Below, in pieces: positions 1 through 41,805 of a stretch of DNA of 41,805 nt. The stretch comes from Halococcus saccharolyticus DSM 5350 (GTDB taxonomy: Archaea > Halobacteriota > Halobacteria > Halobacteriales > Halococcaceae): NCBI RefSeq assembly GCF_000336915.1, contig NZ_AOMD01000012.1, forward strand, positions 136,087 through 177,891, written 5' to 3'. Position numbers and translations under genes: made by a program. Position 1 is the first letter of the stretch. Each line of letters opens with the position of its first letter. Under the pieces are notes generated by a model. The model did no database searches and was not told the origin of the DNA. It was given only the letters and a program-made list of their open reading frames with translations.

Positions 1-145
1 ATCGGTCCGGTCTCGCCGACGCTCCCCCGTCGTCTGCCGATCCTGCGTCCCCGCTCTCTGGTTCGATCTCGGTCTGATCCGGGCCGACGAGGGCCGCTTC
101 GCCCGACGACTCGCCAACCGACTCCGATACGGATTCGGTCGCCAC
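1..145 (-). CDS. N-terminal fragment of an unidentified acidic protein (partial)
   Basis: On the minus strand a frame is open from a GTG codon at 145 down to the left edge of the window. It reads about 48 residues, starting MATESVSESVGESS, and is rich in Glu, Asp, Gly and Ser, as haloarchaeal proteins are. The complementary plus frame is Arg-rich, which is what the shadow of an acidic protein looks like. There is no recognisable domain. No convincing TATA box or ribosome site lies before the GTG, and the frame stays open further upstream without an ATG, so the start is uncertain. It could also be non-coding GC-rich sequence. Confidence 0.35.
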   Translation of the reverse strand, partial: MATESVSESVGESSGEAALVGPDQTEIEPESGDAGSADDGGASARPDR

Positions 146-360
146 GAGATTGCCAGGCGGTAGGCGGCCGTGGTGCGGCGGCCGTAGTGGTTGCGGTGCG
201 GTGGTGGTCCCTGGTGGATGAAGGGCGAGGCCGTGAGCGTAGCGAACGGCCGAGGGCTTCGGCGGTGCTGTACGGTTGCGGAGATGTTAGCGATCGCATC
301 GCGAGCGAACGGATGTGAACGAGCGGGCGCAAGCGCGACCACCGGGAGCGCGCGGCGCTT

Positions 361-428
361 TTTCCCCACGTTTTTGCAAGCGAAGGAGCGACCGCAGGGA
401 GCGACTGAGCGTAGCAAAAAGTGGGAAA
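361..428. repeat. Inverted repeat with long arms in a gagcg-rich intergenic stretch
   Basis: The left arm (361-377, tttccccacgtttttgc) and the right arm (414-428, gcaaaaagtgggaaa) are near-perfect reverse complements, with two extra bases in the left arm. They enclose about 36 bases rich in gagcg/agcga words. The preceding 150-360 has more of the same words (gagcgtagcgaacg and similar) and no gene I can support. The look is that of a dispersed repeat rather than a gene. A GTG-start extension of the ferredoxin would begin inside the right arm, which argues for the ATG at 466 instead. Confidence 0.55.
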
Positions 429-465
429 TCAACAGCTAGTTAAACCACGATTCCATAGCGCGGTC

Positions 466-1050
466 ATGGTCGAGGTCGTCGGTCTCTCCATTGGGCTCTT
501 GGCTGTGCTCGTCATGGTAGCGCTGCATTTTTCGCCAGGCACCGAACGAGTCATTCCGGACGACATCTCCCAGGACATCCTCGAACACCGCGCCGAGAGC
601 GTCCCTGAAACCGATTTCCCCGAGCCGATGAACCGCTCGATCGGCGGCGGGGCGGTTCCGGGAAGCGCGGTCGGCGGTGGCGGCGAAGCCGAGGGCGAGC
701 TCGCGGAGGGCGAGGACGAAGAGGAAGAACAGAGCCCGTCGGCGATCCCCGACGACGAGGCCGAGAGTTTCGAGGTCGAGTACGTGAAGGAGGGCGAGAC
801 GATCGAGGTCAAGGAGAACGAAACCCTCCTCGATGCCGGCGAAGACGAGGGCTGGGACCTGCCCTACGCCTGTCGACAGGGCCAGTGCGTCTCGTGTGGC
901 GGCCAAGTCACCGACGGCCCCTCCGAGGACTACGTGACCCACGACGGTCAGGAGATGCTCAGCGAGGACGAGCTCGGCGATGGCTACACGCTTACCTGTG
1001 TGGCCTATCCGACTGCCGACCTCACGCTCGAAACCAGCGAGACGCCCTAA
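466..1050 (+). CDS. Membrane-anchored plant-type 2Fe-2S ferredoxin
   Basis: A 194-residue electron carrier. Residues 5-22 form one hydrophobic segment (GLSIGLLAVLVMVAL), followed by a Gly-rich and then strongly acidic linker (about 58-100, with runs of Glu/Asp). The C-terminal ferredoxin domain (about 101-194) carries the cluster ligands Cys136, Cys141, Cys144 and Cys178 (C-x4-C-x2-C-x33-C). The segment should anchor the protein in the membrane. The partner and the side of the membrane on which the domain sits cannot be read from sequence. The ATG at 466 is preferred over a GTG at 421 because the latter lies in an inverted repeat and would add a basic 15-residue extension. It is monocistronic, followed after 57 bp by a tRNA gene. 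Soluble haloarchaeal ferredoxins usually lack the anchor and linker. Confidence 0.9.
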   Translation: MVEVVGLSIGLLAVLVMVALHFSPGTERVIPDDISQDILEHRAESVPETDFPEPMNRSIGGGAVPGSAVGGGGEAEGELAEGEDEEEEQSPSAIPDDEAESFEVEYVKEGETIEVKENETLLDAGEDEGWDLPYACRQGQCVSCGGQVTDGPSEDYVTHDGQEMLSEDELGDGYTLTCVAYPTADLTLETSETP

Positions 1051-1107
1051 CGCGGCACGGGCGATTTTCACAACGACTAAATCGGCATCGGCGTTACTGA
1101 TGATCGT

Positions 1108-1180
1108 GGGCGCGTAGCTCAGTGGATAGAGTTCTTGGTTCCGGACCAAGACGTCGCGGGTTCAAATCCCGTCGCGCCCG
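1108..1180 (+). tRNA. tRNA-Arg (anticodon CCG)
   Basis: A complete cloverleaf: acceptor stem GGGCGCG (1108-1114) with CGCGCCC (1173-1179), discriminator G at 1180, D arm with GCTCAGTGGATAGAGT, anticodon stem CTTGG/CCAAG closing the loop TTCCGGA with anticodon CCG, and T arm with the TTCAAAT loop. CCG reads the Arg codon CGG. There is no intron and the CCA end is not encoded. Confidence 0.97.
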
Positions 1181-1190
1181 TTCGTTTTTG

Positions 1191-1194
<4 letters not shown>
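1180..1194 (+). terminator. T-run terminator after tRNA-Arg
   Basis: The tRNA is followed at once by gttcgtttttgaac, a T5 run (1185-1189) flanked by short complementary GTTC/GAAC arms. Oligo-T stretches act as terminators in haloarchaea. Confidence 0.5.
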
Positions 1195-3825
<2,631 letters not shown>

Positions 3826-3884
3826 TCCGATCTGCGGGTCCGGTCGGTGGCCGTGTCGACGTCTCGACGACGTGTCGCCACGGT

Positions 3885-3901
3885 CACCACGCCGTTTTTT
3901 G
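3885..3901 (+). terminator. T-run terminator of katG
   Basis: A T6 run at 3895-3900 after GC-rich sequence, about 70 bp after the katG stop. The remaining gap up to the convergent thrS end at 4109 holds nothing I can identify. Confidence 0.4.
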
Positions 3902-4108
3902 CCACTGTTTCGTGACGAAGTGTCGAACGGAGTGGATGTGCTTCTACCAGGGTCGACACCGATATTCTGACACGAACTGCTATCGGCTGATGACAGTGTC
4001 GAACTTCCCGAACACTGCTTCGATAGTCTCGCGCTTTCGGTGGGCCCGAGGACAGAAACAGACGACGAGGTGTCGTCGGTTCACGGAAACGGTCCCGCTA
4101 CTTCGTGG

Positions 4109-6034
4109 TCAGTCGAGAAACGCAGGTGCGGTCAGCTTCTCGTCGCGCTCGGCTTCCAGCGCCGTCCGGAACTCGTCGAGATCGACCCCGTCCCGCTCCC
4201 GTTCCTCACGGTCGCGTACCGAGACGGTCCCCGCCTCTTCCTCGGTATCGCCGACGATCAGCATGTACGGTACTCGGTCGTCGTGGCCAGCGCGGATCTT
4301 CCGCCCGACCGTCCACGAGCGGGTCTCGACTTCGGTTCGGAACCCGTCGAGCTCCGCTGCGACCGACTCGGCGTACTCGACGTTGTCGTCGCTCACCGGC
4401 AGCACGCGGACCTGTTCGGGCGCGAGCCAGAGCGGGAAGTTACCCTTGTAGTGTTCGATCAAAACACCCATGAACCGCTCGAAGCTCCCCAACAGCGCGC
4501 GGTGGATCGTCACCGGACGGTGTTCCTCGTTGTCCTCGCCGACGTAGACCAGATCAAGGCGCTCGGGGATGTTGAAGTCCACCTGTACTGTTCCGATTGT
4601 CCACTCGCGGCCGAGTGCGTCTCGGGCGTCGAGACCGATCTTCGGTCCGTAGAAGGCCGCCTCACCGTCCTCGATCTCGTAGTCGAGACCCTCGGCTTCG
4701 AGTGCATCCACCAGTGCGTCGGTGGCCTGGTCCCAGATCTCGTCGCTCCCGATGGCGTTGTCGCCCTGGGTTTCGAGTTTGTAGAGCACTTCGAGGTCGA
4801 ACTGGCTGTAGATCTCCTCGATCACCCGGAGGGTCTGGGTGATCTCGTCTTTGAGTTGGTCGGGACGAACGAACGCGTGGCCGTCGTCCTGGGTCATACC
4901 CCTGACCCGAAGCATCCCTGAGAGCTCACCCGACTGCTCGTTACGATAGACGGTGCCGAACTCCGAGTACCGCATCGGTAGATCGCGGTACGACCACCGC
5001 TCACGGTCGTAGAGATGGGCGTGGTTCGCGCAGTTCATCGGTTTCAGGCCGTACTCGAAGTCGTCCTGCTCCCACGCGAACATCTCGCCCTCGGCCGTGA
5101 AGTTGTCGTAGTGCCCCGTCGGTTTCCAGATCTCGGTCTTGTTGAGTTCGGGCGTCCAGACCTCTTCGTACCCGAGTTCGTCGTTCATCTCGCGGATGTA
5201 CTCTTCCAGCTCCCGGCGGATCGTCATCCCGTTGGGATGGTAGTGAACGCTGCCTGGTGAGTGATCGGGAACGCTGAAGAGATCCATCTCCTGACCGATC
5301 TTGCGGTGGTCGCGTTCCTTTGCCTCCTCCCGGCGGTCAAGGAACTCCTCCAAGTCGTCTTCGTTCGGAAAGGCCGTCCCGTAGACTCGCGTGAGCGATT
5401 CGTTGTCCTCCTCACCGCGCCAGTACGCCGCAGAAGTTTCGAGCAGCGCGAACCCGCCGATCTCACCCGTGGAGGCGACGTGTGGGCCCTGACAGAGATC
5501 GAAGAAATCGCCCTGTTCGTAGAAGCTCACGGGGTCCTCGCCCCCCGCCTCCGTTTCGAGGATATCGCGCTTGAACCGATTGTCGGCGTAGATCTCGAAG
5601 GCTTCCTCCCTGGGGCGTTCGACCCGCTCGATCGGGAGGTCCGCGTCGATGATGGTCTGGGCCTCCTCGGCGATCGCCGCCAGATCCTCGCTGTCGAGAT
5701 CGACGTTCGCGATGTCGTAGTAGAACCCTTCGTCGGTCCACGGACCGATGGTGAGCTTCGCCTCGGGGTGGAGCCGCCCGAGCGCTTGGGCGAAGACGTG
5801 GGCCGCCGAGTGCCGGAGTACGTCGAGATACTCCTCGGAGTCCTCAGTTACGATCTCCAGCCGGCTGTCCTCGGTGATCGGTTCGGCCGCGGCGACGAGT
5901 TCGCCGTCCACGACTCCCGCAATCGTGTCGTTTCCAAGTCCTGGCCCGATCTCGTAGGCTACGTCCTCGACCGTCGAACCAGGCTCCATCGGGAGTTCGG
6001 AACCGTCCGGCAGCGTCACGACGACATCGCTCAT
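4109..6034 (-). CDS. thrS: Threonyl-tRNA synthetase (bacterial-type domain layout)
   Basis: Charges tRNA-Thr with threonine; 641 residues. Domains in order: TGS (about 1-63); editing domain with HxxxH (His75, His79) and C-x3-H (Cys181, His185); class II catalytic core with the zinc ligands Cys335, His386 and His511 and motif-2 Arg364; and C-terminal anticodon-binding domain (about 535-641). The ligand positions agree almost residue for residue with the E. coli enzyme. This is the bacterial-type ThrRS with an HxxxH editing domain, not the archaeal type with a D-aminoacyl-tRNA deacylase-like N-terminal domain. The ATG at 6034 begins exactly at the TGS domain. A TATA-like cttatc (plus strand 6059-6064) lies 28 bp upstream, which fits a leaderless transcript. 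Confidence 0.97.
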
Positions 6035-6158
6035 GGATGGCGTAGGTGCCACACCCGGGATAAGCCTGTTGAGACGACCCAACCCTACTGCTGTCGCCAC
6101 GACGAGTATCCACCATCCACGAATCACGACTGCCTACTCCGCTCACTGGTCCGATCGC

Positions 6159-6509
6159 TCAGACTGCCGTGCCCGAGAGTCGGAGCAGCTGGGCCGCGCG
6201 GTCCGCCGTGGCGAGCAGCACTTCTTGAAGAGTGGGCGGCGTCTCGATCCGGAGGTCCGCGAGCACCGGTTCCGGCAGCCACAGCGTGTCCTCGGGAACG
6301 CCATCGTCCCCGCCGACCGCGAGGTGACTGGTCTCGACTTTCATCACGAGCGGGAGATCGGTTCGTTCGATCCCCTCACCTTCCGCGTACAGCGCTTCGT
6401 TGAGCCGCTCGTGGGTCGTCCGCTGGATGAGCGGTTGCGACCCGTCGTGGGGGTGGGGTTCGATGGAGAGCCGGCCGAGGTAGTAGCCGCGCGAGAATCG
6501 TTCAAACAT
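6159..6509 (-). CDS. Conserved haloarchaeal protein of DUF5802 type
   Basis: A 116-residue soluble protein beginning MFERFSRGYYLGRL, which I recognise as the DUF5802 pattern found across haloarchaea, with the conserved segments THERLNEALY, LPLVMKVETSH and a C-terminal ADRAAQLL. The function is unknown. It has no membrane segment, signal peptide or cysteine motif. The ATG at 6509 is the only sensible start; a TATA-like cttatt (plus strand 6541-6546) lies about 35 bp upstream. It reads in the same direction as thrS but is separated from it by 124 bp. Confidence 0.85.
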   Translation of the reverse strand: MFERFSRGYYLGRLSIEPHPHDGSQPLIQRTTHERLNEALYAEGEGIERTDLPLVMKVETSHLAVGGDDGVPEDTLWLPEPVLADLRIETPPTLQEVLLATADRAAQLLRLSGTAV

Positions 6510-6687
6510 GCTATCCGTTTACATACAACATGCCAGCGGTAATAAGCGTTCCCCGGTGTCGGCTCCAGACCCACATACAACCGATCAGTGTTCGCAGAAA
6601 ACGCCGTTACTGGACGGTTGTTTCGTCTGATAGCGAAAGCCACTACCCGACTGGTGTAGGGGGTATTCTGAGCCCATCGATGGCCAC

Positions 6688-6695
6688 GATTTATC
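6688..6695 (+). promoter_or_regulatory. TATA box of the HTH-ThiN regulator
   Basis: gatttatc centred 28 bp before the ATG at 6720, spacing that places the transcript start at the start codon (leaderless). Confidence 0.5.
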
Positions 6696-6719
6696 ACTGC
6701 TGTCGGTGAATCGGGTGCT

Positions 6720-7667
6720 ATGTCGTTGCGACTCCCGAGCGAGATCGTCGTCGAGCGTTTCCTCCCGACTGCTCGGGCAATGCTGGCAGACGAACTCGAC
6801 GAACGTGGCCTCACCCAACAGGAGATCGCTGACCGATTGGGCGTAACGCAAGCCGCGGTCAGCAAAACCCTCGGTCAAAGCGGCGTCGTCGAGGAACGTT
6901 TCCGCGAGGACGAGCGCATGCAGGCGACGATGACGCGGATCGCCGAGGGGTTCGCCGCCGACACGATGGACAGTTACGAGGCGCTGGCCGAACTGCTCGA
7001 ACTGATCCACGAGTTCGAAGATCGCGGTCCCATCTGTGCTGTCCACGAAGAGGAGATGCCCGCACTCTCCGGACTCGGCTGTGATCTGTGTATCCGGGGC
7101 ACCGACACCGGCGTCCTCGCCGAACGGGACGCACTCACGGCGGTTCGAACCGCTGTCCGTCGAGTAACGAACACGTCCGCCATCGCCGCTCATATTCCGA
7201 ACGTCGGCACGAACATCGCTACGGCGCTTCCGGAAGCGACCGACGAAACCGAAGTCGCGGCCGTCCCTGGCCGGCTGCACGCAGTAGGGGATCGGGTGCT
7301 CGTTCCAGCACGTCCGGAGTTCGGTGCATCCCAGCACGTCGCACGAACCGTGATCGCTGCAATGGCTATCGAACCATCGATCCGGGGAGCACTCAACCTC
7401 GCTACCTCCGACGCACTCCTCACGGCGGCCCGTGACTGCGGTATCGATCCGCTTCGATTCGAAGCGGGCTACGAGAACCGTGCCGAGCATCTCCAGGAGC
7501 GCTTTCACGAGCGCGGAACGGTTCCGCAAGTCATCTATCACGAGGGTGCATTTGGCATCGAACCCGTGACGTACCTTCTCGGGACGACCGCGGTCGAGGC
7601 CGCTGCACTCGCCGCTGACCTCGCTGCTGCCGCGGACACTCCCAACGACTCCGACGATGCGCCATAG
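6720..7667 (+). CDS. HTH-ThiN domain transcriptional regulator (ThiR-like)
   Basis: A 315-residue protein with an N-terminal helix-turn-helix (about 31-51, LTQQEIADRLGVTQAAVSK) and a C-terminal ThiN domain (about 145-300) recognised by NVGTNIATALP, VAAVPGRLH and ARPEFGASQHVAR. The ThiN fold binds thiamine phosphate. HTH-ThiN proteins called ThiR repress thiamine-synthesis and uptake genes in archaea. A small Cys/His cluster (Cys106, His109, Cys121, Cys124) between the two parts could bind a metal. No thiamine gene lies in this window, so it would act elsewhere or respond to a related ligand. The ATG at 6720 has a TATA box at leaderless distance. The short tail (ADTPNDSDDAP) is acidic and probably disordered. 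Confidence 0.85.
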   Translation: MSLRLPSEIVVERFLPTARAMLADELDERGLTQQEIADRLGVTQAAVSKTLGQSGVVEERFREDERMQATMTRIAEGFAADTMDSYEALAELLELIHEFEDRGPICAVHEEEMPALSGLGCDLCIRGTDTGVLAERDALTAVRTAVRRVTNTSAIAAHIPNVGTNIATALPEATDETEVAAVPGRLHAVGDRVLVPARPEFGASQHVARTVIAAMAIEPSIRGALNLATSDALLTAARDCGIDPLRFEAGYENRAEHLQERFHERGTVPQVIYHEGAFGIEPVTYLLGTTAVEAAALAADLAAAADTPNDSDDAP

Positions 7668-7879
7668 TCCTTCGAACTTAACTGGGTGAATACGACGTTC
7701 ACTCGACGTTCTTGCCGGTCTGAGCGGTCGGAGCGGATTCTTCTAGGAATGTCTCTACGACCTCCAGCGGACCGCCGCTGTGATCGATGGGATTCGGCGC
7801 TCAGGCGTGGTTTGCTTGTTCTACTCCGGTAGATGTTGGCCCGCTAGCACTTCGTGCCGACTCGATCGCAGCCGATTCG

Positions 7880-8023
7880 TTACTGAGAGCCCCAGTCGGA
7901 GATACCGAGCACCGTATCACACTCCGGACAGGTCCAGACTTTCGGGGTGCTCGCCGCGCTCGCCTGTTCGAGTCGCTCGGCCCAGACCGTGATGTCGGCC
8001 TCGCAGCCGGGACACACTGCCAT
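7880..8023 (-). CDS. 47-residue two-CPxC zinc-ribbon protein
   Basis: A short frame on the minus strand starts with ATG at 8023 and stops with TAA at 7880-7882. It has two zinc knuckles, CPGC near residue 4 and CPEC near residue 32, separated by a Trp- and Glu-containing stretch, and ends ISDWGSQ. This is the layout of the small CPxCG-type zinc-finger proteins that are abundant and mostly uncharacterised in haloarchaea. Four evenly placed cysteines in an otherwise Cys-poor proteome make chance unlikely. It stands alone between the ThiN regulator and a secreted protein. The role may be protein or nucleic-acid binding; nothing in the sequence decides. Confidence 0.8.
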   Translation of the reverse strand: MAVCPGCEADITVWAERLEQASAASTPKVWTCPECDTVLGISDWGSQ

Positions 8024-8160
8024 GATTCACGATACCACGTGACGATGCTTGTAATTTCGGACACCCAACGGTTTCACCGTTATTTTGCAAGTGTGTCGGT
8101 TGATCCCGCCACTTGCTGCGGTGGATGCATGTTATTGGACACCATGAACGGCCGTCGCGC

Positions 8161-8167
8161 TTTTATT
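8161..8167 (+). promoter_or_regulatory. TATA box setting a GTG start
   Basis: ttttatt centred 27 bp before the GTG at 8191. This supports a leaderless message beginning at that GTG rather than at upstream in-frame codons, which would add a basic tail in front of the signal peptide. Confidence 0.55.
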
Positions 8168-8190
8168 CCAGTCCGTGCAACGAGCGTGTA

Positions 8191-8769
8191 GTGAACGCGA
8201 ACGACGCTGCGGTGCTCCTCGTCTCGCTGCTGCTCTGTGGAACCATGGGTCTGAGCGCCGGTTCGCAGGCCGGAGCCACGACGGCAGCCCAACCGACCAC
8301 GGAGACGGAACTCGGCGAGGAGGTCTCGGTGTTCATGCAACAACGCACCGCCGCGGCCAACGGCTCGGTCGATTCGGGGATGTGGATCGCCGCGTTCGAG
8401 CGTGCCGAGAACCAGTCCAACAAGCAAACCCTCGTCGAGCAGCGAATCACAACACTCCGGGGTCGCCTCAATCAGACTGACGAGCGACTGCGCACGTTTA
8501 CGCCGACGGAAACCAACCGATCGGTGCGTCAGAGCGCGAGGTGGGAACGGCTCGTGGCCGACGTCGCGGCGCTCCGAACGGCGATCAACGACGCAAAGAC
8601 CGCCGCGGCGAGCGCGGGCGTGAACGCCTCCGGACTGGACCAGCTCGCACGCCGCGCTGCGAACCTCTCCGTACCGAGCGCTGAGGCGGACAATCGATCG
8701 CAGGTCGACAGTCCCGATTCCGATCGTCCAGGCGATGCGGAGGGAACCGTCGCCTCGAAGTACGGCTGA
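8191..8769 (+). CDS. Secreted helical protein with many N-glycosylation sequons
   Basis: A 192-residue protein not matched to a named family. The N-terminus has a Sec-type signal (hydrophobic about 7-23, AAVLLVSLLLCGTMGL) followed by an Ala/Thr-rich mature start. The body is mostly predicted helix with heptad-like Leu/Ala spacing and an acidic C-terminus (SDRPGDAEG). It carries at least seven N-x-S/T sequons (NGS, NQS, NQT, NRS, NAS, NLS, NRS), a density expected of a surface glycoprotein. There is no clear lipobox or C-terminal anchor. The GTG start is supported by a TATA box at leaderless distance. It is followed after 119 bp by an ArsR-type regulator on the same strand. Confidence 0.75.
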   Translation: MNANDAAVLLVSLLLCGTMGLSAGSQAGATTAAQPTTETELGEEVSVFMQQRTAAANGSVDSGMWIAAFERAENQSNKQTLVEQRITTLRGRLNQTDERLRTFTPTETNRSVRQSARWERLVADVAALRTAINDAKTAAASAGVNASGLDQLARRAANLSVPSAEADNRSQVDSPDSDRPGDAEGTVASKYG

Positions 8770-8888
8770 CGGGCATTCCGCAAACCGCCACGACGTAACA
8801 CGAACGTCGTGAGCGTAGTCTCCGGTAGTCCGTCGTGAATACCTATATGGAGTCATCCTTTTGTCCGTGCGGCACTAACCACAGGTGA

Positions 8889-9578
8889 ATGGACTCAGCG
8901 GCGCTGCTCGATCTCCTCGGCAACGAGAACCGCCGGCGCATCCTCCGGCTGCTCGCCCGGCGACCGTGTTATGTCACCGAGATCAGTGAGTCGCTCGGCG
9001 TGAGTCCGAAGGCGGTGATCGGACACCTCCGGAAGCTGGAGGACGCGGGTCTCGTCGAGAGTCGGGCCGACGACGGTCGCCGGAAGTACTTCCGCATCTC
9101 GCGGAACCTCCGGCTCGAAGTCAACGTCTCGCCGTACGGGTTCGGGGCGAAAAGCGCCTACCCAGCGAGTTCGAGCCTCGATCTCGCGACCTGTCGGTAC
9201 GTCTCGATCGACGTTTCAGCGAGCGATACCAGCGAGCTGTCCGCACTCGCGGACGACCTCCAACGGCTCGACCAGCTTGAGGACGAACTCTCTCTGGCCC
9301 AGCGATGGGTCCAGGGCCGACTCACGTCGCTGCGCGACGCACTTACCGATCGGATCGAGGAGGGGCTCGCGGCCGACGGAGCGGGGAAGTTCGCGGACCA
9401 CGGCGACGCGCGCTTCTGCGCCGAGATCCTCGGCGCGATCGAGTCGGGGGCCGATACGTCCGATGCTATCGCCGAACACCTCGGTGTGCCGCTTCCGGTG
9501 GTCGAAGACGCGCTCGATCTCCTCTCGACGCACGACCTGGTTCGCGAAGACGACGATGGCTGGGAGATCGCGACATAA
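8889..9578 (+). CDS. ArsR-type winged-helix transcriptional regulator
   Basis: A 229-residue protein. The N-terminal winged helix (about 1-80) has the ArsR pattern LLGNENRRRILRLLA, then VSPKAVIGHLRKLEDAGLV and a wing ending GRRKYFRIS. The middle (about 120-155) is a coiled-coil-like segment. The C-terminus (about 175-229) looks like a second, degenerate HTH (DTSDAIAEHLGVPLPVVEDALDLL). No metal-binding Cys cluster of the ArsR/SmtB kind is visible, so a metal sensor is unlikely. The gene could control the secreted protein before it, but there is no direct sign of this. An A-run follows the stop codon. Confidence 0.88.
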   Translation: MDSAALLDLLGNENRRRILRLLARRPCYVTEISESLGVSPKAVIGHLRKLEDAGLVESRADDGRRKYFRISRNLRLEVNVSPYGFGAKSAYPASSSLDLATCRYVSIDVSASDTSELSALADDLQRLDQLEDELSLAQRWVQGRLTSLRDALTDRIEEGLAADGAGKFADHGDARFCAEILGAIESGADTSDAIAEHLGVPLPVVEDALDLLSTHDLVREDDDGWEIAT

Positions 9579-9722
9579 AAAACCCCATTTCTGCTATTCA
9601 CAAAGCGCTATCTATATCTAGAAACCGTCGATAACAGGGGCTCTAGGGGCGTGATTCGCGGTCGGCTCTTGTAACGTGTACAAATACTTCCGATCGCCGT
9701 GGCTCGACTCCTGTCGCCCCTC

Positions 9723-10262
9723 CTATATCTCGCGCGTCAGTCCGTCCCGAAGATCGCGGCCGAAGTAGTGGCCCACGAGACCGGCGAGCAGCCCGATCCC
9801 GGCGTTCACTGCGATCAACGGGACGCCGAGGCCGACCGCTATCAGCGTAACGTTGCCGAGCACCGACCAGCCGCCGGCGACGGCCGCGCTCGCGACGCCG
9901 GTCTCGGGGTAGTGGCTCCGATCGCCGACGAGTCCGAGGACGAAGGTCGCGACGAACACCCCGACGAACCCGAGCAGACCACCGACGAGCGGGGCGAACC
10001 CGCCGAGTGCCATGCCGACCGCCGTGAGCGCGAGCGCGACGACGAACGTCCGGAGCGAGAACATCTGTTCGGCACGGTCACGGAGTCCCGATCCACCCTG
10101 GTCGGTTCCGCGCGACACGTGCTCCCGGCTGCCGACGCGATCGGCCGTATCGGTGCTGGAGCCGGTCGTCGTGTCGCCGTCGTCGGCCGTGATGTCGTCG
10201 ACGTCGGCGAGGAGTTCGTCGACATCGCGAGTTTTCGTTTGTTCGCCACCGCTGTCGGCCAT
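9723..10262 (-). CDS. Multi-pass membrane protein with acidic N-terminal tail
   Basis: 179 residues. The first 60 or so are acidic and polar (VDELLADVDDITADDGDTT), probably cytoplasmic and disordered. The rest holds about four hydrophobic segments rich in Gly, Ala and Val, including a Gly-rich first pair (MALGGFAPLVGGLLGFVGVF), and a short charged tail with YFGRDLRDGLTREI. I do not recognise a family and assign no function. The ATG at 10262 is chosen because upstream sequence in this frame becomes Arg-rich. It is transcribed divergently from the flavin oxidoreductase with 96 bp between the starts. Confidence 0.75.
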   Translation of the reverse strand: MADSGGEQTKTRDVDELLADVDDITADDGDTTTGSSTDTADRVGSREHVSRGTDQGGSGLRDRAEQMFSLRTFVVALALTAVGMALGGFAPLVGGLLGFVGVFVATFVLGLVGDRSHYPETGVASAAVAGGWSVLGNVTLIAVGLGVPLIAVNAGIGLLAGLVGHYFGRDLRDGLTREI

Positions 10263-10358
10263 ACCGGCCCTCAGTCGTCCAGCGGCATGGACCTTTCCCC
10301 GGAGCGGCGAAACGCGTCCGGCCGTCGGTCCCACCCAATCGCTAAGCCGATCGAGAGC

Positions 10359-11720
10359 GTGTCCCATACTGTGTCGCCGGATCTCGATACGCCCGCCGAA
10401 ATCGCCGGTCTCGACCTTCCTAATCGGCTCTACCGCGCACCGCTGCTCGAATGCGCGGGCGATGGGCCGGACGCGATCGATCGGCTCGTCGACGAACTCG
10501 AACCCGCGGCCGCCGCGGGTGTGGGGCTGATCTGCCAGGGTGCGATGCCGATCCACCGTGAGGGTGGCCGGGTCGCGCCCAACATGACCCATCTCGCCAC
10601 TGCCGACCGCGCCGACGATCTCCGGCGACTCACCGACGCGATCCACGACCACGGCGCGCGGATCGTGGCCCAGCTCGATCACGGCGGGGTTCGCTCGCTC
10701 GAAACATGGCACCGACCGTATCGCGCAGCCAACCCCGGACTACAACAGCTCGCGGTCTCACGCCCACCACGACTCCTCCGGCTCGCCGCGCGCGCTGGCT
10801 TTCTCGACTACGACTGCGACGTGCTCTCGACCGATGCGGTGTACGATCTCGCCGCTGATTTCGGGCGTGCGGCCGGTCATGCGACCACGGCGGGCTACGA
10901 CGGAATCCATCTCGCGGGCGCGAACATGGGCATTATCCAGCAGTTCCTCTCACCGTACTACAACCGTCGGTCGGACGAGTTCGGCGGCTCGTTCCAGAAC
11001 CGAGTCCGCTTCCTCGAACTCGTTCACGACGAGATCCGCGAACGAGTCGACGACCTCCCCGTGATGACGAAGGTTCCGGTCGAAACGGCCGCACCGCCGT
11101 TCGTCCGACCCCGGCTCTCTGCGACTGATGGAATACGGCTCGCCGAGCACGCCGAGCGGATCGGCTTCGACGCCGTGGTGCCGGTCCGAGGGTCGACATT
11201 CTGGGACATGAGTCTCGTTCGCGGCCAACATCCTGAACGGGCGTGGGGTGATGACCGATTTCAGGACGACTACGGGGCGGTGTTCGGCGGCCGAGCGCGG
11301 GCGCGCCTCATCGCGGCCGCGAATCGTCTCCAAGCGGAGTACTACGATTTCGAGCCGGCGTGGAACGCCGACCTCTGCCGACGGGTGTGCGAAGCGACCT
11401 CGCTGCCGGTGCTCTGCGAGGGCGGGATTCGTGGCCGTGCGGAGATGGATTCGCTCGTCGGCGATGCCTGCGAACTGGTCGGCGTCGGTCGGCCGTTTTA
11501 CGCCGAACCACGGTTGCCGGCCCGACTGCTCGATGTTGAGGCGAACGGGACGACGCCGGCGGACGATCCTCACGCAGTCTGTGAAAACTGCAACAACTGT
11601 GCCGTTCCCCAGGCAACCGGCGCACGCGGTGTTTGTCGGACGCCAAGTGTGCTCGAAGCGGCCGGTGAACTCCGCCGAGCGGGGGCGTACGAGCGGCCGC
11701 GAACGGACGAACAAGAATAG
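10359..11720 (+). CDS. Old-yellow-enzyme-type NADH:flavin oxidoreductase with a Cys cluster
   Basis: A TIM-barrel FMN oxidoreductase of about 453 residues. Recognisable parts are the family start TPAEIAGLDLPNRLYRAPL, the flavin/substrate loop AQLDHGG, and the long motif around 10900-11010 (GYDGIHLAGANMG, then NRRSDEFGGSFQNR). Near the C-terminus four cysteines (408, 411, 414, 426; C-x2-C-x2-C-x11-C) resemble the 4Fe-4S site of 2,4-dienoyl-CoA reductase and trimethylamine dehydrogenase. The C-terminal nucleotide-binding domains of those enzymes are missing. The substrate is unknown. The GTG at 10359 is chosen; GTG 10371 and ATG 10287 are also in frame, but the last would add an untypically basic N-terminus. 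Confidence 0.88.
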   Translation: MSHTVSPDLDTPAEIAGLDLPNRLYRAPLLECAGDGPDAIDRLVDELEPAAAAGVGLICQGAMPIHREGGRVAPNMTHLATADRADDLRRLTDAIHDHGARIVAQLDHGGVRSLETWHRPYRAANPGLQQLAVSRPPRLLRLAARAGFLDYDCDVLSTDAVYDLAADFGRAAGHATTAGYDGIHLAGANMGIIQQFLSPYYNRRSDEFGGSFQNRVRFLELVHDEIRERVDDLPVMTKVPVETAAPPFVRPRLSATDGIRLAEHAERIGFDAVVPVRGSTFWDMSLVRGQHPERAWGDDRFQDDYGAVFGGRARARLIAAANRLQAEYYDFEPAWNADLCRRVCEATSLPVLCEGGIRGRAEMDSLVGDACELVGVGRPFYAEPRLPARLLDVEANGTTPADDPHAVCENCNNCAVPQATGARGVCRTPSVLEAAGELRRAGAYERPRTDEQE

Positions 11721-11828
11721 TAAGTTCGTTGCCGAGGAAAACGGATTCTCGGGCTGATCGCAACGGAACAGCGACGGCTGTTGTCGTACACGCCAACTCA
11801 TATGTGGTATGGATCACAAGAGCTGTCG

Positions 11829-12122
11829 ATGAAGCGAGCCCGGGTAGCAGGACTGGCGTTCACTGTCATGGGGATGGCCCAGACAGCGCTGACGCTTGCC
11901 TCAGGCGGGGTTAGCGGCGAGCCACTCCTACTCACGCTCAGCGTACTACTCATCAGTATCGGAGTCGTGATGGCATGGTGGCCGGAGCGAGTCGACGGTA
12001 AGCGATCCACCGGATATCTCCGAGAGGAAGCGGGCACGTGGTGGATCCTGCTCGGCGGCGGCTGTGCCGTGCTCGGCATAGCCGGACTCGCCCTTGCCGT
12101 CAGGAACACGTTCGGCGCGTGA
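11829..12122 (+). CDS. Small three-segment membrane protein
   Basis: 97 residues with three hydrophobic stretches: about 5-22 (VAGLAFTVMGMAQTALTL), about 31-48 (LLLTLSVLLISIGVVMAW) and about 70-90 (WWILLGGGCAVLGIAGLA). They are linked by short loops, one charged (PERVDGKRSTGYLREEAG). No family recognised. The ATG at 11829 gives a normal positive N-terminus (MKRAR) and has a TATA-like catatg about 28 bp upstream. An ATG at 11802 is a possible longer start. It lies between the flavin oxidoreductase and gatD on the same strand. Confidence 0.7.
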   Translation: MKRARVAGLAFTVMGMAQTALTLASGGVSGEPLLLTLSVLLISIGVVMAWWPERVDGKRSTGYLREEAGTWWILLGGGCAVLGIAGLALAVRNTFGA

Positions 12123-12188
12123 ATTCGAGGTCGACATCATCGATCGGCAAACGAAGGGGTTGAAGTCCGACGGCCCGGTAGAGCGGGT

Positions 12189-13463
12189 ATGAACCCGGGA
12201 GATCGCGTTCGCCTCACCCGCGACGGGCGGACCCACGAGGGCGTGTTGCTGCCGTCGACGACCGACGATCACGCCGTCCTCAAACTCGACGGCGGGTACA
12301 ACGTTGGTGTCGAGCGCGCGGACACGACCGTCAAAGTCGTCGAATCGGATGTCTACGACATCGGTGATGGAGAAGACGACGATTCTTCGACCGTCGAGTT
12401 CGACGACGACCTGCCGACGGTGGCGCTCATCTCCACCGGCGGAACCATCGCCTCGACGGTCGACTATCGGACCGGTGCGGTGACCGCACAGTTCGACGCG
12501 GAGGACGTCCTTCGGGCGGTGCCGGACCTCGCGGGCCGGGCGAACTACCGAGGGCGCGTCGTGGCGAACATCCTCTCGGAGAACATGACGCCCGGGGTCT
12601 GGCAGGACCTCGCCCACGCTGTCCACGAGGAGATCGAAAACGGCGCGGACGGCGTAGTCGTGATGCACGGTACCGACACGATGCAGTTCTCCGCGAGCGC
12701 GCTCGCCTTCATGCTCGATACACCTGTCCCGGTGGTCTTCACTGGGAGCCAGCGCTCGGCCGACCGTCCCTCCTCGGACAACGTGATGAACGCGGTCTGT
12801 GCGGTCGAGGCTGCAAAGAGCGACTGCGCCGAGGTCCTGGTCTGTATGCACGCGAGCGAGTCGGACGATCGGTGTGCGCTCCATCGCGGGACCCGGGTCC
12901 GGAAGAACCACACCTCTCGACGGGATGCGTTCCAAACTGTTGGAGCCGATCCGCTCGGCACGGTGGCGTACGGCGGCGACGATTCCGTCGAGGTGCGATT
13001 CCGACGGGAACACGCCGAGCGCGGCGCGGTCGAACTCGATCTTGCCTCCGATCTCGAAACCGATGTCGAGCTGGTGAAGTTCACGCCAGGGACCAGTGAG
13101 GCAGTGCTCGATGGCGTCGCGGGGAGTGCGGGGCTCGTGATCGAGGGCACGGGGTTGGGGCACGTTCACACCGACTGGATCCCACCGATCGCGGAACTCG
13201 TCGCGAACGGGACCAGCGTAGTGATGACCAGCCAGTGTCTCGGTGGCCGGGTCTGCGATCGGGTGTACGACACCGGGCGTGACCTCCTCGACGCAGGTGT
13301 CATCGAAGGCGAAGACCTCCTGCCGGGCACCGCGAAGGTCAAACTGATGTGGGCGCTCGCGAACGCCGAGGACGTCGCCACGACGATGGGAACCCCGATC
13401 GCCGGCGAGTGTACCGAACGCTCGGTACCGCCCGAGAACCACCCCGTTCCGGAGGCGCGGTGA
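12189..13463 (+). CDS. gatD: Glutamyl-tRNA(Gln) amidotransferase subunit D
   Basis: The asparaginase-like subunit of the archaeal GatDE enzyme, which turns Glu-tRNA(Gln) into Gln-tRNA(Gln) by releasing ammonia from glutamine or asparagine. 424 residues: a small N-terminal beta domain (about 1-75, beginning NPGDRVRLTRDG), then the L-asparaginase domain with the catalytic motifs STGGTIAST (Thr83, Thr86) and HGTDTM (Thr162, Asp163). GatE is not in this window; separate locations of gatD and gatE are usual. The ATG at 12189 starts exactly at the conserved N-terminus. The gene is followed one base after its stop by the GTG of a GNAT protein, so the two are likely co-transcribed. Confidence 0.96.
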   Translation: MNPGDRVRLTRDGRTHEGVLLPSTTDDHAVLKLDGGYNVGVERADTTVKVVESDVYDIGDGEDDDSSTVEFDDDLPTVALISTGGTIASTVDYRTGAVTAQFDAEDVLRAVPDLAGRANYRGRVVANILSENMTPGVWQDLAHAVHEEIENGADGVVVMHGTDTMQFSASALAFMLDTPVPVVFTGSQRSADRPSSDNVMNAVCAVEAAKSDCAEVLVCMHASESDDRCALHRGTRVRKNHTSRRDAFQTVGADPLGTVAYGGDDSVEVRFRREHAERGAVELDLASDLETDVELVKFTPGTSEAVLDGVAGSAGLVIEGTGLGHVHTDWIPPIAELVANGTSVVMTSQCLGGRVCDRVYDTGRDLLDAGVIEGEDLLPGTAKVKLMWALANAEDVATTMGTPIAGECTERSVPPENHPVPEAR

Positions 13464-13464
13464 C

Positions 13465-14382
13465 GTGAGCGCAACCGATATCACGATTCGACAGGCCAGA
13501 CCCGACGACTACGAGGCAGTCGCTGCGTTCACTCGTGAGACGTGGGCCGACCGTGACAGCGGCGACTACATCCCCGATATCTACCACGAGTGGATCGCGG
13601 GCGACGGCGACAGTCAACGAACCTTTCTCGCCGATTCGGGCGACGACGTCGCGGGCATCTGTCAGGGTGTCCTCCTCTCCGAACACGAGGCGTGGGCCCA
13701 GGGAATGCGAGTCAACCCCGACTACCGGGGCGAGGGACTGAGCACGCAGCTCAACGACGCGCTGTTCACGTGGGCGCGCGAGCGCGGCGCGACCGTCGTC
13801 CGCAACATGGTGTTCTCGTGGAACGCTGCCGGCCTCGGCGGATCGCGCGCCGTCGGCTTCGCACCGCTGTGTGAGTTCCGGTGGGCGCATCCCGAACCCG
13901 ACTCCGACGCCACCCTGCCGAGAGCCTACACGGTCGTCGACGATCCGGATGCCGCGTGGAGTTTCTGGCGGCGCTCGGACGCCCAGCGGGCTCTCTCCGG
14001 GCTCGCACTCGACGACGACGAGTCGTGGGCGATGTCCGAACTCACCCGTGAAGGGCTCCACCGCGCGGCAGACGAGACGCGAGTGTTCGCCGTCCGCCGC
14101 GAGGACGACGGCACGCGGGCGATGGCCCATCGAGTGCGTGACTACGAGCGTGAGACCGAGGGAGAGATCAAACACTGGACCGAGTACGGCGTCGGCGCGT
14201 GGACCGATCTCGGGGCCGCACGCGCGCTCTTTCGTGCGATCAGCGCGGATGCGGCTGCGGTGGGTGCTGACCGCGTGCGCGTACTCGTGCCCGAGACGCC
14301 ACGACACGTCTCCGACGTGGCGGCCGCCCATGTCGATCTCGGCGAGAATCCTGATTTCGTGCTCGAAGCCGCACTCGTCTGA
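13465..14382 (+). CDS. GNAT-family N-acetyltransferase (probably two GNAT halves)
   Basis: 305 residues. The N-terminal half (about 1-150) is a clear GNAT domain: beta start ITIRQARPDDYEAV and the acetyl-CoA loop VNPDYRGEGLSTQLN. The C-terminal half (about 180-305) has the fold pattern of a second, weaker GNAT unit (MAHRVRDYERE, then RALFRAISADAAAVG and RVLVPETPRHVSDV). The acceptor is unknown; such proteins modify small molecules or protein N-termini. The GTG start at 13465 lies one base after the gatD stop, which implies translational coupling. Whether this links it to tRNA amidation is doubtful. Confidence 0.88.
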   Translation: MSATDITIRQARPDDYEAVAAFTRETWADRDSGDYIPDIYHEWIAGDGDSQRTFLADSGDDVAGICQGVLLSEHEAWAQGMRVNPDYRGEGLSTQLNDALFTWARERGATVVRNMVFSWNAAGLGGSRAVGFAPLCEFRWAHPEPDSDATLPRAYTVVDDPDAAWSFWRRSDAQRALSGLALDDDESWAMSELTREGLHRAADETRVFAVRREDDGTRAMAHRVRDYERETEGEIKHWTEYGVGAWTDLGAARALFRAISADAAAVGADRVRVLVPETPRHVSDVAAAHVDLGENPDFVLEAALV

Positions 14383-14723
14383 TCCGGTAGGCGATCGGAA
14401 CGATGGTCGGCAGCTCCAGCACTATCAAATATAAAAAATTGTATTGTCGATCAACTCGGTGATGACCGCGTTCGATGGTACCGCTCGGCGGCGATCGAAG
14501 TCGAGAGGCCGTCTGCGGGAAGATCGCCCGCTTGGCTACTCGACGAATTTGCGTTGCTTCGTGGCTGAGAACTGATTTCCGAAGAAAACACGCCCGCAAA
14601 CAACTGGCGCTGCCTCCCGAGCGAGATCTCCTTGTGGCCGTCTTGAATCGGACTCCGGGGCGATCGAGCGAAGAGGACCGCGAACAAAGTACAACTACTA
14701 CTGTTTGACAATCGCCGAAACGG
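14383..14723. other. Intergenic stretch without a supported gene
   Basis: About 340 bp between two convergent genes. It contains an A/T-rich block (aaatataaaaaattgtattg, 14427-14446) that could end the GNAT transcript or act as a weak promoter. Short frames on both strands (14475-14708 plus, 14451-14711 minus) have the wrong residue make-up for a halophile (Arg- or Ser-rich) and no recognisable domain. Nothing else seen. Confidence 0.5.
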
Positions 14724-15806
14724 TTACACCTGAAGCACGTCGTGGCGCTCCAGTTCGACGTCAGCCCCGACCGCCGACACAGTTCGGGTGGGCCATTCAC
14801 CGGTCGTCGTGAGTGGTTCGAACTCGTTTTCGGTCACCAGCATCGTGTCCTCGCTTTTCGCACTCTGAACTGTCGGATTCCACGCGTAGCCCATCGGAAG
14901 CTCGACCGGCGCGTCGTGTGTCGGCGTGGCGATCCACTCGCGGCCGGCGTAGCCCGCCGCGCCACCTTGGTGATGCGCGCGCCACTCGTCCGGATGACCG
15001 AGGGCGGCGTACGCGTCCTGAATTCGCTCGAAGACATCGGCTGCGGTACCAGCCGCGCAACCGACTTCCCGTGTCGCCGCGAGCGCGCTCGTCTCGACAC
15101 GGGCCGCGGTCGCGTGTCGGTCGTCGAGCCACGACGGCGGATCGAACGCCACGGTTCGCGTACAGCTCGCGTGGAGCCCCGCACGCCGTGCGGTCACTGA
15201 CACGAGGACGTACGATCCCAACTGTACGTCGGTCGGGGTGTAGTGGCGATACTGCTGAGCACGCTCCCCACTCCCGACCAACACCACGGGGGCGGCGATT
15301 CCCCGATCCGCGAGCGCCCCGGCGAGCCGTCCCGCGACTTCCCGCTCGGTGTCCCTCGGATCGAGCTCTCGACAAACTCCTTCGACGGCTGCGGCAGTGT
15401 CGCGACCGAGTTCGCGGTAGGCCGCGATGTCGGCGTCGACGAGCGGCTGTCGGAGCCCGCTGGCGTCGACGGACGCGAAGCCCGGAACGTCGAAATCCGC
15501 CGCGGCGGGCGTGGGTGAGCGGTCGGCAACTGCTTCCCCGAGGTCCGCCGTGTACCAGTCGGTCGTCTCGATGGCGACCCCATCGGGTAACTCCTCCTCG
15601 CGCAGTCGCGGGGCCTCGATGTTGTTCGTGACGACCGTCAACTCATCGCCGTCGTAACCGACGGCCGCGACGCCGACTGTGGCTTCCTCGTCGACGACGC
15701 TGTTCCCGCCAAGGAGCCATCCGAACGTGTTCGGCCGTCCGAACCACACTGCCGCGAGGTCGCGTTCGTCGAGGAACCCGTCGAGCCGCGCCCGTTTCGT
15801 TTCCAT
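14724..15806 (-). CDS. M24 (pita-bread) fold protein lacking most metal ligands
   Basis: 360 residues, creatinase/aminopeptidase P layout: N-terminal domain (about 1-125) and C-terminal pita-bread domain. In active M24 metallopeptidases the ligands are Asp, Asp, His, Glu, Glu. Here the equivalent places appear to be Ser203 (VLVSVT), Ser214 (ASCTRT), the His278-His279 pair (HHQGGAAGY), Asn310 (AWNPTV) and Glu319 (KSEDTMLVT). Three of five are changed, so a two-metal peptidase is unlikely. Creatinase shows that the fold can work without metal. The ATG at 15806 gives the usual start. It could process a proline-like or amidino substrate near the imino-acid cluster, but this is inference. It is usually annotated as an Xaa-Pro peptidase. 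Confidence 0.85.
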   Translation of the reverse strand: METKRARLDGFLDERDLAAVWFGRPNTFGWLLGGNSVVDEEATVGVAAVGYDGDELTVVTNNIEAPRLREEELPDGVAIETTDWYTADLGEAVADRSPTPAAADFDVPGFASVDASGLRQPLVDADIAAYRELGRDTAAAVEGVCRELDPRDTEREVAGRLAGALADRGIAAPVVLVGSGERAQQYRHYTPTDVQLGSYVLVSVTARRAGLHASCTRTVAFDPPSWLDDRHATAARVETSALAATREVGCAAGTAADVFERIQDAYAALGHPDEWRAHHQGGAAGYAGREWIATPTHDAPVELPMGYAWNPTVQSAKSEDTMLVTENEFEPLTTTGEWPTRTVSAVGADVELERHDVLQV

Positions 15807-15974
15807 GTGACCGGTGGGCGTGGCCAAGGTCCTATACCTTTGGTTCGGCGGACCGTCCCCGAGTTCCGAAGGCGACACCCGGAACGGTCAGGGACTCGTC
15901 CGGCCGAGTGGAACGAGCTCGTCCCGGCTCTGTGTAACGACACTACTGGTGTCACAACCTGTGGTAGCCGTACG

Positions 15975-16622
15975 TCACGACTTCTCGTCGGTCGGCTCGC
16001 ACTCACAGCCTCCCTCATCGATCAGCTCTTGGACGGTCGCGTGCGTTCCGCACTCGGTACACGTCACCGTGATATCGACGTAGACGTCGGGGTCACCGAG
16101 CGCGATCGCACCGGTCGAGCCGAGCTGATCGAGTGTGTTTTCGGTGACGACGACCGTTCGGTTGCGGAGCGCGGCGATCCGCTGGGCACCGCTGTCGATA
16201 CGGTCGCTGTCGGACCGCTCGGTCGACGCGCGCTCGACGCCGAGACACTCCTTGAGATGACGGTTGACCGTCTGGTACGACACGAAATCTCCCTCGATCG
16301 CGTCGATATCGACCCCGCCCCGGTCGAGCCGGCTGTGTGCCTGCGTCCTGACACCCTGGCTCACCTCGTCGTCGGTAAGCAGTCGGTAGGTGTTCTCGAC
16401 CTCGCCGTCGAGCGGGTTCAGCCCTTCGCGCTCCATTGCAGTCCGGAGGATCGACTCGTTCACGTAGTTGGCCAGCCCCCGGAGACTGTAGCGTTCGTCC
16501 TCTCGAGTCCAGTACTCCTGGAGGTTTTCGGCCACCCTCTCGAGTTCGTACTCGTCGATCACGCGATCGAGTTTGCATGACGGGCCACCCGCGTTCCCCG
16601 ACTTCGCGTCCGATTGTGCCAT
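15975..16622 (-). CDS. rdfA: Rod-determining factor RdfA
   Basis: 215 residues. The pattern is that of haloarchaeal RdfA, needed for the rod-shaped cell state in Haloferax volcanii: N-terminal KLDRVIDEYELERV, then ERYSLRGLANYVNESIL, PLDGEVENTYRLLTDDEVSQGVRTQA, the segment DFVSYQTVNRHLKECLG, and a C-terminal zinc-ribbon with CTEC and CEC. The ATG at 16622 starts the conserved part; the frame upstream is Arg-rich shadow. No structural partners (volactin, DdfA) are seen nearby. It is monocistronic, convergent with nothing. Several RdfA paralogues are common in one genome, so shape control by this copy is inferred from the family. Confidence 0.9.
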   Translation of the reverse strand: MAQSDAKSGNAGGPSCKLDRVIDEYELERVAENLQEYWTREDERYSLRGLANYVNESILRTAMEREGLNPLDGEVENTYRLLTDDEVSQGVRTQAHSRLDRGGVDIDAIEGDFVSYQTVNRHLKECLGVERASTERSDSDRIDSGAQRIAALRNRTVVVTENTLDQLGSTGAIALGDPDVYVDITVTCTECGTHATVQELIDEGGCECEPTDEKS

Positions 16623-16909
16623 CGTGTGACCGTCTCGGAGACGAACTTGCATGAGTGTTGTGCTCGCACCGTCGTCGAACGCTCCTGTTCGCCGTCGGCA
16701 GTCATCGAACGCACTGAGCAGAGCGACCTGCGTTCCGTGCGGAGGAACGACGACCCAGTGAGGCGTCGATCGCGGGGCGACTTCACACCGTCGGCCGTCG
16801 ATATGACGATCGTTGGCCGGTGTTCCTGTACGCGGAACGGTACGCGCCTGTGCGGTATCGCTCGCGTCGATACGAGACGTCGTGAGCCTCACCGGCGGCG
16901 AAACATCGA

Positions 16910-17674
16910 TCAGCTGTAGGTGACGTTGATCTCCACGACGTTCGCAGCCTGGAGTACGAGCTCGGGGATTTCCTCGGCGAAACGCTCGCCTGTCAGCCGC
17001 GTTGTCGGGGCAGCCACGCTGATCGCCCCTAGTACCTCGTTGTCCCGGCCGAGGACCGGCGCTGCGACGCATTGGAGTCCCTCGACGCGTTCCTGACCGC
17101 AGTACGCGACGCCACGTTCGCGGATCTCGGCGAGCTTCTCGTGAAGGCGGTCGCGATCAGTAATCGTGTTCGGCGTCGCTGCTGGGAGGCCATGACGGTT
17201 GAGGATCTCGTCGACACGGCTGTCGGGGAGATGGGCGAGGATCGCCTTCCCGAGCGCGGTGTTGTGGAGATACCGTCGCTTGCCGGTATGGGTGTCGAGC
17301 GTGACGGCCTTCTCCCCGCGCGAGCGATAGAGGTACACTCCCCGGCCATGTTCTTCGACCATCAGGTTCGCGAGTTCGCCGGTCTCCGCCGCGAGATCCG
17401 CGACTTCCGGTCTCGCGACTTCGTAGATTTTCCGTCGCTTGCGGGCGTACTCGCCCATCTCGAAGAATCCCAGCCCGATCTCGTAGGAGTCACCGTCCTT
17501 GGTCACGTAGTCGTGCCGTCGAAGCGTCGCGAGATGGTCGTGGACGGTGCTCTTCGACATCGAGAGGTGGGTCGCCAGCTCCGTCACCCCCGCCCCGTCG
17601 AGCTCCTTCAGCGCCCTCACGACTCGGATGGTGTTCTCAGTGGTTCGGAGCGATGGCGTCGACGTCCCTTCCAT
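16910..17674 (-). CDS. IclR-family transcriptional regulator
   Basis: 254 residues: N-terminal winged helix (about 8-65; TTENTIRVVRALKELDGAGV, then MSKSTVHDHLATLRRHDYV) and C-terminal effector-binding domain (about 80-250; HNTALGKAILAHLP, GVAYCGQERVEGLQCVAAPV, GAISVAAPTTRLT). IclR proteins usually sense the substrate of a neighbouring catabolic operon. Here the adjacent genes are a proline-racemase-family enzyme and an FAD amino-acid dehydrogenase, so it is the likely regulator of that block. A TATA-like ctatttacc lies about 30 bp before the ATG (plus strand 17701-17707), suggesting a leaderless transcript. Confidence 0.93.
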   Translation of the reverse strand: MEGTSTPSLRTTENTIRVVRALKELDGAGVTELATHLSMSKSTVHDHLATLRRHDYVTKDGDSYEIGLGFFEMGEYARKRRKIYEVARPEVADLAAETGELANLMVEEHGRGVYLYRSRGEKAVTLDTHTGKRRYLHNTALGKAILAHLPDSRVDEILNRHGLPAATPNTITDRDRLHEKLAEIRERGVAYCGQERVEGLQCVAAPVLGRDNEVLGAISVAAPTTRLTGERFAEEIPELVLQAANVVEINVTYS

Positions 17675-17773
17675 GGTCGTATCGGTTGTCGCTCGGTTGG
17701 TAAATAGGTTGTTCCTGGCGGCCGAACGGCGTCGTAGGGGTGCCCTAAGTGGTCGTATGACCGGGACGGCCGC

Positions 17774-18805
17774 TCACCGGAGCACGAAGCCTTCGCCGAA
17801 CGGGTCCGCCGGATCGACGACGAACCGATGGCGGCCAGTGATGTGCGCAGAGCCCTCTACTCGCGGTCGAACCGCCTCGTATCCGCCGAAATCGACAGTC
17901 TCTGTGTACGAGCCCGTGAACGTCGAGCCGACGATACTCTCGACCACGAACCGTTCTCCCCTGTCGAGCTCACCGGCCGCGGCGCGGAGCGCGACCCGGC
18001 CGCTGACGCCGGTCCCTGTGGGGCATCGATCGACCTCGCCGTCGGCGAACACGCAGACGTTCCGGCTGTCGGCGTCCGCGCCGTGAGCGTCGCCCGTCAG
18101 GATCGTCCCGTAGAGAAAGCCGAGGTCGTCCTCGTGGGGGTGCTCGATCTCGATGGCGTCGTCGACCGCGCGCGTGACCGCTGTCCCGATCTCGATTAGC
18201 TCCCGAAAGACTGCCGGCGTGAGGTCGACGTCGAACTGGGAGACATCACAGTACGCGTAGAACGCGCCGCCGAACGCGATATCGAATTCGGTCGTTCCCC
18301 ACTCCGGAACAGTCACGGTCTCGTGTCTGGCGACGACGAACGACGGCACGTTCGTGAACTCGACCGTATCGACCCGGTCGCCGTCACGCTCGATCTCGGC
18401 CACCACAAGTCCGGCCGGGGTATCGATCGCAATCTCGCTCTCGACGTCCGGGAGGTACTCGGTTTCGGCGGCGATCGTAGCGAGCGCGACGATCCCATGG
18501 CCGCACATCGTGCTGTAGCCCTCGTTGTGCATGAACAGTACGCCGAAATCGGCGCGCTCGGTGTCCGGTTCGGTCGGGATCGCGCCGTACATGTCGGCGT
18601 GTCCGCGCGGCTCCCAGATCAGCGCCTTGCGGTACGCATCCAGCTTGCGCTCCATGTACCGACGTTTTTCGAGGAGCGTGTCGCCCGCGAGCGGCGGCAG
18701 TCCGTTGAGGACGACCCGCAGCGGCTCCCCGCCGGTGTGCGTGTCGATCGTTTCGACGGTCGTCCAGTCTGCTGGCGGTTGCCACTCCACATCGTCAGTC
18801 GTCAC
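17774..18805 (-). CDS. Proline-racemase-family enzyme, predicted trans-3-hydroxy-L-proline dehydratase
   Basis: 343 residues, PF05544-type fold beginning WTTVETIDTHTGGEPLRVV. Proline racemases and 4-hydroxyproline epimerases use two cysteines. Here the first is kept (Cys101, MCGHG) but the second position is threonine (Thr263 in DRCPTGTGVSGR instead of PCGTG). The Cys/Thr pair is the signature of trans-3-hydroxy-L-proline dehydratase, which makes delta1-pyrroline-2-carboxylate. A Cys at 261 lies two residues before the changed site. The GTG at 18805 is preferred; an ATG at 18889 is in frame, but it is overlapped by a TATA-like gatatatg. The gene is divergent from the FAD dehydrogenase and 99 bp upstream of iclR on the same strand. 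Confidence 0.9.
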   Translation of the reverse strand: MTTDDVEWQPPADWTTVETIDTHTGGEPLRVVLNGLPPLAGDTLLEKRRYMERKLDAYRKALIWEPRGHADMYGAIPTEPDTERADFGVLFMHNEGYSTMCGHGIVALATIAAETEYLPDVESEIAIDTPAGLVVAEIERDGDRVDTVEFTNVPSFVVARHETVTVPEWGTTEFDIAFGGAFYAYCDVSQFDVDLTPAVFRELIEIGTAVTRAVDDAIEIEHPHEDDLGFLYGTILTGDAHGADADSRNVCVFADGEVDRCPTGTGVSGRVALRAAAGELDRGERFVVESIVGSTFTGSYTETVDFGGYEAVRPRVEGSAHITGRHRFVVDPADPFGEGFVLR

Positions 18806-18885
18806 GGTTCGTCCCTGGCTGTCCGGTGCTCGGTCGTGACGATCGTCGTCAAATGTCCCATCACCGACGGGTACTCGCTGCCTGG

Positions 18886-18961
18886 GCATATATCTACGTG
18901 TGTAGCAAGAAGCTGACGACAGCAGACGGAATGAAACCACGACGACCACACGAGTTATGTA
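18886..18961. promoter_or_regulatory. Divergent promoter region of the imino-acid block
   Basis: Two TATA-like boxes: gatatatg on the minus strand (about 18887-18894) for the racemase-family gene, and ttatgta on the plus strand (18955-18961), 27 bp before the FAD-dehydrogenase ATG at 18984. The space between is the natural place for an IclR operator. Confidence 0.5.
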
Positions 18962-18983
18962 TGCCGGTCGAAAAAGAGAGGCC

Positions 18984-20141
18984 ATGCGGGTGAGTATCAT
19001 CGGTGGCGGCATCGTCGGCCTCGCCGCCTCCCACTATCTCGGCCAGCGCGGCGTCGACGTAGTCGTCCTCGAGAAATCCACCATCGGGGCGGGCAGCACC
19101 GATCGGGCGAACGGCGGGATCCGCGCCCAGTTCTCCTCACCGGTGAGCGCCCGCCTCTCACAGGAGAGCATCGCGGTCTGGAAGCGCTTCGAGGAGCTGT
19201 TCGACACCGCAATCGGCTACCGCCGACCCGGCTATCTCTTTCTCGCGCGGCGGGAGTCCACCGCGGAGCGCTTCCGCGAGAACGTCCGCCAGCAGAACCG
19301 TCTCGGGGTCGATAGCGAATTTCTAACGCCAGTCGAAGCGGAAAACCGGTGTCCAGAACTCCGGACAGAGGAGTTTCGCGGTGCGACGTACCGTGCGGCC
19401 GATGGGTTCGCTGACCCCCACCTCGCGCTCCAGGGCTTTTCGGCTGCGGCGAACGAGGCCGGTGCGGAGATCCGGACCGGCGTCGCGGTGACCGATGTCC
19501 TCCAGGAGGAGACGGGCGAGCGCGTGACCGGCGTCCGCACCGACGAGGGGACGATTGAGTCGGACTACGTGGTGAACGCGGCGGGCGCGTGGGCGAGCCG
19601 AGTCGGTAAGATGGCGGGTCTCGACCTCCCGATCGTGCCGCGCCGCCGTCAACTCATGGTCGCCGACCCCGAGATCCCGATCGATTCCTCGATACCGTTC
19701 ACGATCGATCTCGATCAGAGCGTCCACTTTCGCCCCGAGCGCGACGGCGGCGCGGTCGTCGGCGGTCACTTCGCCGACGCCGATCCGACGATGAACCCCG
19801 ACGACTACCGGAAGAAGATGGATCTCGACTGGGCTGCCGAGGCGATCGAGGCAGCGGCGGAGTGCGCCGACTACTTCGGTCCCGACTCGCGGGTCAAGCG
19901 TGGGTGGGCCGGGCTCTACGCGGTGACGCCCGACCATCACCCCATCATCGATGAGACGTTGCCAGGGTTCGTGACCGCAGCGGGGTTCTCCGGCCACGGA
20001 TTCATGCAGGCCCCCGCGACCGGCAAGCTCGTCGCGGAACTGATCGACGAGGGCGAACCGTCGCTCGTCGATGTCTCCTCGCTGGGAGCCGACCGATTCG
20101 ATCGTGACGCCCATCTCGAAGAGGGGACGGTCATCAACTGA
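18984..20141 (+). CDS. FAD-dependent amino-acid dehydrogenase (DadA / sarcosine oxidase beta type)
   Basis: 385 residues with an N-terminal dinucleotide-binding fold (VSIIGGGIVGLAASHYLGQ, then the Glu of VVLEK), the DAO-family segment GSTDRANGGIRAQFSS, and the C-terminal FAD motif around residues 330-350 (TAAGFSGHGFMQAPATGKL). The family oxidises secondary or D-amino acids (proline, D-proline, sarcosine, hydroxyproline) and passes electrons to the respiratory chain. Its partner enzymes suggest an imino-acid substrate. Start: the ATG at 18984 lies 27 bp after a TATA box and directly at the Rossmann strand; an ATG at 18957 would overlap the box. The next gene in the same direction is the aminotransferase, 84 bp away with its own promoter. 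Confidence 0.92.
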   Translation: MRVSIIGGGIVGLAASHYLGQRGVDVVVLEKSTIGAGSTDRANGGIRAQFSSPVSARLSQESIAVWKRFEELFDTAIGYRRPGYLFLARRESTAERFRENVRQQNRLGVDSEFLTPVEAENRCPELRTEEFRGATYRAADGFADPHLALQGFSAAANEAGAEIRTGVAVTDVLQEETGERVTGVRTDEGTIESDYVVNAAGAWASRVGKMAGLDLPIVPRRRQLMVADPEIPIDSSIPFTIDLDQSVHFRPERDGGAVVGGHFADADPTMNPDDYRKKMDLDWAAEAIEAAAECADYFGPDSRVKRGWAGLYAVTPDHHPIIDETLPGFVTAAGFSGHGFMQAPATGKLVAELIDEGEPSLVDVSSLGADRFDRDAHLEEGTVIN

Positions 20142-20225
20142 GCAGTCGATCACGAACCGGTCGCAACCCAGTCGTGTGCCGATGGTGCTGGTGGTTTTAT
20201 TATCGCCGGTGTGGAGGATCGGTGC

Positions 20226-21389
20226 ATGGCAGATGCCGACCGCGCAGCTAGCCGTATGGAACGAGTCCCGTTCTCCGGTATCAGGACGATCTTCGAGGAG
20301 TGTGACCGGCTCGAAGCCGCGGGCCGGGACGTCGTCCACCTCGAGATTGGTCGGCCGGACTTCGACACGCCGGCCCCGATCGGTGACGCGGCGCGCGAGG
20401 CGCTCGCCGACGGCCACGTCCACTACACCTCGAACTACGGGATCGAACCGCTCCGGAGGGCGATTGCGGACAAACTGGCGGCCGAGAACGATGTCGAGTA
20501 CGATCCCGACGGCGAGATCGTGGTGACGACGGGCGCGACCGAGGCGGTGCTCGTCACGATGCTCGCGCTCGTCGAGCCGGGTGCGGAGGTTCTCGTCCCC
20601 GATCCACGGTGGACCTACGGCCCGATCACCTCGCTCGCGGGCGGCGAGCCCGTTCCCTACCGACTCGATCCGGCGACGGGCTACCAGCCCGACCTCGACT
20701 CGCTGCGGGCGGCAGTCTCGGATCGAACCCGGCTCCTCGTGTTGAACAGTCCACACAACCCGACTGGCGGTGTCGTCGACGGGAACCATCTCGATGCGGT
20801 CGCCGATTTCGCCGTCGACAACGACCTCCTCGTGCTCTCCGACGAAATTTACGAGAAGATCCGGTACGGGGACGCCGCCCATCACAGCCCGGCCGCGCGG
20901 GACGCGCTCTTCGACCGGACGATCACGATCAACGGGTTCTCAAAGGCATATTCGATGACCGGCTGGCGGCTCGGCTACCTCGCTGCTCCTGCCGAGCTGG
21001 TCGATTCCATCGTCCGCGTCCGCCAGTATACGACGACGTGTGCGCCCTCGCTCTCCCAGCACGCGGGCGTCCGTGCCCTGGAGAGTGGGCTCCACGAGCC
21101 GATGGTCGAGGCGTTCGCCCGTCGCCGCGAGCGCGTCCTCGAACGGATCGACGCGATCCCTGGAATGTCGTGTCCGGCCCCCGCCGGCGCGTTCTACGCA
21201 TTCCCCACCACGCCTGCCGGCCACTCCGATGCAGAGGCGTTCGTTACCTCGCTCCTCGCGGATACAGGTGTCGCGTTCGTTCCCGGCACCGTGTTCGGCG
21301 ACGCCGGCGAGGGGCGGTTCCGGATCGCCTACGCCAACTCTCGCGAGCGGATCGACGAGGCGTTCGATCGACTCGAAGCTTGGCTGTAG
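20226..21389 (+). CDS. Class I pyridoxal-phosphate aminotransferase (AspB type)
   Basis: 387 residues, fold type I. Cofactor residues seen: Asn174 in NSPHNPTGG, Asp206 and Tyr209 in SDEIYEK, and Schiff-base Lys240 in NGFSKAYSMTGWRLGY. The substrate-carboxylate Arg lies near the C-terminus in RFRIAYANS. It would move an amino group between an amino acid and 2-oxoglutarate, but the exact pair cannot be read from sequence. In this context it may handle an amino-oxo intermediate of imino-acid breakdown. Both a TATA-like ttttatta (20195-20202) and GGAGG (20213-20217) precede the ATG at 20226, which supports this start over an ATG at 20211. Confidence 0.93.
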   Translation: MADADRAASRMERVPFSGIRTIFEECDRLEAAGRDVVHLEIGRPDFDTPAPIGDAAREALADGHVHYTSNYGIEPLRRAIADKLAAENDVEYDPDGEIVVTTGATEAVLVTMLALVEPGAEVLVPDPRWTYGPITSLAGGEPVPYRLDPATGYQPDLDSLRAAVSDRTRLLVLNSPHNPTGGVVDGNHLDAVADFAVDNDLLVLSDEIYEKIRYGDAAHHSPAARDALFDRTITINGFSKAYSMTGWRLGYLAAPAELVDSIVRVRQYTTTCAPSLSQHAGVRALESGLHEPMVEAFARRRERVLERIDAIPGMSCPAPAGAFYAFPTTPAGHSDAEAFVTSLLADTGVAFVPGTVFGDAGEGRFRIAYANSRERIDEAFDRLEAWL

Positions 21390-21487
21390 CCCGAAACGGC
21401 CGAAGAACGCCCTCGTGGGTGGATTTTGGCCAGCGACGACGATCGCGACAGGTAATTTTCGTCCTCTCTGTCGGGAATATCGATCAC

Positions 21488-21526
21488 TAATTATATGTGG
21501 GGTGGTGTGGTACCGATGCTCGGAGG
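21488..21526 (+). promoter_or_regulatory. Promoter and ribosome binding site of the symporter
   Basis: TATA-like taattata at 21488-21495, and GGAGG at 21522-21526 ending 10 bases before the ATG at 21537. Unlike most genes here, this one has a leader with a Shine-Dalgarno sequence. Confidence 0.55.
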
Positions 21527-21536
21527 AACGTAACAC

Positions 21537-23030
21537 ATGGTACAAGCAGGTGCGTACACAGCCGTCGGCTTGGTCGGCTACTTGCTGATCGTCGTGGTCA
21601 TCGGCTACTGGGGATCGAAGAAGGTCAACTCCGAGGAGGACTTCTTCATCGGCGGTGATCAGCTTCCTGGGTGGGCGCTCGCGCTTTCCGAGCGGAGTTC
21701 CGGCATGTCCGGCTGGCTGCTGCTCGGTATTCCCGGGCTGGCGTGGTCAGCGGGGCTGTCGTCGGTCTGGGTACTCGTCGGCACGGCGGGCGGCGCGATC
21801 GTTCAGTGGATCATCTTCTCGCGGCCGTTCATGGAGGGGCGCAAGGAGACGGGAGCGATCACGCCGATCGGCCTCCTCGCCGAGAAGATGCCGACCGACT
21901 CCCCGATCGTGCGCCTGCTGCCGGCGCTGGTGACGTTTTTGTTCTACATGGGCTACGTCGGCTCGCAGTTCCTCGCCGGCGGGAAGATCTTGGAACAGAT
22001 CTTCGGAATCGCGCCGTTGACGGGTCTGCTGATCGTCGCGGCACTGATCATCCTCTACTCGCTCGCGGGCGGGTTCCTCGCGGTGGTCTGGACCGACACG
22101 ATGCAGGCACTCCTGATGGTCTTCACGCTCATCGTCCTGCCCGGCGTGTTGCTCGCGGGCGTCCTCACCGACCCCAACCAGTCGCTGATGGGTGGGCTTG
22201 CGGCATCGGGCGGCGGTAGGGCGTCGTGGTTCGGCGGGAAGAGCGGTGCGGCGGCGCTCGTTCTGCTCGGAGCGAACCTGAGCTGGCTCTTCGCGTACTT
22301 CGGTGGCTACCCCCACTTGAACGTCAGGATGATGGCGCTCCGCAACGACCGTGATCGCCGGACAGCGATCATCGTGGCGTCGGTCTGGGGTGTGTTGACT
22401 GCCATCGGTGCGGTGCTCCTCGGGCTCCTGACGCGCGTCCTTCACGGTGCGCCCCAATCGGTTGCGGCCGATCGTGAGATGGTGCTGCCGTTCATGGTGC
22501 TCGAACACACTCCCGGACTGCTCGGTGGGGTGTTGCTCGCCGGTGCGCTCGCCGCGATGATGTCGACAGCGGACTCCCAGCTCGTCGTGGCGAGCTCCGC
22601 CGCCGCACAGGACGTGTACAACAAGGTCGTCACGAAGAACCGCGAGTTCAGCGAGGCGACCCGGCTCCGGATCTCCCGGATTGCGACGCTGCTCGTCGGC
22701 GTCGTCGGCCTCGTGATCGCGGCCTCGGTCCAAAACCTCGTCTATACGCTGGTGAGTTACTCCTCGACCGGCCTGTTCTCGGCGTTCGGCCCGGCGTTCA
22801 CGCTGCTGTTCTTCTGGCGTGACCGCTTCTCGAAGGCGGGACTCGTCGCCGCGTTCGTTGCCGGCCCGGCGGCCACGATCCTGTGGGTCTCGCTCGGGAT
22901 GACGTCGATCGTCACCGTCCGGATCGTCGCCCCACCGATCGGCTTCGCGGCCGCGATCGCCGCCTCGTTGCTCTGGCCGCGCTCGGAGGCGGCCGAAACG
23001 ACCACCGGTGCGCCAGCGGCTCAGGACTGA
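21537..23030 (+). CDS. Sodium:solute symporter, PutP-like
   Basis: 497 residues with about 13 hydrophobic segments, the SSS-family pattern. Landmarks are the N-terminal YWGSKKVNSEEDFFIGGDQL, the sodium-site region LSERSSGMSGWLLLGIPGLAW, the central YSLAGGFLAVVWTDTMQALL, and the later ALAAMMSTADSQLVVASSA. These match proline/sodium symporters (PutP) most closely, so uptake of proline or a related imino acid or betaine driven by sodium is the best guess. It lies in the cell membrane. It is placed between the aminotransferase and the aldehyde dehydrogenase, which supports a catabolic uptake role rather than osmoprotection. Confidence 0.93.
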   Translation: MVQAGAYTAVGLVGYLLIVVVIGYWGSKKVNSEEDFFIGGDQLPGWALALSERSSGMSGWLLLGIPGLAWSAGLSSVWVLVGTAGGAIVQWIIFSRPFMEGRKETGAITPIGLLAEKMPTDSPIVRLLPALVTFLFYMGYVGSQFLAGGKILEQIFGIAPLTGLLIVAALIILYSLAGGFLAVVWTDTMQALLMVFTLIVLPGVLLAGVLTDPNQSLMGGLAASGGGRASWFGGKSGAAALVLLGANLSWLFAYFGGYPHLNVRMMALRNDRDRRTAIIVASVWGVLTAIGAVLLGLLTRVLHGAPQSVAADREMVLPFMVLEHTPGLLGGVLLAGALAAMMSTADSQLVVASSAAAQDVYNKVVTKNREFSEATRLRISRIATLLVGVVGLVIAASVQNLVYTLVSYSSTGLFSAFGPAFTLLFFWRDRFSKAGLVAAFVAGPAATILWVSLGMTSIVTVRIVAPPIGFAAAIAASLLWPRSEAAETTTGAPAAQD

Positions 23031-23122
23031 TCCCGACACCGCCGGTCGACGCTCGACTGCCGGTGGGATCCTCTTCATCCGAACTTTCATTAGGGGGGCT
23101 GTCGAACCGTCGATCGCACACC

Positions 23123-24652
23123 ATGAGTCAGCAGCTCAGCGAGCCGTCACAACACTACATCGGTGGCGAATGGACCGATGGAGCAGGATCAGAGACGTTC
23201 GAGAGCACCAATCCAGCGACGGGTGAGACGCTCGGGGAATTCCACCGCGGTACCGACGCCGACGTCGATCAAGCCCTCGCGGCCGCCGACGAAGCCTTCG
23301 AGGAGTGGAGCGCGCTGTCGTACACCGACCGTGCGGAGTACCTCTGGGATATCTACCACGAGCTCAAGGATCGCCACGACGAACTCGGCGAAGTCATCTC
23401 CACAGAGTGCGGGAAGGAGATCTCGGAGGGAAAGGCCGACGTGACCGAGGCGTGGCACATGGTCGAATGGGCGGCGGGCAACGCCCGTCACCCTCACGGC
23501 GATGTCGTGCCTTCCGAAATTTCCGGCAAGGACGCCTACATGCGCCGCAAACCTCGGGGCGTCGTGGGCTGCATCACGCCGTGGAACTTCCCGGTTGCAG
23601 TCCCGTTCTGGCATATGGCGGTCACGCTCGTCGAAGGGAATACGGTGGTCTGGAAACCCGCCGAGCAAGTCCCACAGTGTGGCCAGGTCATCGCCGAGAT
23701 GTTCGCCGAGGCCGACATTCCCGACGGCGTGTTCAACATGATCCAAGGCTACGGCGACGCCGGCGAGGCCATCGTCGACGATGATCGTGTGGATACGGTG
23801 TTGTTCACGGGATCGGCAGAGGTCGGACAGGAGATTGCCTCTGCTGTGGGTAGCGAGCCCGGCAAGCTTGCGGCCTGTGAGATGGGCGGGAAGAACGGGA
23901 TCGTGGTCACGAGCGAAGCCGACCTCGATACCGCGGTCCACTCCGCCGTGATGAGTTCGTTCAAAACCACTGGCCAGCGATGCGTGTCGAGCGAACGGCT
24001 GCTGGTTCACGAGGAGGTCTACGACGAGTTCAAGGAGCGCTTCGTCGACGCCGCAGAAGATGTCGCGGTCGGCGATCCCCTCGAAGAGGACACGTTCATG
24101 GGGCCGTTGATCGAACCTGAGCACGCCGAGAAGGTCACGAGCTACAACGATCTCGCGCGTGACGAGGACGTGAACGTGCTCGTCGACCGCGCGGACCTCG
24201 ACGGCGACGAGATTCCCGACGGCCACGAGGACGGCCATTGGGTCGGACCGTTCGTCTACGAAGCCGACCCCGAAGACGACCTCCGCGTGACCCACGAGGA
24301 GGTCTTCGGTCCTCACGTCGCGCTGCTCGGATATTCGGGCGACATCGAGGACGCCGTCGAACTCCACAACGACACCGACTACGGGTTGGCGGGCGCGATC
24401 ATCTCCGAGGACTACCGCGAGATCAACTACTTCCGCGACAACGCCGAGGTCGGACTGGCGTACGGCAATCTGCCGTGTATCGGCGCGGAAGTGCAGTTAC
24501 CGTTCGGCGGGGTCAAGAAGTCGGGCAACGGTTATCCGAGCGCTCGCGAGGTCATCGAGGCCGTCACCGACCGCACCGCGTGGACGCTCAACAATTCCGA
24601 GGGCATCCAGATGGCCCAGGGTCTTTCCGCCGACGTCCTGACCGACGACTGA
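23123..24652 (+). CDS. Aldehyde dehydrogenase, possible semialdehyde or P5C dehydrogenase
   Basis: 509 residues, NAD(P)-dependent ALDH fold. Catalytic parts: Asn155 (PWNFPV), Lys178 (WKPAEQ), general base Glu252 (CEMGGKN) and nucleophile Cys286 (TTGQRCVSSE). The C-terminal LPFGGVKKSGNG is the usual family end motif. Given the neighbours, the substrate could be 2-oxoglutarate semialdehyde or glutamate semialdehyde/P5C, the last steps of hydroxyproline or proline breakdown; the sequence does not separate these. The ATG at 23123 starts the conserved N-terminus (HYIGGEWTDG); a TATA-like ctttcatta lies about 35 bp upstream. It is longer by about 20 residues than many ALDHs because of an acidic insertion before the last third. 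Confidence 0.93.
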   Translation: MSQQLSEPSQHYIGGEWTDGAGSETFESTNPATGETLGEFHRGTDADVDQALAAADEAFEEWSALSYTDRAEYLWDIYHELKDRHDELGEVISTECGKEISEGKADVTEAWHMVEWAAGNARHPHGDVVPSEISGKDAYMRRKPRGVVGCITPWNFPVAVPFWHMAVTLVEGNTVVWKPAEQVPQCGQVIAEMFAEADIPDGVFNMIQGYGDAGEAIVDDDRVDTVLFTGSAEVGQEIASAVGSEPGKLAACEMGGKNGIVVTSEADLDTAVHSAVMSSFKTTGQRCVSSERLLVHEEVYDEFKERFVDAAEDVAVGDPLEEDTFMGPLIEPEHAEKVTSYNDLARDEDVNVLVDRADLDGDEIPDGHEDGHWVGPFVYEADPEDDLRVTHEEVFGPHVALLGYSGDIEDAVELHNDTDYGLAGAIISEDYREINYFRDNAEVGLAYGNLPCIGAEVQLPFGGVKKSGNGYPSAREVIEAVTDRTAWTLNNSEGIQMAQGLSADVLTDD

Positions 24653-24721
24653 TCGGCGACGACGTTTTGGATTCGAAGCAACAGAACGACTAAGTAGCGG
24701 GCGGACGCCGTTTCGATCGCT

Positions 24722-25513
24722 ATGAGTCTCGACGTGGCGGACGACGTGGCGCTGGTGACGGCATCGAGCAGCGGTCTCGGGCGCGCCTCGGCCGCGGTGC
24801 TCGCCGAGGAGAACGCGAACGTGGTGCTCAACGGCCGGGACGAGGACCGACTCGACGAGACCGTCGCGGAGCTCGACGCGCTCGGCGAGGGCAGTGTGGT
24901 CGGTGTCGCCGGCGATCTCACGCAAAAAGAGGACGTCGAAGCGCTCGTGACGGCGACCGTCGAGGAGTTCGACGGGCTCGACCACCTCGTGACGAGCGCT
25001 GGCGGACCGCCGAGTGGCCCGTTCATGGAGACCGACGACGAGGATTGGTATCACACGTTCGACCTCCTGGTGATGAGTGTGGTTCGGTTGGTCCGCGAGG
25101 CCGCTCCCCACCTCCGCGATGGCGACGGCGGCACGATCGTCACCATCGCCTCTCGGAGCGTCAAGGAGGCCATCGACTCGCTGGTGCTCTCGAACTCCGT
25201 TCGGATGAGCGTCGTCGGACTCGAAAAGACGCTCTCGAAGGAGCTCGCCCCGGAGGTCCGGGCGAACGCCGTGTTGCCCGGTCCGCACGAGACGAGCCGG
25301 ATCGAGGAGCTCGTCGAGCAGTCGGTCGAGCGCGGCGAGTACGACTCCTACGAGGAGGGGCTCGCGGCACGCGCCGAGGGGATCCCGCTCGAACGCATCG
25401 GTGAACCCCGTGAGCTCGGCGAGGTCGTGGCCTTCCTCTGTTCGCCCCGATCGAGCTACCTCAATGGTGTCTCGATCCCGATCGACGGCGGTGCGGGGGC
25501 TGCGAACCTCTGA
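24722..25513 (+). CDS. SDR-family protein with substituted catalytic Tyr and Lys
   Basis: 263 residues, Rossmann fold. The nucleotide motif is TASSSGLGRA (TGxxxGxG variant), with Asp65 in AGDLTQ and TSAGG in place of NNAG. The catalytic Ser is Ser144 (TIASRS), but where classical SDRs have YxxxK this protein reads LSNSVRMSVVGLEKTL, placing Ser157 for Tyr and Arg161 for Lys. The C-terminus PRSSYLNGVSIPIDGG is normal for the family. It is either a distinct SDR subfamily with other chemistry or a non-catalytic homologue. Automatic annotation would call it 3-oxoacyl-ACP reductase. The substrate is unknown. A TATA-like cgactaag lies about 30 bp before the ATG. Confidence 0.9.
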   Translation: MSLDVADDVALVTASSSGLGRASAAVLAEENANVVLNGRDEDRLDETVAELDALGEGSVVGVAGDLTQKEDVEALVTATVEEFDGLDHLVTSAGGPPSGPFMETDDEDWYHTFDLLVMSVVRLVREAAPHLRDGDGGTIVTIASRSVKEAIDSLVLSNSVRMSVVGLEKTLSKELAPEVRANAVLPGPHETSRIEELVEQSVERGEYDSYEEGLAARAEGIPLERIGEPRELGEVVAFLCSPRSSYLNGVSIPIDGGAGAANL

Positions 25514-25639
25514 TCGGAGATCGCCGTTCGATCACTCGCCGACCGGTGACCACTCGAACTGAGCGCCCGAGCGAGAGATGACATCGTGGTCGGTTCCCCA
25601 ATATTCAATAGTGATGGGCTCGATCCGTTGACGAGGCAC

Positions 25640-25987
25640 ATGAGAAACGTTGATTTCGCCGAGGCGGAGACGTACGAGCCCGAAGAGGGCTGGCGTCGCG
25701 TCTCGCTCGCCGGCAGCGACCAGTTCACCTTCGAGTGGTTCGAGAAGCCACCGGGCCACTCCTCACCGATGCACGACCACGAGAACGAGCAGGTCTGCGT
25801 CGTCCTGGAGGGTGAGATCACTGTCTACACCGAGGACGATTCGGTGACGCTCGAACGCTTCGATTCGGTCTGCCTCGAGGCGTGGGAGTCCCACCGGGTC
25901 GAGAACACCGGCGACGAGCGGGCGGTCGCCATCGACGTCTTCGCTCCGGGTCGCGGCTTCGACTTCTGGACCGACCGCGAGGAGTGA
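25640..25987 (+). CDS. Single-domain cupin protein
   Basis: 115 residues forming one cupin barrel. Motif 1 is PGHSSPMHDHENEQVCVVLEG, with His45, His47 and a Glu nearby as metal ligands; motif 2 has His85 in AWESHRVEN. A metal-dependent isomerase, dioxygenase or ligand sensor are all possible, and small haloarchaeal cupins are mostly uncharacterised. The ATG at 25640 is chosen; a TATA-like tattcaatag (25602-25611) lies just over 30 bp upstream. It follows the SDR gene on the same strand after 126 bp, and the aldolase gene converges on it from the other side 39 bp away. Confidence 0.88.
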   Translation: MRNVDFAEAETYEPEEGWRRVSLAGSDQFTFEWFEKPPGHSSPMHDHENEQVCVVLEGEITVYTEDDSVTLERFDSVCLEAWESHRVENTGDERAVAIDVFAPGRGFDFWTDREE

Positions 25988-26026
25988 CGGCTCGCGCCCT
26001 CACACAGTTTTCGAACAGCGTCCGAT

Positions 26027-26809
26027 TTACAGCTCGGCCCGAGCCAGCGCGTCGTCGACCGAGCGGTCGTCGTGGACCACGGCTGTGACCGCGCGCGTCA
26101 TCGCTTCGGGATCGTCGTGCTGGAAGACCGTTCGCCCGATCGAGACGCCGGCCGCACCCGCGTCCATCGCCCCGCGGACGTTTTCGAGCGTCGCTTCGTT
26201 CCCTTCGGGATCGCCGCCGGCCATGATGACGGGGAGGCCCGTCGCCTCGGTCACACGTTCGTAACTCGCCGCGTCGCCGCTGTAGGCGGTCTTGGCCACG
26301 TCCGCGCCGGCCTCCTCCGCGAGCCGTACGGCATGGGCGAGGCGTTCCGGATCGCTTTCGTCGACACCAGGCCCGCGGGCATACGTCATCGCGAGCACCG
26401 GCATTCCATACTCGGTGGCGGTCCGTGTGATCTGCGCGAGCTGTTCGAGCTGGCGCGGCTCGAAATCACTCCCGACGTTCACGTGGAGCGAGACCGCGTC
26501 CGCACCCGCTCGGACGGCTTCGGTGACTGTTCCGGTGAGTCGCTTGTCGTTGGTGTCCGGCCCAGTCGCGGTCGACGCGTTCAGGTGAACGATGTAGCCA
26601 GCCCCGTTCTTGTTGGGGTGTACCCGCGGCGCGAGCCCCTTCTGGGTCAACACGCTGTCCGCGCCGCCGCGGGTCACCGCGTCGATCGTTGCCTCGATCC
26701 GGCGGAGGCCGTCGACCGCGCCGAGGGTAATTCCGTGGTCCATCGGCACGTTCACGATGCGTCCGTCTGTTCCGATTCTGTCGAGCCGCGCTGTAACGCC
26801 GACTGTCAT
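26027..26809 (-). CDS. Class I aldolase, 2-amino-3,7-dideoxy-D-threo-hept-6-ulosonate synthase type
   Basis: 260 residues, TIM-barrel DeoC/FbaB family. Landmarks: VPMDHGITLGAVDGL at the start, the catalytic-Lys strand VAKTAYSGDAASYERV, and the phosphate-binding VIMAGGDPEGNE and GAAGVSIGRTVFQ. The match is closest to archaeal ADTH synthase (first step of the archaeal route to 3-dehydroquinate and aromatic amino acids), but related fructose-bisphosphate aldolases share these motifs. The partner 3-dehydroquinate synthase II is not in the window. The ATG at 26809 has a TATA box 26 bp upstream. It converges with the cupin gene, so it is probably not in the imino-acid unit. Confidence 0.88.
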   Translation of the reverse strand: MTVGVTARLDRIGTDGRIVNVPMDHGITLGAVDGLRRIEATIDAVTRGGADSVLTQKGLAPRVHPNKNGAGYIVHLNASTATGPDTNDKRLTGTVTEAVRAGADAVSLHVNVGSDFEPRQLEQLAQITRTATEYGMPVLAMTYARGPGVDESDPERLAHAVRLAEEAGADVAKTAYSGDAASYERVTEATGLPVIMAGGDPEGNEATLENVRGAMDAGAAGVSIGRTVFQHDDPEAMTRAVTAVVHDDRSVDDALARAEL

Positions 26810-26831
26810 CGATTCTCTCACCGTCCTGTTC

Positions 26832-26838
26832 CCTATAA
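26832..26838 (-). promoter_or_regulatory. TATA box of the aldolase gene
   Basis: cttatag on the minus strand centred 26 bp before the ATG at 26809, at leaderless spacing. Confidence 0.55.
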
Positions 26839-27488
26839 GTTGTTCCGGCTCGGATTGGCGATCCACCCTCGTGGTGAACTGTGGGTCACGACCGCAATCG
26901 GATTGACCACAATCCTAATTAGAACAAAGCACCCGAAGTTATTCGTGTAAATTCCGTGAAAGCCGCCGATCGATATCCTGATCGTTCACTACCCGTCGTT
27001 TTCGAGAGAACATCCAATCGTGAAAGGGAGAGCGCAACGAGGTGCTGAACAGTTATCGTCGGACTCATTCGTTGTACTCTACTTCCGGTGTATGCATCCT
27101 TCAGCCGATGCTTGAACTGGCGCACTAACCTCAAAAGTAGAACTGAGAGGGAATAGAACAGTATGAACCGACTATTTGGAATGCGATCGTCGAAATGCCA
27201 TCGTTCGAATTCGGTTGCCGGTCATCGGTATTAGTGTAGATATATCCGTTCGACTTTCGACCGCGTCTCTTGTCGAAATTTGGCTTTTGTACTCCGTATC
27301 GATATCCTCATAGTGGCTACTGATTCGATGGTCGATGGACATTCGCAAATCCGGGAATAAAATTCTAATAGATCTGATGTGGTAACCGGTCGTCGTTCGT
27401 GGCTGGACGACGGTCGGGGCAGTGCGTCGGTGTGTCGTATTCCGAGCAAACCGCAAGGCACAGTATCCGCGCTCGAATCACTCCGGGT
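26839..27488. other. Low-G+C intergenic stretch, 650 bp
   Basis: The base composition falls to about 46% G+C over 27181-27360 (counted by eye), against about 67% in a line of the gene that follows. The stretch has no tRNA, no insertion-sequence ends and no long gene. Frames at 26919-27134 (minus) and a 23-codon frame from 27163 (plus) are not convincing. One small frame (27172-27342, minus) has a promoter-like sequence and is listed separately. The region may be a degraded foreign insertion. Confidence 0.5.
27172..27342 (-). CDS. Possible 56-residue protein in the low-G+C gap
   Basis: The minus-strand ATG at 27342 opens a 56-residue frame (beginning MSIDHRISSHYEDIDTEYKS, ending FRRSHSK). The first half is acidic and the second basic. 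Just upstream lie A/T-rich words (ctattagaattttatt) at distances of 17-32 bp that could serve as a TATA box. Codon use is A/T-richer than in neighbouring genes. There is no cysteine motif, membrane segment or known domain. It may be a foreign small gene or chance. Confidence 0.3.
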   Translation of the reverse strand: MSIDHRISSHYEDIDTEYKSQISTRDAVESRTDISTLIPMTGNRIRTMAFRRSHSK

Positions 27489-28199
27489 ATGACACTCGGC
27501 GTCGCCTCGGTCCTGCGCGAGTCGCTTCGGCGGCTGGCGACCGGACCGGCGTTGCTCCTCCTCCTCGGTCTCGCCGTCGTCCAGACGCTGGTTGCGCTGC
27601 TCGCGGGGCCGGTCTATCGAATCGTGCCCGATGCGGTGCTCTCCGGCTCCGGCGACCCGTTCACCCTCACGCTCGACCCCGTTCCGGTGATCGGGCTCGC
27701 GGTCGTCTGTGTCGTCGCGGGTTACGTCGGCCTCGTCACGATTCGGGTGTTCGCAACCCGGTGGGGAGTCGTCGAGCGCGAGCATCTGACCCGTGGGGTC
27801 GCGCCGGCGCTCGCGAACTGGCTCGTCGGCGCGCTGGTCGTGGCCGTCCTCGTCGCGCTCGGTCTCGTCGTGTTGGTGGTGCCTGGTGTGTTCGTCCTCG
27901 GGGCACTCCTACTCGTGCTACCGTTCGTCGCGGTCGAGGACGCGAACGCTGCGTCCGCACTCCGCCGGAGCTGGGCGTCCACCGACGGCCATCGGACGAC
28001 GCTGCTCGGGATCGCGGTCGCCGTGTTGTTGATCGACGCGACCCTGTTCGTCGTCTCGGTGGTTCTCGCGACCGCACTCACCGGATCGCTCGCGCCGCTC
28101 GGGCTGTTCGCTGGGACGATCGCGGTCGCGATCGCGTTCGTCCTGCTCTGGATCGCGATGGCGCGCACCTACGCGAGCCTCGACGGCGTGTCTGCCTAA
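27489..28199 (+). CDS. Six-segment membrane protein (DUF7847-like)
   Basis: 236 residues with about six hydrophobic segments. The layout is a first segment after a short amphipathic start (LRESLRRLATGPALLLLLGL), a Val/Leu-rich middle, a conserved-looking loop with LPFVAVEDANAASALRRSWAS, and two C-terminal segments. The loop pattern, in which a membrane stretch is followed by EDxxAxxALRRSW, is found in haloarchaeal and bacterial proteins annotated as DUF7847 or GlpF/YciC-like membrane domains, whose function is unknown. The ATG at 27489 gives the natural start; the frame upstream is Arg-rich. It converges with the first glycosyltransferase gene. Confidence 0.85.
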   Translation: MTLGVASVLRESLRRLATGPALLLLLGLAVVQTLVALLAGPVYRIVPDAVLSGSGDPFTLTLDPVPVIGLAVVCVVAGYVGLVTIRVFATRWGVVEREHLTRGVAPALANWLVGALVVAVLVALGLVVLVVPGVFVLGALLLVLPFVAVEDANAASALRRSWASTDGHRTTLLGIAVAVLLIDATLFVVSVVLATALTGSLAPLGLFAGTIAVAIAFVLLWIAMARTYASLDGVSA

Positions 28200-28234
28200 C
28201 TCGATCGCAGCCGATCACGTTACCGCACGTCGTC

Positions 28235-29335
28235 TCACTCCACCGCGTCGTACACTGCCGCGAGCGCGTCGACCGCGCGCTCGACACTCATCGATTCGCG
28301 CCGTGAGAGGCAGGTTTCCGCCAGCCGGTCGCGCTCTCCGAGCGCCCGATCGAGCGCGGCGCGAAAGCCCGCGACGTCGCCGCGATCGTAGTGATAGCCC
28401 GTCGCGCCATCGTCGATGGTCTCGGCGAGCGCGCCCGCCTCGACACCCACCACGGGCGTCCCGCAGGCCATCGCTTCGAGGGCGACGAGGCCCTGTGTCT
28501 CGACCGGACTCGGGAACCCGAACACGTCGAGGGTGGAGTAAAACGCCGGTAGCTCGTCGCGGTCGAGAAAGCCGAGAAAGCGAACGTCGACATCGCTGTC
28601 CGCGACCTGCTCCTTCAGGGTCTTGCGCGCGGGACCGTCGCCCCCAAAGACCACCGTGAGGTCCGTTCCATTGGCCGCCGCCACGAGGTCCGAGAGCTGT
28701 TTCTCAAAGCCGTGGCGGCCGGTGTAGCCCACGACCGGCCGTTCGCCGGGCTCGGGGAGATCGTAGCGCGCGCGGAACGCTGCGGCATCGGTCGGCGAAA
28801 ATCGGTCGATGTCGATCCCGTTCGTGACCACGGAAACGGGCCCGATACCGCGCGCTTCGAGTGCCGTTTTTGTCGTGTCGCTCGGCGCGATCACCCGGTC
28901 GGCGCGGTCGAGAAACCACCGCTCGTAGGCGTTGCCCGCACGCGCAACGCCGTTCATCAGCCATCCCTCCGCGAGATAGCCCGCATACTCCGCCGCTGGC
29001 GTGTGATACGACGCGACGAGGGGCCGATCGGTTCGGCGGGCGAGTCGGAGACCAGCGAGCCCGACCCCGAACGGGGTGTGGGCGTGGACGACATCCGCAT
29101 CACGAACGTCGTCCGGCACCGTCGGCGCACCGATCCGGTACCCATCGTAGAACGGAAAGGAGACGCTTCGAACGGGGTGCTCACCCGTTTCGCGATCGTG
29201 ATCGCTGTCGGGATAGATCACGTCCATCCGGCCGCCCCGCTCGCTCCAGTGCTCGCGCCACGCCCGGATGGTGTACGTGACGCCGTTCACCGTCGGGAGG
29301 TAGGTGTCGGTGAACGCGGCGACGTGTGGTGGCAT
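28235..29335 (-). CDS. GT4-family glycosyltransferase (first of a pair)
   Basis: 366 residues, GT-B fold. The N-terminal domain starts VAAFTDTYLPTVNGVTYTIR with the Gly-rich acceptor loop and HAHTPFGVGLAG. The C-terminal nucleotide-sugar domain has VVGYTGRHGFEKQ and the E-x7-E motif (PVETQGLVALEAM). It resembles glycosyltransferases that make diacylglycerol or archaeol glycolipids (the NGVTYT start is typical), so a membrane glycolipid role is possible. The donor and acceptor cannot be read from sequence. The ATG at 29335 lies 25 bp after the stop of the second glycosyltransferase, implying one transcript. Confidence 0.92.
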   Translation of the reverse strand: MPPHVAAFTDTYLPTVNGVTYTIRAWREHWSERGGRMDVIYPDSDHDRETGEHPVRSVSFPFYDGYRIGAPTVPDDVRDADVVHAHTPFGVGLAGLRLARRTDRPLVASYHTPAAEYAGYLAEGWLMNGVARAGNAYERWFLDRADRVIAPSDTTKTALEARGIGPVSVVTNGIDIDRFSPTDAAAFRARYDLPEPGERPVVGYTGRHGFEKQLSDLVAAANGTDLTVVFGGDGPARKTLKEQVADSDVDVRFLGFLDRDELPAFYSTLDVFGFPSPVETQGLVALEAMACGTPVVGVEAGALAETIDDGATGYHYDRGDVAGFRAALDRALGERDRLAETCLSRRESMSVERAVDALAAVYDAVE

Positions 29336-29360
29336 CCCCGGACGGTTCTGGGAGGGAGAA

Positions 29361-30413
29361 TTAAGCCGTTGTGACTTCGCGGTAGATCGACGATAGCTCC
29401 TCGCCGACCCGTTCTAAACTGTGCTCGGCGGCGGTTTCGCGCGCGTTCGCGCCGAGGCGCTCGCGGAGCGCACGGTCGTCGGCGAGCCGATCGAGCGCCG
29501 CGCGGAACTCCGCTTCACTACCGCATTTCAGGCAGTCCTCGCCGTGAGTGAAGAACTCCTCGAACACCGGAATGTCGCTGATGACGACCGGTTTGCCACA
29601 CGCCATCGCTTCCAGCACGACGAGGCCCTGGTTTTCGTCTTTCGTCGGGAAACAGAACACGTCGCCAGCGCCGAACGCGCCGCGCTTGTCGTCGACCCAG
29701 CCGGTGAAGGTGACGTTCTCGGGCGGGTCGTTCGTCCAGCGTTTCACCACCGGCGACCCGTGTGGTCCCGTATCGTATGCCCCGAACCACGCGAACTCGT
29801 GGTCGGTGGCCTCTGCCAGCCGGCAGAACGTCGTGAGGCCCTTGCGCTCGAAGACGCTGCCGACCGCGAACACCACCAGTCCGTCGAGGTCGTACCGATC
29901 ACGATACTCTTCGCGGAGCGATTCGTGACCTGCGAGCGCATCGCGGTCGACGCCGTTGGTGATCGTCCTGATGGGGGCGTCCACGGGGTAGTCTTCGAGC
30001 AGCCCCTTCGTGTACTGACTCGGACACAGCACGAGGTCGGCCTGGGAGTAAAACCGCCGGAGGTAGCGGCCGAGTGCGGGAGCGACCTGCGACGAAAACC
30101 GGAACGACTCGCCGAAGTCCTCGGCGGTCATGTGGGCGTGGAGCACCAGCGGAGTACCGGATTTTCGGGCGTGGCGGGCGACCGCGAGGCTGCCTGGACC
30201 GGGCGCGTGACAGTGCGCGAGGTCGTACTCGGCGAAAAGACCTCCACCCGTCGCGAGCGAGCCCGTGGCCGCAGGGAGGTCGCCGCCGTGCCACGGCGAC
30301 GTCACGACCTCGATGTCGGTGGCAGCGAGTGCTTGGCGCTGCTGGGCAGCGGCGGTGGCCCACCCGCTGCGTTCGAGCATCCCTTCGAGTTCGAGGTAGT
30401 TGAGCGCGCGCAC
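29361..30413 (-). CDS. GT4-family glycosyltransferase (second of a pair)
   Basis: 350 residues, GT-B fold. It begins MRALNYLELEGMLERSGW with a GTG start, then HCHAPGPGSLAVAR and LHAHMTAEDFGESFRFS. The C-terminal domain has VGSVFERKGLTTFCR and the E-x7-E motif DENQGLVVLEAMACG. Together with the downstream GT4 gene it suggests two successive sugar additions to one acceptor, for example a diglycosyl lipid; this is inference. A minus-strand TATA-like gttattc (plus 30435-30441) is centred 25 bp before the GTG, which supports the start and a leaderless transcript for the pair. Confidence 0.92.
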   Translation of the reverse strand: MRALNYLELEGMLERSGWATAAAQQRQALAATDIEVVTSPWHGGDLPAATGSLATGGGLFAEYDLAHCHAPGPGSLAVARHARKSGTPLVLHAHMTAEDFGESFRFSSQVAPALGRYLRRFYSQADLVLCPSQYTKGLLEDYPVDAPIRTITNGVDRDALAGHESLREEYRDRYDLDGLVVFAVGSVFERKGLTTFCRLAEATDHEFAWFGAYDTGPHGSPVVKRWTNDPPENVTFTGWVDDKRGAFGAGDVFCFPTKDENQGLVVLEAMACGKPVVISDIPVFEEFFTHGEDCLKCGSEAEFRAALDRLADDRALRERLGANARETAAEHSLERVGEELSSIYREVTTA

Positions 30414-30576
30414 ACCCCAGCCGCGACGGCGGGCCGAATAACTCCACCGGAACGCGGAGGAGAGCGTTATAGAACGGTTCCCAACAGGCCTGATCTCACG
30501 CCAAATCCCGACGAACCGATCAGTGAACCGTTTTGCGAGCGTGTCCTCTCGTGTTCGAGACAGGCCGCAAGAGCAG

Positions 30577-30978
30577 TCACCACTCCGTCAGATCCGGGTA
30601 CGCTACTTCCCAGAGATGATCGTCAGGATCGGCAAAATATCCCGAATATCCGCCCCAGAAGACTTCTTGAGCAGGTTTGACGATGCGACCGCCAGCGGCT
30701 TCGGCTTCTTTGAGAATCGTGTCGACTTCGGCTTCCGTAGAGACGTTGTGAGCTAGGGTAACTCCGGAAAAGCCCGTTCCATCGTCGGAGATAGTGGCAT
30801 CTTCGGCGAGCAGCTCTCTTGGGTAAATCGAAAGCCACGTTCCGTCGAGCGTAAAGAAGGCGACATCACTATCTTCTTGACGGTCCTGCAAAGGAAACCC
30901 GAGACCGTCTCGATAGAAGCGAATCGACTCGTCGATACCCGTGACTCCGAGCGTAACGAGGGTAATTCGTGGATCCAT
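30577..30978 (-). CDS. VOC-superfamily (glyoxalase/bleomycin-resistance type) protein
   Basis: 133 residues forming two beta-alpha-beta-beta-beta units: PRITLVTLGVTGIDESIRFY at the start, and GYSGYFADPDDHLWEVAYP at the end with the conserved Glu of the metal site. The catalytic substrate is unknown; such proteins are lactoylglutathione-lyase-like, dioxygenase-like or drug-binding. Base composition is somewhat lower in G+C than its neighbours (about 55% at 30781-30840, counted by eye), which hints at acquisition from bacteria. A minus-strand TATA-like gtttatc (plus 31003-31009) is 28 bp before the ATG at 30978. Confidence 0.9.
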   Translation of the reverse strand: MDPRITLVTLGVTGIDESIRFYRDGLGFPLQDRQEDSDVAFFTLDGTWLSIYPRELLAEDATISDDGTGFSGVTLAHNVSTEAEVDTILKEAEAAGGRIVKPAQEVFWGGYSGYFADPDDHLWEVAYPDLTEW

Positions 30979-31135
30979 GAGAACGAAGAGGCACTCAGAA
31001 TTGATAAACACGCCGAGTATTTCGACCGTCTTCGAGGGATACGACTGGGTTTTATGACTCTCTCCGAACGCGAAGGCAAGACCGATGTACGCCGGCGGTG
31101 AATCCACTATCGAACGGCTTCAGCCGACTGCAACG

Positions 31136-31411
31136 ATGACTCTCGCCGACGAACGCATCGAACGTCTCCACGCCCTCGCCGCCGACGCCGCCAGCACGGG
31201 CCACGACGACCGCGCGCGGGAGTACGTCCGGCTCGCGCGCCGAGTCGCCGAACGGAACCGTCGGTCGCTGCCTCGTCGGCTCAAACGGTTCTCGTGTGAT
31301 GCCTGCGACGCCTATCTCCGGCCGGGCCGGAACTGTCGGGTTCGGACCCAGGACGGCCACGTGGTCATCACGTGTGTGTGTGGCGCGCAGGCGCGCTACC
31401 CGTATCGGTAG
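31136..31411 (+). CDS. rnp4: Ribonuclease P protein component 4
   Basis: 91 residues, the Rpp21/Rpr2 homologue that, with Rnp1-3 and the RNA, matures tRNA 5' ends. The N-terminal helices carry ERIERLHALAADAA and AREYVRLARRVAERNR. The zinc ribbon has CDAC and ITCVCG, followed by ARYPYR. The second half of the ribbon reads CVC, one residue tighter than the usual C-x2-C. The ATG at 31136 gives the family length. An in-frame ATG at 31085 would add 17 residues and lies about 32 bp after a TATA-like ttttat (31050-31055), so the mRNA may start near there. First gene of rnp4-yhbY-mscS. Confidence 0.92.
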   Translation: MTLADERIERLHALAADAASTGHDDRAREYVRLARRVAERNRRSLPRRLKRFSCDACDAYLRPGRNCRVRTQDGHVVITCVCGAQARYPYR

Positions 31412-31442
31412 GGTTACGTCCGCCGGGCGACGACGGCTGTCC

Positions 31443-31694
31443 ATGACGACGGATGAGCGGACGCTCAGAGAGCGTGCCCACGAGGTTGACGCCACTCTCC
31501 GGGTCGGGAAAGGAGGGATCGACGCGGTTGCCGACGAACTCGAGAGCCAACTCCGCGATCGCGACCTCGTGAAGGTAAAGTTCCTGCGGGCGGCGCGTGG
31601 TGGGACGACGACTGACGAGCTGGCCGACCGGCTCGCGGAACGGGCCGGGGCTGACGTGATCGAGACACGAGGCAACACCGCCACGTACCACTGA
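31443..31694 (+). CDS. YhbY/CRM-domain RNA-binding protein
   Basis: 83 residues, a single CRM domain. Conserved features are LRVGKGGIDAVADEL (the GxxG RNA loop region), LVKVKFLRA and the C-terminal GADVIETRGNTATYH. Bacterial YhbY binds pre-50S ribosomal particles; a role in ribosome or RNA maturation is expected. It is placed 31 bp after rnp4, and its TGA overlaps the ATG of the MscS gene (TGATG), so the three genes are probably one transcript. The ATG at 31443 begins the domain. Confidence 0.92.
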   Translation: MTTDERTLRERAHEVDATLRVGKGGIDAVADELESQLRDRDLVKVKFLRAARGGTTTDELADRLAERAGADVIETRGNTATYH

Positions 31695-32674
31695 TGCGCG
31701 CTGGCGTGTCGGGATGGCTGTTGCAGCTGGGACAGTCGACAGGCAACGGGACCGATGGGAACGCGACCGGGAACGTCACCGTCGAGGGGATCGGGCCAGT
31801 CGGTCGAATGCTGCGTGAGTTCGGCATCCCGTATCCGAAACTTCTCGGTGCAGCGATTTCGTTCGTGGTCGCGCTGGTCGTGACCTACGCGCTCGGTCGG
31901 GCGATCGTCGTTCCGCTGTTCGGCCGGGCGCTCGACCGTCGTGGCCTCGATACTCACGAGAAAAAACCGATTCAGCGACTCCTGAAGATCCTGCTCTTTT
32001 TCGTCGCGCTCGCGATCGCGTTTCGGGCCGCCCGTCTCTCCGGGTTCTTCACCTCACTGGCGGCGATCGCAGCGGCTGCGACGCTCGCGATCGGGCTTGC
32101 GCTCCAGGATACCCTCTCGAACTTCGTCGCGGGGGCGTTCATCTACGCCGATCGGCCGTTCCGGATCGGCGACTGGATCGAGTGGCCGGGCGGCAACGGG
32201 ACGTACGCCGGCGTGGTCGAGGACATCACGTTCCGTGTCACACGGGTCAGAACCTTCGACAACGAGCTCCTCACGGTGCCGAACGCCGTGCTCACTGGCG
32301 GCGTCATCAAGAACCCGGTGGCGAACGACGAGCTCCGGATCACGTTCACGTTCGGGATCGGCTACGAGGACGACATCGAGCAGGCGACCGACATCATCCT
32401 CGACGAAGCCGAAAAGCATCCCGATATCCTCGACGACCCGGCCCCCACGGTCCGGATGAGTGACGCCGCGCTCGCGGACTCCTACGTGGGGCTGGTCTCG
32501 CGCTTCTGGATCGCGAACCCCAACCGGGCGGACTTCCTCCAGATCCGAGGCGAGTACGTGAAAAGCGTCAAGCAGCGCTTCGACGAGGCCGGCATCGATA
32601 TCCCCTACCCGCAGGTCGACATCTCGGGCGGTGTCGCCGTCGAGAGCGGGTCGCGGATCGAACAGTTCGAGTAG
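31694..32674 (+). CDS. Small-conductance mechanosensitive channel (MscS family)
   Basis: 326 residues. A short extracellular N-terminus with several N-x-S/T sequons (NGT, NAT, NVT) is followed by three transmembrane segments (about 45-70, 95-115 and the pore helix at about 118-150, with LAAIAAAATLAIGLALQDTL). The cytoplasmic MscS beta domain holds FVAGAFIYADRPFRIGDWI and VPNAVLTGGVIKNP, and an alpha/beta C-terminal cage domain follows. It releases solutes on sudden dilution, which matters for a cell in strong brine. The ATG overlaps the yhbY stop by one base, so translation is coupled. Confidence 0.94.
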   Translation: MRAGVSGWLLQLGQSTGNGTDGNATGNVTVEGIGPVGRMLREFGIPYPKLLGAAISFVVALVVTYALGRAIVVPLFGRALDRRGLDTHEKKPIQRLLKILLFFVALAIAFRAARLSGFFTSLAAIAAAATLAIGLALQDTLSNFVAGAFIYADRPFRIGDWIEWPGGNGTYAGVVEDITFRVTRVRTFDNELLTVPNAVLTGGVIKNPVANDELRITFTFGIGYEDDIEQATDIILDEAEKHPDILDDPAPTVRMSDAALADSYVGLVSRFWIANPNRADFLQIRGEYVKSVKQRFDEAGIDIPYPQVDISGGVAVESGSRIEQFE

Positions 32675-32692
32675 TCAGTCGGCGTCGGTCCG

Positions 32693-32968
32693 TCAGTCGT
32701 CGCAGACGACCGGCTCGGCGCAGTTATCTGGGGATGTCTCGGCCGTGATCTCGTAGAGGTTCTGTCTGGCGTCGGCGAAGTAGACGTCCTCGTCGACCGC
32801 CTCGATCCCTTCGAGGCGTTCGAGGGCGTATCGGACGGTACGGGCCGAGAGCATCGACTCCTCGACGATCCCTTTCTGAGTCAGCGCACCGTTGTATTCG
32901 AGCACCTTGTAGACCAGCTTCGCGCTCGGCGGGAGATCGACCAGCCCCTCCGCGTCGGTTTCACTCAT
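32693..32968 (-). CDS. Small winged-helix (MarR-like) protein
   Basis: 91 residues with one HTH: LPPSAKLVYKVLEYNGALTQ, then SARTVRYALERLEG and a wing. The C-terminus ends in a short acidic tail with two cysteines (DNCAEPVVCDD). It is a common haloarchaeal small regulator pattern; its target is unknown. A minus-strand TATA-like ctttatg (plus 32994-33000) lies 29 bp before the ATG at 32968. The gene converges with mscS and is divergent from the EMC6-like gene. Confidence 0.88.
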   Translation of the reverse strand: MSETDAEGLVDLPPSAKLVYKVLEYNGALTQKGIVEESMLSARTVRYALERLEGIEAVDEDVYFADARQNLYEITAETSPDNCAEPVVCDD

Positions 32969-33094
32969 TGCCGAAACGCACGCACGCGACGTGCATAAAG
33001 GTGCTGTCCGGGCGACGGAGACGCCGTACTAATGGCCGTACTCGGGGTTCGACGAGAGCGAACGGCTTTTGAGCGCTCGTCGCCGAGTCGGTGT

Positions 33095-33397
33095 ATGTCG
33101 ACCGAGACCGTAGACGAGCGGGCCGGTCATCGCCGGAGTCTGACGGTTCTTTCCCTCACGACGCTTTCCGGTATCGCGGCCGCGCTCGTCTCATCGATGC
33201 TCGCGAGCGCCGCGACGGACACCATCGGGCTCTATCCGCTCGCCGGCGCGATCGTTCTCCAGCTACCGCTGCTTCGCCTCCTCGGCGTCGACGTCGAGGA
33301 CTTCGGCGTGAAGGACAACCTCTACGTCGCGTTCATGACCTTCTCGCTGTGGTTCGTGACCTGGACGATCCTCCTGACGACCGGGGCCTCACTGTAA
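33095..33397 (+). CDS. EMC6-like membrane protein
   Basis: 100 residues with three hydrophobic segments: about 17-36 (LTVLSLTTLSGIAAALVSSM), about 42-60 (DTIGLYPLAGAIVLQLPLL) and about 78-96 (YVAFMTFSLWFVTWTILLTT). I recognise the haloarchaeal EMC6-like family by its VDVEDFGVKDNLYVAFMTF segment. EMC6 is part of the eukaryotic ER membrane complex that inserts proteins, so a membrane-protein insertion role is plausible but unproved. The TAA overlaps the ATG of rli1 (TAATG), so the two are translationally coupled. A TATA-like cttttgag lies about 30 bp before the ATG. Confidence 0.88.
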   Translation: MSTETVDERAGHRRSLTVLSLTTLSGIAAALVSSMLASAATDTIGLYPLAGAIVLQLPLLRLLGVDVEDFGVKDNLYVAFMTFSLWFVTWTILLTTGASL

Positions 33398-35208
33398 TGG
33401 CCGACGACTCGATCGCGGTGGTCGATCTCGATAGCTGCCAGCCAGACCGGTGTAACTACGAGTGTGCGAACTACTGCCCACCGAACCGCACCGGAAAGGA
33501 GTGTATCACCACCCGGGGCGAGGACGCCGACGAGGGCGATCCCGATCAGATCCGGATCTCCGAGGAGATCTGTCTCGGCGAGACCTGTGGAATCTGCGTC
33601 GAGAAATGTCCCTTCGATGCGATCGAGATCATCAACCTCCCCCAAGAGCTCGAGGACGATCCCGTCCATCGCTACGGCGACAACGCCTTCTCGCTCTACG
33701 GGCTGCCCGCCCCACAGGAAGGGCGTGTCACCGGGATTCTCGGCCCGAACGGGATCGGGAAGACCACCGCCGTTCGGATCCTCGCCGACGAGATCACGCC
33801 CAATCTCGGGCAGTGGGACGACGAACCCGAGTGGGACGCGGTGATGGACGAGTATCGCGGGACGGAGCTCCAGAACTACCTCGAAGAGCTTCAGGAGGGA
33901 TCGGTGACGGTCGCACGAAAGCCCCAGTACGTCGATCGGATTCCCGATCGCTTCGACGGCAACACCCGCGAACTCCTCGAACGGACCGACGAGCGTGGCG
34001 TCCTCGACGACCTCGTCGAACGGCTCTCGATCGGGCCGGTGATGGACCAACCGATCGACTCGATCTCCGGTGGCGAGCTCCAGCGAGTCGCGCTCGCGGC
34101 GACGCTCGCACGCGAGGCCGACTTCTATTTCCTCGACGAGATCACGCCGTATCTCGACATCGGGCAGCGCATGACCGCCGCACGGCTGATCGGCGAGCTC
34201 ACCGGAACGGATCGGTCGGTACTCGTGGTCGAACACGACCTCGCGATCCTCGACCTTCTCGCCGATTCGCTCCACGTCGCCTACGGCGAACCCGGAGCCT
34301 ACGGCGTCGTCACCGGGCCGAAATCGGTGAAAAACGGGATCAACGAGTACCTCGCGGGCTATCTCGAAAACGAGAACATGCGAATCCGCCCGAACGCCAT
34401 CGAGTTCGAGGAACACGCCCCGCGGACCGCGGCGGCGAGCAGCCCGCTCGTCGAATATCCCGACCTCACGAAATCCTACGGCGACGGCGAGTTCTCCCTC
34501 ACTGTCGAGGGTGGCACGATCAACGAGAACGAGGTGCTCGGCGTCGTCGGTCCCAACGGGATCGGGAAGTCGACCTTCGCGGAGCTCCTCGCGGGAGAGC
34601 TCGATCCCGACGAGGGTAGCGTCGGGACCGCACTCGACGTCGCGTACAAGCCCCAGTACATCGAGATCGACCAGCCGATGCGGGTCGACGCGTTCCTCTC
34701 GTCGATCACGAACGACTTCGGGAGTTCGTACTGGGACACCGAGATCGCCCAGCCGCTCCAGCTCGAACGGATCATGGAACAGAACCTGACCGACCTCTCG
34801 GGTGGCGAACGCCAGCGGGTCGCGATCGCGGCCTGCCTCTCGGAAGACGCCGATCTGTACGTGCTCGACGAGCCATCGGCCCACATGGACGTCGAGCAGC
34901 GTGTCCAAGCTACCTCGGCTATCCGACGGTACACCGAGAACCACGACGCGACTGCGCTCGTGATCGACCACGACATCTACATGATCGACCTGCTGGCCGA
35001 TCGACTCCTCGTGTTCGACGGCGAGCCAGCCCAGTCCGGCCACGCCGGCACGCCCGTCGGGATGCGCGAGGGGATGAACAGCTTCCTTGCGGACCTCGAT
35101 ATCACCTTCCGGCGCGACGAACGTGTGGGTCGGCCGCGGATCAACAAACCCGGCAGCCAGCTCGACCGCGAGCAGAAGGACCAGGGCGAGTACTACTACG
35201 CTCCCTGA
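33397..35208 (+). CDS. rli1: ABCE1/Rli1 ribosome-recycling ATPase
   Basis: 603 residues. The N-terminal region has two 4Fe-4S clusters (cysteines in CQPDRCNYECANYC, then ICLGETCGICVEKC). Then come two ABC domains: Walker A GPNGIGKTTA and signature SGGELQRVA in the first; GPNGIGKSTF, signature SGGERQRVAI and DEPSAHMD in the second. ABCE1 splits ribosomes into subunits after termination, with aRF1 or Pelota. It is essential in archaea tested so far. It is coupled to the EMC6-like gene by a TAATG overlap. The C-terminus (GRPRINKPGSQLDREQK) is the usual family end. Confidence 0.97.
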   Translation: MADDSIAVVDLDSCQPDRCNYECANYCPPNRTGKECITTRGEDADEGDPDQIRISEEICLGETCGICVEKCPFDAIEIINLPQELEDDPVHRYGDNAFSLYGLPAPQEGRVTGILGPNGIGKTTAVRILADEITPNLGQWDDEPEWDAVMDEYRGTELQNYLEELQEGSVTVARKPQYVDRIPDRFDGNTRELLERTDERGVLDDLVERLSIGPVMDQPIDSISGGELQRVALAATLAREADFYFLDEITPYLDIGQRMTAARLIGELTGTDRSVLVVEHDLAILDLLADSLHVAYGEPGAYGVVTGPKSVKNGINEYLAGYLENENMRIRPNAIEFEEHAPRTAAASSPLVEYPDLTKSYGDGEFSLTVEGGTINENEVLGVVGPNGIGKSTFAELLAGELDPDEGSVGTALDVAYKPQYIEIDQPMRVDAFLSSITNDFGSSYWDTEIAQPLQLERIMEQNLTDLSGGERQRVAIAACLSEDADLYVLDEPSAHMDVEQRVQATSAIRRYTENHDATALVIDHDIYMIDLLADRLLVFDGEPAQSGHAGTPVGMREGMNSFLADLDITFRRDERVGRPRINKPGSQLDREQKDQGEYYYAP

Positions 35209-35376
35209 ACTGTCTGAAACGCGGCTCGAACCGTACTATCGAGGGATCGGTGCGATACGGATTCTCGGCACACTCCGTCGTTTCGTGCAACCCCTCCCAG
35301 CAGTTGGAGATCGACTGCGTGTGGCGGCGCACCGAACACGCACAATATTGATACTGTGTGCGGATGACGGCGATCC

Positions 35377-36147
35377 ATGGCCGAGCACAAGCAGGAAAAC
35401 CGACGACTCTGGAACGAGTGGAGCGAGGATTTCCAGGCGCTGTGGAACGCGAACACGGCAGAGGGGGAGCTTCCGCCGACTCCATCCCCGTTCGATCCGG
35501 ATGCGCCAGGAAGCCCTCAACCCGACATACTCGCCTCTGTTGACGACAAAGAGTACGTCGAGCTGGGGTGTGGTGGAGGGCAAGGGACAGTCGGTACGGC
35601 CAGGTTAGGTGCCGAGACTGCGGTTGGGATCGATTTCTCCGACGAGCAGTTGCGGCACGCACGGCAATTGCGAGATTTCTCCGGTGTCGATGCGCAGTTC
35701 GTCAACGGCGACGTGACGGACCTTCCGTTCGCCGACGGCAGGTTCGATATCGCGTCCTCCGAGGCGGCGTTCCAGATGGTCGAGCATCTCGACCAGGCGC
35801 TCTTCGAAGCCCATCGCGTTCTACGGGATGGCGGTGTCTTCGTCCTCAGCGTCCCGCATCCCCTCTACGAGAACCTCGACAACGGGACGAGGACCATCGA
35901 GAGGAGTTACTTCGACACCGATGCCAGGGAGATCACGATCGACGAGGACTACGAATCGACGCTGTCCGTGTTCGACCGAACGATTGCTGACCTCCACAAC
36001 GCCCTCGTCGACGCCGGATTCGAGGTACGACGGCTCATCGAACATCAGCGCTACGAGGTCGAGGAGAACGACCCCGCAGAAAGTGATCTCCCCGAGATAC
36101 TGTGCGACGTCCCACAGAGTGTTCGGTTTTGGACAGTCTCATCGTAA
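35377..36147 (+). CDS. Class I SAM-dependent methyltransferase
   Basis: 256 residues, Rossmann-like fold. Motif I is VELGCGGGQGTVG, followed by the acidic VGIDFSDEQL, motif II VNGDVTDLPFADGRFD and motif III LRDGGVFVLSVPHPLYEN. The N-terminus NRRLWNEWSEDFQALWN matches a group of ubiquinone/menaquinone-type and small-molecule methyltransferases. The acceptor is unknown. It lies between rli1 and tryptophanase but with its own spacing (168 and 132 bp). The ATG at 35377 is chosen because the upstream frame is Arg-rich. Codon use is slightly less G+C-rich than rli1. Confidence 0.9.
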   Translation: MAEHKQENRRLWNEWSEDFQALWNANTAEGELPPTPSPFDPDAPGSPQPDILASVDDKEYVELGCGGGQGTVGTARLGAETAVGIDFSDEQLRHARQLRDFSGVDAQFVNGDVTDLPFADGRFDIASSEAAFQMVEHLDQALFEAHRVLRDGGVFVLSVPHPLYENLDNGTRTIERSYFDTDAREITIDEDYESTLSVFDRTIADLHNALVDAGFEVRRLIEHQRYEVEENDPAESDLPEILCDVPQSVRFWTVSS

Positions 36148-36279
36148 ATTGGATGTCGAGTTCAGTCAGCGATCACCGACCGCACCGATAGTCAGAGATG
36201 ATCACTGAGGACCGAAAACGCCCGCTACTCCACGTCTCTCCTCGGATAGTGTTTTCACATTTTCCGCCGTAGACGGCGT

Positions 36280-37617
36280 ATGCGAGCGTACAAAGCGAAA
36301 GCGGTCGAGCGGATCGAACTTCCCGACCGCGAGGCGCGTGAGCACTACCTCCGCGAGGCAGGCTACAACGCTTTCAATCTCGACGCAGATGCGGTGTTCA
36401 TCGATCTTCTGACCGACAGCGGTACCGGGACGATGAGCGACGAGCAGTGGGCGGCGCTGCTCCGCGGCGACGAGTCGTACGCCGGGAGCGAGAGTTTCCA
36501 GCGCCTCGAATCCGCGGTCGCGGACGTGATGGGATTCGAGCGTATCGTCCCCGCTCACCAGGGCCGCGGCGCGGAGAACGTCCTCTACGGCGCGCTGATC
36601 TCGAAGGGCGATTACGTCCCGAACAACACCCATTTCGACACGACGCGGGCGCATATCACGAACGCCGGCGGCGAGCCCGTCGACTGTCCGATCGAGAGCG
36701 AGCCGGGCGATCCGTTTCAGGGAAACCTCGACGTCGATGGGGTTCGGGAACTCGCCAGCGAGGTCGGCGCGGAGCGGATCCCCGCGGTGGTCGTCACGAT
36801 CACGAACAACTCGCTGGCCGGCCAACCCGTCAGCATCGAGAACCTCCGCGAAGCGCGCACGGTCGCGAACGACCTCGACGCACGGCTCGTCATCGACGCC
36901 TGCCGGTTCGCGGAGAACGCCTACTTCGTCACGCAGCGCGAGACCGAGTTCGCGGGCGAGAGCGTCGCCGACGTCGCCCGCGAACAACTCGCGGTCGCCG
37001 ACGCGATCGTGATGAGTGGGAAGAAAGACGGCCTCGCGAACGTCGGCGGGTTCGTCGGCGTGCGCGCGGACGACGACGAACTGTACGAACAGGCCCGCCA
37101 GCGCGGCATTCTCTACGAGGGATTCACCACCTACGGCGGGATGGCGGGCCGCGATCTCGAAGCGATGGCGGTCGGGCTGCGCGAGGCGGTCGAGGAAACG
37201 TACGTCGAGTCGCGCGTCGAGCAGGTCGCCGAACTCGGTGAACTTCTCCAAGAAGTCGGCGTGCCGATCCGTACCCCGACCGGCGGCCACGCGGTCTACG
37301 TCGACGCTGGTGAGTTCCTGCCATCGATTCCGCACGAGGAGTTCCCGGGTCAGGCGCTCGTCTGCGCGCTCTACCGCGAGGGCGGCGTCCGCGGGGTCGA
37401 ACTCGGCGAACTCGCCTTCCCCGGAACCGAACGGGATCAACTCGTCCGGCTCTGTCTTCCCCGTCGAACGTACTTCCGGGACCACCTCGAACACGTCGCC
37501 GAGACGTTCGCGGCGGTCGCGGAGCGCCGCGAAGAACTCCCGGGATACGAGATCGTCGACGAGCCAGAAATGAAGGAACTACGCCACTTCAGCGCCGAAC
37601 TCCGACCGATCGAGTGA
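36280..37617 (+). CDS. tnaA: Tryptophanase (beta-eliminating lyase family)
   Basis: 445 residues, PLP-dependent, converts tryptophan to indole, pyruvate and ammonia. The Schiff-base lysine is Lys249 (SGKKDG). The segment HFDTTRAH has Asp120 where tryptophanases have Asp and tyrosine phenol-lyases have Thr, so tryptophan is the likely substrate. The surrounding SGKKDGLANVGGF is closer to the phenol-lyase form, so some doubt remains. The C-terminal LCLPRRTYFRDHLEHV is the family end. No TnaC-like leader or tryptophan transporter is nearby. An A/T-rich gttttcacatttt lies about 25 bp before the ATG at 36280 and may be the promoter. Confidence 0.93.
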   Translation: MRAYKAKAVERIELPDREAREHYLREAGYNAFNLDADAVFIDLLTDSGTGTMSDEQWAALLRGDESYAGSESFQRLESAVADVMGFERIVPAHQGRGAENVLYGALISKGDYVPNNTHFDTTRAHITNAGGEPVDCPIESEPGDPFQGNLDVDGVRELASEVGAERIPAVVVTITNNSLAGQPVSIENLREARTVANDLDARLVIDACRFAENAYFVTQRETEFAGESVADVAREQLAVADAIVMSGKKDGLANVGGFVGVRADDDELYEQARQRGILYEGFTTYGGMAGRDLEAMAVGLREAVEETYVESRVEQVAELGELLQEVGVPIRTPTGGHAVYVDAGEFLPSIPHEEFPGQALVCALYREGGVRGVELGELAFPGTERDQLVRLCLPRRTYFRDHLEHVAETFAAVAERREELPGYEIVDEPEMKELRHFSAELRPIE

Positions 37618-37675
37618 CAGAATGACGACGATCGAGTGAACGAACGACAGCGTTCGGGTATCGGGTGCGGCTGGC

Positions 37676-38197
37676 TCAGTCGACGACTCGCTGGCAGTCG
37701 CCACACAGGTGTTGTCGTTTGACGTCGACCTCGCGTACCGTCGGCGAGAAGTTCATCACGCACCGGTCGTCGTCGCAGTGTTCGAGACCGAGTGTGTGGC
37801 CGATCTCGTGGACGACCTCCTTCCGGATACGCTCGGCGAAGACGTCGTCCTCGGTGCGCTCGGAGCGGCCGCCGTCGGCGGGGGTCTGGAGTCGGTAGGT
37901 CGAGACCACGCTGCCGTTGCCCGAAAGGTAGGCGAGCCCGAACACGTAGTTTCGCCGGCGGTAGAAGAGGTCCTGGGTGGTGAGTGCGATGTTCTTTTCG
38001 GCCGCGCCGACCCGTCCGGCGAGTTCGATGAACGCCTCGGCGCGGTACTGGCCGCGGCCCTCGTCGTAGGCGTCAGCCGGGAGCGCACGGGCGTCGTGGA
38101 GCGTGGCGTCGCAGTCGTAGACCGATCGGAGCCCGGCCGAGGCTGCCCGCGTGATCGGCGCGGGGACGTCGCCGACCGGCACGATGTCGACGTGCAT
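37676..38197 (-). CDS. amzA: Archaemetzincin
   Basis: 173-residue zinc metallopeptidase. The site HEIGHTLGLEHCDDDRCVM matches the archaemetzincin pattern HExxHxxGxxHCx4CxM, and CGDC near the C-terminus completes a second zinc site. There is no signal peptide, so it is cytoplasmic. The physiological substrate in archaea is unknown. The ATG at 38197 has a minus-strand TATA box 27 bp upstream. The gene converges with tnaA and is divergent from the UPF0146 gene, which shares the 39-bp gap. Confidence 0.95.
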   Translation of the reverse strand: MHVDIVPVGDVPAPITRAASAGLRSVYDCDATLHDARALPADAYDEGRGQYRAEAFIELAGRVGAAEKNIALTTQDLFYRRRNYVFGLAYLSGNGSVVSTYRLQTPADGGRSERTEDDVFAERIRKEVVHEIGHTLGLEHCDDDRCVMNFSPTVREVDVKRQHLCGDCQRVVD

Positions 38198-38205
38198 GCG
38201 AAGGG

Positions 38206-38227
38206 ATTAGAACTCCCCAATCATAAA
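38206..38227. promoter_or_regulatory. Overlapping divergent promoters of amzA and UPF0146
   Basis: Minus strand: tttatg (plus 38222-38227), 27 bp before the amzA ATG. Plus strand: attaga (38206-38211), about 28 bp before the GTG at 38237. Both starts sit at leaderless distance within a 39-bp gap, so the two genes may compete for the transcription machinery. Confidence 0.5.
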
Positions 38228-38236
38228 CACCCCGAC

Positions 38237-38710
38237 GTGAACCCCCTCACTCGCGCCCTCGCCGTGCGCCTCGCGGACTTCGATCGACTCGTCGAGGTCG
38301 GCGTCGGCGCGCGAACCGGACTCGCCGGTGCGCTCGCTGACACGGGCGCAGCCGTAACGGCGACTGACATTCGCTCCCGTTCGGTTCCCGACGGCGTCGC
38401 GTTCGTCTGCGACGACGTGACTGACCCCGCCCTCGAAACCTACACCGACGCCGACGCGATCTACGCGCGCAACCTCCCACCCGAACTCCACCGTCCCGCT
38501 CGCGATCTCGCGCGAAAGGTGGATGCCGCTTTTCTATTCACCACGCTCGGCGGCGAGTTCCCGACCGTGCCGACCGCGACCGAAACCCTCCCCGGCGGTA
38601 CGCTGTTCCGAGCGACCGACCGCGGCTCTGTCGGGAGCGGACGAGGCGGGGACACACGGGCTCCCGACCGACGGGTGACGCATGGCGACGCCGGACGAAG
38701 AGGGGGGTGA
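38237..38710 (+). CDS. UPF0146 family protein
   Basis: 157 residues. The first 125 or so fit UPF0146, a small methyltransferase-like Rossmann fold: RLVEVGVGARTGLAGALADT (SAM-like loop), VTATDIRSR, CDDVTDP and YARNLPPELH. The family's function is unknown. The last 30 residues (GSGRGGDTRAPDRRVTHG and on) are basic and unlike haloarchaeal proteins, which suggests a frame change or a read-through into non-coding sequence near 38630. A 12-codon acidic frame in another phase begins at 38682 and stops over the next gene's start. The GTG at 38237 has a TATA box at leaderless distance. Confidence 0.85.
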   Translation: MNPLTRALAVRLADFDRLVEVGVGARTGLAGALADTGAAVTATDIRSRSVPDGVAFVCDDVTDPALETYTDADAIYARNLPPELHRPARDLARKVDAAFLFTTLGGEFPTVPTATETLPGGTLFRATDRGSVGSGRGGDTRAPDRRVTHGDAGRRGG

Positions 38711-38716
38711 GCGCGC

Positions 38717-39595
38717 GTGAGAGGCGATGCGGTCGTGCTCGATGTCGACGGTGTGCTCGTGGACGTCGCCGACTCGTACCGCCGGGCGATCGTCGAGTCG
38801 GTCGCGACGGTGTACGACGAGACCATCGAGAGAGACGATCTCCAGGCGTTCAAGGACGCCGGCGGGTTCAACGACGACTGGGAACTCACCCACGCGGTCG
38901 CGCTCTACGTCCTCGCGTCGCGCGAGGGCCTCGATATGACGATCGACGAGTTCACGGACCACATCGCAGGGACGGGCGGCGGGCTCGACGCCGCCGAGAC
39001 AGTGGTCGCGGACAGCCTCGCACCCGACGAACGCGAGCGGGTGCTCGCAGCGTGGGATCGCGATCGGCTCCGCGACGTCTTCCAGCAGCGCTATCTCGGC
39101 CGCGATCTCTATCGCGAACTCGAAGGCGGTGAGCCGGAGCCCGAGATCGCTGGCGAGGGGTTGATCAACGACGAGCCCACCCTCGTCGATCCGGCGACGA
39201 TCGACCGACTGACGACCGAGTTTTCGGTGGGCGTACTCACCGGTCGTCCGGCCGTCGAGGCCGATATCGCGCTCGACAGGGTGGGGCTCGACGTGCCCGA
39301 GGACTACCGGTTCACGATGGACGATCCCGCGCCGGGCAAACCCGATCCGACGGCGCTCGTCGCGCTTGCCGAGGAGTTCGACGCCCACCGGACAGTGTTC
39401 GTCGGTGACACGCTCGACGATGTCCGTACTGCGGTGAACGCGAGCGAGACCGACTCCAACCGCGAGTATCTCGGCGTGGGCGTGCTGACCGGCGGCCTTT
39501 CGGGGAAGTCTGGCCGCGAGAAGTTCGAGCGTGCGGGTGCGGAGGCTGTGGTCGAGACGGTGAACGATCTCGACGGATTGCTGGAACCGACGTAG
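38717..39595 (+). CDS. HAD-superfamily hydrolase, TIGR01548 type
   Basis: 292 residues. HAD motif I is [16 protein letters not shown] (two Asp), motif II is LTGRP, motif III the Lys of PGKPDP, and motif [12 protein letters not shown]. The helical cap (about 20-150) is long and acidic. This arrangement matches the haloarchaeal TIGR01548 phosphatase-like group, sometimes annotated with imidazoleglycerol-phosphate dehydratase, but the substrate is unknown. The GTG at 38717 is the start at motif I, six bases after the UPF0146 stop, so the pair is likely co-transcribed. Confidence 0.9.
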
Positions 39596-39696
39596 TCGGA
39601 CGTCCCTCGATGTCGTGAGTCGGATTTTTGACGGTGTCGTGCGCTTGCGAGCCACGTCGTCGAAACGCATATGCGACAGTCATACAGGATGACCGT

Positions 39697-39900
39697 ATGG
39701 CGAGGTCACGCTTTCGGCAGTTCCTCGCGACATCGCTGGGTGTCGTGGCGCTCGCGTTCTTCCTCGGAGCGGTCCTCGCACCACCCGATCCGCTCACACA
39801 GCTCTACTACACGATCCCGGTTTTGGTGATCGGTATCCCGTACTCGTACTGGCGTGTCTATCGCGACGAGGGCGACGAAAAGCGGATCGACCACGGGTGA
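39697..39900 (+). CDS. 67-residue two-segment membrane protein
   Basis: Two hydrophobic segments: about 10-29 (LATSLGVVALAFFLGAVLAP) and about 36-50 (LYYTIPVLVIGIPYSYW). The N-terminus is basic (MARSRFRQF) and the C-terminus charged (YRDEGDEKRIDHG). A TATA-like catatg near 39668 is about 28 bp before the ATG at 39697. I recognise no named family; it resembles the many short uncharacterised haloarchaeal membrane proteins. It precedes npdG by 40 bp. Confidence 0.8.
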   Translation: MARSRFRQFLATSLGVVALAFFLGAVLAPPDPLTQLYYTIPVLVIGIPYSYWRVYRDEGDEKRIDHG

Positions 39901-39940
39901 CGCTCGCAACGCTTATTCACCACACGGCGAAGGGTACGCC

Positions 39941-40606
39941 ATGCGGATCGCACTCCTCGGCGGCACGGGCGACATCGGCGAAGGACTCGCACTACGATTG
40001 CCGCGCGATACCGATCACGAGGTCGTCGTCGGCTCGCGCGACCCCGAGAAGGCCCGCGATCGCGCCGCGGCCTACGAAGGCGAACTCGCGGAGCGCGGGA
40101 TCGACACGAAGATCAACGGGTTCGAGAACCCGATGGCGGCCGATCGAGCGGATGTCGCGGTCGCGTGCGTCCCGGCCTATCACCTCGCGGACACCGTCGA
40201 TGCGGTCGCGGATTCGCTCGACGACACCATCCTCGTGAGCCCTGCGGTCGGGATGCAACGCGACGAGGTTGGGATGCACTACAACCCACCAGGCGTCGGG
40301 AGCGTGACCGCGCTCGCGGCCGACGCCGCGCCCGAGGACGTTCCGGTCGTGGGCGCGTTTCACGGTCTCGCCGCCGGTCGGCTCGCGGATCTCGACGCCG
40401 ATCTCGGCTGGGACGTGCCAGTGGTCGGGGACGACGAGGCCGCGAAAGCCACCGTGACAGATCTCATCGACGCCATCGACGGGCTCCGCGGGCTCGACGC
40501 CGGCCCGCTCGCGGCTGCCCCCGAGGTCGAGAGCCTCACGCCGCTGCTCATCAACGTCGCAGCCAACAATGAGGGTCTCGCTGACCTCGGTGTGAAGTTC
40601 GATTGA
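39941..40606 (+). CDS. npdG: F420-dependent NADP reductase
   Basis: 221 residues. Transfers hydride between coenzyme F420 and NADP. N-terminal Rossmann fold with LLGGTGDIGEGLAL and the NADP-selecting VVGSRDPEKAR; family segments VVSPAV-like VSPAVGMQ, VGAFHGLAAGRL and the C-terminal ESLTPLLINVAANN. Haloarchaea contain F420 although they make no methane. The ATG at 39941 has a TATA-like cttatt (39912-39917) 27 bp upstream. It is convergent with the malic enzyme gene, another NADP-linked enzyme, but a functional link is not implied. Confidence 0.94.
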   Translation: MRIALLGGTGDIGEGLALRLPRDTDHEVVVGSRDPEKARDRAAAYEGELAERGIDTKINGFENPMAADRADVAVACVPAYHLADTVDAVADSLDDTILVSPAVGMQRDEVGMHYNPPGVGSVTALAADAAPEDVPVVGAFHGLAAGRLADLDADLGWDVPVVGDDEAAKATVTDLIDAIDGLRGLDAGPLAAAPEVESLTPLLINVAANNEGLADLGVKFD

Positions 40607-40647
40607 AACGGCTACTGCGCTACTGAGATCGCTCGCTCGATTCCTTT

Positions 40648-41805
40648 CTACTCGCCGTTCTCCTGAGCGTCAACGACCGCCACACCGGCGAGGTTCACGA
40701 TGTCCTTGACTTCGTCGCCGCGCTGGAGGACGTGAACCGGCTGGTCCATCCCCACCAGCATCGGACCGATGGCGTCCGCACCGCCGAGGCGCTGGAGCAG
40801 TTTGTAGCCGATGTTGCCAGCCTCCAGGTTCGGGAAGACGAGAACGTTCGCCGGCCCGTCGAGCTCGGAGAACCCGTAGGTGCCCTCCAAGATATCGTCG
40901 ACGACGGCGGTATCGGCCTGCATCTCGCCATCGACCGGGAACTCCACGTCGGGATCGTCGCGCAACATTCCTGCCGCCCGACGCGGTTTTCGGGTGCCCT
41001 CGTTGTCGACACTGCCGAAGTTCGAGTACGACAGCAACGCCGCTCGCGGCTCGACGTTGAATCGACGGGAGAGATCGGCGGTGTGACGCGTGATTTCGGC
41101 GAGCACGTCCGCATCGGGGTCCTGATTGACCGTGGCGTCGGCGCAGAACACCACGCGGTTCTTGAACGCCAGCATGTAGACCCCGGCAGCGTACTCGGCG
41201 TCGTCGGCGGTGCCGATCAGTTGGAGCGGCGGCCGGAGTGCCGACGGGTAGTCGTGCATCAGTCCGGTGAGCATGGCGTCGGCGTCGCCCATCTCGACCA
41301 TCACGCTGCCGAGGTGGTTCTCGTCGCGGGCGAGGTCCGCCGCTTCGGTTCGGGTGACGCCCTTGCGCTTGCGGAGTTCGTGAATCCGGTCGGCGTAGGG
41401 TTCGAGGTCGTCCTCGTAGGGATCGACGATCTCGGGCTCGAAGTCGAACCCGAGCGAGTCCATCGTGGCCCAGATCCGGTCGCGATCGCCGATCAACACG
41501 GGCGTGGCGATGCCCTGCTCGTCGATCTGGTGGGCAGCACGGATCATCTTCTCGTCGTCGCCCTCGGCGAGCACCACCCGCTTGGGATCGGCCTTGGCTT
41601 TGTTCAAAACTACCCGCATCATCTCGCGGGACTTGCCGAGCCGGGCTTCGAGCTCCTCGACGTATTCGTCGGTATCGAGGTCCGTCCGAGCCGCCCCGGA
41701 GTCCATCGCCGCCCGCGCCACGGCAGGCGTGACTTCAAAGAGGACGCGAGGATCGACGGGTTTGGGGATGATGTAGTCGGGGCCGTACTGGAGTGGTTGG
41801 TCGCC
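40648..41805 (-). CDS. maeB: NADP-dependent malic enzyme, C-terminal part (cut by window edge)
   Basis: The frame is open to the right edge at 41805, so 385 residues of the C-terminal part are visible and the N-terminus lies outside. The first residues seen (GDQPLQYGPDYIIPKPVDPR) are the end of the malic domain, and the rest is the phosphate-acetyltransferase-like domain (VLAEGDDEKMIRAA, then DADAMLTGLMHDYPSALRP, and VLVFPNLEAGNIGYKLLQRLGG) that regulates large bacterial-type malic enzymes. Full-length MaeB makes pyruvate, CO2 and NADPH from malate. An internal GTG (41721) and ATG (41706) are not the start. Confidence 0.95.
   Translation of the reverse strand, partial: GDQPLQYGPDYIIPKPVDPRVLFEVTPAVARAAMDSGAARTDLDTDEYVEELEARLGKSREMMRVVLNKAKADPKRVVLAEGDDEKMIRAAHQIDEQGIATPVLIGDRDRIWATMDSLGFDFEPEIVDPYEDDLEPYADRIHELRKRKGVTRTEAADLARDENHLGSVMVEMGDADAMLTGLMHDYPSALRPPLQLIGTADDAEYAAGVYMLAFKNRVVFCADATVNQDPDADVLAEITRHTADLSRRFNVEPRAALLSYSNFGSVDNEGTRKPRRAAGMLRDDPDVEFPVDGEMQADTAVVDDILEGTYGFSELDGPANVLVFPNLEAGNIGYKLLQRLGGADAIGPMLVGMDQPVHVLQRGDEVKDIVNLAGVAVVDAQENGE

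Follow-up and report, generated by a model that had tools for sequence, protein, structure and literature searches.

The window analysed here, a stretch of 41,805 nucleotides from Halococcus saccharolyticus DSM 5350, encodes a 360-residue protein with the pita-bread fold of M24 peptidases, in which, as judged from alignments, four of the five metal ligands of that fold are gone and Glu319 alone is retained. Sequence comparison places it in a distinct, unnamed M24-fold family of Halobacteria and some bacteria. A role of some kind in sugar catabolism is probable for this family, and we tentatively favor the reading that the 360-residue protein is a metal-free aldonolactonase.

Fold and metal-ligand positions

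The open reading frame at 14724-15806 on the minus strand is real. Its start, the ATG at 15806, is supported by an N-terminus that is conserved in 107 family rows. Peptidase_M24 (PF00557) was the only Pfam family over its cut-off (42.9 bits versus a cut-off of 23), and zero NCBIfam families were matched at E<=1. The AlphaFold2 model, for which 39 sequences from the window and the genome contigs served as input, reached a pLDDT of 92.4 and a pTM of 0.88. In a Foldseek search against the PDB, prolidase and aminopeptidase P came out on top (E 1e-19, TM up to 0.76), with creatinase, EutD, and Spt16 ranked below them, and prolidases were also the closest solved structures by phmmer and an 8-sequence profile. 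The M24 fold claimed in the initial annotation is borne out by the Pfam match, the model, and the structural neighbors, and can be regarded as a secure, high-confidence prediction.

The catalytic ligand set of M24 peptidases is D, D, H, E, E. Aligning the protein with P. furiosus prolidase by phmmer pairs D209 with S203, D220 with S214, H284 with G282, E313 with N310, and E327 with E319, and a profile-profile alignment gave the same frame. The serines at the two Asp positions, the asparagine at the first Glu position, and the retained Glu319 had been read correctly from the sequence at the outset. The proposal of His278 or His279 as third ligand did not stand: in the alignment, H278 falls opposite prolidase H280, which is the first His of HSLGHG (HxxxH) and not a ligand; the ligand in that enzyme is H284. 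In the ligand column, our protein has Gly282, and each of the four other M24 proteins encoded by the same genome has His. Since H278 is at a non-ligand position and Gly282 at the ligand-His position, the number of ligands lost is four, not three as initially counted. Among the remaining members that were compared, V or T stands at position 203 and N, S, or A at position 214, and a competent metal site is absent from every member seen. Two further M24 proteins of the same genome (L112, G000:C21, and L114, G000:C18) seem, in a rough alignment, to have non-canonical residues at the Asp ligand positions; L114 is most like the DMSP lyase DddP, at 90.8 of 600 bits, far below the cut-off.

The closest known systems are M24B prolidases and Xaa-Pro aminopeptidases (PDB 1pv9, 1wy2, 5cnx), which have the same two-domain fold over the full length (TM 0.71-0.76) and a common motif frame comprising TRT, the HxxxH region, and EDT. 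The identity is only about 18%, and the D, D, H, and E of these peptidases are replaced by S, S, G, and N. The family also has its own invariant HHQGG, R289, and K317, and its gene context is one of sugars rather than peptides. An Xaa-Pro peptidase with a metal site made of other residues would agree with these nearest folds, but with four ligand positions lost, only Glu319 constant as a ligand, and the ligand-His position always Gly, we consider it highly improbable. The suggestion of a metal-free enzyme other than an Xaa-Pro peptidase, as in creatinase, fits all the evidence, the sequence predicting no metal site, one misassigned ligand notwithstanding.

Creatinase does not require metal, and it presumably has a His at the position of H188, which we take to correspond to its catalytic His232. 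It has the same fold (PDB 1chm, 7yto, 1kp0; TM 0.67-0.72), with about 16% identity. No creatine context was seen for the family, and the family profile matched 42 PDB sequences, none of them a creatinase. The ectoine hydrolase EutD/DoeA is a ring-opening hydrolase on the M24 fold. It also superimposes (PDB 6twk, 6yo9; TM 0.64-0.66), but the family profile matches EutD in the PDB at E 0.15 over 30 residues only, and the NCBIfam models TIGR02993 and NF038259 leave the 360-residue protein unmatched at E<=1; other M24 proteins of the genome match these two models weakly. Creatinase and EutD as structural neighbors, together with a proline-racemase/hydroxyproline-like cluster and an IclR regulator in the window, might speak for metal-free hydrolysis of a nitrogenous compatible solute of the ectoine, creatine, or betaine type. 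Such an activity is very unlikely in view of the searches above, and also because the hydroxyproline-like genes are not conserved beside orthologues and the other contexts are sugar genes. The ectoine/creatine reading was rejected on the NCBIfam and PDB family-profile searches, and the creatine, ectoine derivatives, and betaines put forward earlier as substrates found no support.

Conserved pocket and extent of the family

In 107 haloarchaeal rows, S214, G282, and N310 occur in all 107, and position 203 has S in 102 rows and T in the other 5. Also fixed in these rows are R217, H278-H279-Q280-G281, R289-E290-W291, P311, E319, and T321. The Ser/Ser/His/Asn/Glu set, whose conservation had been proposed as a check, is therefore constant in haloarchaea at S214, H278, N310, and E319 and nearly so at S203; across both domains, its two serine positions vary (S/T/V at 203, S/A/N at 214). 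The residues invariant in archaea and bacteria in an 8-way alignment are R182, H188, R217, HHQGG, R289, N310-P311, K317, and E319-D320-T321. Because the substitutes at the ligand positions are fixed across the 107 rows, the loss of the ligands is not a matter of chance or decay; a different, constant pocket has replaced the metal site (Table 1).

Table 1. Coordinates in the window of the coding sequence and of the residues discussed.
Feature	Position	Strand	Remarks
CDS, 360-residue M24-fold (pita-bread) protein without metal site (predicted)	14724..15806	-	Open frame, PF00557, AlphaFold2, Foldseek
His188 codon	15243..15245	-	105/107 haloarchaeal rows, invariant cross-domain; aligns with prolidase H192; proposed acid/base
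Ser203 codon	15198..15200	-	First Asp ligand position (prolidase D209)
Ser214 codon	15165..15167	-	Second Asp ligand position (prolidase D220)
Arg217 codon	15156..15158	-	Invariant
HHQGG motif (His278-Gly282)	14961..14975	-	Gly282 at His-ligand position; invariant in 107 rows and 8-way alignment
Arg289 codon	14940..14942	-	Invariant; at the place of prolidase H291
Asn310 codon	14877..14879	-	First Glu ligand position (prolidase E313)
Lys317 codon	14856..14858	-	K in 105/107 rows and all cross-domain rows
Glu319 codon	14850..14852	-	Sole ligand-position residue kept (prolidase E327); proposed second acid/base

The family is sharply delimited. Across 295 genomes of the phylum, the scores of members range over 264-509 bits, and every other M24 protein falls below 50. 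Matches were found in 39 of 60 relatives of the genome, 37 of which were counted as members, the other two being weak, partial matches. A tblastn-confirmed scan of GTDB genomes kept 80 haloarchaeal loci, and plasmid relatives at about 29-36% identity were found in Thermus, Pantoea, Deinococcus, and cyanobacteria. Thermus thermophilus HB8 has a relative with the accession WP_014677649.1. Members lie within Halobacteria, plus one match outside the order. This match is a clear member at 264 bits (G119:C37:2426-3310); its genome belongs to the phylum but not to the order of the window's genome, a hint of gene transfer. Zero relatives were found in a scan of viral contigs, and the HHQGG motif string was not found in a literature search.

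Gene contexts and co-occurrence

The copy in the window is a lone gene for which sugar-gene neighbors were not found, and the evidence for a sugar context comes mainly from relatives. Directly upstream of it lies a gene for the rod-determining factor RdfA (15975-16553, minus strand, 229.7 bits). The region 12189-14382 encodes GatD (tRNA amidotransferase subunit D) and, 2 bases later on the same strand, a GNAT acetyltransferase. The region 16910-23030 contains an IclR regulator, a DAO-type FAD oxidoreductase, a class I aminotransferase, a PutP-like sodium symporter, and a proline-racemase/trans-3-hydroxyproline-dehydratase-like protein (381 bits, below the equivalog cut-off of 540), and is probably a cluster for proline or hydroxyproline catabolism. 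An operon of the family gene with the proline-racemase, IclR, and symporter genes was rejected, as the arrangement is not conserved beside orthologues.

In haloarchaea, chromosomal copies are for the most part solitary. Of 92 haloarchaeal (mostly chromosomal) loci, 7 had genes of a sugar panel in the vicinity, versus 2 of 40 control windows (p=0.72), indicating no enrichment; L164, L166, and L167 were left out of this test since they had been chosen for nearby matches and had supplied part of the panel. Clustering of neighbors at 80 loci gave zero partner genes conserved across haloarchaeal copies. Individual loci are more telling. In one genome (G019, L163), genes for KDPG aldolase, gluconate dehydratase, the family protein, and KDG kinase (471 bits, over cut-off) follow in this order on one strand, with glucose dehydrogenase (GDH, 299 bits) divergent from the operon, so that, of the steps that turn glucose into KDPG and then cleave it, the cluster lacks gluconolactonase alone. 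In another (G052, L164), the family gene lies tail to tail with a 7-bladed lactonase (PF10282), and GDH is near. Elsewhere, it accompanies PTS enzyme I, aldehyde dehydrogenase, and pyruvate kinase (L167 and L168, two genomes of genus g3), has aldehyde dehydrogenase and pyruvate kinase as neighbors and KDG kinase in the vicinity (L009), or adjoins the D-xylose 1-dehydrogenase gene gfo6 (L048).

The haloarchaeal plasmid copies form a clade nested in the haloarchaeal tree. All nine viewed are near arabinofuranosidases, sugar ABC transporters, XacR, gfo6, or sugar-acid dehydratase genes, and plasmid copies are closer to the nearest GH51 than under random placement (Fisher p 2e-7, a value that overstates independence, the records being related). 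The family copy on a Haladaptatus salinisoli plasmid (L132, about 8001-9070) was matched in two pieces, has no gene annotation, and may be broken. In bacteria, the gene was viewed at four loci on Thermus plasmids, where it follows xylA and xylB and precedes a Gfo/Idh dehydrogenase, with a 4-base overlap with xylB in three of the four and an SDR likewise in three. In Pantoea, it overlaps a GMC oxidoreductase gene, followed by an SDR, in an operon that starts with an RbtT/DalT/CsbX-type (pentitol) MFS transporter (469 bits, over cut-off). In Deinococcus, the overlap is with an aldehyde dehydrogenase gene, and genes for sugar ABC components and L-fucose isomerase lie alongside. The Nostoc gene overlaps malQ, and in Gloeothece a glucoamylase gene is nearby.

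Co-occurrence gives a second line of evidence. Among genomes at least 90% complete, the family gene was present in 24/24 genomes with GDH, and GDH in 0/10 genomes without the family gene (counts 24/7/0/10, p=1.7e-5); one genome per genus gave 12/2/1/15 (p=1.7e-5), and KDG kinase followed the same pattern (p=1.3e-4 per genus), all of these associations being partly confounded by shared phylogeny and genome size. GDH of the tested type is absent in 12 of the 37 genomes carrying the family gene. MR/MLE copy number is also higher with the family gene (median 9 versus 3, p=3.7e-6) but partly tracks genome size, for which reason the GDH test was preferred. The window's genome has GDH (310 bits), and neither SMP-30 nor a PF10282 lactonase was found in it.

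These patterns meet a published gap. In the haloarchaeal semi-phosphorylative ED pathway, a canonical gluconolactonase was reported missing in 18 of 21 genomes (PMC3404096), and Natrinema J7-2, which is reported not to use glucose, has GDH and lacks gluconolactonase (PMC3402447). Spontaneous hydrolysis of the lactone is slow in vitro (PMC9795676), though it could, without any enzyme, explain the missing gene.

Candidate reactions in sugar catabolism

The range of substrates can be narrowed down to those of sugar catabolism, and this link, combined with the published pathway gap, is the new element of the present analysis. We infer an enzymatic role, a lactone as substrate, and the identity of the acting residues. 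The 360-residue protein would belong to an unnamed family of M24-fold enzymes that work without metal in aldose catabolism, and its substrate would be an aldonolactone (glucono-, xylono-, or arabinono-lactone) released by sugar 1-dehydrogenases. Its slot in the pathway would be the step between glucose dehydrogenase and gluconate dehydratase. Binding of the polyol and activation of water would fall to His188, Glu319, the HHQGG histidines, Lys317, Arg217, Arg289, and Asn310. Catalysis would be of the acid/base type without metal, like that of creatinase and EutD, which attack an sp2 carbon of their substrates. An SMP-30 gluconolactonase or the Haloferax pentonolactonase XylC would catalyze the proposed reaction at the same point in the pathway, but SMP-30 is unrelated to the M24-fold family and metal-dependent (PMC9795676).

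Known lactonases coexist with the family gene, SMP-30 in L130 and the PF10282 protein adjoining it in L164, which counts against a lactonase. SMP-30 and the family gene show neither co-occurrence nor exclusion (p=0.76). Coexistence and independence together mean that there is no pattern of replacement. Nor is a lactone expected in the cyanobacterial malQ/glucoamylase contexts or beside the Thermus xylose isomerase. Further points against a lactonase are the negative panel test, the 12 genomes that carry the gene and lack this type of GDH, and the report that Natrinema J7-2 does not use glucose. An aldose 1-epimerase (mutarotase), in which the same acid/base pair would open and close the hemiacetal ring, fits all contexts, even those that do not suit a lactonase (xylose isomerase, arabinofuranosidases, and malQ/glucoamylase). 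Glucose or xylose dehydrogenase, or else xylose isomerase, would thereby receive the anomer it needs, and the two invariant acid/base candidates, H188 and E319, would suit a mutarotase. GalM (PF01263) and RbsD/FucU (PF05025), which would share this reaction on unrelated folds, were each found in 0 of 60 relatives in searches with positive controls, a weak test in that genomes without the family gene also lack both. Mutarotation is partly spontaneous, however, no precedent on this fold is known, and the operon in L163 is missing precisely the lactonase step. Although doubtful, the mutarotase is the main rival, held close behind the lactonase because of its fit to the bacterial contexts without a lactone and the absence of known mutarotases.

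The diversity of the sugar contexts would also accommodate another sugar-linked function. The protein could hydrolyze an ester, amide, or amidine, or be a lyase or isomerase, with a sugar acid or sugar-amine as substrate, or it could be a regulator that binds sugar without catalysis. The same fold serves the non-peptidase Spt16, ranked in the Foldseek search, and lyases such as DddP (PMC4108388). We regard this as unlikely, and a loose binding role fits poorly with a polar pocket that is invariant in archaea and bacteria and better suited to catalysis.

Returning to the aldonolactonase, the long-missing haloarchaeal gluconolactonase/aldonolactonase might, somewhat more doubtfully, be a metal-free M24-fold lactonase shared with sugar operons of Thermus, Deinococcus, and Pantoea. 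The gap described for haloarchaea (PMC3404096, PMC3402447) thereby gains a specific candidate gene for gluconolactonase. If the proposal is true, it would mean new chemistry for the M24 fold, and a family that public database records annotate as "M24 family metallopeptidase" or "aminopeptidase P family" would need a new name.
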